From the NCBI GenBank assembly GCA_030538425.1, contig JAUNTZ010000006.1, positions 26,204 to 90,203 on the forward strand: a stretch of DNA of 64,000 nucleotides, given 5' to 3'. This stretch comes from Paracoccus sp. (in: a-proteobacteria) (GTDB taxonomy: Bacteria > Pseudomonadota > Alphaproteobacteria > Rhodobacterales > Rhodobacteraceae). The position numbers were made by a program, and so were the translations under genes. A model generated the notes under the pieces. That model was not told where the DNA came from. It worked only from the letters and a program-made list of their open reading frames with translations, and ran no database searches. Below are positions 1 to 64,000 of the stretch, one piece after another; within the stretch, counting starts at the first letter, position 1, and each line of letters begins with the position of its first letter.

Positions 1-84
1 GAGCTGCCCCGGCGTGAACTCTCGTCCACCCCCGCGCCCACCATGTCTCAGGCGCGGCTGATCGCGGGCCAAACCGTCAGCTGA
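1..84 (+). other. Possible 3' end of an unidentified gene
   Basis: The first reading frame is open from the window edge to a TGA at 82-84, giving 27 codons that end in LIAGQTVS. It would converge on the PLDc_N gene, with 7 bases between the two stops. The peptide is rich in Pro, Ser, Thr and Arg and matches no family I recognise. An open stretch this short is expected by chance in GC-rich DNA, so it may be non-coding. Confidence 0.2.
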
Positions 85-91
85 TCAGCGG

Positions 92-274
92 TCAATAATT
101 CGCCTTGGGACCGACAAACCACCAGGCGATAAGGCCCGCCACCGGCAAAACCGCAATAATAATAACCCAGATGATCTTGGTGTTCCGCTCGGCATTGGAA
201 TTAATGACCGAGGCAATCGCCCAGACATCCAGAACAAAGATAATCAGGCCGAAAAGCCCATAGATTAAACTCAT
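92..274 (-). CDS. Small PLDc_N-domain membrane protein
   Basis: This 60-residue protein is two hydrophobic helices (about residues 4-23 and 34-54) joined by a short polar turn, SNAERNTK. The second helix carries the W-x-x-x-x-x-x-LPV-G pattern and the end reads WWFVGPKANY. This is the layout of the PLDc_N domain (PF13396), the N-terminal membrane anchor of cardiolipin synthases, here standing alone without phospholipase D catalytic domains. Stand-alone copies are common in bacteria and their role is unknown. It lies 66 bases downstream of hslU on the same strand and may be read through from it. It starts with ATG at 274. Confidence 0.75.
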   Translation of the reverse strand: MSLIYGLFGLIIFVLDVWAIASVINSNAERNTKIIWVIIIAVLPVAGLIAWWFVGPKANY

Positions 275-340
275 CTGTCAGCACTCCGGCAAAGATGTTT
301 TGCAATCAACCGCCGTCAGGGGCGATTGGTTCCCAGTGCG

Positions 341-1645
341 TCACAGGACGTAGCGCGACAAATCGGTGGACCGCGCCAGATCGCCCAGATATTTTTCGAC
401 ATAAGCCGCATCGACGCTGATCGCCTCGCCGCTGCGGTCGGGCGCGGTGAAGGAAAGTTCCTCAAACACGCGCTCAATCACCGTATAAAGACGGCGCGCG
501 CCAATATTTTCGACGCTGGCATTCACCTCGGCGGCAATCTGGGCGATGGCGGCGATTCCGTCATCGGTAAAGCGAACCTCAACCCCTTCGGTCCCCATCA
601 GCGCGGTATATTGCCGCGTCAGCGCATTGTCGGTTTCGGTCAGGATGCGCACGAAATCCGCCTCAGAGAGCGCCCGCAGCTCAACCCGGATCGGCAGGCG
701 GCCCTGCAATTCGGGCAGCAGATCCGAGGGCTTGGCGACATGGAACGCGCCCGAGGCAATGAACAGAATATGATCGGTCTTGACCGGCCCGTATTTGGTC
801 GAAACCGTCGTGCCTTCAATCAGCGGCAGCAGGTCGCGCTGCACCCCCTCACGGCTGACATCGCCGCCGCGCGCCTCAGCACGCGCGCAGACCTTGTCTA
901 TTTCATCAATGAAAACAATGCCGTTTTCCTGAACCGATTCAAGCGCTGCGGCCTTCACCGCCTCATCATCCAACAGCTTGTCAGCCTCTTCCGCGATCAG
1001 CAGTTCATAGCTTTCGGCCACCGTCACCTTGCGCGTGACGCGCCGCCCGCCAAAGGCTTTCATCAGCCCCGACAGGTCCATCATGCCGCCCATCGCGCCG
1101 GGCTGACCCGGGATCTCCATCGCGCCGAACGGGTTCGAGTTGTCCTGCACCTCGATCTCGATCACGGTATCGTCCAGCTCACCGCGTTTCAGCTTGTCGC
1201 GGAACATCGCGCGCGTCCCCTCGCGGGCCTGCTCACCGGCCAGAACCTCGATCACACGATCCTCGGCGCCTTTATGGGCGCGCGCCTTGACCTCTTCGCG
1301 CATCCGCTCGCGCGTGTCGATGATGGCGGCGTCGGTCAGGTCGCGGATGATCTGCTCAACATCACGGCCGACATAGCCGACCTCAGTGAACTTGGTCGCC
1401 TCAACCTTGATGAAGGGCGCCTGCGCCAGCCGGGCCAGACGGCGGCTGATCTCAGTCTTGCCGACGCCGGTCGGGCCGATCATCAGGATATTCTTGGGGT
1501 AAACCTCATCGCGCAGATCCGCGCCAAGCTGCTTGCGTCGCCAACGGTTGCGCAGCGCCACAGCAACGGCGCGTTTCGCATCGCGCTGTCCGATGATGAA
1601 ACGGTCGAGTTCGGACACGATTTCGCGGGGGGTTAGCTCGGTCAT
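341..1645 (-). CDS. hslU: ATP-dependent protease ATPase subunit HslU
   Basis: HslU (ClpY) is the hexameric AAA+ unfoldase that feeds substrates into the HslV peptidase in the cytoplasm. The 434-residue length is normal. Walker A is GPTGVGKT at 57-64, the pore loop GYVG is at 90-93, and Walker B is IVFIDEID at 243-250. An insertion (I) domain rich in Gly and Met lies at about 110-235. The C-terminus ends LSRYVL, the tail that docks into HslV. It follows hslV after 164 bases that contain an inverted repeat (CGCCTGC at 1727-1733, GCAGGCG at 1748-1754). An AAAGG ribosome site precedes the ATG. It is probably co-transcribed with hslV from the heat-shock promoter upstream of that gene. Confidence 0.98.
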
Positions 1646-1809
1646 GGTCTGCCTTTCTTGCGTTGCTTGTCAGATAGGCGATGGCTGGCGATGTGTTAAG
1701 TGGGGCAGGCGACAAGATCGAGCGCGCGCCTGCCGGAAGCCCCACGCGCAGGCGATTTCACCGCCGACCGGATCGAGTTATTGACAGGGCTTGCCGAAAA
1801 AGAGGGGGT

Positions 1810-2373
1810 TTAGGCGCCCTCGCCGATCACCTCAACCGTCAGATTGCCGTTGGTATAGACGCAGATATCGGCGGCAATCGCCATGGCCTGCCGCGCAATC
1901 GCCTCGGCGTCAAGATCGGTCGCCAGCAGGCCCCGCGCGGCGGCAAGCGCGTAATTCCCGCCCGAGCCGATCGCGGCCACGTCATGCTCCGGCTCCAGCA
2001 CGTCGCCCGCGCCGGTGACGACGTAAACCTCAGCCCCATCGGTCACGATCAGCATCGCCTCAAGGTTGCGCAGATATTTGTCGGTGCGCCAGTCCTTCGC
2101 CAGATCAACGCAGGCGCGGGCCAGCTGCCCCGGCGCGGCCTCTAGCTTTTTTTCCAGCCTTTCCAACAGGGTAAAGGCATCCGCCGTCGATCCGGCAAAG
2201 CCCACCACGACATCGCGTCCGCCGGGGCTGAGGCGGCGGACCTTGCGCGCGCTGCCCTTCATCACGGTCTGGCCGACGCTGACCTGACCGTCACCCGCCA
2301 CCACCACGCGCCCGCCGCGCCGCACCGCCAGAATGGTTGTGCCGTGCCAGCCGGGGAACTTGTCGTCAGCCAT
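1810..2373 (-). CDS. hslV: ATP-dependent protease peptidase subunit HslV
   Basis: HslV (ClpQ) is the N-terminal-threonine peptidase of the HslUV complex, related to the proteasome beta subunit. The chosen start gives 187 residues beginning [11 protein letters not shown], followed by TTILAVRR. Thr12 would become the catalytic residue after removal of the short propeptide, and [14 protein letters not shown] lies in the conserved C-terminal half. The frame stays open to 2559, but the ATG at 2371-2373 has a good AGGAG ribosome site. The longer reading would overlap the divergent gene at 2467 and would be untranslated upstream of the RpoH-like promoter at 2400-2428. The propeptide of about 11 residues is typical of alphaproteobacterial HslV. 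Confidence 0.97.
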
Positions 2374-2399
2374 CTCAAACTCTCCTTTGATCCTGAGCG

Positions 2400-2428
2400 A
2401 GATAGGCGCGGGCGCGGCGTCCTGCAAG
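2400..2428 (-). promoter_or_regulatory. RpoH (sigma-32) type promoter for hslVU
   Basis: On the minus strand CTTG (2428-2425) is followed after exactly 18 bases by CCTATCT (2406-2400). This fits the alphaproteobacterial heat-shock pattern CTTG-N17/18-CCTATnT. The predicted transcript would start near 2393, about 20 bases before the hslV start codon. hslVU is a classical heat-shock operon, so position and content agree. Confidence 0.7.
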
Positions 2429-2431
2429 CCA

Positions 2432-2460
2432 TTGCGAGGCGCAGGCGCGCGGCCTAGCAT
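2432..2460 (+). promoter_or_regulatory. Possible sigma-70 promoter giving a leaderless mRNA
   Basis: TTGCGA (2432-2437) and TAGCAT (2455-2460) are 17 bases apart. The ATG of the next gene begins at 2467, only 6 bases past the -10 box, and no Shine-Dalgarno sequence lies between. If used, transcription would begin at or next to the start codon. The boxes overlap the back of the divergent heat-shock promoter. The -35/-10 match is moderate. Confidence 0.4.
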
Positions 2461-2466
2461 CGCGTC

Positions 2467-3342
2467 ATGGGCAAAGCGCAACTGGACATTCACCTTGAAC
2501 CCGACATGCTGGCCAATGCCGTGGCGGGCCGGTTCAACTTTATGAACGTGGTGAAACACGCTGTTGAATCAAAGGGTTGGGCGGTTTCCCTTCGCGCCGA
2601 AACCGATCCGCCCGACCCGCGCCACTTTGCGATGTTTCACATGAAACAGCCGCCGCATGACCGCGCGCTGATGTTCCGGCGCAGCTATCTTTACCCGTTC
2701 TGGCATATCGGCGCGCAGCCCGAACGCTGGCGCTTTCCGGTCGCGCTTGCCGATTTTACGCCGCGCGATCCCGACCGAGCGACCGCCTTCGCGGACAAGC
2801 TGCGGGCGCGACATTGGGCGGAAGCGCGGGCGGTCGCGGGCGATTACGCGCTGATCCCGCTGCAAGGGCGGATTGGACAGCGGCGGTCGTTCCAGACCAT
2901 GCGCCCGCTGGACATGCTGCGCCGGGTGGCGGCCACCGGGCGGCCCGCCATCGCCACCCTTCACCCGCGTGAGGACTACAGCAGCGCCGAGCGCGATGAG
3001 CTGGCCGCCATCGCCGCCCGCCACCCCAACCTGACCATCGGCGGCGACAGTCGCGCGCTGTTGCCGGGCTGTGCCTATGTCGCGACGATGAACAGCGCGG
3101 TCGCCTTTGACGGCTACCTGCTGCACAAGCCCGCGGTGCTGTTCGCGCAGATCGACTTTCACCATATCGGGCTGAACGTCGCTGAACTCGGCGCGGATGA
3201 GGCGTTGACCCGAGCGCCCACCCACCGGCCGGATTTCGACGGCTATCTGCTGTGGTTCCTGCGCCACTCGATCAATGCGCGCGGCCCGGATGTGGCGCAA
3301 AAGGTGCGTGAGGCCATGAAAAAGGGCGGCTGGCCTGTCTGA
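2467..3342 (+). CDS. Conserved hypothetical protein, capsule-type glycosyltransferase-like
   Basis: This 291-residue cytosolic protein has no signal peptide or membrane segment. The C-terminal third has the pattern of capsular polysaccharide (KpsC/KpsS-like) GT-B domains: an acidic loop HPREDYSS, a threonine/serine turn [15 protein letters not shown], then [13 protein letters not shown]. In such proteins this region binds the nucleotide-sugar donor, so a glycosyltransferase-like fold is inferred; substrate is unknown. The N-terminus ([20 protein letters not shown]) is not recognised. The gene stands alone against the strand of its neighbours, between hslV and trxA. It carries a parS-like palindrome at 2633-2648, read as MFHMKQ. 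No ribosome site precedes the ATG (see the promoter entry). Confidence 0.7.
2633..2648. promoter_or_regulatory. parS-like site, one mismatch, inside a gene
   Basis: TGTTTCACATGAAACA differs from the parS consensus TGTTTCACGTGAAACA at a single central base. One half-site is perfect. It lies about 21.7 kb from the perfect site at 24341, on the other side of the candidate origin. ParB sites are usually clustered within tens of kilobases of oriC, so a weaker third site is plausible. Chance occurrence of a 15/16 match in 64 kb is very unlikely. Confidence 0.6.
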
Positions 3343-3351
3343 CCGCCGCCC
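3319..3351 (-). terminator. Rho-independent terminator for trxA
   Basis: Read on the minus strand: GGGCGGC (3351-3345), a 14-base loop, GCCGCCC (3330-3324), then TTTTT (3323-3319). The perfect 7-bp GC stem followed by a U-run sits 22 bases past the trxA stop codon. It overlaps the last codons of the convergent hypothetical gene. Confidence 0.75.
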
Positions 3352-3372
3352 CGTCTCTCATATCGTCACCGA

Positions 3373-3693
3373 TCAGACGTTCTCGTCGATCCAGGCCTTC
3401 AGCGCGGCCTTGGGCGCCGCACCCATCTTGTTCGCGACGACCTGACCGTTCTTGAACATGAACAAAGCGGGGATGCCGCGCACGCCCAGGGCGGCGGGGC
3501 TTTCCGGGTTCTGGTCAATATCGACCTTCACGATGCGCAGCTTGCCCGCATATTCATCGGACAGCTCTTCCAGAGCGGGGCCGATCTGCTTGCAGGGACC
3601 GCACCATTCGGCCCAGAAATCGACCAGAACGGGGGTGTCGGAATTGCGCACTTCGTCGTCGAACTGCGCGTCGGTAACGGCTTGGGTGGCCAT
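3373..3693 (-). CDS. trxA: Thioredoxin
   Basis: This is a 106-residue thioredoxin, the small cytosolic protein-disulfide reductase. The active site WCGPCK has its cysteines at positions 31 and 34, preceded by VLVDFWAEW; the cis-proline lies in [10 protein letters not shown]. The frame is open to 3768, but the ATG at 3691-3693 has an AGGAG ribosome site 7 bases upstream and gives the normal family length. It follows addA on the same strand with 71 bases between. The addA-trxA adjacency recurs in Rhodobacterales, with no known functional link between break repair and thioredoxin. Confidence 0.97.
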
Positions 3694-3764
3694 GAGACGC
3701 TCCTGATATGCCGGCGGGCGGCGGGATTGTTGTTCGTAACAGCTAGGGGCGCGCCGCCCGACGG

Positions 3765-6700
3765 TCAAGGGCGCGGCGCAGGATGCAAACCGGCCATGAC
3801 CTCATCAAGCAGCGCATCCGGCAGGACCATCACCGCGCGTGAGGCCGTCCACAGCACCGCCACCTGAACAGGCAAAGCAGGCCAGATCCCGCGCAGCGCC
3901 GCGCGATAGGCGGCCATCTGGCGCAGAATGCCCAAAGGCACGGCCTCTGGCGCGGCGGGAACGGTCGCGTTGGTCTTGTAATCAATCGCCATGATCCGGT
4001 CGGGCGCAATCACCAGCCGGTCGATAATCCCCGACAGCAAGCGGCCATCGGGTAAAGGCGCGGCAAGCGGCACCTCGGTAAGCACTTCGGCGCCATCCGC
4101 CAGCTCAAAAACCGATGCCAGATCGGGCGCAGCCAGAACCGCCGTGGCCTCCTCCAGCAGAAGCGCCAACATCTCCGCATCGGGCAAGCCACCCTCAGCG
4201 CCCGATAGCAGATCAGCGGCGCGCGCGGGCCATTCCTCTGCCGCGACGCCCGGCAGATGCTCCAACAACAGATGCAGGCGCACGCCGAACAGCATCGCCG
4301 CCGCCGCATCATCGCCCACCGGACCGGGCAGAGCCTTGGCTCCGCCGAGCCCCGTCGCCGCAACCGGCGCGGGTGGCGGGGTCCAGGCGGGCGGCGCGGT
4401 GTCAATCCAATCGGGCAGCGCCGGGGGCGGCTCGTCCGCGTCCGCCTCACCGACCGAGGCAGGCCAATCGCCATGCGCAAACCGCGTCACTTGACCAAAA
4501 TCGCGGGGCTCTGTGCTGCATGTCAGCTTGGCCGAAGCCAACCCCTCGGCGATCATGCCATACCAATCGCGGCCCGATCCCGTCTTGCCCGCCGCCGCCA
4601 CGATCAGCCAGGATTCCGCCCGCGTCATCGCGACATAAAGCAGGCGCTTGCGTTCCTCGATCTGGCGGGCGGTGGCCTGATCGACTGCGTCCTGCGCGAA
4701 ATCGGGCCGCCCGGCCTTGTTGCCCGTCAGCATCGCGGGACCGCCCTCCAAGCGCAGGATCTGCGGCGGATTGGGGCTGCGGCGCTCGGCGGTGTCGGGC
4801 AGGATCACCACCGGGCTCTCCAACCCCTTTGAGCCATGCACCGTCATCACCCGGATCAGCCCCGCGCCGCTGCCTTGCTGGCGGCTGATCTCAACATCAT
4901 CGCCCGACAGCCAGACCAGAAACCCGGTCAGCGAAGGGGCCTCGGACCGCTCATATGCCAGAGCCTGCGATAACAGCTCATCAATCCCGTCCTCGGCCTC
5001 AGCACCCAGCCGTTGCAACAGCCGGTCGCGCCCGCCATGGCGCACCAGCAGGCGCGACATCAGATCATAGGGCCGCAAATGCGAATGGGCCATCATGTCG
5101 GACAGGATCGCCCGCGCGTCGGCATGGTCCGCCGCCTCGCGCAGCGCCTCCCACAGATAGCCCTTGCGCGCATGGGCCAGCCGGAACAAAGCGTCCTCAT
5201 CCAAGCCAATCAGGGGCGAGCGCAGCAGTTCCGCCAGCGACAGGTCATCCTCCGGCGTGGCCAGAAAGGAGATCATCGCGCGGATATCCTGCACCGCCAG
5301 CTCTGCCGCCAGCCGCAGCCGGTCCGCCCCCGCCACCGGCAATCCCGCCGATTTGAGCGCCCGCAGGATCTCACCAAAGAGCGGTCCCTTGCGGCCCTGC
5401 ACCAGTATCAGAATATCGCCCGGCCCCATCGGACGCGGCCCCTTCGAGGTCGGAATCGCGGTTCTCGCGTCCAGCATCGCCTTGATTTCGCGGGCCAAAG
5501 CCTCGGCCAGCAAGGTGGGCGCGCTGTCGGGCGCCAGTTGGTCAAGGGGGCTGTCCCAGGGCTGTTCCTCGGGCGCATCAGGCGGCTCAAAAACCGGCCA
5601 AAGATCGACCCGCCCCGGCATATCGCCGTGAAAGGCGCGGTGCCGCGCAGCCTGTCCCAAGCCATCACCCGCCGACCCCGCAAAGGTCGCGTCCACGGCT
5701 TGCAGGATCGCCGGGGATGAGCGGAAAGAATATTCCAGATCAAGGCGTTGCATCGGTGCCTGCACCGCCTCAAACGCCGCAGCAAAGCCGTCGCGGCGGT
5801 CCTCGAAGACGGCGATATCGGCGCCCTGAAAGGAATAGATCGACTGTTTCGGATCACCCACCACGAACAGGGTGCGGTTGCGGTCCGAGGCGCCCGCCGT
5901 GAACTCGGCAGTCAGCGATTCCACCACCTGCCACTGACCGGGTGAGGTATCCTGCGCCTCATCGACAAGGATATGGTCAATGCCACCATCCAGCCGGAAC
6001 AAAACCCATTGCGCCATCGCGCTATCGGACAGCAAAGCGGAAGCGCGACGGATCAGGTCGTCAAAATCAAGCCAGCCATTCTGTGCCTTGCGCGCCGCGT
6101 AACGCTTTGAAAACAATTCCGCAAATCGCAGCATCGCCGCTGAACGCGCAACAAAGCCCGACGCGATCCGGGCCGGGCGCAGGTCGGCCACGGCATCCGC
6201 CAACGCGTCGATCCATTCCGCCAGCCCGTCCGGCAAACCGGCCCGTGTCGCCTTGGCTGGAAAGCCGCCCGCCTTCGATCCGAACGGGCTTTTTGCACTG
6301 CCACCGAACAAAAGCTGGGCTTCCAGAATCGCCGCCTCAGCCGCGCCGGGCGCGTCCCAATTTCCCGCGTTCAGCGCCGCAGCGCCCCTCTGATCCGTCA
6401 CCCCGCCCGCCGACATGGCCAGAACCAGCTCGCGCATATGATCGGCGCGAAAACCCGCGAACAGATCGGCCAGAATCTCGTCAGGCGCCGCCGTCACTCC
6501 GGCCAGTTCCGCCAGCCGCTCAGCGTCACTCGCGCGAAACTCACCCGCGCCAAGCTGCGCCAGAAAGCTGTCGATCCCCTCGCCCGAGTGAATCGCGGTC
6601 AGGTCGCCCATCTCAGGCATCTCATCGCGGGCGATTTCCTCCAGCAACTCGGCCCGCAGGTTCGCGGCGCTGCGGTCGTCCAGCTCAGAAAAACCATGCG

Positions 6701-7109
6701 GCACCCCCGCCTCAAGCGGAAAGCGCCGCAGAAGCGAGGCGCAAAAGCTGTGGATCGTCTGCACCTTCAGCCCGCCGGGGGTCTCAATCGCCTGCGCGAA
6801 AAGCCGCCGCGCCGCCGCCAGATCGGCCCCCGCACCCGCGCCCAAGGCCTCCAGCTCAACCGCCAGCCGCGCGTCCGGGAACATCGCCCATTCGCCAAGC
6901 CGCGCCAGCAGGCGGTTCTGCATCTCGGTCGCGGCGGCCTTGGTATAGGTCAGGCACAGGATGCGTTCGGGCGCGGTCCCGCCCAACAGCAGACGCGCCA
7001 CGCGGTCAGTCAGCACCCGCGTCTTGCCCGAACCTGCATTCGCGGTCAGCCAGGTTGAGCGGTCGGGATCCGCCGCCGCAATCTGGCGCAGGGTCGCGTC
7101 GTCAGCCAT
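3765..7109 (-). CDS. addA: Double-strand break repair helicase-nuclease AddA
   Basis: AddA is the UvrD-like helicase and nuclease subunit of AddAB, which resects double-strand DNA ends for RecA loading. The 1114-residue protein has Walker A ANAGSGKT at 23-30, the Walker B/motif II DEAQD within [11 protein letters not shown] at about 380, helicase motif V/VI segments ([24 protein letters not shown]), and a C-terminal PD-(D/E)XK nuclease signature IDYKTN near residue 1045. The start chosen is the ATG at 7107-7109, which overlaps the addB stop by 8 bases (ATGGCTGA). An open extension to 7190 lies wholly inside addB. Translational coupling to addB is likely. Confidence 0.96.
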
Positions 7110-10044
7110 GATCGCCCACCTTTCGCGCCAGTGCCACATCGCCGCCGCCCCATTCGCCGTAACGCGACAGCTGATCGTAATCACTGCCATGGCCCGTCTG
7201 CTGCATCGCGCGTCTGGCCGTAAAGCCTTGTTTTCCGGTCAGATAATTCGCCGCCAGCCGCACGAACCCGTCCCATGCCGCATCCGCATCGGCGGCGGTA
7301 AAGCTGCGCGGATGGGTCTCACCCTCAGCGCCCAGCTGGATATAGCTCACCCCCTCAACCGGCGTTGCGCCCAGGCCGTCAAACGCCCCGCGCGCGACCA
7401 TCGCCGCCTCAAGCATCAGCTGCTTGTCGAACGCCGCCATCTCCTTGTCGCTTGGCGGCTTGCCCGATTTGTAGTCATAGATATGCGCAACCGCGCCATC
7501 GTCCAGAAGGTCGATCCGGTCGGGCCGCGCGGTCAGGCGCAGATCCAGCCCCGCAACATCCAACGAGCCGCGCCTTTCGACCACCACCGGCTTGCCGCGC
7601 GCCAACCGCCGCGCCTCATCGGCAGCGATGCGGTCAGCGATGCGCGCCATCCGGGCTTGCCAAAAGATGCGGGCGGCGGGCCAGGGGACGTCCTCGGCCA
7701 GAACCTTGGCAGTGTTCGACAAAAAGCGCTCACGCAGGGCGGGCTCGGACAGATCGGCGCCATCAAGGCCCTTCAGCAAGCGCTCGACAATCTTGTGCAG
7801 CACCTCGCCGCGCAGCTGAGGGTCGGGCTCGGGCCGCAGCGCGGGCAGCGGGCGCAGGCGCAGCACCTTGCTGGCGTAAATCGCATAAGGGTCGCGGATC
7901 AGGGTCTTCACCTGCGTGACCGAGATCTCACGAAAGGCCGGGGCGGGCGGAATGGGCGCGGGCCGGGGCGCGGGCGTGACCGGGCCACCGGGGCTGGCCA
8001 TGGCGCGGGCCAGACCGGCCCAATGCGCGCCCCGCGCCTTGATCTGTTTCAGGGTCTCAACGCCGCCCTGCGCGGGCAGGCCCTGCATCAGGTTCATCAG
8101 CCGGTTCAGCCAACGCGACGGAATCGTCTCCGCATCGGCATCGCGGCGGGCGCGGCTCAGGATCACCTCGGGCGCGGCGATGGCCTGCTGAAAGTCATGG
8201 GCCGACAGGCCGATCTGGCGCTCGGGCAGGGTCAGACCGGCCTGCGCCCGCATCTGGCGCGACAGGAAGGGATCGGGCGGCAGCGCCTGCGGCCAACTGC
8301 CCTCGTTCAAACCTGCCATGATAATCAAGGCGTTATCGCCCCGGTTCGCCTCAGTCCGGGCCTCACGCGGGCCGCAGGCGCGCACGGGTGAGGCCACCGC
8401 CGCCCGCGCCGCCTGCCCCTCAAGCAGGGTCAGGATCAGGTCGGCATATTCGCCCGGCCCCATCGGATGCGCGTGGCCGGCATGTTCGGCCAGATGATCC
8501 AACACCGCCCGCGCCGCGCGGCCCGCCGGTTCGCGCCACAGAAGCGCGGCATCGACCGCGCCGCCCGGACCTGCGGCCAGCATTTCGGCCAGGCGCAGAT
8601 GCTCGGCCAGCCGATCTGCCAGGGGGCGCGGCGCGGTGTCGTCGGCCACGCTGCCTGCCAGATCCAGCACGCCCGCCAGCCACAGCCCCCAGTCGCGCCG
8701 AACCTCGCCATGGCCGTCGGCCCAGCGGCGCAGCGCATCGCCATCGGGAAAGACCGGGCCACGCGCGCGCAGGTTCAGCTCTAACTCACGCAATTCACGC
8801 AGATGGGCGCCATGATCGGCGCCGGTCGCCGTGGTCGGGTGTTTCAGCAAGACCAGCAGGCGGTCAATGGTCACCGGCTGGCCGAACAGAGCGGCGACAT
8901 GGCGCAGGAACAGGCCCTGCTGGGTCAGATGCAGCGGGATGCCCGCGCTGTCATCCATCTCAATGCCCCAACGATCAAGCGCGGCCGCCACGCGCCGCCG
9001 GATCGCGCTGTCGGCGGCGAATAGCGTGACCGGCCGCCCCTCACCCAAAGCGGCGCGAATGGCCAGCGCAATCGCGTCGGCCTCATGCTGCGGATGGTCG
9101 GCCTCGATCAGCGACAGACCTGCACCCGCCGCGCCCAGATCACCCAAGGACGGGCCTTGGGCAATCCATTGATCGGTCACCGGCGCGGGGCGAAGAGCCA
9201 ATGAGATCAATGCGTTACGCGCATCGGGACCGCGCGCATCGGTCCATGGCCGTACGCCGTGGCGCAAAGCGGCAAGACGGGCCTGCGGGTGGTCCTCACT
9301 CGCGGCGTCGATATCGTCCCAGACCGCCGCGCTTTGGCTGAAATCATAGCCCGGCAGGATCACCGCGCCCAAGGGCAGGCGCGCCACGGCCTGCAAAAAC
9401 AGCCGCGTCGCCCCGTGTGAGCCGGTCGAGCCGACCGCCAGAACCGGCGCGGTCGGCAGGTCGCGCCCCTCGGCCCATGCCTGAGCCACGGCCTCGGCCA
9501 TGTGGCGCTGGCGGGCGGGCGGATCAACCGGCGGATCGGTCAGGTAATAGCCCGCCGCGATGCGCAAAAACCGCAATGAGGCCTGCCAATGCGCCGCGTG
9601 ACTGGCCGCATCGACGGCCTCCAGATCATCGGGGCCGCGCCCCTCGGACTGCATTTCGGCCATCAGCGCGGCAAGCGCCTCGGCCAGTTCCGGGATCGAC
9701 TGGCCCGCGCCGATATCCGGGGCCTGCGCGATCAGCCCGGCGACCAAGGCGCCCAGCTCAAGCCGCCGCGCCAAGGGTGCCGCCCGCGCACCCGCCAATT
9801 CCGCGCCAATGTCGGCGACCTGCCGCATCTGCGGCAACAGCATCGCGCCGTGGTGGGCGGCATGGCGCTGAAACGCCTCGGTCAGGCTGCGCAGGGTGCG
9901 GCCCGAGTTCACATAGATCACCACCGCCGCCATCGCCTGCGGCGGCAGGCCCTCCAGCCGCGCGGCCAGACCCGAGACGACCTCTTGCGCGAAATCCACC
10001 CCCGGCGGCAGCGCAAAAGTGCCGCCCTGCCAGCCCGCCCACAT
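7102..10044 (-). CDS. addB: Double-strand break repair protein AddB
   Basis: AddB is the second subunit of AddAB. This 980-residue alphaproteobacterial form has a degenerate helicase N-terminal part and a C-terminal PD-(D/E)XK nuclease domain: GEVLHKIVERLL, then YDYKSGKPPS about 125 residues from the end. The start chosen is ATG 10042-10044, giving MWAGWQGGTFALPPG. It overlaps the stop of the preceding nucleotidyltransferase gene (TGATG), and AddB proteins of this group begin a few residues before the FALPPG motif. A frame continuing to 10116 would only extend into that gene. I do not see the four-cysteine iron-sulphur pattern of Bacillus AddB near the nuclease domain. Confidence 0.93.
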   Translation of the reverse strand: MWAGWQGGTFALPPGVDFAQEVVSGLAARLEGLPPQAMAAVVIYVNSGRTLRSLTEAFQRHAAHHGAMLLPQMRQVADIGAELAGARAAPLARRLELGALVAGLIAQAPDIGAGQSIPELAEALAALMAEMQSEGRGPDDLEAVDAASHAAHWQASLRFLRIAAGYYLTDPPVDPPARQRHMAEAVAQAWAEGRDLPTAPVLAVGSTGSHGATRLFLQAVARLPLGAVILPGYDFSQSAAVWDDIDAASEDHPQARLAALRHGVRPWTDARGPDARNALISLALRPAPVTDQWIAQGPSLGDLGAAGAGLSLIEADHPQHEADAIALAIRAALGEGRPVTLFAADSAIRRRVAAALDRWGIEMDDSAGIPLHLTQQGLFLRHVAALFGQPVTIDRLLVLLKHPTTATGADHGAHLRELRELELNLRARGPVFPDGDALRRWADGHGEVRRDWGLWLAGVLDLAGSVADDTAPRPLADRLAEHLRLAEMLAAGPGGAVDAALLWREPAGRAARAVLDHLAEHAGHAHPMGPGEYADLILTLLEGQAARAAVASPVRACGPREARTEANRGDNALIIMAGLNEGSWPQALPPDPFLSRQMRAQAGLTLPERQIGLSAHDFQQAIAAPEVILSRARRDADAETIPSRWLNRLMNLMQGLPAQGGVETLKQIKARGAHWAGLARAMASPGGPVTPAPRPAPIPPAPAFREISVTQVKTLIRDPYAIYASKVLRLRPLPALRPEPDPQLRGEVLHKIVERLLKGLDGADLSEPALRERFLSNTAKVLAEDVPWPAARIFWQARMARIADRIAADEARRLARGKPVVVERRGSLDVAGLDLRLTARPDRIDLLDDGAVAHIYDYKSGKPPSDKEMAAFDKQLMLEAAMVARGAFDGLGATPVEGVSYIQLGAEGETHPRSFTAADADAAWDGFVRLAANYLTGKQGFTARRAMQQTGHGSDYDQLSRYGEWGGGDVALARKVGDHG

Positions 10045-10727
10045 CAGGAAAGCGGCCCTTGCGCCAGCATCGCCTCGGCCAGCGGGATGCAGTCGGGACG
10101 CCCGACATCGACCCATCGGCCCGGATGGATCACGCCAAAGGCGCGGCCCTGCGCGATCAGCCCGTCCCAGAACAGGTTCAGAGAAAACACCTGTTCTTCA
10201 ATCGCTTGCAGGCTCTCGGGCTGACAGATCGAGGCCCCGGCATAGATCCACGGCCCCCTGCGGCTGATCCGCCCGGCATCGTCCATCGCGAAATCACCAC
10301 CGCCAATCCGGCCCACCGCATGATCGGGCGAGACCAGCAGAAACAGCGCATCCATCCGCGCCGGATCCCAAGCGGCTGCCAGCGTCGCCAGCGGGTTTGG
10401 CCCGGTGAACAGAACATCCGGGTTCAGCGTCATCACCGCGCCACCGCCCAGCAAGGGCAGCGCCTGACGCAGCCCGCCGCCTGTTTCCAGCAGCACCTCC
10501 TCCGCCGAGATCGCGACCTCTTGCCCGGCCAGATGATCCGCGACCATATCGCCCAGATAATGGCTGTTCACCACCACCGGCGCGCAGCCCGCCTCGCGCC
10601 CCAGATCAAGCGCGCGGTCAAGCAGGCTGCGGCCCGCGACCTCGATCAGCGGCTTGGGCCGTGTATCGGTCAGGGGCGCCATGCGCGTGCCGCGACCGGC
10701 GGCAAAGATCATCAGCGGGTGGGGCAT
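10044..10727 (-). CDS. murU: Nucleotidyltransferase, probable MurNAc-1-phosphate uridylyltransferase
   Basis: This 227-residue protein belongs to the sugar-1-phosphate nucleotidyltransferase family. The N-terminal signature is AAGRGTRMAPLT (9-20) followed by RPKPLIEV, with Lys25 in the usual position. Position directly after an AmgK-type kinase suggests MurU: AmgK phosphorylates MurNAc, and MurU makes UDP-MurNAc, a peptidoglycan recycling route known in Pseudomonas and Caulobacter that bypasses fosfomycin-sensitive MurA. The ATG at 10727 overlaps the end of tsaE-amgK by 16 bases. A GDP-mannose or glucose-1-phosphate enzyme cannot be excluded from sequence alone. Confidence 0.8.
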   Translation of the reverse strand: MPHPLMIFAAGRGTRMAPLTDTRPKPLIEVAGRSLLDRALDLGREAGCAPVVVNSHYLGDMVADHLAGQEVAISAEEVLLETGGGLRQALPLLGGGAVMTLNPDVLFTGPNPLATLAAAWDPARMDALFLLVSPDHAVGRIGGGDFAMDDAGRISRRGPWIYAGASICQPESLQAIEEQVFSLNLFWDGLIAQGRAFGVIHPGRWVDVGRPDCIPLAEAMLAQGPLS

Positions 10728-12121
10728 CGGGCGCGGAACCTTTCGATCATGGCGTCATCGGGCGCGGGCACCTGCACGACCAGTTCGCGCAGGGCGGCAA
10801 GCCTCGGATGGGCGGTTTCGCGCAGGATATGCGCCCAGACGCGCGGCATAAAGTCCAGATAGCGCGGCTTGCCATCCTGGACGCAAAGCCGCGCGAAAAT
10901 CCCCATGATCCGCAGATTCCGCGCCGCACCCAGCAGCGCATAGGCCGCGCCGAAACGGTCTGGATCGGCGCCGCTTGCGTCAAGATAGCGGGCGATGGCA
11001 GCGGCCTCGGTTTCCGTGTCCACATCGCGGCGCGCGTCGTGCAACAGGGAAACCAGATCATAGGCCGGATGGGTCGCGACGGCATCCTGATAATCCAGCA
11101 ATCCCAAGCGGTTATCAGGGGTCAGCACGATATTCTCAGCGTGGAAATCACGCAGCGAGACCACGGGCGCGACGTCGCCGCAAAGCTGGTCATAGAGCGC
11201 GCGGACGACCGGGCCTACTTGCGCTGCCGCTGCCTGACCGCCCACCTCAGCCGCGTAATGATCCGCGAACATAGCGAGCTGCGCCTCAAACGCCGCCCCA
11301 TCCATTGGCGCGACGAAATCGGGGGGCGCGTGACGGTGCAGATCGGCCAGCAGCCCCGCGACACGGGAATAAAGCGGCGCGGCCTGCGCGGGGTCCGCAC
11401 CGACCACGCGGGCCATCAGCGCATCGCCGAAATCTTCCAGCAACATCAAGCCGCTGGCATCTTCCTGCGCCAGAATGCGCGGGGCGTGAAAGCCGCGCTC
11501 CCGCAGCCAGTCGGTCATCGCGATGAACGGCCCAAGAGAGCCTGCAGGCGCGTCCATCAGAACCGCGCTGTCGCCCGCTCGGGTCAGCCGGATGTAGGAC
11601 CGCGCCGAGGCATCGCCCGCCAAAGGCGCAAGGCCCGCATCACCCCAACCTGCCGCCGCGACGAAGGCTGCACGGGCCGCCGACCGCCACCGCGCCCCGC
11701 CGTGCAGGGTCACGCGGCGCAGGTCAGGGTTGGTGTCGGCGGCCAGATCGACCACCAAGGCATCCGGCACCGGATCAGGCAGGCGGTCGGGCCATTCGAT
11801 CAGGCAAATCTGGCTGCCGATCGCGTCAGTCAGGCCCAGTTCGTCCACCTCAGCACTGTCGCTAAGGCGGTAAAGATCGGCGTGCCAGATCTCTGCCTCA
11901 CCCGCCTCATAGGTCTGGACAAGGGTAAAGGTCGGGCTTGGCACCTCGGTCCCCTCGCCCAGATTTGCGCGGATAAAGGCGCGGGCCAGATGCGATTTGC
12001 CCGCGCCGACCGGGCCTTGCAACAAGAAGGTATCGCCCGGACGCGCAAGGCGGGACAGCGCGGCACCGATGGCCGCAAGCCCCGCCTCATCCACGCAAAG
12101 CGTCAGTAAGGCATCGGACAT
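10712..12121 (-). CDS. TsaE-AmgK fusion: tRNA t6A ATPase plus sugar kinase
   Basis: One continuous 469-residue frame joins two proteins. Residues about 1-140 are TsaE, the ATPase that drives the TsaBD cycle of tRNA threonylcarbamoyladenosine (t6A37) formation: Walker A GPVGAGKS at 36-43, SPTFTLVQTY, and IEWPDRLP. Residues about 150-469 are an aminoglycoside-phosphotransferase-fold kinase of the AmgK type, with catalytic loop SLRDFHAENIVL and metal-binding LGLLDYQDA. AmgK makes MurNAc/GlcNAc-1-phosphate for cell-wall recycling, which fits the murU-like gene that follows. Such fusions are known in Rhodobacterales. It overlaps the aldo/keto reductase gene by 19 bases. The two halves act in unrelated pathways. 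Confidence 0.9.
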   Translation of the reverse strand: MSDALLTLCVDEAGLAAIGAALSRLARPGDTFLLQGPVGAGKSHLARAFIRANLGEGTEVPSPTFTLVQTYEAGEAEIWHADLYRLSDSAEVDELGLTDAIGSQICLIEWPDRLPDPVPDALVVDLAADTNPDLRRVTLHGGARWRSAARAAFVAAAGWGDAGLAPLAGDASARSYIRLTRAGDSAVLMDAPAGSLGPFIAMTDWLRERGFHAPRILAQEDASGLMLLEDFGDALMARVVGADPAQAAPLYSRVAGLLADLHRHAPPDFVAPMDGAAFEAQLAMFADHYAAEVGGQAAAAQVGPVVRALYDQLCGDVAPVVSLRDFHAENIVLTPDNRLGLLDYQDAVATHPAYDLVSLLHDARRDVDTETEAAAIARYLDASGADPDRFGAAYALLGAARNLRIMGIFARLCVQDGKPRYLDFMPRVWAHILRETAHPRLAALRELVVQVPAPDDAMIERFRARCPTR

Positions 12122-13185
12122 TCGCGGTTCAGCCTGTCGATTTCCTTGCAGAGCTCAGCCGAGACCGGCTGTCCCAGCCCCTCCAGCTGATGCGCCAGTT
12201 GCGCATCGGTCGTTGCGCCCAAGATCGGCACGCATTGAAAGGGCCGGGTCAGCAGCCAGTTCAGCGACAGATGCACCAGATCGACGCCATGCGCCGCCGC
12301 CAGATCCTGCAACGCGCCGACCGCCTGCATCGCCCGTTCGGTGCGCCTGCCGCCAAGCGAGCCAACCCCGGCCTTGGCCTGTGAACCGCTGCCGCCATTG
12401 GCGATGTCCACCGCCGCGCGGCTGCCCTCAGGGATCGCGCCGCCCTGATATTTGCCGGTCAGCAGCCCCGCCGCCAAGGGGGAGTAGGCCAGCAAAGCAA
12501 AGCCCTCATTCACCGCGGCCTCGGCGAAATCCAGATCAAAGAGGCGGTAAAGCAGCGAATATTCGTTCTGCACCGAGGCGACGCGCGGCCCCACGCCACG
12601 CTCTGCCGCGTCGATCCAGCGGATCGTGCCCCAGGTGGTGTCATTCGACAGGCCAAAAGCGCGGATCTTGCCCGCATCGACCAGATCGGACAAAGCGCCC
12701 AGCACATCGTCGATATGGGCCAGCGTCTCATCGCGGTTCTGGCCCGAGGGGTCGTAATGCCAGTTCTGGCGAAACGCATAGCTGCCGCGATTGGGCCAGT
12801 GGATCTGGTAAAGGTCGATGTGATCACTCTGCAAGCGGCGCAGTGAGGCATCGACGGCCTCACGCACCGAGGCGCCCGTGACGGCGGCACCGTCACGCAC
12901 CGCGCTGCCCTTGCCCACGATCTTGGTCGCCAGCTCAACCCGGTTGCGACTGCCGGTTTTCGCCAGCCAGTTGCCGATGATGCGTTCGCTATTGCCCGCC
13001 GTTTCGGCCTTGACCGGGTTGACCGGATACATTTCCGCGCAATCCAGAAAGGTGATGCCGCGATCCAACGCGCGGTCCATCTGCGCATGGGCACAGGCCT
13101 CTGGGGTCTGGTTGCCGAAGGTCATGGTGCCAAGGCAGATCTCACTGACCTCGATGCCGTCGCGGCCAAGGTTTACCCGTTTCAT
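12103..13185 (-). CDS. Aldo/keto reductase
   Basis: This is a 360-residue NADPH-dependent aldo/keto reductase with a TIM-barrel fold, most like the E. coli Tas/YajO type. The catalytic tetrad is visible: Asp48 (TFLDCAE), Tyr53, Lys88 (LATKIVG) and His129 (YQIHWPN). The C-terminal NADP-binding segment includes PILGATTDAQL. It starts at ATG 13185 with a GGAGAG ribosome site and is the first gene of a tightly overlapping run leading through tsaE-amgK, murU, addB and addA. The substrate cannot be deduced; Tas homologues have been linked to tyrosine/prephenate bypass but no direct role is shown here. Confidence 0.9.
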   Translation of the reverse strand: MKRVNLGRDGIEVSEICLGTMTFGNQTPEACAHAQMDRALDRGITFLDCAEMYPVNPVKAETAGNSERIIGNWLAKTGSRNRVELATKIVGKGSAVRDGAAVTGASVREAVDASLRRLQSDHIDLYQIHWPNRGSYAFRQNWHYDPSGQNRDETLAHIDDVLGALSDLVDAGKIRAFGLSNDTTWGTIRWIDAAERGVGPRVASVQNEYSLLYRLFDLDFAEAAVNEGFALLAYSPLAAGLLTGKYQGGAIPEGSRAAVDIANGGSGSQAKAGVGSLGGRRTERAMQAVGALQDLAAAHGVDLVHLSLNWLLTRPFQCVPILGATTDAQLAHQLEGLGQPVSAELCKEIDRLNRECPMPY

Positions 13186-13256
13186 CGCGCTCTCCGTGGT
13201 TGGTTGGGTGGAAACTACAGGGGCGGGCGGGCGATGAAAACCCTAATGCGAAAACC

Positions 13257-15047
13257 CTAATGCCGCGCGCCCTCGCGCGGGGTCGAGGTCAGGACCACAT
13301 CGCGCGGCGCACCTTCGGGCGGGCTGCGCGCGTCGTCGATGGCAAAGGCAAGGCGCAGCACATATTCGCTGTCGGTCGCGCTGATCTCGGCCTCGCCGTC
13401 AAGCTGCATGGCGAAGGCCTCGATCAGCTGGCTGCCAAGGCCGGTGCCCTCCAGCCGGTTCTCAGTCGCCCCCATCGAGTTGGCGATACAGATCTCGGCG
13501 CGCCCCTGTTCACGCTTGAGCGTGACCTTGACCCAGGGCGCCTCCGCGCCTTCGGGGATGCCCGCATATTTCACCGCATTGGTCACAGCCTCGGTCGTCA
13601 GAAGCGTCAGCGGCACCGCCTGATCGGGCATCAGGGTCAGCGGGTCAAGTTGGGTTTCGACCCTCAGACCGGCACCCGGACCCACGGCGGCATTCACCAT
13701 GCGGTCGATGATGTCCGCGATCAGCCGGTCAGCCTCAACCGTGTCCAGCCGCTCGGCCTGATAGAGATTGCGGTAAATCGTCGCCAGCGAGGACACCCGG
13801 TCCTGAACCGAGCGCAGCACGCGTTTCGCGTCCTCATCCTCAATCACTCGGCTTTGCATATTGATGATCGAGGCGATCAGTTGCAGGTTGTTCTTGACCC
13901 GGTGATGGACCTCTTTCAGCAGCACGTTCTTTTCGTCCAGCGCCTCTTCCAGCGCGATTTCGTCACGGCTGAGGATGCGGGCCATGTTCTTGAAGGTGCG
14001 CGAGACGTCCTCGATCTCAGCGGGGGCGTTTTCGATCACGCGCGGCATGACGGAACGGTCACCCACGGCAAAGCGGCGCATCTGGCCGCGCAATTCGCGG
14101 ATATGGCGCAGAACAAGGCGATACACCGCGAAATAGGCGACGCCCAGCGACACCGCCCAGAGCGTGATAGGAAACACAATCGCGGTCAGCTTGGTCAGCC
14201 GGTAGCCCTGAACGCCGATGGTTTCGGGCCGCCAGCTGCCAAGCGCATAGACCAGCCCCGGCACCACCGAGACGATGGCAAAGACTCGTTCCTCGCCCTC
14301 ATTCGAGGTATCGGAAAAGGTCGCTTCGGGGCGTCCGGCCAGGCTTTGCAGCGTCTCACCGCGCGGCAAAAGCTGGCCGTAATCGGCGCCGATCAACGCA
14401 TCATCGGCAGAGATAAGATCACCGCTATAGTTGAAGGTCACGATCCGCGCATCGTCGCGGCTTTCGTTGAAGGAATGGGTCGAACGCAACAGCTCATGGC
14501 TGACCGCCACGATGATAAAGCCCAGCAATTCGCGGTCGCGATAGAGGGGCTGCGAGACGGTCACGACCCGCTTGCCCGAGACCACGCCAACCTCAACCGG
14601 CAGGATCTGGGTTGAGGGGTTCTGCACGAACCTCTCATAGGCGATGGACTGGCTGAAATCGACGGTGACGCCCGGCCCTTCCGAGGTGCAGGTGCTGATC
14701 CCGTTCATCTGCACAAAGCTGGCCGAGGCATAGGTCGCGCTGCGGTCCACAAAATCGCTCATGATACGGGCGCAGGTGCCGTCATCGTCCAGCGTGGGCA
14801 GAACCGCAGGCCCCAACGCATCCGCCGTCCCAAGCGCGCCCTGCAAAAGCGCGCGTTCGCCCGCCGCCGCAGCCGAGGTCCGGCCCACAATCGCGATCTC
14901 GGCGGCGCGTTCGGCCTCACCGGAGAGGTGCATCGTCTGGATCAGCGAGATCAGGCCGATCGGCAGAATCGCGATCGACAGGAACATCGCCAGCTTGAAA
15001 CCAAGCCCGCGCGTGAATTGCAGATGCTCGGCCAGACGTTCTTGCAC
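13257..15047 (-). CDS. HisKA_2 sensor kinase of the general stress response (PhyK-like)
   Basis: This 596-residue membrane histidine kinase has a transmembrane helix at about 18-38, a periplasmic sensor domain of about 245 residues, a second helix at about 286-308, a HAMP-like linker, a HisKA_2 domain with phospho-acceptor His381 in VHHRVKNNLQ, and an HATPase domain (N box TEAVTNAVKYAG). The HisKA_2/HWE class is the type that phosphorylates PhyR. It begins 4 bases after the ecfG stop with a GTG at 15045-15047 and no strong ribosome site, so translational coupling is likely. Its location in nepR-ecfG-kinase makes it the probable input kinase. The signal sensed is unknown. Confidence 0.88.
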   Translation of the reverse strand: MQERLAEHLQFTRGLGFKLAMFLSIAILPIGLISLIQTMHLSGEAERAAEIAIVGRTSAAAAGERALLQGALGTADALGPAVLPTLDDDGTCARIMSDFVDRSATYASASFVQMNGISTCTSEGPGVTVDFSQSIAYERFVQNPSTQILPVEVGVVSGKRVVTVSQPLYRDRELLGFIIVAVSHELLRSTHSFNESRDDARIVTFNYSGDLISADDALIGADYGQLLPRGETLQSLAGRPEATFSDTSNEGEERVFAIVSVVPGLVYALGSWRPETIGVQGYRLTKLTAIVFPITLWAVSLGVAYFAVYRLVLRHIRELRGQMRRFAVGDRSVMPRVIENAPAEIEDVSRTFKNMARILSRDEIALEEALDEKNVLLKEVHHRVKNNLQLIASIINMQSRVIEDEDAKRVLRSVQDRVSSLATIYRNLYQAERLDTVEADRLIADIIDRMVNAAVGPGAGLRVETQLDPLTLMPDQAVPLTLLTTEAVTNAVKYAGIPEGAEAPWVKVTLKREQGRAEICIANSMGATENRLEGTGLGSQLIEAFAMQLDGEAEISATDSEYVLRLAFAIDDARSPPEGAPRDVVLTSTPREGARH

Positions 15048-15051
15048 GGGG

Positions 15052-15636
15052 CTACCGGACCACGGGGGAATTATTGCTCATCGCGGCCAGAGTGGCGCTG
15101 TCGGTCATGTCCAGCTCTTCGCCATCCTCAAGATGCAGCAGCTCAGCCAGACGCTTGCGCCCCCGGTTCGCCCGCGACTTGACGGTGCCGACGGCAACGC
15201 CGGTCATGTTCGCGGCCTCTTCATAGGAAAAGCCCGATGCGCCGACCAGGATCAGCGCCTCACGCTGTTCATCGGGCAGCTGTTCGAAGGCGGCGCGAAA
15301 ATCGTTCATCGCAAGGCGCCCGTCATGTTCGGGCCGGGTCGCCTGCCGCGCGGCATAAACGCCGTCGCTGTCCGAGACCTCACGCTTGGTCTTGCGGCGG
15401 GCGGAATAAAAGGTGTTGCGCAGAATGGTGAACAGCCATGCCCGCAAATTGGTGCCGATGGTGAACTTGTCGATATTGGTCCATGCCTTGACGATGGTAT
15501 CCTGCACCAGATCATCCGCCGACGACCCCTCACGGGTCAGCGACAGCGCAAAGGCGCGCAAAGCGGGCAGGTGATCGACGATCTCGTCGCGCGGATCGGC
15601 ATGGCCAGATTTCGACCTGGCGGTGGAGGATGTCAT
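15052..15636 (-). CDS. ecfG: General stress response ECF sigma factor EcfG
   Basis: This 194-residue sigma factor has region 2 at about 25-90 (SADDLVQDTIVKAW, NLRAWLFTILRN) and region 4 at about 125-175 (LPDEQREALILVGASGFSYEE, VAVGTVKSRANRGRKRL). These are the EcfG/ECF15 features. EcfG directs the alphaproteobacterial general stress regulon and is held inactive by NepR until phosphorylated PhyR removes NepR. The frame is open to 15720, but that extension would cover nepR. The ATG at 15634-15636, 4 bases past the nepR stop and with an AGGA-like site, is the coupled start. Confidence 0.95.
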   Translation of the reverse strand: MTSSTARSKSGHADPRDEIVDHLPALRAFALSLTREGSSADDLVQDTIVKAWTNIDKFTIGTNLRAWLFTILRNTFYSARRKTKREVSDSDGVYAARQATRPEHDGRLAMNDFRAAFEQLPDEQREALILVGASGFSYEEAANMTGVAVGTVKSRANRGRKRLAELLHLEDGEELDMTDSATLAAMSNNSPVVR

Positions 15637-15640
15637 GCCG

Positions 15641-15787
15641 TTATTCCTGTTCGCGGAGTTTTTGCAACAATTCGAGGAACCTGTCAGGGACGTCCTGTTC
15701 GGTCTCACGCTGATAGACACGACGCAGATTCTCGTCGATTTGCTTTTCCAGCGACGCCTGCCTGCGCGCCTCGCGTTTGTTGTTCAT
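15641..15787 (-). CDS. nepR: Anti-sigma factor NepR
   Basis: This 48-residue protein shows the NepR core: IDENLRRVYQ, then EQDVPDRFLELLQKLREQE. NepR binds EcfG under non-stress conditions and is titrated by phosphorylated PhyR, which mimics a sigma factor. The start is ATG 15785-15787; a longer open frame reaching 15895 would run through the promoter and into phyR on the other strand. The adjacent ecfG and divergent phyR confirm identity. The NepR N-terminus is short (about 14 residues before the first core helix), and nothing follows the second helix. Confidence 0.93.
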   Translation of the reverse strand: MNNKREARRQASLEKQIDENLRRVYQRETEQDVPDRFLELLQKLREQE

Positions 15788-15829
15788 TGTTATGTTGTCC
15801 GGTCCGAGCTTCTTGTGCACAAATCTTAC

Positions 15830-15854
15830 AACAGATAGACCGGAACAAAGTTCC
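15830..15854 (-). promoter_or_regulatory. EcfG-dependent promoter of nepR-ecfG
   Basis: On the minus strand GGAAC (15854-15850) is followed by 16 bases and TGTT (15833-15830). The EcfG consensus is GGAAC-N16/17-CGTT, so three of four -10 bases match. The predicted start near 15823 leaves a leader of about 36 bases before nepR, which implies autoregulation. The -35 box is half of a palindrome, GGAAC-AAA-GTTCC (15842-15854). The plus-strand half has no CGTT at 16-17 bases, so phyR would need another promoter. Confidence 0.65.
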
Positions 15855-15881
15855 ATGTGAACCACTGATTTCGAGGACGTC

Positions 15882-16685
15882 ATGACCGCCACCAACCTTG
15901 CCCAATCCGTCGGGCGCGAATTGCCCTTTCTGCGTCGCTATGCGCGCGCCCTGACCGGCAGCCAGAGCGCCGGCGACAATTACGCCGCCGCCACGCTTGA
16001 GGCGATCCTGGCCGACCGCTCGATGATTGAGGGCGACGATATCCGCATCGCGCTGTTCCGGGCTTTTCATGCGATCTGGTCCAGTTCGGGCCAGCCGGTG
16101 GCGGATGCCGATGGCGGCACGCGGGGTGCTGCGGCACAGGCGCATATGGCGCGGCTGACGCCCAATTCGCGTGAGGCGCTGTTGCTGCGCACGATTGAGG
16201 AAATGCGTTACGACCAGATTGCGCAGATCATGGGCGTTGACCAGGCTGAGGCTGAGGAACTTGTCCGCATCGCCCTGACCGAGATGGGCAGTGCCATTCG
16301 CGGCAAGGTGATGGTGATCGAGGATGAGACGATCATCGCCATGGATCTCAAGGGTATCGTGCAGGCGATGGGCCATGACGTGACCGGCATCGCCCGCACC
16401 CATAGCGCGGCGGTCAAGCTGGCGGGCGAAAAGCGGCCCGACCTCATTCTGGCCGATATTCAGCTGGCTGACGGTTCGTCCGGCATCGACGCGGTGAACG
16501 AATTGCTGGCCGATATGGGCGATATTCCGGTGATCTTCATCACCGCCTTCCCGGAACGGCTGCTGACCGGCGACCGCCCCGAACCGGCCTTCCTGATCTC
16601 AAAACCCTATTCCGAGGAACAGGTCAGCTCGGCGGTGTCGCAGGCGATGTTCTTTGCCTCGACCGAAGGGCTGGGCGCGGCCTGA
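15882..16685 (+). CDS. phyR: Anti-anti-sigma response regulator PhyR
   Basis: PhyR releases EcfG from NepR. The 267-residue protein has the diagnostic architecture: an N-terminal sigma-like domain at about 1-135 (LPFLRRYARALTGSQSAGD; LTPNSREALLLRTIEEMRY) and a C-terminal receiver domain at about 142-262. The phospho-acceptor is Asp192 (LILADIQLADG), acidic residues are in VIEDE (145-149), and the conserved Lys is in LISKPYS. It is divergent from nepR-ecfG across 94 bases. The ribosome site before the ATG (GAGGA) is moderate. Phosphorylation by the neighbouring HisKA_2 kinase is inferred. Confidence 0.96.
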   Translation: MTATNLAQSVGRELPFLRRYARALTGSQSAGDNYAAATLEAILADRSMIEGDDIRIALFRAFHAIWSSSGQPVADADGGTRGAAAQAHMARLTPNSREALLLRTIEEMRYDQIAQIMGVDQAEAEELVRIALTEMGSAIRGKVMVIEDETIIAMDLKGIVQAMGHDVTGIARTHSAAVKLAGEKRPDLILADIQLADGSSGIDAVNELLADMGDIPVIFITAFPERLLTGDRPEPAFLISKPYSEEQVSSAVSQAMFFASTEGLGAA

Positions 16686-16714
16686 GCGATACGTTCGACA
16701 TCTTTCTGATCTGC

Positions 16715-17785
16715 GTGCCGGGGCTGGAAGCGGCCCTGGCCGATGAGGCGCGCGCGGCGGGCTTTGCCGCGCCGGTGGCGGTTCCGGGCGGGGTTGAGAC
16801 GCGCGGCGGCTGGCCCGAGGTCTGGCGCGCGAACCTTGCCTTGCGCGGGGCGACGCGGGTTCTGGTCCGCATCGGCGCGTTCCGGGCGATGCATCTGGCG
16901 CAACTGGACAAGCGCGCCCGCAAGTTTCCGTGGCGCGACTTCCTGCGCCCCGAACTGCCGGTCAAGGTCGAGGCGAGTTGTCGCAAATCGCGCATCTATC
17001 ACGCGGGCGCGGCGGCGCAGCGGGTTGAGCGCGCGCTGCGTGAGGAGGCCGGGCTGAGCCTGTCGGACGATGGCGCAATCACCGTCAAGCTGCGGATCGA
17101 GGACGATTTGTGCAGCATCAGCCTCGATACATCCGGCGATTCATTGCACCGGCGCGGCCATAAGGTCGCGGTGAACAAGGCGCCGATGCGTGAGACCATG
17201 GCGGCGCTGTTCCTGCGCGAATGTGGTTACGGCGCGAATATGCCGGTGCTGGACCCGATGTGCGGCTCAGGCACATTCGTGATTGAGGCGGCTGAGATGG
17301 CGGCGGGGCTTGCGCCCGGTCGCTCGCGCCGCTTTGCGTTTGAGGATTTTGCCAGTTTCGATGCCGCCCGCTGGCAGGCGATGAAAGAGGCGGTGACGCC
17401 GCGCGCCACCGATCTGCGCTTTTACGGCAGCGACCGCGATGCGGGCGCGATCCGCATGAGCCAGCAGAATGCCGAACGCGCGGGCATCGCGGATCTGTGC
17501 CATTTCGCGACCCATCCCATCAGCGAACTGCAACGCCCCGAAGGTCCGCCCGGTCTGGTCATCGCCAACCCGCCTTATGGTGGCCGGATCGGCAACAAGA
17601 ACCTGCTTTACGGGCTTTATGCCGCGATGGGTGAGGTGTTAAGGTCGCGCTTTGCCGGCTGGCGGGTGGGGATCGTCACCACCGAGGGCGGGCTGGCCCG
17701 CGCGATGGGACTGCCCTTTGCCGAGCCGGGGCCGTTTGTGGCCCATGGCGGGCTGAAGGTGCGGCTCTATCAAGCGGCGCTTTGA
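16715..17785 (+). CDS. THUMP-domain class I RNA methyltransferase (RlmL-type)
   Basis: This protein of at least 356 residues has an N-terminal ferredoxin-like/THUMP RNA-binding part (LRGATRVLVRIG, VKVEASCRKSR, HRRGHK) and a C-terminal Rossmann methyltransferase domain with SAM motif DPMCGSGTF and catalytic NPPYGGRIGN. This is the COG0116 layout of RlmL/YpsC, which methylates N2 of guanine in 23S rRNA. The GTG at 16715 begins inside the conserved PGLE segment. The frame is open further upstream (SDTFDIFLIC) without ATG, GTG or TTG back to phyR. A CTG at 16682 overlaps the phyR stop and may be the true start. It converges with the next gene, overlapping it by 16 bases. Confidence 0.88.
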   Translation: MPGLEAALADEARAAGFAAPVAVPGGVETRGGWPEVWRANLALRGATRVLVRIGAFRAMHLAQLDKRARKFPWRDFLRPELPVKVEASCRKSRIYHAGAAAQRVERALREEAGLSLSDDGAITVKLRIEDDLCSISLDTSGDSLHRRGHKVAVNKAPMRETMAALFLRECGYGANMPVLDPMCGSGTFVIEAAEMAAGLAPGRSRRFAFEDFASFDAARWQAMKEAVTPRATDLRFYGSDRDAGAIRMSQQNAERAGIADLCHFATHPISELQRPEGPPGLVIANPPYGGRIGNKNLLYGLYAAMGEVLRSRFAGWRVGIVTTEGGLARAMGLPFAEPGPFVAHGGLKVRLYQAAL

Positions 17786-18669
17786 TCTGCCTCGGACGTA
17801 AGCTCAGCCACTACGGCGCGACGCGCGGCGCGGGCGGCGTTGATGCGGCGGCGGCGGGCCAGCTCAACATTGATCACCGCGCCCAGCATGACCGAAAACC
17901 CGGCCAGATAGAACCACATCAACAGCGCCACCACCGCCCCGATTGAGCCGTAAATACGGTTATAGCTGTCGAACTGCGCCAGATAGGCCGAAAACCCGAT
18001 CGAGGCCGCCGCCCATGCCAAGGCGGCAATCAGTGAGCCCCAGGTGAACACCGAGGTGCGCGGGGTTTTGACGTTCGGGCCATAGCGATAAAGAATGCCG
18101 ATGCCGATCAGCACGATCAGGAACATCGCCGCCCATGGCAGACCGCCCACCAGCCAGGTGCGCAGCGGGCCGAAGGTCAGGAAGTTGATCGCCAGCGGCA
18201 GAATAACGATGGTTGCCAGCCCCAAAAGCACCACGCCGACAATGGCCAGCGTCAGGATATAGGCCAGAATAAAGCCCATGATTGTGGAATGCGACCGCAC
18301 CCCATGCGCCGCGTTGAGCCCACGGACAAGCGCATCGACCCCGGCCCGCGCGGCGACGGTGGCAATCAGGATCGACAGGACCGAAGCCCAGCCGATTTGC
18401 GTGCGCCCGCCCTCGGTCAGCGCATCGACCTGCACCAGCAGGATATCGGCGGCCTGATCGGGAATGAACTCACGCGCGACATCGACATAGGTCAGGATCA
18501 CATGCGGGTCGGACCACAGCCCCCAAAGCGTGATGATCGCCGTCAGACCGGGAAAGACCGCCACCATCGCATAAAAGCCCACGCCCGCGGCAATCAGGCT
18601 CATATGGATCTTGTCCATCCTCTCGAACACCGAGGACATGAATTGCCAGATATCGCGCAGCCGTTCCAT
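17770..18669 (-). CDS. YihY/BrkB-family inner membrane protein
   Basis: This 299-residue protein has six predicted membrane helices (about 25-48, 88-110, 131-160, 172-195, 205-230, 240-265), preceded by a short cytosolic helix and followed by an Arg/Ala-rich tail. Family landmarks are AAGVGFYAMVAVFPGLTAI and the late YGSIGAVVALLMWFYLAG. The family was once called ribonuclease BN by mistake; it is now regarded as a membrane protein of unknown, possibly transport, function. It is the last gene of the minus-strand run aroE-coaE-dnaQ, 51 bases after dnaQ, and its 3' end overlaps the convergent methyltransferase gene. Confidence 0.88.
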   Translation of the reverse strand: MERLRDIWQFMSSVFERMDKIHMSLIAAGVGFYAMVAVFPGLTAIITLWGLWSDPHVILTYVDVAREFIPDQAADILLVQVDALTEGGRTQIGWASVLSILIATVAARAGVDALVRGLNAAHGVRSHSTIMGFILAYILTLAIVGVVLLGLATIVILPLAINFLTFGPLRTWLVGGLPWAAMFLIVLIGIGILYRYGPNVKTPRTSVFTWGSLIAALAWAAASIGFSAYLAQFDSYNRIYGSIGAVVALLMWFYLAGFSVMLGAVINVELARRRRINAARAARRAVVAELTSEADQSAA

Positions 18670-18720
18670 CTGTCCCCCAGCGTGGTATTTTGCGAAAACT
18701 GGCCCGAACCGGCGGCGGGA

Positions 18721-19413
18721 TCAACCCTTGCCGTAACGCCGCCAAAGCGCATTTTCACCAAGCCCCTCGACAAAGGCGGCATGGGCGGTGGCCTCAGCTT
18801 CGGTCAGGCGCGAAGGAAGGGGCGCAGGGCGGGTTGCGCGGGGGCGTTCGCCCGTCTGTGGCCCCTCGCCCTGCGGGCGGTCCAGCACCAGATCGGGCTG
18901 ACGGCCACCGACCAGTTCCAGATAGACCTCGGCCAGCAATTCGCTGTCCAGAAGCGCGCCGTGCAGCGTCCGGTTCGAGTTGTCGATGCCAAAGCGGCGG
19001 CACAGCGCATCCAGTGTGTTCTGCGCGCCCGGAAAGCGGGTCCGCGCGATCATCAGCGTATCAAGCGCCCGCCCCATGCCGATGGCGGGCAGGCCCGCGC
19101 GGGTCAGCTCGGCGTCCAGAAAGCCGATGTCAAAGCTGGCATTATGGATAACCAGCTTGGAATCGGGGCCGATGAACTTGACGAACTCAGCGGCGATCTC
19201 GGCAAAGCGGGGCTTGTCGGAGAGAAACTCGGATGAGAGGCCATGCACGCGGAACGCATCCTCGGGCATGTCGCGTTCGGGGTTGATATATTGGTGATAG
19301 GTCTTGCCGGTGGGCAGGTGGTTCAGCAGCTCAACCGCGCCGATTTCGACGATGCGGTCGCCATCATCATGGCGGAAGCCGGTCGTTTCGGTGTCCAGAA
19401 CGATCTCACGCAT
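18721..19413 (-). CDS. dnaQ: DNA polymerase III epsilon subunit (3'-5' proofreading exonuclease)
   Basis: Epsilon is the proofreading exonuclease of the replicative polymerase core. The 230-residue protein has the DEDDh exonuclease motifs: Exo I LDTETTG (Asp7, Glu9), Exo II in IHNASFDIGFLD, and Exo III HGALLDSELL with the His and Asp. The C-terminal 60 residues (Pro/Arg-rich, then a helix ending LWRRYGKG) correspond to the part that binds the alpha subunit. It starts inside coaE with an 8-base overlap. The aroE-coaE-dnaQ order next to the replication origin region is widely conserved in alphaproteobacteria. Confidence 0.96.
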   Translation of the reverse strand: MREIVLDTETTGFRHDDGDRIVEIGAVELLNHLPTGKTYHQYINPERDMPEDAFRVHGLSSEFLSDKPRFAEIAAEFVKFIGPDSKLVIHNASFDIGFLDAELTRAGLPAIGMGRALDTLMIARTRFPGAQNTLDALCRRFGIDNSNRTLHGALLDSELLAEVYLELVGGRQPDLVLDRPQGEGPQTGERPRATRPAPLPSRLTEAEATAHAAFVEGLGENALWRRYGKG

Positions 19414-20002
19414 GGCGGGCCTCGATTTCGGTGCAAATGGCGGCGACGGCGGCGCGGGCCGCGTCCGGCGTGTCGGTCGGGATCACCCAATCGGCGCGGG
19501 CGCGCTTTTCGGCATCGGGCATCTGCCGCGACAGGATCATGTCAAGCGCCGCATTGGTCATGCCGGGCCGCGCCAGAACGCGGGCGCGCTGCGTCGCGGC
19601 GTCGGTCGAGACCACCGCCACCCCATCCATCGCCGCCTCCGCGCCGGTTTCAAAGAGCAGCGGAATATCCAGAACCGCGATCCGCACCCCCTCGCGCCGG
19701 GCCTGATCCAGAAATGCCGCGCGATCCGCCGCGACAAGGGGATGCACAATCTTTTCAAGGCGTTGCAGCGCGTCGGGCGCGGCGGCGAGCGCGGTTTTCA
19801 GCGCCTCACGGTCGATTGCATCATTGCGGAGCGCGTTCGGAAAGGCTTCGCCCACAGGCCCGACCGCCGCGCCGCCTTGTCCGTAAAGCCGGTGCACCGC
19901 CGCGTCGGCATCCCAGAGCGCCGCGCCATGTTCGGCAAAGATCCGGGCGGTGGTCGATTTGCCCATGCCGATGGAGCCGGTCAGACCAAGGCGGAACATC
20001 AC
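19406..20002 (-). CDS. coaE: Dephospho-CoA kinase
   Basis: CoaE phosphorylates dephospho-CoA in the last step of coenzyme A synthesis. The 198-residue length is usual. The P-loop GSIGMGKST lies at 9-17, the CoA-binding/lid segments include GAALWDADAAVHRLY and LDIPLLFETG, and the lid Arg run is ATQRARVLARPGM. The ATG at 20000-20002 overlaps the aroE stop by 4 bases (ATGA), and the 3' end overlaps dnaQ, so the three genes form a coupled operon. Confidence 0.96.
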   Translation of the reverse strand: MMFRLGLTGSIGMGKSTTARIFAEHGAALWDADAAVHRLYGQGGAAVGPVGEAFPNALRNDAIDREALKTALAAAPDALQRLEKIVHPLVAADRAAFLDQARREGVRIAVLDIPLLFETGAEAAMDGVAVVSTDAATQRARVLARPGMTNAALDMILSRQMPDAEKRARADWVIPTDTPDAARAAVAAICTEIEARHA

Positions 20003-20850
20003 AGCACGGCCTGGCGGGTGGCGGCATCGACCTCAGGCCTGCGCCCAAACCAGCGTTCGAACCCCGGCACCGCCTGATGGAGCAGCATGCCCAGACCATC
20101 GACGACCTGACAGCCGCGCGCCTGCGCCTCGGCCAGAAACTCGGTCATCAGGGGGGTATAGACCAGATCGGTGACGAGCGTCTCGGGCGACAGAGCGTCA
20201 AGCGGAAGGCGCAAAGGTGGCTGGCCCTCCATCCCCATCGAGGTTGAGTTGACGAGCGTATGCGCGCCCTCGATCATGTTGCCCGCCTGCGCCCAGTCAT
20301 AGACCACGACGCGGGCGCCGAACTCAGCCTTGATCTGGTCGGCGCGGATGCGGGTGCGGTTGGCGATGCGCAACTCAGTCACGCCGGCCTCAAGGAGTGA
20401 GGCCACCACCGCCCGCGCGGCCCCACCCGCGCCGATCACCGCCGCCGGGCCAAGCGCCGGAATCCAGTCCGGTGCGTTTTGTTCAAGATTGGCGATGAAG
20501 CCGTAACCGTCTGTATTATCGGCGTGAATCGTTCCATCAGGCCGAAAGATCAGCGTATTTGCCGCCCCGATCAGCGCGGCGCGGTCGGTGACGATATCGG
20601 CCAGCGCCAGCACCGCCTCTTTATGCGGGATGGTGACATTCGCGCCGACAAAGCCAAGCCGAGGCAGGCTGCGCAGCGAGGCCGCCAGATGTTCCGGCTG
20701 CACCGCCAGCGGAACGTAATGCCCCGCAATCCCGTAGGTTTTCAGCCAATGGCCATGCAGGCGCGGCGAGCGGGAATGCGCAATCGGCCAGCCGATCACC
20801 CCGGCAAGGGGGGCGTGATGGGGGGGTTTGATGTCACTTGGCTGGCTCAT
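19999..20850 (-). CDS. aroE: Shikimate dehydrogenase
   Basis: AroE reduces 3-dehydroshikimate to shikimate with NADPH in aromatic amino acid synthesis. Key features: substrate-binding SRSP (26-29), catalytic Lys77 in NVTIPHKEA, Asp114 in DNTDGYGF, and the nucleotide-binding AAVIGAGGAARAV. The start chosen is ATG 20848-20850, giving 283 residues; an in-frame TTG two codons upstream (20856) is less likely. This is the first gene of aroE-coaE-dnaQ(-yihY). Its promoter must lie in the 386-bp candidate origin region. The 5' end therefore borders the DnaA-box cluster. Confidence 0.96.
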   Translation of the reverse strand: MSQPSDIKPPHHAPLAGVIGWPIAHSRSPRLHGHWLKTYGIAGHYVPLAVQPEHLAASLRSLPRLGFVGANVTIPHKEAVLALADIVTDRAALIGAANTLIFRPDGTIHADNTDGYGFIANLEQNAPDWIPALGPAAVIGAGGAARAVVASLLEAGVTELRIANRTRIRADQIKAEFGARVVVYDWAQAGNMIEGAHTLVNSTSMGMEGQPPLRLPLDALSPETLVTDLVYTPLMTEFLAEAQARGCQVVDGLGMLLHQAVPGFERWFGRRPEVDAATRQAVL

Positions 20851-21236
20851 GTTCAATTTGATAGCGCGGGCCGCGGAGCGTTGAAAGGGCCTTATGCGTC
20901 GCTGCTGGGGGTGGTTCTGTGGGTGAGCCTGTGGACAATCCTGTGGGTGAGTATGGGCGGGCTGAGGGCGGTGGATAAGGGGGCGGAACCTACCCGGAAC
21001 CGCGGCAAAACATCCACATGGGATATGTCCGCGACAGCTATCCTCAGCCTGGGGACAGTTTGGTTTCCTATCTCTAATACCATGAATATGAAAGGTAAAA
21101 TCGTGATGATGTGGGGCTTCTTCTGTGGATAGTCTGGGGACAACCGGGTTATCCCGATATCAACAGGGCTTACATCATCATCTATTCTTTCTTTCTTTTA
21201 TATTATTTAAGAGAGGGGCGGTAAGAAGGTGGCACC
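20851..21236. other. Candidate chromosomal replication origin (oriC)
   Basis: This 386-bp gene-free stretch separates divergent aroE and hemJ. DnaA-box-like 9-mers (consensus TGTGGATAA or its complement) occur at 20930-20938 (TGTGGACAA), 20970-20978 (GGTGGATAA) and 21124-21132 (TGTGGATAG), each one mismatch away. Two-mismatch copies lie at 20918, 20942, 21010, 21135 and 21149. The copies at 20918, 20930 and 20942 are spaced exactly 12 bases apart. A T/A-rich tract, 21181-21211, with TATATTATTTAA-like sequence, could be the unwinding element and abuts the hemJ start. Gene direction changes here, and dnaQ, mnmE/mnmG/rsmG and parAB are close, as near many bacterial origins. No long open frame with coding character is present. 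Confidence 0.7.
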
Positions 21237-21683
21237 ATGTCGGGCATATTGGCGGTTCTTTATCCTTGGGTGAAAGCGGTTCATATCATGGCCGTGCTGT
21301 CATGGATGGCCGGGCTGTTCTATCTGCCCCGGCTTTATGTTTACCATGCTGAGCGCGGGCAGACGGGGGTTGAGCCTGCGGCGTCTTTCCTGATCATGGA
21401 GGACAAGCTGATGCGGGTGATCATGGCGCCTGCGATGGGGGTGACATGGATTGCGGGCATCCTGCTGGTGCTGACGCCCGGCATTGTCGATTTCTCGATG
21501 ATCTGGCCCTGGACGAAGATGGTTGGCGTTCTGGGGATGAGCTGGTTTCATTCCTATTTGCGCGGTCAGCGGCAGGCTCTGGCCGAGGGCCGGGGGTTGA
21601 GCGGGCGCAGCTATCGGTTGCTCAATGAGGTGCCGACGGTGCTGATGATCGTGATTGTCGTCTCGGTGGTGGTGAAGTTCTGA
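21237..21683 (+). CDS. hemJ: Protoporphyrinogen oxidase HemJ
   Basis: HemJ is the membrane-embedded enzyme that oxidises protoporphyrinogen IX in heme synthesis in many alphaproteobacteria lacking HemG/HemY. The 148-residue protein has four hydrophobic helices. The family signature is at the N-terminus, KAVHIMAVLSWMAGLFYLPR, with the conserved His16 proposed as a heme ligand, and a later KMVGVLGMSWFH segment carries further conserved residues. An AAGGTGG site precedes the ATG. It is the first gene to the right of the candidate origin; its promoter and leader overlap the AT-rich tract. Confidence 0.93.
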   Translation: MSGILAVLYPWVKAVHIMAVLSWMAGLFYLPRLYVYHAERGQTGVEPAASFLIMEDKLMRVIMAPAMGVTWIAGILLVLTPGIVDFSMIWPWTKMVGVLGMSWFHSYLRGQRQALAEGRGLSGRSYRLLNEVPTVLMIVIVVSVVVKF

Positions 21684-21687
21684 GCGA

Positions 21688-21716
21688 TTGACTTTTGCGG
21701 TGATCTGGATTAGGTG
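21688..21716 (+). promoter_or_regulatory. Weak candidate promoter for rho
   Basis: TTGACT (21688-21693) begins just after the hemJ stop, and TAGGTG (21711-21716) follows 17 bases later. The -35 box is good and the -10 is poor, which is common in high-GC alphaproteobacteria. It would give rho its own transcript with a leader of about 85 bases. Confidence 0.35.
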
Positions 21717-21765
21717 GCGGGCAAGCCCCCGCCGTCCGGCGCCGGGATTTCCACGACATTCAGGT

Positions 21766-21791
21766 GACGGCCCCGGTTGAAGGGGCCTGTC
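21766..21791 (+). promoter_or_regulatory. Hairpin in the rho leader
   Basis: GGCCCC (21769-21774) and GGGGCC (21782-21787) form a 6-bp stem around a 7-base loop. GAC (21766-21768) and GTC (21789-21791) can extend it past a one-base bulge. The structure ends 15 bases before the rho ATG, close enough to affect ribosome access. rho is autoregulated in other bacteria by attenuation in its leader; a similar role here is inference. Confidence 0.4.
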
Positions 21792-21806
21792 CGTATTGGT
21801 GAACAG

Positions 21807-23078
21807 ATGAGCGAAGAGCGTTTGAACCTGTCCGATCTCAAGGCGAAAAGTCCCAAGGATCTTCTGGCGATGGCCGAGGAATGGGAGATCGAGAACGCCT
21901 CGACCATGCGTAAGGGCGAGATGATGTTCTCGATCCTGAAAGAGCATGCCGAGGAAGGGTTCGAAATTGGCGGCGATGGTGTGCTGGAGGTGGTGCAGGA
22001 CGGGTTCGGCTTTCTGCGCTCACCCGAGGCGAACTATCTGCCGGGGCCTGACGACATCTATGTCAGCCCGGATATGATCCGGCAGCACAGTCTGCGCACC
22101 GGCGACACGGTCGAAGGTGTAATCCGCGCGCCCGGCGAGAATGAGCGTTACTTTGCACTGACCAAGGTCGAGCGGATCAATTTCGAGGACCCCGAACGCG
22201 CGCGTCACAAGGTGGCGTTTGATAACCTCACCCCGCTTTATCCCAATGAGCGGCTGAAGATGGAGATCGAGGACCCGACGATCAAGGATCGCTCGGCCCG
22301 GATCATTGATCTGGTCGCGCCCATCGGCAAGGGGCAGCGCTCGCTGATCGTGGCACCGCCGCGCACGGGTAAAACGGTGCTTTTGCAGAATATCGCGTCC
22401 AGCATCGAGAAGAACCATCCCGAATGTTATCTGATCGTGCTGCTGATCGACGAGCGGCCCGAAGAGGTGACGGATATGCAGCGCTCGGTCAAGGGTGAGG
22501 TGGTGTCATCGACCTTTGATGAGCCTGCGACGCGCCATGTTGCCGTGTCCGAAATGGTGATCGAGAAGGCCAAGCGGCTGGTTGAGCATAAGCGCGATGT
22601 GGTGATTTTGCTTGATTCGATCACGCGTTTGGGCCGGGCGTTCAACACGGTTGTGCCGTCCTCGGGCAAGGTTTTGACCGGGGGGGTGGATGCCAATGCG
22701 TTGCAACGGCCCAAGCGTTTCTTTGGTGCGGCGCGGAACATCGAAGAGGGTGGCTCGCTCACCATTATTGCGACGGCGCTGATCGATACCGGCTCACGCA
22801 TGGATGAGGTGATCTTTGAAGAGTTCAAGGGCACCGGCAATAGCGAGATCGTTCTGGATCGCAAGGTCGCGGATAAGCGGGTCTTCCCGGCGATGGATAT
22901 TCTCAAATCCGGCACGCGGAAGGAAGAATTGCTTGTCGATTCCAAGGATCTGCAGAAGACTTACCTGCTGCGCCGGATCCTGAACCCGATGGGGACGACC
23001 GACGCGATCGAGTTCCTGATTTCCAAGCTGAAGCAGACCAAGAACAATGCCGAGTTCTTTGACTCGATGAACGCCTGA
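21807..23078 (+). CDS. rho: Transcription termination factor Rho
   Basis: Rho is the hexameric RNA-dependent ATPase that terminates transcription. The 423-residue protein has the N-terminal helical domain, the cold-shock-like primary RNA-binding fold ([17 protein letters not shown], 58-74), Walker A APPRTGKT at 183-190, Walker B within [17 protein letters not shown], and the C-terminal secondary RNA-binding loops ([11 protein letters not shown]). It starts at ATG 21807, preserving the MSEERLNL beginning common in the group; an upstream in-frame start at 21777 lies inside the leader hairpin. mnmE follows after 10 bases. Confidence 0.98.
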
Positions 23079-23088
23079 CGGGGATCTG

Positions 23089-24333
23089 ATGGACACGATT
23101 TTCGCTGAGGCGACTCCGGTCGGACGTGGCGGCGTGTCCGTGATTCGCCTGAGCGGGCCCGAGGCGCGGCGCATGGCTGAGGCTTTGGCCGGGGGGCTGC
23201 CGGAGCCGCGCTACGCCTATTTTCGCGCGCTGCGTGATGCGGGTGAGTTGATTGACCACGCATTGGTTCTTTGGTTCGCAGCGGGGGCGAGCTTTACCGG
23301 CGAGGAAGCGGCCGAATTGCAGCTGCACGGTGCGCCGGTGGTGGTGCGCCGGGTGGCTGATGCGTTGCGTGCGATGGGGGCGCGCGATGCGGAGGCGGGT
23401 GAGTTCACGCTCCGCTCATTCATGGCGGGGCGGATGAATCTGGCGGAGGTCGAGGGACTGTCGGACCTGCTTGCCGCCGAAACTGAGGCGCAGCGGCGCC
23501 AGGCGGTTGCGCTGGCGGATGGTGCCCTGGGTCGGCTGGTTGAGAGCTGGCGGGCGGATCTGGTGCAGGCGGGGGCGATGCTGACAGCGGCGATTGATTT
23601 CGTCGATGAAGAGATCCCGGATGATGTGGCGGTTGGCGTGGCCGGGATCATGGCGCGGGTGCGTGCGTCGATTGACGGCCAGCTTGCGGGCTTTCCCGCG
23701 GCAGATCGGCTGCGGCACGGGTTTAGCGTTGCGATTGTCGGGCCGCCGAATGCCGGGAAGTCGTCCTTGCTGAATTATATCGCGCAGCGGGAACTGGCGA
23801 TTGTCACCGATATCCCCGGGACGACCCGCGATGTGGTCGAGTATCACGCGGATCTGCGCGGGCTTCCGGTGAGCTTTCTGGACACGGCGGGCATTCGGGA
23901 GACGGATGACGCGGTGGAACAGATTGGCGTGACGCGGGCGCTTGAACGTGCGAGTGATGCCGATTTGCGGGTGTTTCTGGGCGCGGTTGATGGGGTTGCG
24001 GTGCGGGATGAGGATATCATCACGCGGTCCAAGGGTGACCTGACCGGCGAGGCGGGTGCGATATCTGCGACGACGGGCCAGGGCATGGCCGAACTGCTGG
24101 ATCAGGTCTATGATATCCTCTCTCAGCGCATGTCATCGGCGGGTCTGGTCGTGTCAGGGCGGCAGGCGAAGGAGTTGAAGACGGCCTCGGCTGCGTTGGT
24201 GCCCTCGGATGAGCCCGAGATTGCGTCGGAGAATATCCGCCGCGCGCTGCATTCTTTGGCGCGGCTTATTGGATCGGTCGATGCGGAGGACTATCTTGAC
24301 GTGGTGTTCTCGTCGTTCTGCATTGGTAAATAG
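23089..24333 (+). CDS. mnmE: tRNA modification GTPase MnmE
   Basis: MnmE works with MnmG to form 5-carboxymethylaminomethyl-type modifications at wobble uridine 34 of tRNAs. The 414-residue protein has the N-terminal tetrahydrofolate-binding domain (FAEATPVGRGGVSVIRLSG), a helical domain, and a G domain with G1 GPPNAGKS (218-225), G3 LDTAGIRE, and the obligatory C-terminal FCIGK with catalytic Cys. The G4 motif, normally NKxD, reads SKGD in ITRSKGDLTG, so its asparagine is replaced by serine; Thr or Ser there occurs in some relatives. It lies between rho and mnmG with short spacers on both sides. Confidence 0.97.
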   Translation: MDTIFAEATPVGRGGVSVIRLSGPEARRMAEALAGGLPEPRYAYFRALRDAGELIDHALVLWFAAGASFTGEEAAELQLHGAPVVVRRVADALRAMGARDAEAGEFTLRSFMAGRMNLAEVEGLSDLLAAETEAQRRQAVALADGALGRLVESWRADLVQAGAMLTAAIDFVDEEIPDDVAVGVAGIMARVRASIDGQLAGFPAADRLRHGFSVAIVGPPNAGKSSLLNYIAQRELAIVTDIPGTTRDVVEYHADLRGLPVSFLDTAGIRETDDAVEQIGVTRALERASDADLRVFLGAVDGVAVRDEDIITRSKGDLTGEAGAISATTGQGMAELLDQVYDILSQRMSSAGLVVSGRQAKELKTASAALVPSDEPEIASENIRRALHSLARLIGSVDAEDYLDVVFSSFCIGK

Positions 24334-24339
24334 GATTGG

Positions 24340-26193
24340 GTGTTTCACGTGAAACATTATGATGTGATCGTGGTTGGCGGAGGTCATGCCGGTCTGGAGG
24401 CCGCGATGGCGGCTGCGCGGATGGGCCGCAGCGTCGCCCTGGTGACGATGGCCGAACGCGATATCGGAACCTTGTCCTGCAACCCGGCGATTGGGGGGCT
24501 GGGCAAGGGGCATCTTGTCCGAGAGGTCGATGCCATGGACGGGGTGATCGGGCGTCTTGCCGATCAGGCTGGGATACAGTTTCGGCTGCTGAATCGCCGG
24601 AAAGGGCCCGCCGTGCAGGGGCCGCGAACGCAGATTGACCGGGGCGCCTATCGCGCGGCCGCGAAGGCGGCTCTGGATGCATCGCCTGTCGATCTGATTC
24701 TTGGTGAGGTGTCTGAGATCATCATTTCTGGCGATACCGTGACGGGGATTCGCGTCGGCGATGACGCGGTTAATGCGAGCGCCGTCATTCTGACGACCGG
24801 CACCTTCCTGAACGGTCTGATCCATATCGGTGAGGAAAGCCGCCCCGCCGGACGCTGGGGGAACGCGGCTTCCAATCGGCTTGCGGCGTTTATTCGTGAT
24901 CTGGCGCTGCCGCTGGGGCGACTCAAGACCGGGACGCCTCCGCGTCTTGCGCGTGACAGCATCGACTGGGCGCGGCTGGATGTGCAGCCAGGGGATGATG
25001 TCCCCGAAATGCTGTCATTCATGAGCGATGCGCCGGTCCTTCCGCAAATCGCCTGCGGAATCACGCATACAAACGCGCAGACTCATGAGATCATCCGCAC
25101 CAATCTGTCGAGGTCAGCGATGTATGGCGGTCGGATCGAGGGCGTCGGCCCACGCTATTGCCCGTCAATCGAGGACAAGATCCACCGTTTTGCGGATAAG
25201 GACTCCCACCAGATTTTTCTGGAGCCCGAGGGCGTTGACAGTGATCTGGTATATCCCAACGGCATTTCGACCTCCTTGCCAGCTGATGTTCAGGTTGAAT
25301 ATGTGCGATCCATCGGCGGTTTGGAACGGGCCGAGATTGTTCAGCCCGGCTATGCCGTCGAATATGATTATGTGGATCCGCGCGCGCTGTCCCGGGATCT
25401 TTCGGTTCGCGGGCTGCGCGGGCTTTATCTGGCGGGCCAGATCAACGGGACGACCGGCTATGAAGAGGCGGCGGCGCAGGGTCTGGTCGCGGGGCTGAAT
25501 GCGGCGCGCCCAGATCAGGAGGCGGTCGATTTTTCGCGCGCCAACTCTTATATCGGCGTTCTCATTGACGATCTGATCACGCGGGGCGTGTCAGAGCCTT
25601 ACCGGATGTTCACCTCTCGCGCCGAATTTCGTCTGTCGCTTCGCGCTGACAATGCGGATCAGCGCCTTACCCCAATGGGCATCGATTCGGGCTGTGTTGG
25701 CGATACGCGCAAGGCGGCCTTCACCGAAAAGATGGATCAATATCAACGCCTTCGCGATGCCTTGGAGGGGATATCTGTGACCCCGCGTGATGCAGCGGAG
25801 GCCGGAATCGCGCTTAGTCAAGACGGCCGGCGCCGCTCTGGCTTTGAGCTTTTAGGCTTGGCGGGGGTTGAGATTGAAAACCTCAACGACATAGCCAACC
25901 TTCCCAAAGCCCCCGCGAATATCGCACGGCAGCTCAAGATCGACGCAACATATGCGCAATACACCGAGCGCCAGATGCGCGAGGTTGACATGCTGCGTCG
26001 CGATGAGGCTGTCTCAATCCCGCGAGATCTTGATTATCACGCAATGTCTGGCCTTTCCAATGAACTAACGGCCAAGCTCTCCGCGGCGCAGCCCGATAAT
26101 ATCGCGTCGGCGGCGCGGATTGAGGGCATGACCCCGGCGGCGCTCTCGCTGATTCTCTCCGCGATTCGCCAAAGCGACAGAAAGCGCGCCTGA
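24340..26193 (+). CDS. mnmG: tRNA uridine-5-carboxymethylaminomethyl modification enzyme MnmG
   Basis: MnmG (GidA) is the FAD-binding partner of MnmE. At 617 residues it is normal. The FAD-binding motif GGGHAG is at 13-18, followed by [18 protein letters not shown] and the late [18 protein letters not shown]. The start is a GTG at 24340, 6 bases after the mnmE stop, with AGGA 4 bases ahead. Its first codons are supplied by a perfect parS site (24341-24356), so the protein begins FHVKH, as in many alphaproteobacterial MnmG proteins. It ends in a 1-base overlap with rsmG (TGATG). Confidence 0.98.
24341..24356. promoter_or_regulatory. parS centromere site 1
   Basis: TGTTTCACGTGAAACA is a perfect 16-bp match to the bacterial parS consensus bound by ParB. 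It overlaps the start codon and first five codons of mnmG. It is about 3.1 kb from the right edge of the candidate origin and about 3.2 kb upstream of parB. Confidence 0.95.
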
Positions 26194-26783
26194 TGGATGT
26201 TTCACGTGAAACAGAGGCGCTCTTCACCCAATATGCCGCTCTGATCCGAAAGTGGAATCCCGCCATAAACCTGGTCGCGCCCGGAACGCTGCCCGATCTC
26301 GAAACGCGCCATATCGCGGATTCAGCGCAGCTATTTCAACATGCAGGCGCAAAATCGGGCCTATGGTGTGATCTGGGTTCGGGCGGCGGCCTGCCAGGCG
26401 TGGTCGCAGCGATCCAGGGACGCGACCACCCGGTCACCTTTCGCTTGATAGAAAGCGACAGCCGAAAATCCGCCTTCCTCAATACCGCCCGGCGAGAACT
26501 GGGCTTGACCCGGCTCAACATCGTCAACGCCCGCATCGAACAGGCGCCACCCGCCGCCGCAGATATCGTCAGCGCCCGCGCTTTGGCCCCCCTACCGCAA
26601 TTGCTCACCTATATCTCGCGCCATATCAAACCGGGGGGCAGCGCGATCCTGCTGAAAGGCCGGAGCTGGCAACAAGAGGTGGACGCCGCGCGGCAGGCGT
26701 GGCAATTTAATCTGGAAACTTGGCCAAGCATGACCGAACCCGGCGCCGCGATCCTCAAACTGACCAATCTAGAACATGGCTGA
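26193..26783 (+). CDS. rsmG: 16S rRNA (guanine527-N7) methyltransferase RsmG
   Basis: RsmG (GidB) methylates N7 of G527 in 16S rRNA. The 196-residue protein has a SAM-binding Rossmann fold: WCDLGSGGGLPGVVAA is the SAM motif, followed by LIESDSRKSAFL and ARALAPLPQLLTY. The N-terminus [11 protein letters not shown] is encoded by the second parS site. Loss of RsmG gives low-level streptomycin resistance in other bacteria. It is coupled to mnmG (TGATG) and overlaps parA by 8 bases. Codon third positions here and in parA are C-rich, unlike the G/T-rich rho-mnmE-mnmG stretch just upstream. Confidence 0.97.
   Translation: MDVSRETEALFTQYAALIRKWNPAINLVAPGTLPDLETRHIADSAQLFQHAGAKSGLWCDLGSGGGLPGVVAAIQGRDHPVTFRLIESDSRKSAFLNTARRELGLTRLNIVNARIEQAPPAAADIVSARALAPLPQLLTYISRHIKPGGSAILLKGRSWQQEVDAARQAWQFNLETWPSMTEPGAAILKLTNLEHG
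26198..26213. promoter_or_regulatory. parS centromere site 2
   Basis: A second perfect TGTTTCACGTGAAACA lies 6-21 bases into rsmG and is read as VSRET (with one flanking base on each side). It is 1.86 kb from site 1. Two perfect sites immediately upstream of parAB are typical of alphaproteobacterial parABS loci. Confidence 0.95.
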
Positions 26784-27555
26784 CACGAAAATCATTGCCG
26801 TTGCCAACCAGAAGGGCGGCGTTGGAAAAACCACCACTGCGGTAAATCTGGCGGCGGGGCTGGCCAAACGCGGCCGCCGCGTCCTGATCGTCGATCTCGA
26901 TTCGCAAGGCAATGCGTCTACCGGGCTGGGCTTAGGACCGCGAGATCGTGAGCGGAACTCGTTCGATCTTCTGCTCGGCGACGCCGCCATCGCCGCCACG
27001 ATCCAAAAGACCGCCTTCGACAATCTCTCGGTCATTCCCTCGACCCAAGACCTCACTTCGGCGGATGCGGACCTCGCAAATCACAAGAATCGCACGCAAC
27101 TTCTGTCCAAGGCGCTGCGCGACCTGCACGGCTTCGACTATGTGCTGCTCGACTGCCCGCCCGCGCTTGGCCTCATCACGCTGAACGCGCTGATCGCCGC
27201 CGACAGCGTCCTCGTCCCCCTTCAGGCCGAGTTCTACGCGCTTGAGGGCCTCTCCCAGCTCATCCTCAGCATCCGCCAGGTCCGCGACACCGCCAACCCC
27301 CGCCTGCGGATCGAGGGCATCGTGCTTACCATGATGGACGCCCGCAACAAGCTGGCCCAACAGGTTGAGGCCGATGCCCGCGCAACGCTGGGCGACCTGG
27401 TCTATGCCGCCTCGATTCCCCGCAATGTGCGCATCTCAGAGGCGCCCAGCTACGGCATGCCCGTCCTCGCCTATGAGGAAAACTCAAAGGGCGCGCAGGC
27501 TTATCAGGACCTTGCCGACGAATTTCTGTCCCGCCAGTTGGAGACCACAGCATGA
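26776..27555 (+). CDS. parA: Chromosome partitioning ATPase ParA
   Basis: ParA is the Walker-type ATPase that moves ParB-parS complexes and so separates sister origins. The 259-residue chromosomal-type protein has the deviant Walker A KGGVGKTT at 13-20 with the signature Lys, Walker A' IVDLDSQGNAS, and Walker B VLLDCPPALGLIT. There is no N-terminal DNA-binding extension of the plasmid (type Ia) kind. It overlaps rsmG by 8 bases and parB by 4 (ATGA), so rsmG-parA-parB are translationally coupled. Confidence 0.97.
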   Translation: MADTKIIAVANQKGGVGKTTTAVNLAAGLAKRGRRVLIVDLDSQGNASTGLGLGPRDRERNSFDLLLGDAAIAATIQKTAFDNLSVIPSTQDLTSADADLANHKNRTQLLSKALRDLHGFDYVLLDCPPALGLITLNALIAADSVLVPLQAEFYALEGLSQLILSIRQVRDTANPRLRIEGIVLTMMDARNKLAQQVEADARATLGDLVYAASIPRNVRISEAPSYGMPVLAYEENSKGAQAYQDLADEFLSRQLETTA

Positions 27556-28430
27556 GCAAACCCAAGCCGCGCGGTCTGGGCCGCGGCCTGTCCGCCCTGA
27601 TGGCCGATATTGAGACGCCCGACATCGCGACCGCTGGCGATAGCGCGCAAGGCGCCGCGACGCTCACCGTCCCGATCGAGCAGATCAGCCCGAACCCTGA
27701 TCAGCCCCGGCGCAGCTTTCAGCCCGAGGCGCTGCGCGAACTGGCCGATTCTCTGCGGGTGCGCGGAGTGATCCAGCCGCTGATCGTGCGTGAGCATCCC
27801 GATGGCGGCGGTCTTTACCAGATTGTCGCGGGTGAACGGCGTTGGCGCGCCGCGCAGATGGCGCAGTTGCATGAACTTCCGGTCATTATTCGCGAGTTCA
27901 GCGACTTGGAGATGCTTGAAGTCGCGATCATCGAAAACATCCAACGCGCCGATCTCAACGCCATCGAAGAGGCCGCCTCTTATCGGCAATTGATGGACCG
28001 CTTCGGCCATACGCAAGAAAAAATGGCCGAGGCGCTTGGCAAAAGCCGCAGCCATATCGCCAACCTGCTGCGCCTGTTGAACCTTCCCGATCAGGTGCAG
28101 GAATGGGTCAAGGGCGACCAGCTTAGCGCCGGTCACGCGCGCGCGCTGATCACCGCCGATAACCCAACCGCGCTTGCCCGCAAGGTGATCGACAAGGGCC
28201 TCTCGGTGCGTGAGACCGAAAAGCTCGCCAAAGGCGCCGGGACGCGTCCCGCGCGGCAACGCCCGACCGATGAGGCCGATGCCGACACCCGCCTGCTTGC
28301 CGCCGATCTGTCGGCGCAACTGAAAATGCAGGTGCGGATCAAACATGCCGGGCATGATGGCGGCCATGTGATCATCACCTATCGCGATCTGGATCAGCTG
28401 GACCGGCTCTGTCAGGCGCTCGCCGGTTAG
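27552..28430 (+). CDS. parB: Chromosome partitioning protein ParB
   Basis: ParB binds parS, slides as a CTP-dependent clamp and loads SMC. The 292-residue protein has the basic N-terminal ParA-binding peptide (KPKPRGLGRGLSALM), the CTP-binding domain with GERRWRAA at 94-101 and ENIQRADLNAIEEA, a helix-turn-helix at about 138-165 (HTQEKMAEALGKSRSHIANLL is split over it), and a C-terminal dimerisation segment ending DRLCQALAG. Its targets are the parS sites in this window. The gene end overlaps the convergent hemW by 4 bases. Confidence 0.97.
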   Translation: MSKPKPRGLGRGLSALMADIETPDIATAGDSAQGAATLTVPIEQISPNPDQPRRSFQPEALRELADSLRVRGVIQPLIVREHPDGGGLYQIVAGERRWRAAQMAQLHELPVIIREFSDLEMLEVAIIENIQRADLNAIEEAASYRQLMDRFGHTQEKMAEALGKSRSHIANLLRLLNLPDQVQEWVKGDQLSAGHARALITADNPTALARKVIDKGLSVRETEKLAKGAGTRPARQRPTDEADADTRLLAADLSAQLKMQVRIKHAGHDGGHVIITYRDLDQLDRLCQALAG

Positions 28431-29581
28431 GGCGCAATCTCGCGCAAGATCCCGTTCAAAACCGGGCGACCCTGACGGGTTGCCCATAGCCGGGTCTCAT
28501 CGCGCTCGATCATCCCCGCCTCTTCGACGATACCCAAACCACGCGCATCAAACCGACCGCCAAGCGCGGCATAACGCGTCAGATCGACCCCTTCGCGCAA
28601 CCTGATCGACATCAGCAGATATTCAAGCGCATGATCCTGCGCCGACTGAACGACGCGCGACACCTCGCCCGTCCCGCGCGTCTTCACCCGCGCCAGCCAA
28701 TCCCCCGGCGCGCGGGCCGCGACCGTTTCGACCCGGCCTTCGGGCAAACTCAGCCGCCCATGCGCGCCGGGGCCCACCGCCGCCCAATCGCCCTGTCGCC
28801 AATAGATGAGGTTATGGCGGCTCTCAGCCCCCACTCGCGCGTGGTTTGAGACCTCATAGGCAGGCAAGCCCAAAGCGTCCAGATAATCCTGCGTAAACAG
28901 ATACATGTCCGCCGCGATCTCATCATCCGGCAGGCCCTTCAGCCCACCCGCCGCCTGACGCGCGGCAAAGGCGGTGCCGTCCTCGATGGTCAGTTGATAA
29001 AGCGAGAGGTGATCGACGGCCATCGTCGCAGCCTCAGTCAGTTCGGCCTTCCACGCCGCCATATCCTGATGCTGACGCGCATAAATCAGATCAAAGCTGA
29101 CCCGCCCGAACGCGTCGCGCGCCAGATCATAGGCCCGCCGCGCATCCGCCACGCTGTGCAGCCGCCCCAAACGCCGCAGGTCATTGTCATTGAGCGCCTG
29201 CACACCAAGCGAAACCCGGTTCACCCCCGCATCGGCAAATCCCGCGAAGCGGCCCGCCTCAACGCTGCCCGGATTCGCCTCCAGCGTGATCTCGCAATCA
29301 TTTGCCAGCGGCCACACCGCCCGCGCCGCGTCGATCACGGCGGCAACCGTCTCTGGCTCCATCAGTGAGGGCGTGCCGCCGCCGAAGAAAATGCTGTTCA
29401 GCACCCGTCCCGGCACAAGCGCGCCGACCCGCGCGATCTCTGACCGGAGCGCATCGCGCCACGCCGCCTGATCGACAAATGCGGCGACATGGCTGTTAAA
29501 GTCGCAATAGGGGCATTTCGAGGCGCAGAACGGCCAATGGACATAGAGCCCGAACCCGCCATGTCGCCAATCCTCGCTCAC
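28427..29581 (-). CDS. hemW: Heme chaperone HemW (radical SAM family)
   Basis: HemW is a radical-SAM-related protein that binds heme and delivers it to membrane enzymes; it was formerly annotated as oxygen-independent coproporphyrinogen oxidase. The 384-residue protein has the 4Fe-4S motif with Cys19, Cys23 and Cys26 (FCASKCPYCDFNSH), GGGTPSLM in the SAM-binding region, and the HemW C-terminal domain. It lacks the extra residues of true HemN (CxxxCxxC followed by C is absent, as the fourth position is Phe). It starts in a 4-base overlap with the RidA-family gene and ends 4 bases into parB. Confidence 0.93.
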   Translation of the reverse strand: MSEDWRHGGFGLYVHWPFCASKCPYCDFNSHVAAFVDQAAWRDALRSEIARVGALVPGRVLNSIFFGGGTPSLMEPETVAAVIDAARAVWPLANDCEITLEANPGSVEAGRFAGFADAGVNRVSLGVQALNDNDLRRLGRLHSVADARRAYDLARDAFGRVSFDLIYARQHQDMAAWKAELTEAATMAVDHLSLYQLTIEDGTAFAARQAAGGLKGLPDDEIAADMYLFTQDYLDALGLPAYEVSNHARVGAESRHNLIYWRQGDWAAVGPGAHGRLSLPEGRVETVAARAPGDWLARVKTRGTGEVSRVVQSAQDHALEYLLMSIRLREGVDLTRYAALGGRFDARGLGIVEEAGMIERDETRLWATRQGRPVLNGILREIAP

Positions 29582-29952
29582 CCGCGCAGCGCCGTGACTT
29601 CGATCTCGATCTTCATCTCGGGCTTGATCAGACCGGCCACAACCATGGTCGCGGCAGGGCGGATCTCGCCCAGATATTCGCCCAAGACTGGCAAGATCTC
29701 ATCCATCAGGCCCGCATCGGTGATCGTGTATTGCACCCGCACCGTGTCGGCCAGATCAAAGCCGCCCTCACGCAGCGCCGCCCGGATTGTATCAAAGCAG
29801 TTGCGCGCCTGATCGGCGGCGCTGTCGGGCATGGTCATGGTCGAATAGTCGTAACCCGTTGTTCCAGATACGAAACACCAGTCGCCCTTGACCACGGCAC
29901 GGCTGTAACCCATTACCGCCTCGAACGGTGAACCCGAGGAAATCCTACGCAA
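29578..29952 (-). CDS. RidA-family enamine/imine deaminase-like protein
   Basis: This 124-residue RidA (YjgF/YER057c/UK114) family protein has WCFVSGTTGYDYSTM, the family arginine in TVRVQYTITD, and the late RPAATMVVAGLIKPEMKIEIEVTA. RidA hydrolyses reactive 2-aminoacrylate; subfamily members vary. The start is unusual. No ATG fits; the TTG at 29950-29952 (MRRISSGSPFE) has a strong GGAGAAGG ribosome site and overlaps the rdgB stop by 8 bases. A farther TTG at 29973 would add seven residues inside rdgB. It sits in the operon rph-rdgB-ridA-hemW. Confidence 0.85.
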   Translation of the reverse strand: MRRISSGSPFEAVMGYSRAVVKGDWCFVSGTTGYDYSTMTMPDSAADQARNCFDTIRAALREGGFDLADTVRVQYTITDAGLMDEILPVLGEYLGEIRPAATMVVAGLIKPEMKIEIEVTALRG

Positions 29953-30550
29953 GCGCCTTCTCCAATTCTGCAAAAGCCAAAGCCCGGTGACTGATCCGGT
30001 TCTTCTCCTCAGGCGACATCACGCCCAAAGTCACCTCATGCCCATCCGGCTGGAAAATCGGGTCATAGCCATGCCCCTGCGCACCCTGCGGCGGCCAGAC
30101 GACCTGTCCGGGCAACACGCCCTCGAACACTTCCTCATGCCCGTCGGGCCATGCCAGAACAAGCGTGCAGCGGAACTGCGCGCGGCGCGGCATGGGCGCA
30201 TTCACTGCCTCAAGCTCGGCCCATGTCCGCTCCATCGCCATGCCGAAATCGCGGCCCGCGCCGGTCTCGGCCCAATCCGCCGTATAGACCCCCGGCGCAC
30301 CGCCCAAAGCGTCAACGCAGATCCCGCTATCATCCGCAAGCGCGGGCAGCCCCGTCGCCTCAACTGCCGCGCGCGCCTTGATCCGCGCATTGCCCAGAAA
30401 GCTGTCCTCGGTCTCGTCGGGCTCGGCCAGACCCATCTCACCCGCGCCCACGACCTCGATCCCGTAAGGCGTGAACAGCGCGCGCATCTCGTCCAGCTTG
30501 CCCGCGTTATGGGTCGCGACCAGCAGCCGCTTTTCCACCAGCTTGCGCAT
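29945..30550 (-). CDS. rdgB: dITP/XTP pyrophosphatase (RdgB/HAM1)
   Basis: RdgB hydrolyses non-canonical purine triphosphates (dITP, ITP, XTP) and keeps them out of DNA and RNA. The 201-residue protein has the HAM1 signature VATHNAGKLDEM (11-22), the catalytic ALADDSGICVDALGGAPGVYT segment (split here: ALADDSG with Asp, then VDALGGAPGVY), and the C-terminal GYDPIF and SHRALAF. It follows rph with a 1-base overlap of ATG and stop (30550). A TAG stop at 29945-29947 lies within the next gene's start region. Confidence 0.97.
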   Translation of the reverse strand: MRKLVEKRLLVATHNAGKLDEMRALFTPYGIEVVGAGEMGLAEPDETEDSFLGNARIKARAAVEATGLPALADDSGICVDALGGAPGVYTADWAETGAGRDFGMAMERTWAELEAVNAPMPRRAQFRCTLVLAWPDGHEEVFEGVLPGQVVWPPQGAQGHGYDPIFQPDGHEVTLGVMSPEEKNRISHRALAFAELEKALA

Positions 30551-31260
30551 TACAAAACCGCCCTTTGCGCCGCGACCAGTTCGGCCACGCCTGCACCCGC
30601 CAGATCCAGCAGACCGCCCATCTCATCGCGCGAAAAGGTCGCGCCCTCGGCGGACATCTGCACCTCGATCAGCCGACCCGCGCCGGTCATCACGAAATTG
30701 CCATCGGTCCCGGCCTCGCTATCCTCGGCATAATCCAGATCGACGACCAACTGCCCCGCATAGATCCCGCAAGAGACGGCAGCGACATGATCGACCAAAG
30801 GATCGCTCTTGACCAGACCCGCTGCCATCAGCCGGTTCACCGCCAGACGAAGCGCGACCCAACCGCCGGTGATCGCCGCGCAGCGGGTGCCGCCATCGGC
30901 CTGAATCACGTCGCAATCAACGGTGATCTGCCGTTCACCCAGGGCCACCCGATCCACACCGGCCCGCAGCGACCGACCTATAAGCCGTTGAATCTCCACG
31001 GTTCTACCACCCTGCTTGCCCTGCGCCGCCTCGCGCCGCATCCGCGTGTTGGTGGCGCGCGGCAGCATCCCGTATTCCGCCGTCACCCAGCCCTGACCCG
31101 CGCCGCGCAGAAACGGAGGCACCTTTTCATCGACCGAGGCGCTGCACAGCACATGGGTATCGCCAACCCGGATCAGGCATGACCCTTCGGCATGTTTCAT
31201 CACCCCGGTTTCAATTGAAATCGGGCGCATTTCGCTTAACTTACGGCCTGATGGGCGCAT
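30550..31260 (-). CDS. rph: Ribonuclease PH
   Basis: RNase PH is the phosphorolytic 3'-5' exoribonuclease that trims tRNA 3' ends. The 236-residue length is typical. Features include [34 protein letters not shown], the phosphate/RNA-binding [14 protein letters not shown]-type stretch ([15 protein letters not shown]) and [17 protein letters not shown]. The start is ATG 31258-31260; the frame is open to 31812, but that part is antisense to hrcA. It is divergent from hrcA, an arrangement found in many alphaproteobacteria, and heads rph-rdgB-ridA-hemW. Confidence 0.97.
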
Positions 31261-31326
31261 CGCTTGATCCTTTCGGCTGTTTGCGCCAGTTACAGGCCAG
31301 TCCGTGCAGGACGCAACAGGAAAGCC
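31261..31326. promoter_or_regulatory. Divergent promoter region rph / hrcA
   Basis: These 66 bases must hold promoters for both operons. Toward hrcA, TTGATC (31265-31270) and GTTACA (31289-31294) are 18 bases apart. Toward rph, TTGCGT (31316-31311) and TGTAAC (31294-31289) are 16 apart, so the same hexamer could serve both -10 boxes. No CIRCE inverted repeat (TTAGCACTC type) is present. CTTG at 31263-31266 hints at an RpoH -35, but the matching -10 is poor. Confidence 0.35.
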
Positions 31327-32376
31327 ATGACCAACCCGCTGCTTGCCGAACTGAACGAGCGTTCCCGTGAGGTCTTCCGCCGCGTGGTCGAGGGCTATCT
31401 GACCACGGGTGAGCCGGTCGGCTCGCGCAGCCTCACCCGTGAGTTCAGCGAAAAGATCAGCGCTGCGACGATCCGCAATGTGATGCAGGATCTGGAGCTG
31501 ATGGGCCTTCTGGATGCGCCTCATGTCTCGGCGGGGCGGATGCCGACGCAGGCGGGGCTGCGGCTGTTTGTGGACGGGTTGATGGAGATCGACACCGTCG
31601 CCCCCACCGACCGCGACCAGATCGAACAGACGCTGGGCGGCGCTTCGGACATCGCCACCCTGCTTGATCGGGTGGGCGGTGCGCTTTCCTCGCTGACGCA
31701 GGGCGCCTCGCTTGTCCTCAGCCCCAAACATGAGGCGCCGATCAGGCATATTGAGTTCGTCTCGCTTGCCCCCGACCGCGCGCTTGTCGTGCTGGTCTTT
31801 TCCGACGGCCATGTCGAGAACCGCATCTTTACCCCCGCGCCGGGTCAGACGCCCTCATCCATGCGTGAGGCGGGGAATTTCCTCAACGCTCTGGCGGCAG
31901 GCCGCACCATGACCGAGCTGCGCCGCCAGATCGGGCATGAGATCACAAGACGCAGGCAGGAGCTTGACAGCCTCGCCGCTGATCTGGTGCAGCAGGGGCT
32001 GGCGCAATGGGAAAGCGACCATGCCGATGCGCGGCTGATCGTGCGGGGCCGGGCGAACCTTCTGGGTGCCCAATCCGAGGATCTGGAACGCATCCGCGTG
32101 CTGTTCGATGACCTTGAACGCAAGCGCGACATTGCCGAGTTTCTGGAACTGGCCGAGAATGGCGACGGGGTGCGGATCTTTATCGGCTCTGAGAACAAGC
32201 TTTTTTCACTTTCGGGTTCCTCTCTGGTGGTTTCTCCCTATATGAATGCCGACCGAAAGATCGTTGGCGCGGTGGGGGTCATCGGTCCGACGCGGCTCAA
32301 TTACGGGCGCATCGTGCCGATTGTTGATTACACAGCGCAGCTTGTCGGCCGGGTGCTGTCCGGGAAAAAGGGTTGA
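31327..32376 (+). CDS. hrcA: Heat-inducible transcription repressor HrcA
   Basis: HrcA represses chaperone operons by binding CIRCE elements and is re-folded by GroEL. The 349-residue protein has an N-terminal winged helix ([20 protein letters not shown] split over it; [30 protein letters not shown]) and the ligand/dimerisation domain ([16 protein letters not shown] near the C-terminus). The ATG at 31327 follows an AGGAAAG site. No CIRCE lies upstream of hrcA or grpE here, so its targets (usually groESL) must be elsewhere. grpE follows after 3 bases. Confidence 0.96.
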
Positions 32377-32379
32377 GAT

Positions 32380-32934
32380 ATGACGAATGAACGCGATGAA
32401 AACACCGAAAGCCCCGAGGTTGATCTGACGGATCCCCTCGCTGATCCTCTGGCCGATCCCGGCGACGAGATCGAGCGTCTGACTACTGAGCGTGATGAGC
32501 TGCGCGACCGTTTCATGCGCGCGCTTGCCGATGCCGAGAACGCCCGCAAGCGCGGCGAAAAGGACCGCCGCGATGCCGAGAAATACGGCGGCTCGCGTCT
32601 GGCTCGCGATCTGCTGCCGGTCTATGACCACCTCAACCGCGCGATTCAGGCCGTCCCCGAGGAAAGCCGTGAGGGCAATGCCGCGCTGCTGGAAGGGGTT
32701 GAACTGACCCTGCGCGAACTCGCGAATATCTTTGCAAAACATGGGATTATCGTTCTTGCCCCCGAACTGGGGACCAGGTTCGACCCGCAGCTGCATGAGG
32801 CGATGTTCGAGGCCCCCGTCCCCGGCACCGTCGCCGGTGAGATCATTCAGGTCATGGATAACGGCTTTATGCTGCATGATCGGCTGTTGCGTCCGGCCAA
32901 GGTCGGCGTATCCTCGACCCCTGCCGCAAGCTGA
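32380..32934 (+). CDS. grpE: Nucleotide exchange factor GrpE
   Basis: GrpE is the nucleotide exchange factor of DnaK. The 184-residue protein has an acidic, disordered N-terminus with a DPLADPLADPGD repeat, a long coiled-coil helix (about 30-75, IERLTTERDELRDRFMRALADAENARKR in segments), and the beta-wing domain with the signature VMDNGFMLHDRLLRPAKVGVS. It directly follows hrcA and is presumably co-transcribed. dnaK/dnaJ are not in the window. Confidence 0.97.
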   Translation: MTNERDENTESPEVDLTDPLADPLADPGDEIERLTTERDELRDRFMRALADAENARKRGEKDRRDAEKYGGSRLARDLLPVYDHLNRAIQAVPEESREGNAALLEGVELTLRELANIFAKHGIIVLAPELGTRFDPQLHEAMFEAPVPGTVAGEIIQVMDNGFMLHDRLLRPAKVGVSSTPAAS

Positions 32935-32963
32935 TTTCAGACACAGACCCGAAAGGACCACCC

Positions 32964-33590
32964 ATGCCGCAGCATTTCCTGCTGGACGAAGACGAAGAAG
33001 ACCGTGAGGACGCGCCGCAGCCCGAACAGGGTCTGGGCCTGCCCGACAGCGCCAATATCGGCAAACTTTACTTCAAATCGCGCAATGTGATCGTTGCCGG
33101 GCCGATCAATGACAAGCTGGCGCAGCGCACCGTCGCGCATCTGCTGGCCTTGGCCGAGGACGGGGATGAGCCGATCAATATGCTGATCTCGTCGCCCGGC
33201 GGCCATGTCGAATCCGGCGATATGATCCATGACATGATCAAGTTCATCAAGCCGCGCGTGCGCACCATCGGTTCGGGCTGGGTGGCCTCGGCGGGCGCGC
33301 TGATCTTTGTCGGGGCTGCGAAAGAGGACCGCTATTGCCTGCCCAACACGCGGTTTTTGCTGCATCAGCCCTCGGGCGGGATCGGCGGCACCTCGTCCGA
33401 CATGATGATCCAGGCCGAACAGGTCCGCCTGATGCGCGAGCGGCTCAACCAGATCTTTGCCGACGCCACCGGCCAGAGCATCGACAAAATCGAGGCCGAC
33501 ACGCAGCGCGACTTCTGGCTCAACACGCAAGAGGCGCTGGATTACGGGCTGCTCGGCCAGGTCATCAACTCGGTCGATGATCTGAAATGA
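32964..33590 (+). CDS. ClpP-family serine protease, divergent paralogue
   Basis: This 208-residue ClpP-fold protein retains the Ser-His-Asp triad: Ser109 in GWVASAGALI, His134 in LLHQPSGGI, and probable Asp183 in TQRDFWL. The usual GMAASMGAFLL around the serine is altered. The N-terminus is a strongly acidic leader (LLDEDEEDREDAPQPEQG) instead of the standard propeptide and axial-loop sequence. It is not next to clpX or clpA and sits with hrcA and grpE, so it is probably a second, specialised ClpP; a normal clpP-clpX pair would be elsewhere. The downstream GNAT gene overlaps by 4 bases. Confidence 0.88.
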   Translation: MPQHFLLDEDEEDREDAPQPEQGLGLPDSANIGKLYFKSRNVIVAGPINDKLAQRTVAHLLALAEDGDEPINMLISSPGGHVESGDMIHDMIKFIKPRVRTIGSGWVASAGALIFVGAAKEDRYCLPNTRFLLHQPSGGIGGTSSDMMIQAEQVRLMRERLNQIFADATGQSIDKIEADTQRDFWLNTQEALDYGLLGQVINSVDDLK

Positions 33591-34075
33591 GCCTGACGAT
33601 CCGCCCCGCCACCGCGGCGGATCATGCCGCGATCTGGGCGATCCTAGAGCCGGTCTATCGCGCGGGTGAAACCTACTCTATCCCGCGCGATATCAGTGCC
33701 GATGATGCGCTTGCCGACTGGTTCGCGGCCCCCTTCACCGGTTTTGTGGCCGAGGACGGGGGCGCGGTGCTTGGTGTCTCGCATATCGGTGCGAACCGTC
33801 CCGGCGGCGGCGATCACGTCGCCAATGCGGGCTTTGCGACCTCGCCCGCCGCGCGCGGGCGGGGCGTGGCCCGCGCCTTGTGCCGCCATGCTTTGGCATG
33901 GGCCAAGACGCAGGGTTTCCGCGCCATGCAGTTCAATTTCGTCGTCTCAACCAATGCCGATGCGGTGCATCTGTGGCAATCCGAAGGCTTTGCCATCGCC
34001 GGTACCCTGCCCGGTGCATTCGCGCATCCCGCCCTTGGCGATGTGGATGCCTTCGTGATGTATCGCCGCCTGTAA
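33587..34075 (+). CDS. GNAT-family N-acetyltransferase
   Basis: This 162-residue protein is a single GNAT domain: IRPATAADHAAIWAIL at the N-terminus, the acetyl-CoA-binding motif ARGRGVARALCRHALAWA, and MQFNFVVSTNADAVHLWQSEGF at the motif B end (in parts). Acceptor unknown. Relatives related to yeast Mpr1 (azetidine-2-carboxylate/N-acetyltransferase) have the same FNFVVSTN-type motif, so detoxification of an amine or proline analogue is possible. The ATG overlaps the upstream clpP-like stop (ATGA), suggesting co-expression with the proteostasis genes. Confidence 0.85.
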   Translation: MSLTIRPATAADHAAIWAILEPVYRAGETYSIPRDISADDALADWFAAPFTGFVAEDGGAVLGVSHIGANRPGGGDHVANAGFATSPAARGRGVARALCRHALAWAKTQGFRAMQFNFVVSTNADAVHLWQSEGFAIAGTLPGAFAHPALGDVDAFVMYRRL

Positions 34076-34097
34076 CCGGCAAGGCCGCCCTGCCGGT
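34075..34097. terminator. Hairpin between convergent GNAT and tamB genes
   Basis: ACCGGCA (34075-34081) and TGCCGGT (34091-34097) form a 7-bp stem around a 9-base loop. It fills the whole 21-base convergent gap and touches both stop codons. There is no U-run on either side, so it may act as a 3'-end stabiliser or with Rho rather than as an intrinsic terminator. Confidence 0.4.
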
Positions 34098-37000
34098 CAA
34101 TAATCGCGCTCGTAATAAAGCCCAAGCGTCGAATTGCCATCCGTCCCGACCGAGCCGCGCGCGGTCAGCGAAGGCGTCAGGTCAAGGTTCAGATTGACCC
34201 GCGTGTCGCCATCGCCGCCCACCTCGACATCGGTATAGACATTGCGCGACAGATAGCGCCCCGCCCGGACCGAGACATTGCCCTCATCATCTGAGGTAAA
34301 GTCCAGATCGTCCAAGCCCATGGAATCGCGCAAATTTCCAATGACCCCCGCGCCGCCCTGACCAGCCAGAACCGCAATCGCATTGGCCAGTTGCGCGGCT
34401 TGCAGCGCGGTGATGTTTTCCAGCCCGCGCCCGAACAGCAGCTGCGACAGAACCTCTTCCTGCGGCAATTCGGGCGTCGATTCAAAGCGGATCTCCGGCT
34501 CCATGATCTCACCGTCGATGATGATCCGCGTGGTCAGGTCGCTTTGCACATTGGTCGCGACCAGCCGCAGGATCGGGCGCAGGTCGCCCTGCAACTCGAT
34601 CAGCCCCTCAGTCAGATCAAAGCGCTTGCCAAGCAGATCGACGCGGCCCCGGATCAGCTCAAAGAAGCCGATCGGCACCACATTGCGCGCCGTGCCGGTG
34701 ATGCGGATTGAGCCGCCAAGTTCCGCATCCACCCCGCGCCCGCGCACGAAAATCTGGTTCGGCGCCTCGATGTTCAGATCCAGCCGAAGCGGCGTCGCGG
34801 GGGGCGTCGCGGCGGGCCCGCCAAGGTTCGCCTGTTGCGCGGCAAGGCTGCCGAATGGCTCCAGCCCGGCGCGGGCGCGGGTCGTGCGCACCGCCCAGCT
34901 ATCGCCGCGATGGATCATTTCCGGGATCTCACGCGCGCCGCCAAGCCCGGTCGAGGGGATGCGAATCTCGGCCTCGCTCACAAGCACGGTGCCTGAGATC
35001 AGCGCCCCATCGGCCAGCACCCCGCTGGCGGTGACCACGCCATTCAGCCGCGCCTCATACAAGGCCGGGTCGCGCAGCACCATGTCGTTGAGCCGGATCG
35101 TCACATCGACCGAGGGGCTGCCGCGCAGGTTGATCGGCCCGGAGAGGGTCAGCCCGCCGCCCGCCGACATCTGCCCCGCGCCGTCCAGATTGATCAGCCC
35201 TCGATCCAGATTGGCGGTGATATTCAGCCCCTCAAGCCGCATCCCAAGACGCGGATCGGCCACGCTGGCATTGCTCAGCCGGATCGTGCCGGTCAGCGAA
35301 TCCAGATCCGGCGGCCCGTCCAGCCGCAGATCAAAACTGATCGGCCCCTCGATGCTGCGGGTGCGGATGAACGGGTTGGCCACGGCGGCATTGCTGATCC
35401 CCGACATGGCGATATTCGCGGTTGAAAAATCGCTGGCCGCGGTGCCCGCGATCTGGGCGCGGGTGCCGCCCGGCCCGGTCGCGGCGATGTCGATCTCATA
35501 GGCATCCGCGCCTTGCCGGATGGTGCCGGTGGCCTGCGCGGGCCCGGTCAGCCCCGGCACCAGCAGGTCCAGATTGGCCAGCCGCGCATCCAGGTTCAGC
35601 GCCTGTTGCGGGTCGCCGCTGGCGATGATCTGCGCTTGCGGGTTGCGGGCGTCAAGCCGCTGGATCTCGATCCGCTGCCCGTCCTGCACGATCTGCGCGT
35701 CAAAGCGGGTCTGCCCCGCCAGCAGCCGGTCGGCCTGCGCGTTGCCGGTGCCCAGATTGGTGGCGGTGCCGCTGGCCTCGATCAGCCGCGCGCCGCCGGT
35801 CTGGTCCTGCACCCGCGCGACAGCGTCGATGCCGCCACGCAACCCGCCGCCGATGAAGGACAGATCACCCGAGGCCAGCCGCGCCGTCACATCGGTCACG
35901 CCCGCGCCCACCGTCCCGCTGGCCTGCGCGTTCAGCCGGGCGTTGCGCAATGTGGCATCGTCCAGCGTGATCACGCCGCCCTGCTCTGTGCCGGTCGCGG
36001 CGAACTGGGTCTGACCGGCCAGCGCGGCATCAAGCTGCCCCTGACCGATCGTCAGATCATTGCCGGTGCCGGTCACGTCAAAGCGGCGCAGCCCGCCCTG
36101 ATCGACCACATGGCCCTGCGCGTTGATCCCGCCGCCAAAGCCGCGCCCCAGAAAGCCCAGATCGGCTGCGGCCAACCTTGCATTCAGGTCGGTCACCCCG
36201 TCGCCGATGGTGCCTTGCGCCTCGGCGCTGAGCCGGGCGTTCTCGATCCGGGCGGTATCGATGGTGATGGTGCCGCCCTGTTCCTTGCCGCGCGCGATGA
36301 TCCGCGTCTCACCGGCCAGCGCGGCATCGGCCTGCGCCTGACCCAGCGCGATATCCTGCCCCGTCCCGTCCAGCGTGAAGGCCCGCGCGCCCGCGCCGTC
36401 ATCGCGCAGGCTGGCCTCACCCGCAAGCCGACCGCGCCAGCCAAGCCCAAGCGCGGCCAGATCGCTGATCTCAAGATCGGCGGTCGCGTCGGTGCCGTCC
36501 GGCCCGATCATCCCCTGCGCCGAGATCCGCGCCTGTTCATTGGTGATCTCGGCCCGGTCGATGCGGAAATTGCGGTTCTGTTCAAAGGCGCTGATATCGA
36601 TATTGGTGTCGCCCGAGAGCATCCCGTCCGCCTGCACCTGCCCCAGCGACAGGTCGCGCCCGGTGCCGGTCACGGTCAGTCGCCGACCCGCATCTTCGTC
36701 AATCAGCCGCGCATTGGCGTCAAGACTGCCGCCCCAGCCGCGCCCGAAAGCGGCCAGATCGGCGATGGAGACGGTGGCGGTGGCATCCGTCGTCTCGCCA
36801 ATCTGGCCATGCGCGGTCGCGCTCATCTGGTCATTGGTCAGGTCCAGCCGATGAATGGTGATGTCGCCATCCCGTTCGTCGGCATGGAGCGCAAAGCGCG
36901 TCTCCCCGGTCAGCGCGCCGTCCACCTCTTGCTGACCCAGCCGCAGATCGGTGCCGGTGCCGGTGGCGCGGATCACCCGCGCGCCGTCTTCCGTCACGAC

Positions 37001-39229
37001 CGAGCCATCGGCGCGCAGCCCGCCCGACAGGCCACGGTCGAACGCGGCCAGTTCCGGCACCTCGACAACAATCGTGGCGTTCAGGTCATCGGCGACAAAG
37101 CGGCCATTGCCCTGCACATTGATCTGGGGGTTGGTCAGCCGCAATTGTTCGACCTGAAACCCGTCGCCGGTCTCGGCAACCACGGCGGCAAGCTGGGTCT
37201 GGCCGGCGAAGCCGCCGTCAATTTCCTTGATCCCGGTTTGCAGGTCGCGGGCCATGCCCTCAAGGTTCAGCCTCCGCGCGCCCGCAGGCCCCGACAGGAT
37301 CGCCTGCGCCCGCATCGAGCCGCTGAAATTTTCGTCCAGATCGTCCAGCCCCGGCACGTCAAAGACGGCAATCACGCTGCTGCTGTCACTGGCGATAAGG
37401 CCCTCGGCGTCAAAGCGGATGCGCTGCGCGTTGATTGAGACCTCGCGCAGCTCAATCCCGTCCTCATCGCGGCGGACGGATGCGATGATCGTCGATTCAC
37501 CGGCCAGCAGGCGGTCGGCCTGATCCTGATCGACGGTGATATCGGTGCCGGTGGCCTCGATGTCCACGTCAAAGATATCGGACAGCAACTGATAATAGCC
37601 GTTGATCCGGGCATCGGCCCGCCCGGTCAGGTCGCGACCGGCAAAGCCCGACAGGGTGGACAGGTCGCGATGCGCCGCCGTGACCTCACCCGACAGGACG
37701 ATCCCGCTAGATAGCCCGTCAATCGTCGCCTCACCGCCAAGGCTGACCGTGTCGGTGCCGATATTGAGGCCGGTCAGATGGACCACCTGCCCCGGCACGA
37801 ATTCGAAATTGGTGCTGCCGCCCAGATTGTCGCCCACCGCCTGCCGCAGATTGTCATCGGTAAAGGACAGCATATTCGCGGCAAAGCGGATCGCGCCGTC
37901 AATCGCGGTCAGCGACATCTCATCATCCAGCTGCACCTGACCCTGACCGTTGAGATCAAGCGCGGCCAGCGTCATCTCAGGCCGCACGATATCGGCAAGC
38001 CAGCCATCCAGCGACCAGCCCGAGCTTTTCGCCGCGTCATAATCCAGCACAAGCCGACCGGAGCGCACGGTGGTGTCGGTCTCAATCCCGGGGATGCGCA
38101 CCGGCAGGCTGGCCTCGGCCACACCGGCCTCAGCGCCGAACAGGATGGTCAGCGCCGCGCGGATCGGGGCGGTGTCGTCATTGGTGGCAAGGTTGCCGTC
38201 GATTTTCAGCGCGTTGGTGTCCAGCGTCAGCGACGGCACCAGCAGGCGCCCGTCCTCTCCCAGCCAGCCCTCAGCGGCCAGCAGCGCATTGTTGCCAAAG
38301 AACTCGGCCCCGTCCTCGGGCAAGAGGCTGCCCACATCGCCACCGATCTGGATGGTGAACAGGCTGCCGGTGCCGCCTTGGGCGTCCGGCGCCTCGGCGG
38401 TGGCCAGCGAGACGGCGCCGGTGATGCGCGGCTGGCCGTCGGTGGCCAGCTGGATGTCGGTGGTGAAATCGCTCAGCGGGCCTTCGCCCTGAATATGCGC
38501 GCTGACCGCCGGGCGTCCATGCAGGCCGATGATATTGGCGAACAACCCGTCCGCCTCTTCGTCAAGGGTCAGATCCAGGCTGAGAACCCGCGTCGTGTTG
38601 CTGAACGCGCCGTCAAACACGAAAGAGCCGCGCTTGCCGTCCAGCCGCTCAATCGTCAGGTCGGCATTGCCCTCACCACCTGACAGGCTCATCTGGCCGG
38701 TGACCGCCAGATCGACCGGCTCACCGACGAAATCCGGGCCGAGCGAGACGCGTTCGGCGTTGATCTGGCCGATATTGATGCCGACCGGCAGTTCGGGCAG
38801 GGCAAAGGGCCGCGCCTCGGGCGTGGGGCGGTCGGCGTCCTGTTCCGGTTGCGGTGGGCGCGGGATCTCGATCAGGCGGGCGGACAGCTCACCGATATCG
38901 ACATTGCCGGTAAAGAGCCGCGCGCGGTTCCACTGAATCGCGCCGTCATGGAGCGTCATCCAGATGCCGTTATCATCGGCAATGGTGATCGTCTGGAAGG
39001 TTGCGCGCGAGGACAAGGCGCCCTCAAACCCGGTGATCCGCACCTCACGGCCCGCGGCTGACAGGCGGGTCTGAAGAAACCGGGTCAGAAAGCCCACATC
39101 GTCGGATTCCTGCTGCGAGATATCGGCGGCGCTGTCGCGGTTTTGCGCGGTGGCCACGCCCGGAAGGATCAGCGCGAGGCAAAGAACAACGCTCAGAACA
39201 GTGGCCAGTTTTCGCATCACTTGTCGCAT
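34097..39229 (-). CDS. tamB: Translocation and assembly module protein TamB
   Basis: TamB is an inner-membrane-anchored, periplasm-spanning protein of the AsmA/lipid-bridge type that acts with TamA in outer membrane assembly and lipid transfer. It has a signal/anchor (RKLATVLSVVLCLALILPG), a very long beta-rich region, and the C-terminal DUF490 domain (RGVDAELGGSIRITGTA; LLGKRFDLTEGLIELQGD; LLFGRGLENITALQAAQLA; ending GLYYERDY). At 1710 residues it is longer than the about 1260 of E. coli TamB. Extra length comes partly from about seven tandem units of about 98 residues, in about 35500-37660, each with GTGxDLxLGQxQxDxALAGxT. It overlaps tamA (TGATG). Confidence 0.93.
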   Translation of the reverse strand: MRQVMRKLATVLSVVLCLALILPGVATAQNRDSAADISQQESDDVGFLTRFLQTRLSAAGREVRITGFEGALSSRATFQTITIADDNGIWMTLHDGAIQWNRARLFTGNVDIGELSARLIEIPRPPQPEQDADRPTPEARPFALPELPVGINIGQINAERVSLGPDFVGEPVDLAVTGQMSLSGGEGNADLTIERLDGKRGSFVFDGAFSNTTRVLSLDLTLDEEADGLFANIIGLHGRPAVSAHIQGEGPLSDFTTDIQLATDGQPRITGAVSLATAEAPDAQGGTGSLFTIQIGGDVGSLLPEDGAEFFGNNALLAAEGWLGEDGRLLVPSLTLDTNALKIDGNLATNDDTAPIRAALTILFGAEAGVAEASLPVRIPGIETDTTVRSGRLVLDYDAAKSSGWSLDGWLADIVRPEMTLAALDLNGQGQVQLDDEMSLTAIDGAIRFAANMLSFTDDNLRQAVGDNLGGSTNFEFVPGQVVHLTGLNIGTDTVSLGGEATIDGLSSGIVLSGEVTAAHRDLSTLSGFAGRDLTGRADARINGYYQLLSDIFDVDIEATGTDITVDQDQADRLLAGESTIIASVRRDEDGIELREVSINAQRIRFDAEGLIASDSSSVIAVFDVPGLDDLDENFSGSMRAQAILSGPAGARRLNLEGMARDLQTGIKEIDGGFAGQTQLAAVVAETGDGFQVEQLRLTNPQINVQGNGRFVADDLNATIVVEVPELAAFDRGLSGGLRADGSVVTEDGARVIRATGTGTDLRLGQQEVDGALTGETRFALHADERDGDITIHRLDLTNDQMSATAHGQIGETTDATATVSIADLAAFGRGWGGSLDANARLIDEDAGRRLTVTGTGRDLSLGQVQADGMLSGDTNIDISAFEQNRNFRIDRAEITNEQARISAQGMIGPDGTDATADLEISDLAALGLGWRGRLAGEASLRDDGAGARAFTLDGTGQDIALGQAQADAALAGETRIIARGKEQGGTITIDTARIENARLSAEAQGTIGDGVTDLNARLAAADLGFLGRGFGGGINAQGHVVDQGGLRRFDVTGTGNDLTIGQGQLDAALAGQTQFAATGTEQGGVITLDDATLRNARLNAQASGTVGAGVTDVTARLASGDLSFIGGGLRGGIDAVARVQDQTGGARLIEASGTATNLGTGNAQADRLLAGQTRFDAQIVQDGQRIEIQRLDARNPQAQIIASGDPQQALNLDARLANLDLLVPGLTGPAQATGTIRQGADAYEIDIAATGPGGTRAQIAGTAASDFSTANIAMSGISNAAVANPFIRTRSIEGPISFDLRLDGPPDLDSLTGTIRLSNASVADPRLGMRLEGLNITANLDRGLINLDGAGQMSAGGGLTLSGPINLRGSPSVDVTIRLNDMVLRDPALYEARLNGVVTASGVLADGALISGTVLVSEAEIRIPSTGLGGAREIPEMIHRGDSWAVRTTRARAGLEPFGSLAAQQANLGGPAATPPATPLRLDLNIEAPNQIFVRGRGVDAELGGSIRITGTARNVVPIGFFELIRGRVDLLGKRFDLTEGLIELQGDLRPILRLVATNVQSDLTTRIIIDGEIMEPEIRFESTPELPQEEVLSQLLFGRGLENITALQAAQLANAIAVLAGQGGAGVIGNLRDSMGLDDLDFTSDDEGNVSVRAGRYLSRNVYTDVEVGGDGDTRVNLNLDLTPSLTARGSVGTDGNSTLGLYYERDY

Positions 39230-41115
39230 CAGAACGCCTGTCCCAAGCCCAGATAAAGCTGGATGTTATTGTCGGCCTCGCCCCGGATCGGGGTGGCCAC
39301 GTCAAAGCGCAACGGCCCGATCGGCGTGCGATAGCGCAGGCCCAGACCCGCGCCCGCGATCCAGTCTCTGCTGCCGCCGAAGCTGCCCTCGGACCAGACC
39401 TGCCCGGCATCGACAAAGCCCACGACGCCGATATTCTCGCGGACCATGAACCGCGCCTCGGCGCTCAGCGTGGCAAGGCTCATCCCGCCGGTATAGATGG
39501 TTTCGCCATTCTCACCGCGCAGCACATCGGTGCCCAGATATTCGAACGGAAAGCCCCGGACCGAGCCGCCGCCGCCCGCATAGAACAGATATTCTGGCGG
39601 CGTCTCGGCCAGATCGGGACCGATTATGCTTCCCAGCCGCGCGCGCCCGGCAAGGGTCAGCCGGTCATCGGTCATAAAGCTGTGGTAATAGCGCCCCTCG
39701 CCGATCAGGCTGATGCCCGAGCCGGTCGTGCCAAGCCCGTAAAACGGCGTCGCATCGCCGCGCAGCCAATAGCCCCGGCGCGCATCGGTGCTGTTGTCGC
39801 GCCGGTCGATGGTGATGGTGGTTGGCAGTGACAGCGCGCGATATTCGCGCCGCCCCGCCTCATCGTCAACGCGGCTCCAGCCGTAGCGGATGGCGATATC
39901 GGCGGTGATCTCGTCGCTGTGATAGTGGTTGAAGCCAAGCGCGGCCCAGATCCGGTCCTCGTTATAATCCGGCTCACGGTCGGCCAGCGCGCCCAGCTCG
40001 ACATAGCCGGTCGTGTCCGCGGTCAGCGTGGCGGGCCGTTCCAGCCGCATTCCCACGCTGTAATCAATCGCATCGCTGTCGGATTTGATATCGCTGATCC
40101 GGCCCTCGATGCGCAGCCTTTCGCCGCCGCCCAGAAGGTTGCGATGGATCCAATAGGCTGAGACCATGGCCCCATCGACATTCGAGATCTCAAACGCCGC
40201 GCCGATCCGCCGCAGTTTTTGCTCAACGACCGTGAGCCCCATGTCAAGCGAGTTGTCGGGGTTCACCGTCTCTGCCTCAACCAGCGTGATCGCGGAAAAC
40301 ACGCCCGAGCGGCGCAGCCTAGTGCGCACATCGTCGATCAGCGCGGGGTCAAAGCGTTCGCCCTCGGGATAGCCCGCGATTTTCTCCAGACGGCGCGGGT
40401 TCATGCGCTCATATCCGGTCATATGCAGCCGGCCAAAGGTGACAATCGGGCCGGGGTTCAGCCGGACATCGGATTCGATCACCGACTGGTCATGGTCCGC
40501 GATGATCTCACTATCCGCGACCTCTGCCTTGGCCGCGCCATGGCTGCGCCAGTCGCTGATTGCGGCGCTTGTCGCGCGGCGGATCACGCCGGTTTGGGCG
40601 ACCTGTCCCACGGCATAGGCGTCAATCGGCTGGGTGCCGGGGGCCAGAGGCGCCAGATCGGCGCGGGCGAAGTGGAATTGCGGGCCGGGATCGACCGTCA
40701 CTACCACCTCACCCACCGAAGGCGGCGCGTCCAGCGGGGCGATTTCCGCCGCCTCAACCCCGTCCAGCGTGATCGAGATGACGACAGAGAAATAGCCCTC
40801 ATCATACATCACGCCCAGCACCCGCGCATAATCGGCGCGGGCGGCGGCCAGAATGTCCTGCCCGGTGGTCCGGTCCTCACCCAAAGCCGACGCCAAAAGC
40901 GAGGCGTTGCGCATCGGCCGGATCAGGTCGTTATCGCCGTCGCGCACCACAAAGCGCAGCAGCACCTGCGGCGCATCGCGGCTGGCGGTGGTGACGGTGG
41001 CGCGGTCGCGCCCGCCGAACAAACCGGAAAAGGGTGAGGATGACTGCGCCACAGTCTGTGTTGCCATCACGCCGATGATAACCGCGCCGATTCCGATGCG
41101 TGTCCGCTGATCCAT
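39229..41115 (-). CDS. tamA: Outer membrane assembly factor TamA (Omp85 family)
   Basis: TamA is an Omp85-type 16-stranded outer membrane barrel with N-terminal POTRA domains. This 628-residue protein has a signal peptide (TRIGIGAVIIGVMATQTVAQ), three POTRA-like modules up to about residue 290, and a barrel with the Omp85 loop 6 motif GGGGSVRGFPFEYLG and the last-strand ending NIQLYLGLGQAF (terminal Phe). The start chosen is ATG 41113-41115, placed 4-9 bases after GAGGGG; an ATG four codons upstream (41127) lacks such a site. The tamB start overlaps its stop, so the pair is coupled. Confidence 0.93.
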   Translation of the reverse strand: MDQRTRIGIGAVIIGVMATQTVAQSSSPFSGLFGGRDRATVTTASRDAPQVLLRFVVRDGDNDLIRPMRNASLLASALGEDRTTGQDILAAARADYARVLGVMYDEGYFSVVISITLDGVEAAEIAPLDAPPSVGEVVVTVDPGPQFHFARADLAPLAPGTQPIDAYAVGQVAQTGVIRRATSAAISDWRSHGAAKAEVADSEIIADHDQSVIESDVRLNPGPIVTFGRLHMTGYERMNPRRLEKIAGYPEGERFDPALIDDVRTRLRRSGVFSAITLVEAETVNPDNSLDMGLTVVEQKLRRIGAAFEISNVDGAMVSAYWIHRNLLGGGERLRIEGRISDIKSDSDAIDYSVGMRLERPATLTADTTGYVELGALADREPDYNEDRIWAALGFNHYHSDEITADIAIRYGWSRVDDEAGRREYRALSLPTTITIDRRDNSTDARRGYWLRGDATPFYGLGTTGSGISLIGEGRYYHSFMTDDRLTLAGRARLGSIIGPDLAETPPEYLFYAGGGGSVRGFPFEYLGTDVLRGENGETIYTGGMSLATLSAEARFMVRENIGVVGFVDAGQVWSEGSFGGSRDWIAGAGLGLRYRTPIGPLRFDVATPIRGEADNNIQLYLGLGQAF

Positions 41116-41137
41116 CCCGCCCCTCATAGTTTGGGCA

Positions 41138-41151
41138 GATGCTACAGCATC
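41138..41151. promoter_or_regulatory. Palindrome upstream of tamA
   Basis: GATGCT-AC-AGCATC is a perfect 6-bp inverted repeat with a 2-base centre. It ends 23 bases before the chosen tamA start, so it would lie at or near a promoter (TAGCAT within it could be a -10 on the minus strand). It could be an operator, but no regulator is identified. Confidence 0.25.
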
Positions 41152-41198
41152 CACCCGCAATTTCCACCCGGATAAGGCGGGCTTCGGCGGGAATTAAC

Positions 41199-42089
41199 CT
41201 ATGTTAACGCGGCCAGACAGCCCGAAAGCGCGGCATGATCGTCCTCCATCAGGTAGATGCCGGTCGCCTCGGGAATGTCGCGCATCTGGTCCGATCTGCC
41301 AAAGCCCTGCGCGATCTGCGCCCCGTAGCGGCCCAGCGTCCGCGCATTGGACCCGGCCAGCCAGATCCCCGCGCCGGGCATAAAGCGCACCGCCATCTCA
41401 CGCAGCAATTCGCCAAACAGCCGCGCCATCAGCGCGACGGTTTCGCTGCCCGCATCGGCAATGGCTTCGGGCGTCTCATCCCGCCCGGTCAGCGCCTTAT
41501 GCAACCGCGCCAGGCCCGGCCCGGCGAACAGGGCCTCGGTCGAACTGAAAGCCTTGGCCCCCTCGCCCAGCAGACCTGTAAGCTGCGCGTGGATGGTTGC
41601 GGGCAAGGCGGTGTGCCCCTCTTCGGCCTCAAGACAGAGCGCGCCATCGCGACCCAAAAGCACCGGGCAGATATTGAATCCGGTCCCCGCATTCACGACC
41701 AGAGCCTGCCGGTTCCAGTCGCCGCCCGGGGCTTCCCGAACGGTGGCGCGCGGTGCCTGTGTCAGCGGCCTGACCGCATGGCCAAGCGCAATCATATCGT
41801 TGATCAGCAACGCTTTTTTCGCGCCGGTCTGCGCCATAAGCCCCTCAGTGCTGAGCTGCCAGTCACGATTGGTCAGCCGCGCCGCGCCGCCCCGCACCGG
41901 CCCCGCCACCGCCATGCAGACGGCCTCAATGTGCGGATGGCCCTGCGCGGCCAGATAATCGGCGATCACATCGTCAAAGCGCGGGTAATCATCGCCGCGA
42001 TAGCGCGCCACGCTGTCCGGCCGCACCGCATCCCCGGCCAGCGCCAGCCGTGCATTGGTTCCGCCCAGATCCGCCACCAGAACAGCCAT
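41199..42089 (-). CDS. glk: Glucokinase-like protein (Glk family)
   Basis: This 296-residue protein fits the Glk family (PF02685) of ATP-dependent hexokinases: the phosphate-binding [26 protein letters not shown], the catalytic Asp in [24 protein letters not shown] and the glucose-binding [12 protein letters not shown]. coli Glk is 321 residues, so it is slightly short. Some positions are altered (GTGFN instead of GTGLG), so glucose specificity is not certain. Two adjacent ATGs at 42092 and 42089 follow GGAGGGG; the second is better spaced. A frame open to 42158 overlaps the ahcY leader. It is divergent from ahcY. Confidence 0.78.
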
Positions 42090-42186
42090 CATCCCCTCCG
42101 CCTTGCTCAACCCGATATGACGCAGCCGCGCGCAAGGCGCAATCGCCCCTGCGTTCATTGTATCTTAACAGGTGCGATGCTAAGGG

Positions 42187-42202
42187 GCGGCAACCGCTTT
42201 TT
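42187..42202 (+). promoter_or_regulatory. Short hairpin and U-run in the ahcY leader
   Basis: GCGG-CAA-CCGC (42187-42197) is followed by TTTTT (42198-42202), 13 bases before the ahcY ATG. It resembles a weak intrinsic terminator or a ribosome-access hairpin. ahcY is often riboswitch-controlled, but I could not match the SAH riboswitch consensus here. Confidence 0.3.
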
Positions 42203-42215
42203 GCAGGACGCACCG

Positions 42216-43604
42216 ATGACCGATCACATTATCCGCGACATTTCGCTGGCCGATTTCGGCCGCAAGGAACTGGACATTGCCGAAACCGAAATGCCGGGCC
42301 TGATGGCGCTGCGTTCCGAATATGGCGCGGCGAAACCGCTGGCGGGGGCGCGTATCGCGGGCAGCCTGCATATGACCGTGCAGACGGCAGTGCTGATCGA
42401 GACGCTTGTCGCTCTGGGCGCCGAGGTGCGTTGGGCCTCGTGCAACATCTATTCGACGCAGGACCACGCGGCGGCGGCGATTGCGGCGGCGGGCATCCCG
42501 GTCTTTGCCATCAAGGGCGAGACGCTGGACGAATACTGGTCCTATACCGACCGGATTTTCCAGTTCGCGGATGGCGCGAACATGATCCTTGACGATGGCG
42601 GCGATGCGACGCTCTATATCCTGATCGGCGCGCGGGTCGAGGCGGGCGAAACCGCCCTGATCGAGACCCCGCAAAGCGAAGAGGAAGAAGCCCTGTTCGC
42701 CCAGATCAAACGCCGTCTGGCGGAAACCCCGGGCTGGTTCACCCGTCAGCGCGACCTGATCCAGGGCGTGTCCGAGGAAACCACCACCGGCGTGCATCGC
42801 CTCTATGATCTGCACAAGAACGGCCAACTGCCCTTCCCGGCGATCAATGTGAACGACTCCGTCACCAAGTCGAAATTCGACAATAAATACGGCTGCAAGG
42901 AAAGCCTTGTTGACGGCATCCGCCGCGCCACCGATGTGATGATGGCGGGCAAGGTCGCGGTGGTCTGCGGTTACGGCGATGTCGGCAAAGGCAGCGCGGC
43001 CTCGCTTGCCGGTGCGGGCGCGCGGGTCAAGGTGACAGAGGTCGATCCGATCTGCGCGCTTCAGGCCGCGATGGACGGGTTTGAGGTGGTGCGGCTTGAA
43101 GACGTGGCCGACAGCGCCGATATTTTCGTGACCACCACCGGCAACAAGGATGTGATCCGGCTGGAGCATATGCGTGAGATGAAGGATATGGCCATCGTCG
43201 GCAATATCGGCCATTTCGACAATGAAATTCAGGTCGCGGCGCTGCGGAACCACAAATGGACCAACATCAAGGATCAGGTGGACATGATCGAGATGCCCTC
43301 GGGCAACCGGATCATCCTTCTGTCGCAGGGCCGTCTGCTGAATCTGGGCAACGCGACGGGGCATCCCAGCTTCGTGATGTCGGCCAGCTTCACCAATCAG
43401 GTTCTGGCCCAGATCGAGCTGTGGACCAAGGGCGAGGATTACCCGCCGGGCGTCTACATCCTGCCGAAACATCTGGACGAGAAAGTGGCCCGGCTGCATC
43501 TGGAGAAGGTGGGCGCGCGGCTGACCGAGCTGTCGCCGGAACAGGCGGCCTATATCGGCGTGACGCCCCAGGGGCCGTTCAAATCGGATCACTACCGATA
43601 TTAA
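42216..43604 (+). CDS. ahcY: Adenosylhomocysteinase (SAH hydrolase)
   Basis: AhcY splits S-adenosylhomocysteine to adenosine and homocysteine, relieving product inhibition of methyltransferases. The 462-residue protein has the substrate-binding [32 protein letters not shown], the NAD-binding GYGDVGKG, and the C-terminal SDHYRY whose Lys/Tyr reach into the neighbouring subunit. The 40-residue insertion of the bacterial/plant type (about residues 150-190, [20 protein letters not shown] region) is present. The ATG at 42216 follows AGGACG; a much longer open frame starting at 41235 is antisense to glk. It is followed by a terminator within the next gene. Confidence 0.98.
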
Positions 43605-43606
43605 GC

Positions 43607-43966
43607 CTGCGCTGGCTTTGGGGCGCTTTGGGCGCCCTTTTTCTGGCTTTGGCGGTGATCGGGGCGGTTCTGCCGGTCATGCCGACCGTGCCGTTCCTGA
43701 TCGTGGCCAGCTATTGCTTTGCGCGATCCTCGCCCCGGATGCAGCGGTGGATGCTGGAACATCCGACCTTCGGGCCGCAACTGGTCGCATGGCAAACCCA
43801 TCGCGCCATCCCGCGCACCGCCAAGATCATCGCGCTTGTCAGCATGGCGGTGGGCGCGGTGATGGGTGGCTTTGTGCTGCAACCCTGGATGTGGGCGGTG
43901 CAGCTGGCGATTCTGGCCGCCGTCGCCGCCTATATCTCCACCCGCCCCGCGCCGCCAAAAGCCTGA
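43607..43966 (+). CDS. DUF454 (YbaN-type) inner membrane protein, start unclear
   Basis: The frame encodes a DUF454 protein of about 119 residues: helix LGALFLALAVIGAVLPVMPTVPF, then CFARSSPRMQRWMLEHPTFGP and two late helices. The function of this family is unknown. No ATG or GTG fits. The frame is open well into ahcY in another phase; the earliest sensible start after the ahcY stop is CTG 43607, and TTG 43628 would remove part of the first helix. The ahcY intrinsic terminator (43621-43642) lies inside the first codons. The gene may be translated by reinitiation from readthrough, or be silent. Protein conservation looks intact. Confidence 0.7.
   Translation: MRWLWGALGALFLALAVIGAVLPVMPTVPFLIVASYCFARSSPRMQRWMLEHPTFGPQLVAWQTHRAIPRTAKIIALVSMAVGAVMGGFVLQPWMWAVQLAILAAVAAYISTRPAPPKA
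43621..43642 (+). terminator. Rho-independent terminator after ahcY
   Basis: GGGCGC (43621-43626), loop TTTGG, GCGCCC (43632-43637), then TTTTT (43638-43642). It sits 17 bases past the ahcY stop codon. The structure overlaps codons 5-12 of the DUF454 frame, so it would also limit expression of that gene. Confidence 0.65.
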
Positions 43967-43977
43967 CTGTCTTTTGT

Positions 43978-44035
43978 CCCCAAATATCCTCGGGGTGAAT
44001 TGACGCCGCAGGCGGCAAGAGGGGCAGACAGCCCC
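43978..44035 (+). repeat. Multi-hairpin REP-like intergenic element
   Basis: Three short inverted repeats follow each other in the gap after DUF454: CCCC/GGGG (43978-43981, 43992-43995) around AAATATCCTC; CGCC/GGCG (44004-44007, 44011-44014); and GGGGC/GCCCC (44021-44025, 44031-44035). The block resembles palindromic intergenic motifs I recall from Rhodobacteraceae genomes (AAATATCC-CGGGG followed by small GC hairpins). Only this copy is seen in the window. It may act as a 3'-end or terminator element. Confidence 0.45.
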
Positions 44036-44169
44036 TTGCCCTCGCGCTTGGGTGACACGACAGCAGAGCGGGCCCCGAACACAATTTCTTGATTAATATT
44101 CGTTTATAGGCCAGCCTTTCGCCATGACGCGGGCAACCGCCTCTTTCCACCACCGCAAAGGGACGCACC

Positions 44170-44511
44170 ATGAGCAAGCGTGACGAGTTGATCGAGAAAT
44201 ACGCCAAGGATATCAAGGACAAGATCGGTGAAACCCCCGATATGGACCTGCTGCGCAAGGTCACGATCGGCTGCGGCCCGTCGATCTACAACGCGGATGC
44301 CGAAACCGTCGCGACCAGCGATCCCGAAGAGGTCGCCCGCGTGCGCAACAACTTTCTGATCAAAAAGCTGGGCCTGGCCGACAATGACAAGCTGGATGAG
44401 GCCATGGACAAGGTGGTTGCGGCTTACGGCCAGTCGAACCCGCGCAAATATCGCGCGGTGGTCTATTACCTGCTGACCCGCCATTTCGGCAAGGAATCGG
44501 TCTACGCCTAA
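44170..44511 (+). CDS. DUF2853 family protein
   Basis: This 113-residue soluble protein begins MSKRDELIEKYAKDIKDKIG and has the DUF2853 features VTIGCGPSIYNADAETVATSDP and NPRKYRAVVYYLLTRHFGK. It is mostly helical and charged. The family is widespread in Rhodobacterales and some other marine bacteria; its function is unknown. The ATG follows AAAGGGA. It has its own 200-base upstream region including an AT-rich stretch (44085-44105) and stands alone before a convergent gene. Confidence 0.9.
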   Translation: MSKRDELIEKYAKDIKDKIGETPDMDLLRKVTIGCGPSIYNADAETVATSDPEEVARVRNNFLIKKLGLADNDKLDEAMDKVVAAYGQSNPRKYRAVVYYLLTRHFGKESVYA

Positions 44512-44528
44512 GCGGCGCTCGCGGGGCC

Positions 44529-45155
44529 TCAGCTCTGCGTGATCAAGCCCTTGATTCCCATGACATGCTCCGGGGCGGCGGCGCAGGCTGCCTCGGCCAG
44601 TGCCGCCGCATCATCCATCAGCGCCTCCGGCGTCGAAAGCCGGTCAACCAGACCCCATGAGAGCGCCTCAACAGCGTCGATTTTCTGGCCCGCCATCAGG
44701 ATCATCTTGGCCCGCGACGGCCCGATCAGCGCCGCCAGCCTGCGCGGATCACTGGGTTGCGGCAAAAAGCCAAGCCGCATCACCGGGTAGAAGAACCGTG
44801 CCTCGGGCACCGCGATGCGCAGATCGCAGGCCAGCACCATGCCAAAGGCGCCGCCCGCCAAAGTCCCGTTCAGCGCCGCGATAGTCAGGCAAGGCATCGT
44901 CGCCACCCGCGCCGAAAGCCGTTCCCACAGGGGCGAGGTCGCCAGCCCGGCCCGTGCCTCATCCAGATCCGCACCCGCCGAGAACACCTTTCCGTGAGCG
45001 GTCAGCACCACCGCCCGGCAGGGCAAAGCGGCAATATCGTCAAGGGCTTGCGTCAGCGCCTCCAGCATCTCGCCGGTCAGCGAGTTCGCTTTGTCGGGCC
45101 GATTGATCGAAATCACCGACAACTTTTCGTGGATTGCCGCGTTAATCATGCTCAT
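44529..45155 (-). CDS. Enoyl-CoA hydratase/isomerase family protein
   Basis: This 208-residue protein has the crotonase fold: ISINRPDKANSLTGEM, oxyanion-hole segments VFSAGADLDEAR and NGTLAGGAFGMVLACDLRIAV. Family members are usually about 255-270 residues, so it is short, missing part of the C-terminal helices. The catalytic glutamates of true hydratases are not clearly present (FYPVMRLGFLPQPSDPRR replaces the usual GIIPG stretch), so the reaction is uncertain. The start chosen is ATG 45153-45155 with AAAGG just upstream; the ATG two codons later (45149) is also possible. It is divergent from the DUF2125 gene. Confidence 0.78.
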   Translation of the reverse strand: MSMINAAIHEKLSVISINRPDKANSLTGEMLEALTQALDDIAALPCRAVVLTAHGKVFSAGADLDEARAGLATSPLWERLSARVATMPCLTIAALNGTLAGGAFGMVLACDLRIAVPEARFFYPVMRLGFLPQPSDPRRLAALIGPSRAKMILMAGQKIDAVEALSWGLVDRLSTPEALMDDAAALAEAACAAAPEHVMGIKGLITQS

Positions 45156-45224
45156 TGCCTTTCGGTCGCTGCCGGAATGTGAGACAAGTTCGCCAATTCT
45201 TGCCAACAGAACAAGGTGCAGAAG

Positions 45225-46871
45225 ATGAAACGGTTTTATGGATTTACGGCTCTGGCCCTTGTGATGGCGACGCCCGGCTGGGCGCTGTCACCGCAAGAGG
45301 CATGGGATGCCTTGCAGCAATATTATCTGCGTGCCGGACTTGAGCTGACCACAGAAGGCGAGGCGGTCGAGGGCGACGCCCTTGTCGTGCGCAATGTGCA
45401 AAGCGCGCAGGATCAGCAAGGCGTGTCTATTCATCTGGAATTTGGCGACATGCGGTTCGAGCCGGCCGAGGCCGATGCAGTTCGCGCCCTTGTCGCGGAT
45501 CAGGGTCGCGGCGAAGTGACGGTCGACACGCCTGACGGGCCGATGACCATGCCGATCACGATGAATTATCCCGGCGCGGTCACCACGATCAGCGGCACGG
45601 CTGGCGACATGACCTTCCAATCGGTGATGCCGACGCTGGAAATGGTGATGGTCGCCAACGTCCCCGATGATGGCAAAACCGTCGAAATGCCGATCACGCT
45701 GCGCGCCACTGGTCTTGAACTGACCGATCAGGTCACCGGCACCACCGACATGACCTCGACGCAGGAATTCTCGGTCCAGCGGGTTGAGATGGCGCTGTCG
45801 GGTCGCGAGACCGCAACGGCTGAAGATGTCGATGTGTCCGAGCTGACCGGCCGCGACCGTGAGGCCGCCAAGCATGGCCATTCGGACAACGATAACCGGC
45901 TGGTCGCGCTTGACGCTCTGATCGGGATTGACGGCATCTCGGGCAATGCCCGCAGCGTCATGCCCGAGGCGGCGACCACCGCCATGGCCGATGGCGATAT
46001 GTCGGCGGCGATGCGCGCGGGTTTCGATGTGAATGCGGTGATCAACTACACCGGCATGAGCATCACCGGCAGCATGGAAGGCGTCGATGATGACGGTGAG
46101 ACCGAAACCGGCTCAATGGAAATGACCGGCGGTGCGGGTTCGCTGTCGGTGGCGATGAACAGCAATCAGCTTGGCTATCAGGCCGCGCTTGACTCGCTTG
46201 ACGTGACGGTCAACTCGAATGAGCTTCCGTCGCCGGTCAACCTGACCGTTGGCCCGCAGGCGGTGGATGTGCAGCTGCCTGCCCTTGCGGGCGACGCGCC
46301 GCAGCCCTTCAAGATCGCCAATTCGGCTGAAAACATCGTGCTGTCGGATTCGACCTGGGATCTGTTCGATGAGGAACGCGCCCTGCCGCGCGAACCCGCC
46401 TCGTTCGATATCGACCTGACCGGCAATGTGGTGATGAACCGCGACCTGATGGATCGTGAGACCGAAGAGCTGATGAACCGGCTCAACGATCCCGAACTGA
46501 CCGATGATCAGCGTGATGAGATCATCAACCAGGTGATGGAGATGGGCTCGCCCGCCGATCCGCGTGATGTCTCGATCAACCAGTTCGCGCTGTCGCTGCT
46601 GGGTGCGAGCATCACCGCCAACGGCCAGCTTGAGGTGCCCGAGGGCGGTTCGGTCGATGCGCCCGTCGGCAATCTGTCGGCGCGTTATGAGGGCGTGAAC
46701 GCGCTGCTGGACACGCTGGGCGCTGCCGGGATCATTCCCGCCGATCAGATGATGGGCGTTCGCATGGGCCTGATGATGTTCGCCCGCGCGGATGGTGAGG
46801 ACCGGATGGTGACGGATCTTGAATTCCGCGAGGACGGCTCGATCTTTGCCAACGGCCAGCAAGTTCGCTAA
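45225..46871 (+). CDS. DUF2125 family periplasmic protein
   Basis: This 548-residue protein has a signal peptide (KRFYGFTALALVMATPGWA, cleavage near residue 20) and a long beta-rich body with alternating Met/Thr/Val strands, including NVVMNRDLMDRETEELMN. I assign it to DUF2125, a family frequent in Rhodobacterales with unknown function; exported location is inferred from the signal. A GTG three codons upstream (45216) is in frame, but the ATG at 45225 sits 8 bases after AAGG. A strong terminator follows directly, so it is a single-gene transcript. The body contains no cysteine, as befits a periplasmic protein. Confidence 0.8.
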   Translation: MKRFYGFTALALVMATPGWALSPQEAWDALQQYYLRAGLELTTEGEAVEGDALVVRNVQSAQDQQGVSIHLEFGDMRFEPAEADAVRALVADQGRGEVTVDTPDGPMTMPITMNYPGAVTTISGTAGDMTFQSVMPTLEMVMVANVPDDGKTVEMPITLRATGLELTDQVTGTTDMTSTQEFSVQRVEMALSGRETATAEDVDVSELTGRDREAAKHGHSDNDNRLVALDALIGIDGISGNARSVMPEAATTAMADGDMSAAMRAGFDVNAVINYTGMSITGSMEGVDDDGETETGSMEMTGGAGSLSVAMNSNQLGYQAALDSLDVTVNSNELPSPVNLTVGPQAVDVQLPALAGDAPQPFKIANSAENIVLSDSTWDLFDEERALPREPASFDIDLTGNVVMNRDLMDRETEELMNRLNDPELTDDQRDEIINQVMEMGSPADPRDVSINQFALSLLGASITANGQLEVPEGGSVDAPVGNLSARYEGVNALLDTLGAAGIIPADQMMGVRMGLMMFARADGEDRMVTDLEFREDGSIFANGQQVR

Positions 46872-46892
46872 AGCCGGATCAACGGAATGCAG

Positions 46893-46925
46893 AAAGGGGC
46901 GGGCCGTGGGCCTGCCCTTTTTATT
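46893..46925 (+). terminator. Rho-independent terminator after the DUF2125 gene
   Basis: AAAGGG (46893-46898), then CGGGCC, a GTG loop (46906-46908), GGCCTGCCCTTT, and a continuing TTATTT. About 12 pairs form with one bulged G and one G-T pair. It lies 21 bases past the stop codon and 14 bases before the pmbA start. Confidence 0.85.
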
Positions 46926-46938
46926 TGGGATGTGATGG

Positions 46939-48276
46939 ATGCTGGAAAAACTGACCGAAGCGATGTTGCGCGCCGCCCGCGCGGCAGGCGCGACTGAGAT
47001 CGAGGCGGTGGCCGCGCGCCAGGAATCGACCTCGATCGATGTGCGGGCGGGGCGGCTGGAACAGGCTGACCGGGCGGAATCTCTGGATCTTGGCCTGCGG
47101 GTGCTGATCGGCGGGCGGCAGGCGATTGTCACCTCATCCGACCCCTCCGACGCGGCGATTGAGCAGATGGCGCTGCGGGCTGTCGCCATGGCGCGTGAGG
47201 CGCCGGTGGATGACACGCTGGGGTTGGCCGATCCCGACCAGTTGGCCCGCGACCGCGATGTCTCGCGGCTCGATCTGCTGGACGATGCCGCCCCGCCCGC
47301 GCCCGCCGATCTGGAGGCATGGGCGCGGCAGGCCGAGGCGGCGGCATTGTCGGTTCAGGGCGTCTCGACCGTCGAATCGGCAGGCGCGGCATATGGTCGC
47401 CGAGAAACCCGCTTTGCCGCCAGCAACGGTTTTGAGGGCGGCTCGGCGCGCTCTCAGCACAGCCTCTCCTGCATCGCCATCACCGGGCAGGGCAGCGGGA
47501 TGGAGCGCGATTACGCGGGCGAGGGCCGGGCGCATCTGGCCGATATGCCGGACCCGGGTGAGATCGGCAGGCTTGCGGGTGAGCGGGCGGTCGAACGCAA
47601 GGGCGCGGTCAAGCCGCCGACCGGCAGCTTTCCGATCCTCTATGATGAGCGGGTCTCTTCCGGGCTGATCGGTCACATTCTGGGGGCGATCAATGGCGTG
47701 TCCATCGTGCGGGGCTCGTCCTGGCTGCGGGACGCGCTGGGTGAGCTTGTCCTGCCAGAGACCCTGACCCTGACCGAAGAGCCGCATCTGCCGCGCATGG
47801 GCGCCTCTCGGCTGTTTGATGCCGAAGGGCTGGGGACGGCGCGCCGCGATTTGATTGCCGGGGGCGTGCTGACCGGCTGGCTGCTGGATCTTGGCACGGC
47901 CCGCAAGCTGGGGCTGGACAGCACCGCCAACGCGGTGCGCGGGCTTGGCTCACCGCCGGGGCCGGGCGCGTCGAATATCGTGCTGAGCCCAGGGGTTGAG
48001 AGCCGCGATGACCTGATCTCGGCGATGGGGCGCGGGCTGGTCGTGACCTCGATGCTGGGGGCCTCGATCAACCCGACCACGGGGGATTATTCGCGCGGGG
48101 CCTCGGGGTTCTGGGTCGAGAACGGGCGCATCAGCCATCCGGTCAACGAATGCACCATCGCGGGCAATCTGCGCGATATGCTGCGCACGCTGCGGCCTGC
48201 CAATGACGCGCGGGACTGGCGCAGCCACCGGGTGCCCAGCCTGCTTGTCGAGGGGATGACCGTTGCCGGAGCGTGA
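46939..48276 (+). CDS. pmbA: TldD/PmbA family protein, PmbA (TldE) type
   Basis: TldD and TldE/PmbA form a heterodimeric zinc protease that processes modified peptides (for example microcin B17) and acts on the CcdA antitoxin. This 445-residue protein has the family body (SIDVRAGRLEQADRAES, GSFPILYDERVSSGLIGH, GASINPTTGDYSRGASGFWVENG in parts) but no HExxxH zinc motif, so it is the non-catalytic TldE partner. TldD is not in the window. It starts 14 bases after the DUF2125 terminator and overlaps the next gene by 14 bases. Confidence 0.93.
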   Translation: MLEKLTEAMLRAARAAGATEIEAVAARQESTSIDVRAGRLEQADRAESLDLGLRVLIGGRQAIVTSSDPSDAAIEQMALRAVAMAREAPVDDTLGLADPDQLARDRDVSRLDLLDDAAPPAPADLEAWARQAEAAALSVQGVSTVESAGAAYGRRETRFAASNGFEGGSARSQHSLSCIAITGQGSGMERDYAGEGRAHLADMPDPGEIGRLAGERAVERKGAVKPPTGSFPILYDERVSSGLIGHILGAINGVSIVRGSSWLRDALGELVLPETLTLTEEPHLPRMGASRLFDAEGLGTARRDLIAGGVLTGWLLDLGTARKLGLDSTANAVRGLGSPPGPGASNIVLSPGVESRDDLISAMGRGLVVTSMLGASINPTTGDYSRGASGFWVENGRISHPVNECTIAGNLRDMLRTLRPANDARDWRSHRVPSLLVEGMTVAGA

Positions 48277-49066
48277 CCTTGACCTGCTGACCCGCGCGGC
48301 CCATGAATCCGGCGATATCGCCCGCAAATACTGGCGCAAATCGCCCGAGACATGGGAAAAGGATGCGGGCGCGGGGCCTGTGACAGAGGCCGATCTGGCC
48401 GTCAACGCGCATCTGGAACAGCGGCTTCTGGCGGCGCGGCCTGATTACGGCTGGCTGTCTGAGGAAAGCACCGATGACGCCTCTCGGCTGGATGCGGAGC
48501 GCTGTTTCATCATTGACCCGATTGACGGCACCCGCGCCTTTATCGACGGGCAACAGGGGTTTTCGCACTCGCTGGCGGTGGCTGAGGGCGACCGGATCAT
48601 CGCCGCCGTGGTGCATCTGCCGGTGATGGGGCTGACCTATGCCGCCCATAGAGACGGGCCTGCGACGCTGAACGGGCGGGTGATTGCGCCGCGCGAGGCG
48701 GATATGGCGGGGGCCACGGTGCTGACGCCGCGCGCCTCAATGGATGGGGCGTTCTGGGATGGCGGTGCGCCCCCGCCCTTCAAGCGAGAGTTCCGGCCCT
48801 CTCTGGCATGGCGGCTCTGTCTGGTGGCAGAAGGGCGCTTTGATGCCGCACTGTCGCTGCGGGCGGCGTGGGAATGGGATATCGCCGCCGGTGCGCTGAT
48901 TGCTGAACGCGCGGGTGCTGTGGTCAGCGATATGTTCGGGCGCGCGATGCGGTTCAACAGCCCCGCCGCGATGGTCGATGGTCTGGTGATCGCCGCCCCG
49001 CGCCTGCATGACGGGCTGACCCGCGCCCTGCGCCCGCCGCGCCACCGGCCAAGCGCGGCGCAATGA
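48263..49066 (+). CDS. Inositol monophosphatase-fold phosphatase, CysQ-like
   Basis: This 267-residue enzyme has the metal-dependent inositol monophosphatase fold: PVTEADLAVN, LSEES (65-69), metal-binding IIDPIDGTRAFIDG (Asp85, Asp88), and the late WEWDIAAGALI with Asp. Family members include CysQ (3'-phosphoadenosine-5'-phosphate phosphatase) and inositol-phosphate phosphatases; the E-N-x-D spacing and length favour the CysQ side, weakly. The start is a TTG at 48263 inside pmbA, preceded by GAGGGG, and no ATG fits. pmbA and this gene form a coupled pair, as in many Rhodobacterales. Confidence 0.85.
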   Translation: MPERDLDLLTRAAHESGDIARKYWRKSPETWEKDAGAGPVTEADLAVNAHLEQRLLAARPDYGWLSEESTDDASRLDAERCFIIDPIDGTRAFIDGQQGFSHSLAVAEGDRIIAAVVHLPVMGLTYAAHRDGPATLNGRVIAPREADMAGATVLTPRASMDGAFWDGGAPPPFKREFRPSLAWRLCLVAEGRFDAALSLRAAWEWDIAAGALIAERAGAVVSDMFGRAMRFNSPAAMVDGLVIAAPRLHDGLTRALRPPRHRPSAAQ

Positions 49067-49097
49067 GTATTTTCACACAGAAGAAGCCCAGAGGCGC

Positions 49098-49745
49098 TTA
49101 GAACAGCGGCGGCAGATCTGCGAACGGGTCCGCACCGCTACCCCCCGCAGGCCGCGACACGAGGGTCGAGCCTGAGCCGCCAAGCGTGGCAATCTGTTCC
49201 GCCAGCAGCGTGATCGCGATGGAAAAGGCGTTGGCGACCGCCTGCGGCGTGTTGTCATTCACCGGCACCGCGATATCAAAGCTGCGCGCATGGTCTTGCC
49301 CGCTTCCGCCGCCCTCATCCGAGACGAAATAGCGCCCTTGCAGCCGGAAAAACCCGTCATTGCTGGCCAGAGCCTTTTCCACCCGCACATCAAGGCGGCG
49401 CTGTGCCGGGGTGGCCATGGGCCATGGCTCGGGGATGACGGTCGCGCCCGAGATCTCAGAGATCGCGCGGGCCAGCGTCAGGGTGAAGGCGCGTTGCGGG
49501 TTGTCGGCCCAGAGCCTGCGCGATGAGCTGCGCACCACGCCGTCCATGCTTTGCCACGCCATTTCCGAGGCCGAGGCATATTCGGGAAGCGACACATCGC
49601 GCAGCTCTGTCGCGCCCAACTGATCGCCCGCAACCTGGGTCGAGACCGGCGGGTCGATGATATAGTGCTGCGTGCCGGACCCGTCACCGCAGGCGGTCAG
49701 CCCGAAGGCGGTCAAAGGCAGCAGCAGAAAGGTGATCCGGTTCAT
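49098..49745 (-). CDS. pqiC: PqiC-like ABC-transport auxiliary lipoprotein
   Basis: This 215-residue lipoprotein has lipobox LTAC with Cys19 after a short signal (RITFLLLPLTAFG). The rest fits the ABC-type transport auxiliary domain (PF03886): HYIIDPP near the start, then LWADNPQRAFTLTLARAIS and a late helix SIAITLLAEQIATLG. In E. coli PqiC is the outer-membrane lipoprotein that docks the PqiB tube, part of the MCE lipid-transport system. The start lies 1 base after the pqiB stop, so the genes are co-translated. The C-terminus is Gly/Pro-rich. Confidence 0.85.
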   Translation of the reverse strand: MNRITFLLLPLTAFGLTACGDGSGTQHYIIDPPVSTQVAGDQLGATELRDVSLPEYASASEMAWQSMDGVVRSSSRRLWADNPQRAFTLTLARAISEISGATVIPEPWPMATPAQRRLDVRVEKALASNDGFFRLQGRYFVSDEGGGSGQDHARSFDIAVPVNDNTPQAVANAFSIAITLLAEQIATLGGSGSTLVSRPAGGSGADPFADLPPLF

Positions 49746-49746
49746 C

Positions 49747-52107
49747 TTATCGTCCCAGTATGAATGCGCGCGGGTTCCGTTCTATCGTGCGGGCCAGCGA
49801 ACCGAAAGCCGTTGCGGCACGCGAAAGTTCGCGCATCGTGTTGCGGGCCTCATTGTTGAACTGGCTGCGGTCGCCGTAAGCCGCGACGGTCTGTTCGGCG
49901 CGGGCCGCCAGCTGGCCGAAGCGTTCCGACAGATCGGGCAGGCCACGCGCGGCGGTGGCCAACTCGTCCGCCGCGACCCGCGCGGATCGCAGCGCCGCGT
50001 TCAGGCTGCCCGCCGCATTGCCGTCGCGCAGATCGTTCAGCAGACCGGCGGCGGCTTGCAGCGTGTCGGACAGATCGCGCGGCAGGCGCTCGGCGTCCTC
50101 GGTGCCAAGCATGGCGCGCAGATCGGCAAGGATGCCATCGGCCTGCGCGGAAATCCCGGCAAAGTCGAACTCATCAATCGCTTCGGCGGCGCGGTCCATC
50201 TTGTCCACCATGGCGGGCACATCGGTCGCGGCGATGCGGACCGCCTCAGCGGCGGCGGCGGCCTCATCCAGCATCCGCGCCAATGTCGCGCCCGCATCCG
50301 CCTCTCGCAGCTGGCCAGAGATGGTGCGCACATCCTCAAGCGTGGCCTCAAGCCCGCCCAATGCGCTGCGCAGATCCTGCGGCAAGGCGCGGGTCGCGTC
50401 CTGATCCAGAATGGCGCGAAGATCGCCCAAAGCGGCATTGGCGCCGTCACCGATGGCGGCCAGATCGACCCCGGCGGCGTTTTCGGCCACCTGACGCGCG
50501 CTGCCGATCAGCTCGGGCAGGTCCTGGACCGCCTCACCCAGTTGCGCCGTGACTTCGCGGATCTGGGCCAGAGCCTCGGTCGCGTTCTCAACTGCGCCCG
50601 AGTCGCGGATCTGGTCGGTCGCCTCGCGCAGCGTGGTCATGGTGCTGCGGCTTTCGTCGATGGTTTCGCGCAATGCCTGCGGGATCGCGCGGGTATCCTC
50701 GGATGCGGCAATCGCGGTGACCGAGTTCATCATATCGGTCGCCGCCCCGATCAGCCCCTCAAGGTTCAGCCCGCCGATGCGGTTCATCAGCCCCTCAGCC
50801 GAGGCGGTCATGTCGGAAATCTCAGCGGGCGCCGAGGGCATCAGCGGATGCGGCTGGGCCGTCCGGTCGATGCGGGCCACTGCGGCATCCGGGATCTGGA
50901 CCAGATCGACCTTGAGAGAGGTGCCAAAGAAACCCGCACTGGCAACCCGCGCCCGCAGCCCGGATGCGACACGTTCGTCAATGAAATCAAGCGCCTGCGC
51001 GTGGTCTGCCTCAGTGTCAAGGCCAAGGCGATAGGGTGAGATCGCCATGGTGATCTGTTGCAGCACCTGTTCGGCCTCGGGGCGGGTCTCGTCGATATTG
51101 ATGGCGATATCGGTGACGCGACCGACGCGAAGGCCATTATATTCGACATCCGCGCCCACTGACAGCCCGCGCAGGTTGCTGTCCACCAGCATCGAGAGGC
51201 GCAGATCGCCATCGCCCGGCGCCATCAGGCTGTCCCGCGCGGCCTCTTCGTCGGATTGCAGCCGGAACACATGGCCGGGCGGGACCGGCTGGCCGCCCGA
51301 GGACAGCGTGGCAAAGGAGACCCCGCCCTGAACCAGCGTGGCCAGCGAATCCACGTTCAGGCTGAGACCGCGGGCGCCAAGCGAGACAGAGAATCCCGAC
51401 GTGTCCCAGAAGGCCGTGGCCGAGGTCAGCCTTTGGTCATGCGGGCTTTGGATGAACATATCGGCCTGAATGGTTTCGTCATCAGGCGACAGGCGCAGGT
51501 TCTGCATCCGCCCGACCGGCAGGCCGCGAAACAGCACCGGCGCGCCTTCGGACAGGCCCTTGGCGCGTTCCGAGGCCAGCACGAACCACGTCCCGTCCGC
51601 CGCATCCTTGGCAAGCGCGGGGCGTTCCAGCCCGACAAAGCGGGTCTGCGGCGTGCCGACCTGCGCGTCCCAGAAGCCCTCGATGAACACGCCCGACAGC
51701 ACCGTATCAAGCCGCGAGATCCCCTGAGCCGAGACGATGGGCCGGACGATCCAGAACTCGGCATCGGCGTCGATATAGGGCGCGACATCGGGATCGACGC
51801 GGATATCGACCAGAACCGAGGTCAGATCCTCGGTAAAGCGGACCCCCTCGACCCGGCCCACGACGATCTCGCGGAAGCGCAGCACGGTCTCATTCGGGGT
51901 GATGCCGGTGGCGTCGCGGAACTCGACCGAGATCACCTGCCCGCGCCCCTGATAGGCGTTCCAGGCCAGCCCAAGCGTGACCGCCAGCGCGATGATCGGC
52001 ACCAGCCAGATCAGCGAGGACCCGGCCTTGGCGGCGCGGGCGGCGGCTGCGGTGCGCCGCGTCGGGCTGGCGGGCTTCAGCGGCTGCGGCTGCGGTTGGT
52101 CGGTCAT
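49747..52107 (-). CDS. pqiB: PqiB: MCE-domain lipid transport protein
   Basis: PqiB is an inner-membrane-anchored protein with tandem MCE domains that stack into a tube across the periplasm. This 786-residue protein has a Pro/Ala/Arg-rich cytosolic start, one membrane helix (about 29-50, SSLIWLVPIIALAVTLGLAW), three MCE domains (VISVEFRDATGITPNETVLRF, GTWFVLASERAKGLSEGAPV, LRLSMLVDSNLRGLSVGADV in each start), and a long alpha-helical C-terminal part with many Ala/Leu repeats that would form the needle. E. coli PqiB has 546 residues, so the helical extension is longer here. It overlaps pqiA2 by 4 bases (ATGA). Confidence 0.9.
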   Translation of the reverse strand: MTDQPQPQPLKPASPTRRTAAAARAAKAGSSLIWLVPIIALAVTLGLAWNAYQGRGQVISVEFRDATGITPNETVLRFREIVVGRVEGVRFTEDLTSVLVDIRVDPDVAPYIDADAEFWIVRPIVSAQGISRLDTVLSGVFIEGFWDAQVGTPQTRFVGLERPALAKDAADGTWFVLASERAKGLSEGAPVLFRGLPVGRMQNLRLSPDDETIQADMFIQSPHDQRLTSATAFWDTSGFSVSLGARGLSLNVDSLATLVQGGVSFATLSSGGQPVPPGHVFRLQSDEEAARDSLMAPGDGDLRLSMLVDSNLRGLSVGADVEYNGLRVGRVTDIAINIDETRPEAEQVLQQITMAISPYRLGLDTEADHAQALDFIDERVASGLRARVASAGFFGTSLKVDLVQIPDAAVARIDRTAQPHPLMPSAPAEISDMTASAEGLMNRIGGLNLEGLIGAATDMMNSVTAIAASEDTRAIPQALRETIDESRSTMTTLREATDQIRDSGAVENATEALAQIREVTAQLGEAVQDLPELIGSARQVAENAAGVDLAAIGDGANAALGDLRAILDQDATRALPQDLRSALGGLEATLEDVRTISGQLREADAGATLARMLDEAAAAAEAVRIAATDVPAMVDKMDRAAEAIDEFDFAGISAQADGILADLRAMLGTEDAERLPRDLSDTLQAAAGLLNDLRDGNAAGSLNAALRSARVAADELATAARGLPDLSERFGQLAARAEQTVAAYGDRSQFNNEARNTMRELSRAATAFGSLARTIERNPRAFILGR

Positions 52108-52766
52108 GGCTGTTCAATTCCTTTTTGGCGCAGCGGCAGGCCGCGCCAGATCAATCGCGGGTCAAAGCTTTGCGCGGCAAGCATCGTAAAGGCAACCGAA
52201 AGCGCGAAGGACGCCGCAGCCGGGCCGGGATGGATCGAGACGACAAAGCCAAGCTGGACCAGAGCCGACAGGATCGCCACCACGAACACGTCGATCATCG
52301 ACCACCGCCCGATGAACTCGACCACCTCATAGATGCGCAACCGGCGATGGGCGTCGCGTATGGTGGCCGGGCGGCCTGCCACGATCGCCAGCCAGATGAT
52401 CGCCACGAACTTGCCGATCGGCACCACAACCGAGGCGATGAAGATGATCAGCGCGATGCCGTAATTGCCGTATAGCACCAGTTCCCAGACCCCGCCGATG
52501 ATCGTGGCCTCCGTCGTGGGGCCGAAAATGGCAAAGGCGCGGGTGCTCATCATCGGCATGATATTGGCCGGGATGTAAAAGATCATGCCCGCCAGCAGCC
52601 AGGCCCAGACCGCGCCAAGGCTACGCCGGTCGGGATTGTGCAGCACCGCGCCGCAGCGCCCGCAGTTCTCATCCTCAGCCGGCCAGACCCGTCCGCAGCC
52701 GCGACAGCCGACCAATCCGGCGCGATGCGCGGTCAGAACGGGCTCAAGGTCGGGCGCGCTGTTCAT
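52104..52766 (-). CDS. PqiA domain protein, second half (PqiA2)
   Basis: This 220-residue inner membrane protein is one PqiA domain: a rubredoxin-like zinc ribbon (Cys21, Cys24, Cys35, Cys38 in GCRGCGRVWP and NCGRCGAVL), then four helices with the family sequence IFYIPANIMPMMS, and VPIGKFVAIIWLA. E. coli PqiA (417 residues) has two such domains in one protein; here they are separate genes. The ATG at 52764-52766 is 7 bases after the pqiA1 stop and matches the usual length; a frame reaching 52871 would overlap pqiA1. Confidence 0.88.
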   Translation of the reverse strand: MNSAPDLEPVLTAHRAGLVGCRGCGRVWPAEDENCGRCGAVLHNPDRRSLGAVWAWLLAGMIFYIPANIMPMMSTRAFAIFGPTTEATIIGGVWELVLYGNYGIALIIFIASVVVPIGKFVAIIWLAIVAGRPATIRDAHRRLRIYEVVEFIGRWSMIDVFVVAILSALVQLGFVVSIHPGPAAASFALSVAFTMLAAQSFDPRLIWRGLPLRQKGIEQP

Positions 52767-52773
52767 GCTGCGT

Positions 52774-53445
52774 TCATTCTGCGGGCAGCCGCTGGGGTTG
52801 CGCCTGTGGCAGGGTCTCCTCAATGGCGTCCCAGACGGTTGTTGCGCACATGAAGGTATGGTTGGCGACATTCACGAAGATCAGCCCGAAAAACGCCCAG
52901 AATGCCGGGCCAAAGCTGACATTCGCCAGCCCCGCCACCTTGATCAGCGCAATCGAGGTGCCGATGATAAAGATCTCGGCCATCGACCAGGGCTTGAGGA
53001 ATTCAGAGATGCGAAAGGCCGATGCGGCATAGCGCCATGCGGGCCTCCCGCGCGACAGCGGCCATAAGGTATAGACCAGCAGCCCCGCCCGAAACGCGGG
53101 CAGCGCCACGATCATGCCAAGGGTCGCGACGGTCAGCGGCGCAAGGATGCCCTCGGAGAACGCCATCGCCACCCCGAAAAGTGAGGTCGCGTTGCCAAAC
53201 CCCATCCGTGAGATTTCCAGAAACGGAAAGAAAATCGCCGCCACCATCAGCACCATCGTGGTGATGGCCAGCGCGATGATCTGGGTGAACGCGCCCGCGC
53301 GAGGCCGCGCCAGAACCGTGCCGCAGCGGGTGCAGCGCGCGGTCTCGCCATCCTCAAGCTGGGGCCGGACATGCAGCGCGTCACAGCGCGGACAGCCGAT
53401 CAGCCCGCGCCCCGTGCTCGTGTCATATGCCACATTCTCATCCAT
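52774..53445 (-). CDS. PqiA domain protein, first half (PqiA1)
   Basis: This 223-residue inner membrane protein has the same layout as its downstream neighbour: zinc ribbon cysteines Cys18, Cys21, Cys38, Cys41 (GCPRCDALH, RCTRCGTVL) and hydrophobic helices, including IFFPFLEISRMGFG and WSMAEIFIIGTSIALIKV. It is the first gene of the operon pqiA1-pqiA2-pqiB-pqiC, an MCE lipid-transport system induced by paraquat/SoxRS in E. coli. No SoxR-type operator is recognised in the 138 bases upstream (53446-53583), which are shared with the divergent GMC gene. Confidence 0.88.
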   Translation of the reverse strand: MDENVAYDTSTGRGLIGCPRCDALHVRPQLEDGETARCTRCGTVLARPRAGAFTQIIALAITTMVLMVAAIFFPFLEISRMGFGNATSLFGVAMAFSEGILAPLTVATLGMIVALPAFRAGLLVYTLWPLSRGRPAWRYAASAFRISEFLKPWSMAEIFIIGTSIALIKVAGLANVSFGPAFWAFFGLIFVNVANHTFMCATTVWDAIEETLPQAQPQRLPAE

Positions 53446-53534
53446 GAGCCTTCATGCTGCGAAAGTCGCCCTTGTTCAAGAATATTGCATCACCGGCGGC
53501 TGATTGACGCAAATGTGACGCGCCCGGCGGGTGG

Positions 53535-53562
53535 TTGCGCCGCGCGCGCCCGGTGCTAGGCT
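53535..53562 (+). promoter_or_regulatory. Candidate promoter of the GMC oxidoreductase gene
   Basis: TTGCGC (53535-53540) and TAGGCT (53557-53562) are 16 bases apart, 21 bases before the ATG at 53584. TGCTAGGCT-like -10 regions are common in high-GC Rhodobacterales promoters. The spacing is one base short of ideal. Confidence 0.4.
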
Positions 53563-53583
53563 GGCCGCGCAAGAGGGGGCGGC

Positions 53584-55164
53584 ATGACGGCGGATTTCAT
53601 CATTATCGGCGCGGGCAGCGCGGGCTGCGTTCTGGCCAACCGGCTGAGCGCGGACCCCTCGACCCGGGTCACGCTGATCGAGGCAGGCGGGCGCGACAAT
53701 TACCCGTGGATCCACATTCCGGTCGGCTATCTTTACTGCATCGGCAATCCGCGCACCGATTGGGGTTATAAGACCGCGCCGGTACCGGGGCTTGGCGGGC
53801 GTTCCTTGCTTTATCCGCGCGGGCGGGTTCTGGGCGGGTGCAGCTCAATCAACGGGATGCTCTATCTGCGCGGGCAGGCCGCCGATTATGACGGCTGGCG
53901 GCAGGCCGGATGCACCGGCTGGGGCTGGGACGATGTGCTGCCTTACTTCCTGAAATCAGAGGATTATTTCGACGGCCCCGGTGAGCATCACGGCGCGGGC
54001 GGCGAATGGCGGGTCGAAAAACAGCGGCTGCGCTGGGATCTCTTGGACGATTTCGCCCGCGCCGCCGAGGCAGAGGGCATCCCCGCCACCGATGATTTCA
54101 ACACCGGCGACAATGAGGGTGTGGGCTACTTCAAGGTGAACCAACGCGGGGGCTTTCGGGTCTCGACCGCCAAGGCGTTCCTGCGTCCCGCGCTGCGCCG
54201 CCCGAATCTTGAGCTGCGGACCGAAACAACCGTCCGCCGCGTGGTGATTGAGGGCGGCCGCGCCACCGGGGTTGAGGTATTCCGCGACGGCGCGGTTGAG
54301 ATCCTGCCCGCGCGCAACGTGATTCTCTCGGCGGGCGCGATTGGCACGCCGCAGATCCTCCAGCTTTCCGGGATCGGCCCCTCGGAGCTGCTGCGCGGCC
54401 ATGGAATCGAGGTTCTGCGCGACGCGCCGGTGGGTGAGAACCTTCAGGACCACTTGCAGATCCGCTGTGTTTACAAAGTGTCGTCAGGCAAGACGCTGAA
54501 CCGGATGGCCCGCAATATCTTGGGTCGCGCGATGATCGGGGCACAATATGCCATGTTCCGCACCGGCCCGATGAGCATGGCCCCCAGCCAGCTGGGCGCC
54601 TTTGCGCGCTCGCGCCCCGATATGGCGACGCCGGACCTTGAATATCATGTTCAGCCGCTGTCTCTGGATGCATTCGGCCAGCCTTTGCACGATTTCCCGG
54701 CGATTACCGCCTCGGTCGTGCCGCTGCGCCCTGACAGCCGGGGCCATGTCCGCATCACCTCGCGCGACCCGATGGCCCATCCTGAGATCGCGCCGAACTA
54801 TCTGGCCACCGAATCCGACCGCCAGACCGCCGCCGATGCGATTCGCCTGACCCGGCGCATCATGGCGCAGGCCCCGATGGCGCGCTATCAGCCGGTCGAA
54901 TATCGCCCCGAACCCTGCGGCGACGATGATGCCGCGCTGGCCGAGGCGGCGGGGCGGATCGGCTCAACCATCTTTCATCCGGTCGGCACGGCGCGGATGG
55001 GCGCGGATGACGCATCGGTCGTCGATCCCGCGTTGAATCTGCGTGGAATCAACGGGTTGCGCGTTGTCGATGCCTCGGTCATGCCGCGCATCGTGTCGGG
55101 CAATACGAACTCTCCCACGATCATGATTGCTGAGAAAGCGGCCGACATGATCCTGGAAAAATAG
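53584..55164 (+). CDS. GMC family FAD-dependent oxidoreductase
   Basis: This is a 526-residue glucose-methanol-choline oxidoreductase. The FAD motif GAGSAG is at 9-14; the GMC signatures are YPRGRVLGGCSSINGMLYLRG-type (RGRVLGGCSSINGM) and GAIGTPQILQLSGIGP; the catalytic His is in TIFHPVGTARMG and the partner Asn in SGNTNSPTIMIAEKAADMI. It is close to choline dehydrogenase (BetA) and to aliphatic alcohol dehydrogenases (AlkJ); BetA would usually lie with betB, which is absent here. Substrate is probably a primary alcohol. It has its own promoter and is divergent from the pqi operon. Confidence 0.92.
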   Translation: MTADFIIIGAGSAGCVLANRLSADPSTRVTLIEAGGRDNYPWIHIPVGYLYCIGNPRTDWGYKTAPVPGLGGRSLLYPRGRVLGGCSSINGMLYLRGQAADYDGWRQAGCTGWGWDDVLPYFLKSEDYFDGPGEHHGAGGEWRVEKQRLRWDLLDDFARAAEAEGIPATDDFNTGDNEGVGYFKVNQRGGFRVSTAKAFLRPALRRPNLELRTETTVRRVVIEGGRATGVEVFRDGAVEILPARNVILSAGAIGTPQILQLSGIGPSELLRGHGIEVLRDAPVGENLQDHLQIRCVYKVSSGKTLNRMARNILGRAMIGAQYAMFRTGPMSMAPSQLGAFARSRPDMATPDLEYHVQPLSLDAFGQPLHDFPAITASVVPLRPDSRGHVRITSRDPMAHPEIAPNYLATESDRQTAADAIRLTRRIMAQAPMARYQPVEYRPEPCGDDDAALAEAAGRIGSTIFHPVGTARMGADDASVVDPALNLRGINGLRVVDASVMPRIVSGNTNSPTIMIAEKAADMILEK

Positions 55165-55179
55165 ATCGCATTTTATCCG

Positions 55180-55194
55180 TTAACTTGAGATTCA
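55180..55194 (+). promoter_or_regulatory. CtrA-like site upstream of motB
   Basis: TTAA (55180-55183), 7 bases, then TTCA (55191-55194) matches the CtrA motif TTAA-N7-TTAA except for one base. It lies about 49 bases before the motB start and within 31 bases of the GMC stop. CtrA activates flagellar genes in Rhodobacterales and Caulobacter; use of this site is inferred. Confidence 0.45.
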
Positions 55195-55242
55195 GCCTTC
55201 TTTGCTAATCCTGCGATGGAGATAAGCAAAAGGGGGCCGGTC

Positions 55243-55992
55243 ATGGCTGTGCAAAATGGCGATGCGCCGGTCATTATCCGGCGAATCGTCAAATCCGAAG
55301 AAGGCCATCATCATGGCGGCGCGTGGAAGGTCGCCTATGCCGACTTTGTCACGGCGATGATGGCGTTCTTTTTGCTGATGTGGCTGTTGAATGCGACCAC
55401 CGAACAGCAACGCGCGGGCCTGGCCGATTATTTCAGCCCGACTATCGTGCGGACCCTGTCCGGGCCGGGCGGCGCGGGGGCCACTTCGGGTGAAATGACC
55501 GGGGCGTCGGCTGACGCCACCGCCGACGCGCTTGAGGCGTTGCAGCAACATATCCAGAATGAACTGGCCGGGATTGGCGCCGAATCGATGCAGAAGGCCA
55601 ATCTGCTGCGCCATATCGTCACCCGCGTCACGGATGAGGGGCTGGTGATCGAACTGTCCAGCCTGACCGACGCGCCCCTGTTCCGGGGCGACACGGCGGA
55701 ACCCGAACAGGCGCTGCGGCAGATTTCTGCGATTCTGGCCGGTGTGCTGAGCCGCAGCCGCAATCAGATCGCGATTGCCGGGCATGTCCGCTCCTTTCCT
55801 GAGGTTCTGGCTGAAGCGCCCGTCTGGCCTTTGTCGAATGACCGCGCCCAGACCATGCGCGGCCTGCTTGAAGAGGCCCGCCTCCGGCGCGAACGAATCG
55901 CCCGCGTGACCGGCCATGCCGACCGAAAGGCCCGCATGGACAGCCCGATGGCTCCCGAAAACGACCGGATCGAGATTATTTTATTGAGATAG
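55243..55992 (+). CDS. motB: Flagellar motor stator protein MotB
   Basis: MotB, with MotA, forms the proton-driven stator; its C-terminal domain binds peptidoglycan. The 249-residue protein has the plug/TM segment WKVAYADFVTAMMAFFLLMW with the essential Asp34, a linker rich in Ala/Gly, and an OmpA-like domain ending NDRIEIILLR. The start is ATG 55243, 7 bases after AGGGGG; the in-frame ATG at 55216 lacks a good site. motA is not adjacent. It leads the block motB-flgE-flgK-flgL-flgI. Confidence 0.93.
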   Translation: MAVQNGDAPVIIRRIVKSEEGHHHGGAWKVAYADFVTAMMAFFLLMWLLNATTEQQRAGLADYFSPTIVRTLSGPGGAGATSGEMTGASADATADALEALQQHIQNELAGIGAESMQKANLLRHIVTRVTDEGLVIELSSLTDAPLFRGDTAEPEQALRQISAILAGVLSRSRNQIAIAGHVRSFPEVLAEAPVWPLSNDRAQTMRGLLEEARLRRERIARVTGHADRKARMDSPMAPENDRIEIILLR

Positions 55993-56012
55993 ACCCGGAA
56001 TATTGCCGCGAA

Positions 56013-56027
56013 TTAGCTGAATATTAG
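56013..56027 (+). promoter_or_regulatory. CtrA-like TTAG-N7-TTAG site upstream of flgE
   Basis: TTAG (56013-56016), CTGAATA, TTAG (56024-56027) is spaced like the CtrA motif TTAA-N7-TTAA with the last base of each half changed to G. The surrounding ATTAGC direct repeat has an 11-base period. It is 48 bases before flgE and 20 bases after the motB stop, where an internal promoter would be expected. Confidence 0.35.
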
Positions 56028-56075
56028 CAATTTTCGCAGAACCTGCCTGAAACGACTCATGACAAGGATGAATGA

Positions 56076-57434
56076 ATGTCGATCTCGTCTTCGCTGAATG
56101 CCGGTGTCGCCGGATTGGCCGCCAATGCCACGCGGCTGGCGACCATCGCCGATAATATCTCGAACTCGGGCACCTTTGGTTATAAACGGGTGATTACCGA
56201 TTTTGAAGGGATGGTGATCAATCAGGCGCGTGGCGCCGGGATCTATTCCGCCGGTGGCGTCCGCGCCTCGACCGCCCGCCTCATTGATCAGCGCGGCGCG
56301 CTGGTGGCCACCTCAAACCCGCTTGATATCGCCATTTCGGGTCGCGGAATGCTGCCCGTGGTGCCGTCTGTCTCAATGGGTTCGACCTTTGGCGACAAGC
56401 CGATGATGATGGCCACGACAGGCTCATTCCGCACCGATGCGAATGGTGTGTTGCGCACCGAATCGGGGCTTGTCCTGCTGGGCTGGCCTGCAAATGCGGA
56501 TGGCTCGATCCCGGTCAACCCGCGCGATACTTTGGGCGGCCTGCAACCTGTCGTGATCAACGCCAACCAGACCGCGGGCGACCCCACGACGCGGATGAAT
56601 CTGGGCGTGAACCTGCCTGCGACATGGACGGATCACGAAACGGAATATGACGCGCTGCCGCTCAAGGTTGAATATTTCGGGAACCTTGGCACGTCGGAAT
56701 CGCTGGACATCACATTCGAGCCTGAAACCGATGCCGACATGGCGGGCCTGTCGAACACCTGGATCGTTCGCATTCGCGATTCGGGCACGGTTGACAACCC
56801 CGATACCGAGGACGTGGATGAACGGATCATCGGCGAATATCGGGTCAAGTTCAGCAACAGCCAGATCACCGGCGGCACGCTGGAAACGGTCGAGGTGATC
56901 TCGGGCGGCGCCTATGACGAAGAAACCGGCACGCTGGCCCTGACCGTCGGCAAGATCGGCGATTATGCCGGTGACACGCTGACCATGACCATTGGCCGCC
57001 CCGGCGACCCGAACGGGCTCACCCAGCTTGGCGACAATTTCGCGCCCACCAATATCACCAAGGACGGCTCTCCGGTCGGCAACCTGACCGCCGTTGAAAT
57101 TGATGAGAACGGGTTTATCCGCGCGACCTATGACACCGGCTTTATTCGCACCATCTATCAGATTCCGCTGGTCGATGTGCCGAACCCGAATGGCCTCATC
57201 GCGCTGAACAACCAGACCTATCAGGTCTCGCCGAATTCCGGTTCGTTCTTCTTGTGGGATGCCGGTGACGGCCCGACCGGCGCGGTCGTGGGCTATGCGC
57301 GTGAGGGCTCGACCACGGACGTTGCCGCCGAACTCACCGATCTTATCCAGACGCAGCGCGCCTATTCCTCGAACGCCAAGGTCATCCAGACGGTCGATGA
57401 GATGCTTCAGGAAACCACCAATATCAAACGCTAG
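56076..57434 (+). CDS. flgE: Flagellar hook protein FlgE
   Basis: FlgE builds the flagellar hook. The 452-residue protein has the N-terminal rod/hook signature (SLNAGVAGLAANATRLATIADNISNSGTFGYKR in parts), a central variable domain, and the C-terminal motif ELTDLIQTQRAYSSNAKVIQTVDEM that packs in the D0 core. An AAGGA site precedes the ATG. It is exported by the flagellar type III apparatus, so it has no signal peptide. flgK follows after 18 bases. Confidence 0.94.
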   Translation: MSISSSLNAGVAGLAANATRLATIADNISNSGTFGYKRVITDFEGMVINQARGAGIYSAGGVRASTARLIDQRGALVATSNPLDIAISGRGMLPVVPSVSMGSTFGDKPMMMATTGSFRTDANGVLRTESGLVLLGWPANADGSIPVNPRDTLGGLQPVVINANQTAGDPTTRMNLGVNLPATWTDHETEYDALPLKVEYFGNLGTSESLDITFEPETDADMAGLSNTWIVRIRDSGTVDNPDTEDVDERIIGEYRVKFSNSQITGGTLETVEVISGGAYDEETGTLALTVGKIGDYAGDTLTMTIGRPGDPNGLTQLGDNFAPTNITKDGSPVGNLTAVEIDENGFIRATYDTGFIRTIYQIPLVDVPNPNGLIALNNQTYQVSPNSGSFFLWDAGDGPTGAVVGYAREGSTTDVAAELTDLIQTQRAYSSNAKVIQTVDEMLQETTNIKR

Positions 57435-57452
57435 GCATAAAGGGGCCGCCGG

Positions 57453-58904
57453 ATGAGCATCACCAACGCACTCAACAACGCCATCAGCGGCCTGACCGCG
57501 AATGCACGGGGGGCCGAGGTCGTCTCGGCCAACCTCGCAAATGCGCTGACGCCCGGTTACGCGAAACGCGAACTGGAGCTGAGTTCGCAAAATCTGGGCG
57601 GCGCCTCGGGCGGTGTGCAGGTCAACGGCATCAATCGCATCATCTCGCAATCGCTCTTGTCCGATCATCGGCAGGCCGATGCGGCGGTCGGGCGCTCAAG
57701 CGTGGCTGCGGACTTCTATCTGAGGCTGGAAAAGGCGATTGGCCTTCCGGGCGATACGGATTCGCTGGGCGGCAGGCTGTCGCGGCTGGACTCGGCCCTA
57801 ATCGCGGCCACCAGCCGGCCTGACAATGAAATGCGCCTTACCGAGGTTGCGCATGCTGCCGGGGATCTGGCCGCGGGACTGCGGATGATCTCGGACCAAA
57901 TCCAGCAAAGCCGCACCGATGCCGACCGTGAAATCGGCCGTCAGGTCGCGGCGCTGAATGATGGCTTGACCGAGGTTGCGCGGCTCAACCGTCAGATCAT
58001 TATCCAGAAGGCCAATAACCGTGACGCATCCGCGCTTGAGGATGCGCGGCAAGCGGCGATTGGCCGGATCTCGTCCATCGTGCCTGTTCGCGAGCTGCCG
58101 CGCGACAATGGCCGGATCGCGCTCTTCACCGTTGGCGGTGCGGTTCTGCTTGATGGCAAAGACCCGACAGAGATCAGCTTTTCAACCGCTGGCCGCTTTT
58201 CGCCGGAAATGTCGGTGGACAATCACCCTGTCGCCCGCCTGATGATCGAGGATGAGCCGTTGACCGATGGCCGGATGGCCCTGTTCTCAGGCGGGTCGCT
58301 ATCTGCATTATTCGCCCTGCGCGATGAGCTGGCGCCCGGCGCCCAGAACCAGATCGACGCCATGGCGCATGAATTATACATGCGATTTGCCGGGGCCGAT
58401 GACACTCGACCCGCCGACGCGCCGGGCCTTTTCACCGATGCGGGCGGCGCATTGGACAACGATAATGTCCTGGGCTTTGCGGGTCGAATTTCGTTGAACG
58501 CCCTGGTCGACCCGGGTCAGTCGGGTGAGCTGTGGCGTTTGCGCGACGGCATTGGCGCGGATGCACCGGGCGATGTGGGCCGGTCCGCGCTATTGGAGGC
58601 CATGTCCACCGCGATGGGGGAAAACCGGCCCTATTCGGCCAGCGGCACGCCCATCAGCGCGGGGAATCTTGGTGCATTGGCCGGGGCCGTTCTGTCATCG
58701 GCCAGCAGCCAGCGGATGCAGGCCGATGCGACATATACGCATAATCTGGCGATGCGAAACGCGCTTGATTCCGCCATCGCGGGGCAAGGCGTGGACAGCG
58801 ACAAGGAACTGGAAATGCTGTTGCAGCTTGAGCGGGCCTATGCCGCCAACGCGCGTGTTATCCGTGTCGTTGACGAGATGCTGGCCGAAATTCTGAGGAT
58901 CTGA
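57453..58904 (+). CDS. flgK: Flagellar hook-associated protein FlgK
   Basis: FlgK (HAP1) is the first hook-filament junction protein. The 483-residue protein starts MSITNALNNAISGLTANARG and continues EVVSANLANALTPGYAKRE, the FlgK D0 pattern, and ends LEMLLQLERAYAANARVIRVVDEML. The middle is a coiled, Ala/Arg-rich region with ALNDGLTEVARLNRQI. FlgK in enterics is about 545 residues, so the outer domain is small. flgL begins 2 bases after its stop. Confidence 0.93.
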   Translation: MSITNALNNAISGLTANARGAEVVSANLANALTPGYAKRELELSSQNLGGASGGVQVNGINRIISQSLLSDHRQADAAVGRSSVAADFYLRLEKAIGLPGDTDSLGGRLSRLDSALIAATSRPDNEMRLTEVAHAAGDLAAGLRMISDQIQQSRTDADREIGRQVAALNDGLTEVARLNRQIIIQKANNRDASALEDARQAAIGRISSIVPVRELPRDNGRIALFTVGGAVLLDGKDPTEISFSTAGRFSPEMSVDNHPVARLMIEDEPLTDGRMALFSGGSLSALFALRDELAPGAQNQIDAMAHELYMRFAGADDTRPADAPGLFTDAGGALDNDNVLGFAGRISLNALVDPGQSGELWRLRDGIGADAPGDVGRSALLEAMSTAMGENRPYSASGTPISAGNLGALAGAVLSSASSQRMQADATYTHNLAMRNALDSAIAGQGVDSDKELEMLLQLERAYAANARVIRVVDEMLAEILRI

Positions 58905-58906
58905 CG

Positions 58907-59920
58907 ATGAACTTTCCCACAATTGGCGATCTGGCCCGCGTTTTGGCCATCCGCGAAGGCAATAGCAGTCTGAAATCCACGATCACCCGGTTGTCGCATG
59001 AGGTGTCGACCGGCCGCGTTCAGGACGTGGCGCGCCATCTCTCAGGTGACCTGATCCATCTGTCGTCGCTAGAGGCGCAGATTTCCGCCGCCCAAACCTA
59101 CCGGCAGGCGGCCGCTGAAACCGCAAGCGTTGCCGATGCAATGCAAAATGTTCTGGGTCAGTTGCAGGATATGGTCACCGGGACCGCAACGATCTGGCTG
59201 TCTGAAACGACGCTTGGGGCCAGTTCCACCCGCCTTACCGCGGCTGAGCAGGCGCGAGGCATGCTTTACACGGCGGTGCAAAGTCTCAATGGCGCGGTTG
59301 GCGGCAGATTCCTGTTCGCGGGTGAGGCATTTGACAAGCCGCCGCTGCCATCGGCCTCGGCCTTCATGGCGATGATCGACGACCTGACCGCTGGCCTAGA
59401 CAGCGCCGATGACGCGATTGAGGCGATCAACAACTGGTTTGCCGGTGGCCCGGATGAAGATTCTTATCTGGGGCAAGCCTATTCCGGCAGCTTGGCCCCG
59501 CCGTCGGCTGTCGCGATTGATGGCTCGACGCGCGTCACCTTGGCGCCCGATGCGGCCAGCGACGGCATTCGCGAATTGCTGCGCGGGCTGGCGATTGCCA
59601 CGGTGGCGGCCAATGATGCCTTTGCCAGCAATGGCACCGCGCAGCGCGACTTGCTGGCCGCCGCTGGCAATGGCTTGCTTGAGGCCAATAGCGGGCTGGT
59701 CTCGATGCGCTCGGGCCTTGGTCAGGCGCAACGCGGGATTGAGCTGTCGATGGCGCGAAATGCCGCGCTCACGACCGTTTTGACCATCGAACGCAATGGC
59801 CTGGTTGAGGCTGACAGCTATGACGCCGCCAGCAAACTGGTTCAGGCCGAAGCGCAGCTGGAGGCGCTTTATGTGCTGACGCGGAAAATGGCTGGCCTGT
59901 CGCTGGTGAGGCATTTGTGA
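58907..59920 (+). CDS. flgL: Flagellar hook-associated protein FlgL
   Basis: FlgL (HAP3) is the second junction protein, related to flagellin. The 337-residue protein is flagellin-like at both ends: NFPTIGDLARVLAIREGNSSLKSTITRLS near the start (in parts, with SHEVSTGRVQDVARHLSGD) and TTVLTIERNGLVEADSYDAASKLVQAEAQLEALY near the end. Rhodobacterales FlgL proteins are divergent, so identity rests on this and on the flgK-flgL-flgI order. The flgI start overlaps its stop (TGATG). Confidence 0.86.
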   Translation: MNFPTIGDLARVLAIREGNSSLKSTITRLSHEVSTGRVQDVARHLSGDLIHLSSLEAQISAAQTYRQAAAETASVADAMQNVLGQLQDMVTGTATIWLSETTLGASSTRLTAAEQARGMLYTAVQSLNGAVGGRFLFAGEAFDKPPLPSASAFMAMIDDLTAGLDSADDAIEAINNWFAGGPDEDSYLGQAYSGSLAPPSAVAIDGSTRVTLAPDAASDGIRELLRGLAIATVAANDAFASNGTAQRDLLAAAGNGLLEANSGLVSMRSGLGQAQRGIELSMARNAALTTVLTIERNGLVEADSYDAASKLVQAEAQLEALYVLTRKMAGLSLVRHL

Positions 59921-61020
59921 TGCGGATTTTTACGTTTCTTGTTTTGTTGCTGGGCTTGGCCTTGCCTGCTGCGGCGACGCAGGTCAGGCTCAAGGATCTG
60001 GTGGTTTTCGACGGCGTGCGCGGCAATGATCTGGTCGGCTACGGTCTGGTCGTTGGTCTGAACGGGACCGGCGACAGCCTGCGAAACGCCCCTTATACCG
60101 AAGAAATCATGGCGACCTTGCTGGAACGGATGGGGGTGAACGTGTCCTCAGAACAGTTCCGGCCGCGCAATGTCGCGGCTGTCATGGTGACTGCGGTGCT
60201 GCCGCCATTCGCGCGAGCGGGCGCGCAGATCGATGTCAATGTCGCCGCGATTGGCGATTCAAGCAGCCTGCTGGGCGGCACCTTGATCATGACACCGCTC
60301 AGCGCGGCCGATGGCTCAATCTATGCGGTCGCGCAAGGCTCCATTATCGCGGGTGGAGTCTCGGCTTCGGGGGCGAATGCCTCGGTGGTTCAGGGCGTGC
60401 CGACGGGCGGCCAGATCCCCAATGGCGCGCGGGTTGAGAGAGAGGTCGATTTCGATTTCTCGACGCTTGATCAGGTGCGGCTGGCCTTGCGCCATGCCGA
60501 TTTCACGACCGCGCTGCGGGTTGAGCAGGCGGTCAACCGGCAGCTGGGTCAGAATATCGCGGTGATGACCGATCCCGGGACGGTGCGCCTTGATCTGGCA
60601 CGCATGGGTTCGGTCAACCCGGCCCATGTCATGACGCGGCTTGAGAACATATTGATTGAGGCCGAGACGCGCGCGCGGGTTGTGATTGACCATAAATCCG
60701 GCACGATCGTGATGGGCAGCGATGTCAGGGTGTCCCGCGTGGCCGTTTCGCAGGGCAATCTGACGCTGCGGGTTCAGGATGTCCCGGTGATTTCTCAGCC
60801 AAGCCCGTTCAGCGACGGCCAGACCGTGGTTGTGCCGGAAAGCTCGGCCGAAATCACGCGCGAGGCGGGCATCGGGCTGGCGGAGGTCGCGGGCGAAGCT
60901 TCATTGTCGGATGTGGTGTCCGGGTTGAACGCGCTTGGGGTCAGCCCGCGCGACCTGATTGACATCTTGCGGGCGATCCATGCAGCAGGTGCGCTTCATG
61001 CTGAGCTTGTGGTGAATTGA
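59920..61020 (+). CDS. flgI: Flagellar P-ring protein FlgI
   Basis: FlgI forms the periplasmic P ring. The 366-residue protein has a signal peptide (RIFTFLVLLLGLALPAAAT), followed by VRLKDLVVFDGVRGNDLVGYGLVVGLNGTGDS (in parts), VAAVMVTAVLPPFARAGAQIDV and the C-terminal VVSGLNALGVSPRDLIDILRAIHAAGALHAELVV (in parts). These are canonical FlgI features. The ATG at 59920 is preferred to the GTG one codon earlier because it is the start of the mature-type signal and overlaps the flgL stop. The flagellar genes end here; flgH, flgA and others are not present. Confidence 0.96.
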   Translation: MRIFTFLVLLLGLALPAAATQVRLKDLVVFDGVRGNDLVGYGLVVGLNGTGDSLRNAPYTEEIMATLLERMGVNVSSEQFRPRNVAAVMVTAVLPPFARAGAQIDVNVAAIGDSSSLLGGTLIMTPLSAADGSIYAVAQGSIIAGGVSASGANASVVQGVPTGGQIPNGARVEREVDFDFSTLDQVRLALRHADFTTALRVEQAVNRQLGQNIAVMTDPGTVRLDLARMGSVNPAHVMTRLENILIEAETRARVVIDHKSGTIVMGSDVRVSRVAVSQGNLTLRVQDVPVISQPSPFSDGQTVVVPESSAEITREAGIGLAEVAGEASLSDVVSGLNALGVSPRDLIDILRAIHAAGALHAELVVN

Positions 61021-61462
61021 AGCCAGGGTGGCGGGGTCGCATCTGTGCCCATGGCATAAGACGCGGCCGCCGACATGGTGCTGTTTTTTAACGTAAGTTT
61101 TTATTATCAGGGGCTGGCCGCCCGCTTGACAACAAGCTTCTCACGGTCAGCGGTCAGCGGTTATGGAGCAGTTCTCTCTTCGCTGATCGTGACAAATTCG
61201 GTTCATGCGCCGCCCGCTGAGCTCTGCCATGTCGAGCCTTGCCACCGCCGACAGACACCGGCTGGTCGATCATCAGGGCCGCGATGATGAGCTTGGCGGG
61301 GCCGCTGCTGATCGGGTTTCTGATCTTCGAGCGGCGATTCGTGCAAAGCGATATGCGTGCCGCAACAAACCAGGCGCGATAAAAGACTCGCGTCGGGGGA
61401 TTTTGCAGGGCAAAACGGGCTGATTGAATAAATGTTTGAAAGGTTCGGATTTGCCGCAGCAC
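61021..61462. other. 442-bp gap between flgI and mlaE
   Basis: Apart from the permease remnant, this stretch holds an AT-rich segment (61083-61115) with a T-run (61083-61089) that may end flgI transcription, though no convincing stem precedes it. A TTGACA (61125-61130) is present but I find no good -10 at the right distance. The remainder shows no coding character. The mixture suggests a junction between two formerly separate gene blocks. Confidence 0.5.
61221..61382 (+). pseudogene. Decayed C-terminal tail of a sugar ABC-transporter permease
   Basis: The frame at 61221-61382 (53 codons, TGA before it and TAA after it) encodes GWSIIRAAMMSLAGPL, then LIGFLIFERRFVQSDMRA. This is the usual C-terminal end of carbohydrate ABC permeases (last helix, then FERxF-QSxMRA). 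It has no start codon and no upstream membrane helices; a second frame (61205-61423) contains SSLATADRH, which may be the preceding part after a frameshift. It lies between flgI and mlaE. No transporter gene is adjacent. Confidence 0.55.
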
Positions 61463-62545
61463 ATGCCAGATGACGCGCTGCGCGTCCGTGCCGGAGATGG
61501 CGCCTTGCATCTGAGCGGCGCTCTGACCCTGCGCAGTCTTGGCGCGGTGCCGCCCGAACTGATGGCGGCGCGGGCGCTTGACCTTTCGGGGCTGGAGAGG
61601 CTGGACACCGCGGGCGCATGGCTGCTGGCGGGCCGCGCCGCCAAGGGCGTCACGCTACGCGGCGCAAGCGCGGCGCAGCAGACCCTTCTTGATCGTGTGA
61701 CCAAGGCGATTCCGCAGCCTGACCCGCCCGAAACCACTTTGCCGTTCTGGCGCAATATGCTGGAAAATATCGGTCGCAGCGTGTTTGGGGCGAAGGCGTT
61801 TCTGCTGGCGCTTCTGGAATATGTTGGCCGCTTTCTGGCCGCTTTGTTCCGTGCCTTGCGCCGCCCGCGTGACTTTCCGCTGACCTCTCTGGTTCATCAT
61901 TGTCAGGAAACCGGGCTGCGGGCCGTGCCCATTGTCGCGCTGATGGCGTTTCTGATCGGCGTCGTGCTGGCCTTTCAGGGCGCCAGCCAGTTGCGCCAGT
62001 TCGGGGCCGAGATCTTTGTCGTGGACCTGATCGCGATCTCGATCCTGCGCGAACTGGGCATCCTTTTGACCGCGATTATCGTAGCGGGGCGGACGGCCTC
62101 TGCGTTGACCGCATCCATTGGCGCGATGAAGATGCGCGAAGAGATCGACGCGATGCGCACGCTGGGCATCGACCCGGATGTCGTTCTGATCCTGCCGCGC
62201 GTGCTGGCGCTGATCGTCACCCTGCCGATCCTTGGCCTCATCGCGGATATCGCCGGGCTGGCGGGCGGGGCGCTGATGGCATGGGTCGAGCTTGGCGTCT
62301 CACCGCCGATGTTCAGGGCGCGGCTGCTGGACGGCACTTCGGTCAATCATGTGATCGTGGGCCTCTCCAAAGCGCCGGTCTTTGCGCTGATTATCGGGGT
62401 GATCGGCTGTCACGCCGGGATGCAGGTCGGCAAGGATACCGAAAGTCTGGGCCGCATGACCTCAAGCGCGGTGGTCGCGGCGATTTTTGCGGTGATCGTC
62501 GCGGATGCGCTGTTTTCCATCTTTTTCGCGCAGGTGGGGATATGA
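61463..62545 (+). CDS. mlaE: MlaE-type ABC transporter permease with N-terminal STAS domain
   Basis: MlaE is the membrane permease of the Mla phospholipid transport system. This 360-residue protein has a STAS-like domain at about 1-85 (HLSGALTLRSLG, LDLSGLERLDTAG) fused to the permease body (VPIVALMAFLIGVVLAFQGASQL in parts, ELGILLTAIIVAGRTASA, GAMKMREEIDAMRTLGIDP, KAPVFALIIGVIGCHAGMQV). In E. coli the STAS protein MlaB is separate. Start choice is uncertain: ATG 61463, or TTG 61451, which is better spaced from AAAGG; TTG 61424 is less likely. It overlaps mlaF (ATGA). Confidence 0.9.
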   Translation: MPDDALRVRAGDGALHLSGALTLRSLGAVPPELMAARALDLSGLERLDTAGAWLLAGRAAKGVTLRGASAAQQTLLDRVTKAIPQPDPPETTLPFWRNMLENIGRSVFGAKAFLLALLEYVGRFLAALFRALRRPRDFPLTSLVHHCQETGLRAVPIVALMAFLIGVVLAFQGASQLRQFGAEIFVVDLIAISILRELGILLTAIIVAGRTASALTASIGAMKMREEIDAMRTLGIDPDVVLILPRVLALIVTLPILGLIADIAGLAGGALMAWVELGVSPPMFRARLLDGTSVNHVIVGLSKAPVFALIIGVIGCHAGMQVGKDTESLGRMTSSAVVAAIFAVIVADALFSIFFAQVGI

Positions 62546-63312
62546 GCCGCGAAAACGTCATCGAGGTTCGCGAGTTGCGCACCCAGTTCGGGCGCAATGT
62601 GATCCACGAGGAGCTGAACCTCGACCTGCGGCGGGGTGAGATTCTGGGCGTGGTCGGCGGCTCGGGGACGGGGAAATCGGTGCTGCTGCGCACAATTGTG
62701 GGCCTCAAGCGCCCCGAAGGCGGGACGGTGCGGGTGTTCGGCACCGATGTTCAGGGCACGACCGGCGCCGCGCGCGACGCTTTGGGGCAGCGTTGGGGCG
62801 TCATGTTTCAGGACGGCGCGCTGTTTTCCGCCCTGACCGTGCGCGAGAATGTCGAGGTGCCGCTGCGCGCCATCCCGACCCTGACCGACCATGACCGCGC
62901 GGCGCTTGCCGAACTCAAGGTTAGCATGGCCGGTCTGCCGTGGAACGCGAATGGCAAATACCCGGCGGACCTGTCGGGCGGGATGCGCAAGCGGGCGGGG
63001 CTGGCCCGCGCGCTGGCCCTTGACCCTGAGATCGTGTTTCTGGACGAACCGACCGCCGGGCTTGACCCGATTGGCGCGGATGCGTTCGACCGGCTGATCC
63101 TTGGCCTGCGCGACGCGCTGAACCTGTCGGTGTTCATCGTGACCCATGATCTTGACACGCTGCACGTCTGTTGCGACCGGATCGCGGTTCTGGCGGAAAA
63201 GCGCGTGCTGGCGACCGGCACCATGGCGGATATGTTGAAGGTCGATCACCCTTGGGTTCGGGACTATTTTCACGGCCCGCGCGCCCGCGCCGCCCTGGCG
63301 GATCACGGATAG
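62542..63312 (+). CDS. mlaF: MlaF-type ABC transporter ATP-binding protein
   Basis: MlaF is the ATPase of the MlaFEDB complex. The 256-residue protein has Walker A GGSGTGKS (39-46), a Q-loop at Gln90 (VMFQDGALFS), ABC signature LSGGM (144-148), Walker B IVFLDEPT (164-171) and H-loop IVTHD. The FSALTVRENVEVPL stretch after the Q-loop is typical of the Mla group. It overlaps mlaE and is followed after 9 bases by mlaD, preceded by an AGGAG site. Confidence 0.96.
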   Translation: MSRENVIEVRELRTQFGRNVIHEELNLDLRRGEILGVVGGSGTGKSVLLRTIVGLKRPEGGTVRVFGTDVQGTTGAARDALGQRWGVMFQDGALFSALTVRENVEVPLRAIPTLTDHDRAALAELKVSMAGLPWNANGKYPADLSGGMRKRAGLARALALDPEIVFLDEPTAGLDPIGADAFDRLILGLRDALNLSVFIVTHDLDTLHVCCDRIAVLAEKRVLATGTMADMLKVDHPWVRDYFHGPRARAALADHG

Positions 63313-63321
63313 GAGCAAAGC

Positions 63322-64000
63322 ATGGAAACCCGCGCGAATTATCTGCTGATCGGCGCCTTTACGCTGGCCGGGTTTCTGGGCCTGCTGGGCTTTCTGATGT
63401 GGTTCGCCCGCTTCGAGGTGGACCGCCAGTTCGACTATTACGACGTGCATTTTACCGAAGTGTCGGGCCTTGGCGTCGCCTCGCAGGTGCGGTTTTCGGG
63501 CCTGCCGGTCGGGCAGGTGGTCGATATGGGGCTGTCGCCCTCGGGCGATGGCACGGTGCGGGTGCGGATCGAGATCCGGCAGGGCACGCCGGTGCGCAGC
63601 GATTCCACCGCCGCGCTTGAGATGCAGGGGGTCACCGGCGTCGCCAATATCGGCATCAGCGCGGGCTCGCCCAACGCGCCCTTGCTGCGTGACACGGTCG
63701 AAGGCATCCCAGAGATCGAGGCGTCCTTGTCGATCCTGCAAACCCTTGGCGATCAGGGGCCGCAGATGATCGAGAGGCTGAACACCGTGGCGGAACAGCT
63801 GACGCAACTGCTGGGCGACGAAAATCAGGGCCGCGTCGCCGCGATTCTGGAGAATGTCGAACGCAGTTCGGGCAATCTCGATCAGGCGATTGCCGATGTC
63901 TCACAGGCGACCGGGGCGATTGCATCGGCGGCGGAGAATATCGCGGGCTTTGGTGAACAATTGGGCGGGCTTGGCGATGCCGCGACCGCGACGCTTGGCC
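63322..64000 (+). CDS. mlaD: MlaD-type MCE domain protein (partial, cut by window edge)
   Basis: The gene begins at ATG 63322 (AGGAG upstream) and is still open at 64000, giving 226 codons. A membrane anchor lies at about 8-28 (LLIGAFTLAGFLGLLGFLMW), then one MCE domain: VHFTEVSGLGVASQVRFSGL, VGQVVDMGLSP, VRVRIEIRQGTPVRSDS, VTGVANIGISAG. After residue about 135 comes an Ala/Gln/Leu-rich helical region (NTVAEQLTQLLGDENQGRV), as in MCE proteins of the Rhodobacterales type. It binds phospholipid in the periplasm for transfer between membranes. An MlaC- or lipoprotein-type partner would be expected to follow outside the window. Confidence 0.93.
   Translation, partial: METRANYLLIGAFTLAGFLGLLGFLMWFARFEVDRQFDYYDVHFTEVSGLGVASQVRFSGLPVGQVVDMGLSPSGDGTVRVRIEIRQGTPVRSDSTAALEMQGVTGVANIGISAGSPNAPLLRDTVEGIPEIEASLSILQTLGDQGPQMIERLNTVAEQLTQLLGDENQGRVAAILENVERSSGNLDQAIADVSQATGAIASAAENIAGFGEQLGGLGDAATATLG

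Follow-up and report, generated by a model that had tools for sequence, protein, structure and literature searches.

The available part of PMC1914354 places the mapped Caulobacter origin between hemE and COG1806, which carries DUF299. In the BUS of Bacillus subtilis, which comprises boxes 6/7 and the DnaA-trios, DnaA captures two bases of the trio according to the accessible text of PMC10721633, G by Arg202 and Glu228 and A by Asn187. At the middle position, T or G impairs opening and C is tolerated. The strand runs 3'-G20 G19 G18 A17 T16-5', as read from the base numbering in the same text. E. coli oriC, in the available part of PMC4285127, has arrays of low-affinity DnaA sites on strong boxes. 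For the family itself, the accessible portion of PMC6699656 gives Ori-Finder predictions for 101 Rhodobacteraceae chromosomes, chosen by DnaA boxes, a local GC minimum and proximity to parAB, and PMC8116508, as far as its available text goes, describes dnaA as conserved close to ori in Rhodobacterales.

We analyzed the gap between the divergent aroE and hemJ genes of a Paracoccus-like genome, which the initial annotation had put forward as a candidate chromosomal origin. The proposal is supported by conservation, by the genome-wide uniqueness of an unwinding module, by a match of this module to hemE gaps and by strand polarity in relatives. On these grounds we predict, with high confidence, that the gap is the oriC of the main chromosome. 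Boxes, a local GC minimum and nearby parAB mark the gap as they mark the Ori-Finder set. Unlike the available part of that set, we provide a map of the boxes and an unwinding module.

The window, the whole 64,000-bp stretch that was analyzed (G000:C5:26204-90203), is part of a 2.69-Mb draft in 92 contigs. The draft is 87% complete, which limits the evidence, as do a p value of 0.15 in G046 and a hemJ without the module in G040 (both below). The best named matches of HemJ are Paracoccus records at 60-73% identity. Assignment of the genus set to Paracoccus is also suggested by L112 and L095, whose box positions and gap lengths look identical to those of the named Paracoccus loci L003 and L002, respectively. 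The gene order dnaQ-coaE-aroE, gap, hemJ-rho-mnmE-mnmG-rsmG-parA-parB bears out the earlier statement that replication and segregation genes are close by. Among these calls, hemJ scores 137 bits at a curated cut-off of 138.05, parA matches models only below their own cut-offs, and parB passes the cut-off of the ParB domain model. The parS sites suggested near the gap are present as exact 16-mers at 24341 and 26198. A third parS-like site with one mismatch is found at 2633-2648, 18 kb left of the gap. A gene for a PhyR-type response regulator (15882-16685) is the sixth leftward from the gap by manual count.

Features of the predicted origin region (positions in the window)
Feature	Position	Strand	Remark
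Gap between aroE and hemJ, predicted oriC	20857..21236	.	52% GC; window 64%
aroE, left flank	19999..20856	-	
hemJ, right flank	21237..21683	+	
12-bp phased triple of DnaA sites: 20918, 20930 (stronger, TTGTCCACA), 20942	20918..20950	-	
DnaA box, 1 mismatch	20970..20978	-	40 bp from central array box; aligned site in relatives
DnaA box, 2 mismatches	21010..21018	+	aligns with boxes of clade relatives
Degenerate DnaA box, 2 mismatches	21038..21046	+	
DnaA box, 1 mismatch	21124..21132	-	well conserved in clade alignment
Degenerate DnaA box, 2 mismatches	21135..21143	-	
Unwinding module, match of profile R1	21138..21216	+	
Two tandem degenerate DnaA boxes, 21149 TTATCCCGA and 21157 ATATCAACA, 2 mismatches each	21149..21165	+	adjoin trinucleotide tract
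AT-/pyrimidine-rich DNA unwinding element (DUE)	21171..21211	+	least stable 40-mer of window
Putative trio-like trinucleotide tract CATCATCATC	21173..21182	+	
parS-like 16-mer, exact	24341..24356	+	
parS-like 16-mer, exact	26198..26213	+	
parA and parB	26776..28430	+	

The gap contains a dense cluster of DnaA boxes. The three one-mismatch boxes reported at 20930, 20970 and 21124 were verified, and the several two-mismatch copies proved to be part of a set of 10 boxes with up to two mismatches, compared to an expectation of 0.59 at the window-wide density. This is the densest cluster in the 64 kb; at the same threshold, no more than 4 boxes per 400 bp are found elsewhere. The number of one-mismatch boxes in the whole window is 7 against 3.65 expected, an enrichment that is not clear, as 9 of 100 shuffles reach 7. 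It is the clustering of the boxes that counts, and not their number in the window. AT accounts for 84% of the AT-rich tract noted at 21181-21211, and no 40-mer of the window is less stable than the one that begins at 21171. A box cluster and an adjacent AT-rich unwinding element, two features expected of an oriC, are both found in the gap.

Similarity at the DNA level is of little use for following the gap. A search of 101 genomes returned its own copy and 8 weak short matches, and among the latter only that of G059 is located at the hemJ-side module. Because divergence of the gap is too rapid for DNA similarity searches, profiles were used. hemJ is present in 100 of the 101 genus genomes searched. 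Our genus set consists of the window and 99 relatives (L092-L120, L131, L200, L217-L284), with the 450 bp upstream of hemJ read for boxes. Every one of these 100 loci has at least one box with one mismatch, 99 have at least two and 88 at least three (1 to 7 per locus, mean 4.21). In total, 421 boxes are located near hemJ, compared to 2 in 111,499 bp farther upstream (the rest of the 1.5-1.6 kb). In 53 of the 100 loci, CCACAGG occurs no more than 110 bp upstream of hemJ. The boxes are also kept in the wider family. Across 80 named family loci, 229 boxes are found in 35.7 kb and 184 in 895.8 kb, corresponding to 6.4 per kb within the 450 bp and 0.21 per kb elsewhere, and 72 loci have at least two. 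The 9-mers, whose lack of conservation would have spoken against an origin, are conserved in the genus and in Rhodobacteraceae. Three of the 80 (L041, L046 and L077) have no box in the 450 bp, and hemE intervenes in L046 and L077.

The left flank is more variable. aroE adjoins in 77 of the 100 genus loci, 14 of which have a short gap of 349-380 bp and are referred to as the window's clade. The remaining 23 have no divergent aroE start within 700 bp of hemJ, indicating that the left flank was altered while the boxes and hemJ were retained. In L007 (Paracoccus sp. DMF-8), the left neighbors are a Rieske oxygenase alpha subunit gene and a ferredoxin reductase-like gene.

The 12-bp steps between the TGTGG copies at 20918, 20930 and 20942 are exact, as the initial annotation had described, and none of 100 shuffles matches this triple, even with up to two mismatches allowed. 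The spacing had also been called unusual for DnaA boxes. This does not hold, as 12 bp is more frequent than any other close spacing in genus origins. Same-strand CCACA cores 12 bp apart form 27 pairs, found in 25 of the 100 loci and at several distinct places. At all other spacings up to 28 bp, the count is between 0 and 7 pairs, and 12 bp is the top spacing up to 45 bp. Longer spacings are also populated, with 24 pairs at 29 bp, 15 at 35 bp and 11 at 38 bp. Random placement, a control that leaves relatedness in, gave 3.7 pairs at 12 bp and a maximum of 10 in 1000 runs. Conservation around the central box was analyzed with 13 of the 14 short-gap loci; L221, which has no central box, was omitted, and L228 and L284, whose placing is doubtful, were included. 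With the window left out, 10 of 12 clade members have GG at the -12 site and 9 have it at the +12 site, the top two offsets after the center. The +40 box is next with 8 of 12, and the mean over 88 offsets is 1.83. The average identity of these segments is 44%.

It is improbable that the phasing in the window arose by chance. The window is alone among the 100 loci in having the perfect triple, and the 29-bp spacing is almost as frequent as that of 12 bp, so that shared descent of box positions accounts for part of the peaks. A chance origin is at odds with the 27 pairs observed against 3.7 at random placement, and with the GG conserved at -12 and +12 in the clade without the window. The 12-bp step is also not foreign to DnaA, since the BUS search in the available part of PMC8287927 permits up to 3 bp between tandem boxes, which corresponds to the same step. 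A stronger box with weak neighbors is conserved in the clade, and the triple of the window is this arrangement in its strongest form. The phased array is a real and ordinary feature. It resembles the arrays of E. coli oriC, as presented in the available part of PMC4285127, in combining a stronger box with regular weak sites. It is short in comparison, with three sites, and the number and order of boxes differ.

The hemJ-side end of the gap aligns across the family, in the order of a box, a GC-rich stretch, CCCTAC, CATCATC and a T/C-rich tract. We built a sequence-only profile of this region, R1, from 28 sequences without Paracoccus in the record title, so that the genus was held out. In the window, R1 matches 21138-21216 with an E of 1.7e-11; the runner-up, with an E of 0.1, is within the same gap. 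The match at 21138-21216 is the sole one in the whole genome. Among 61 genus genomes, R1 has a match in 59, and the best match is directly upstream of hemJ in all 59, with places compared by eye. A further 11 matches in the 61 genomes have E values of at least 0.018. R1 found nothing in G017, where hemJ was not found, and in G040, where hemJ is present. At the level of loci, R1 matches 99 of the 100 in the genus set and 45 of 49 further named loci, two of which (L032 and L081) were among its building sequences. The 45 include L046, where module and boxes are ahead of hemE; L061, L065, L076 and L077 gave no match.

R1 also extends beyond the family. A match with an E of at most 0.01 is found in 63 of 190 genomes of the class; many of these matches are weak, and some come from genomes with thousands of first-look candidates, in which a match by chance is likely. 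We examined our own genome, two members of the family and nine loci from other families (L288-L296), the latter out of the top-scoring genomes. Eight of the nine are flanked by hemE on one side and, on the other, by PF03618, which we take to be the later name of DUF299 (seven loci), or by Maf (L293). The module faces hemE in all eight. In L294, a SIS-domain gene is present and hemE was not found, and this locus was scored as a miss. An apparent flip of the module relative to hemE in L288, L291 and L295 was rejected, since the match is on the minus strand of loci that had not been re-oriented. With eight of nine loci in hemE gaps and the Caulobacter origin at hemE/COG1806, the gap is tied to the known alphaproteobacterial origin site, to which, on sequence evidence, the profile made here leads.

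The neighborhood is thus of the same type as that of C. crescentus Cori and other hemE-linked origins, and the R1 module is shared by the eight other-family loci, which do not include Caulobacter. Unlike in the Caulobacter-type origin, the directly adjacent flanks are hemJ and aroE and not hemE. The gap also contains no full CtrA site TTAA-N7-TTAA and no GANTC, again unlike the Caulobacter type; TTAA-N6-8-TTAA is found in 8 of the 100 genus loci. In two loci of the related set, L046 and L077, hemE is located between the DnaA boxes and hemJ. This arrangement resembles an intermediate of the Caulobacter and Paracoccus types.

These loci bear on a different reading of the gap, as a DnaA-regulated divergent promoter region for aroE and hemJ that is not an origin. 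The module abuts hemJ in the 59 matched genus genomes and probably overlaps the hemJ leader, as this reading would have it. In L046, however, hemE intervenes, and the module (4882-4950, a weak match with an E of 0.003) and the boxes at 4678, 4795, 4849 and 5026 are all found in the Maf/hemE gap or at the hemE edge, roughly 1 kb away from hemJ. L077 weakens this point, as it has the gene order of L046 and two boxes (4666 and 4678) but no match to the model. In other families the module fronts hemE and not hemJ, and in G038 strand polarity turns at the gap. We consider a promoter region of this kind very unlikely.

The polarity of G038 supports the gap as an origin. Across bases 1-160000, the cumulative GC skew is lowest at 79,499, close to the gap (about 78.8-79.2 kb) and far from dnaA (458). 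In a sampling of the whole chromosome, GGGNAGGG occurs 52 times forward and 15 times reverse on one arm, and 9 and 52 times on the other. The corresponding counts in G046 are 39/18 and 17/50. The local split at the G046 gap is 7/12 against 20/13 (p 0.15), and this genome has no local skew minimum at the gap. With both genomes pooled, the stretch from dnaA to the gap has 13 forward and 31 reverse copies and that from the gap to 160 kb has 41 and 20 (Fisher p 1.7e-4). In G129, the skew falls past dnaA (2,473 kb), flattens from about 2,620 kb and shows a local rise near hemJ. Its minimum over the 400 kb read, at 2,646,736, belongs to a broad plateau and is 49 kb away from hemJ, and the polarity change point is uninformative. 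The sampled GC skew of G007 is noise with no pattern, one stretch and half of another being N.

The contig of the window is less informative. The initial annotation had claimed that most genes run leftward on the left of the gap and rightward on the right. This is true for the nearest genes but not beyond them. By a rough longest-ORF count, 3965 aa are encoded leftward and 2661 aa rightward on the left, and 7477 aa rightward and 6801 aa leftward on the right, which makes gene orientation a weak argument for an origin. The 90-kb contig has no skew minimum at the gap; its minimum is at window position 45163 and probably reflects the leftward genes of the 28-45 kb region. Neither gene orientation nor local GC skew in this contig is enough to locate the origin.

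dnaA is next to the origin as a rule in many bacteria. As stated before, dnaA is absent from the window; it is located on contig C8 and truncated by the contig end. The origin could thus be beside dnaA and the gap a remnant. Besides the general rule, this is favored by the numbering of G008, G023, G038 and G046 from dnaA and by the location of dnaA and hemJ on different contigs in our genome. It is opposed by the distance between dnaA and hemJ, which is 56-871 kb in 10 genus genomes (measured round an assumed circle in G008), and by the pooled polarity of G038 and G046, where the stretch between dnaA and hemJ belongs to one arm. R1 has no match (E up to 1) in 11 dnaA loci (L001, L121-L125 and L166-L170), and C8 has one box in the 5 kb read beside dnaA. 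An origin at dnaA is therefore hardly credible. G006 and G011 have 17 and 25 PF00308 matches in addition to dnaA, in groups of equal score, which are probably copies of IstB-type transposase helpers.

We compared the unwinding module with the Bacillus subtilis BUS (boxes 6/7 and DnaA-trios). Both share the order of box, GC-rich stretch, trinucleotide tract and AT-rich DUE, and in the module the boxes at 21149 and 21157 are beside the tract. After the box, the genus consensus reads CCCTA, complementary to the G20-T16 strand of B. subtilis as numbered in the available text of PMC10721633. The triplets that follow differ, being mostly 3'-GT(T/A)-5' and not 3'-GAT-5'. Triplet anchoring retained 91 of 93 distinct rows. 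In these, the top-strand triplets are mostly, in order, CTA, CAA/CTA/CAT, CAA/CAT, CAT/CAA and CAT. C is first in 84, 73, 74, 77 and 75 of the 91 rows at the five successive triplets, and the middle base is T, corresponding to A on the trio strand, in 75, 32, 11, 1 and 7. The triplets of the window are TTA CAT CAT CAT CTA. The eight other-family loci have CAA, CCA, CAT and CTA triplets, and L292 is nearly canonical. Within the rest of the family, with these eight and L046 included, a run of at least four C at period three is found in 40 of 82 sequences and in 21% of shuffles, with some of the runs outside the tract (L013, L044). Many Ruegeria and Roseovarius rows have no such run, indicating that the period is looser outside Paracoccus.

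The DnaA protein also differs from that of Bacillus. The DnaA of our genome (452 aa, end missing) was aligned to 8btg, with residues numbered by hand and columns read by script. Ile190, Glu228 and Glu183 are unchanged. Lys replaces Arg202, Leu replaces Ile193, and Asn187, which reads the middle adenine in the BUS, is replaced by Tyr (Tyr209). Tyr is found at this place in all 11 genus dnaA loci and in 29 of 31 class loci, the other two having Phe; one of the 31, L354, came from the phylum search. In total, Tyr or Phe is present in 42 of 42 alphaproteobacterial loci examined and in none of 27 from other classes of the phylum, which have Thr (8), Asn (8), Ala (7) and Gln (4). These loci are the best 30 of 56 class matches and the best 30 of 60 phylum matches and not a random draw; 24 class matches, including the lowest-scoring ones, are outside the count. 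The available text of PMC10721633 describes the base-capture residues as chemically similar and not universally conserved; the word Alphaproteobacteria does not occur in it.

Two interpretations of the tract were considered. The module may be a canonical Bacillus-type BUS with no variant code, where ATC repeats 8-14 bp from the box serve as 3'-TAG-5' trios that keep the middle A. We give this somewhat less than an even chance. The published NAN rule asks for three NAN triplets within 16 bp of a box, and the window has ATC three times, 8 bp past the 21157 box. NAN runs, counted in 36 bp from 4 bp past the box, average 5.3 against 3.9 in shuffles (n=91), and 49 of the 54 loci that pass the rule begin with ATC. 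However, these 54 are drawn from 97 distinct genus loci, a fraction under the 65% of shuffled sequences that pass close to the box. In addition, adenine is absent from the trio strand in the CAA tract of L293 and, beyond the first triplet, in the CCA tract of L296.

Alternatively, Alphaproteobacteria may use a recoded DnaA-trio, in which G keeps the period of three, the middle A is mostly changed to T (3'-GT(A/T)-5') and DnaA has co-changed, with Tyr or Phe for Asn187 and with Glu228, Glu183 and a basic residue at 202 kept. We put this forward tentatively, as a possibility that falls short of likely. The changes in tract and residue within one clade amount to a single evolutionary coincidence and are no proof of co-evolution. 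A CAN-type tract in place of the 3'-GAT-5' trios of Bacillus may be new and is unproven, and the strand-opening sequence of the gap may be read by rules slightly unlike the textbook ones.

From known DnaA biology, we infer how the predicted origin would work. DnaA would occupy the stronger boxes first and then spread to weak neighbors, including those 12 bp on either side of 20930. The two tandem degenerate boxes on the hemJ side would place DnaA on the border of the unwinding module. From there its filament may extend along the complement of CATCATCATC in the neighboring trinucleotide tract and open the AT-rich DUE, where the helicase would be loaded. Sister origins would then be moved by ParAB via the parS sites 3-5 kb away.

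The analysis places the predicted Paracoccus-type origin to within a few hundred bases, although dnaA is tens to hundreds of kb away in ten relatives. In a set of 61 genus genomes consisting mostly of drafts, the R1 profile located the site in 59. If the recoded trio is true, the base-capture code of DnaA would be clade-specific, and its reading of single-stranded DNA would have changed along with the origin sequence. This would be relevant to the difficulty of finding a universal origin code.
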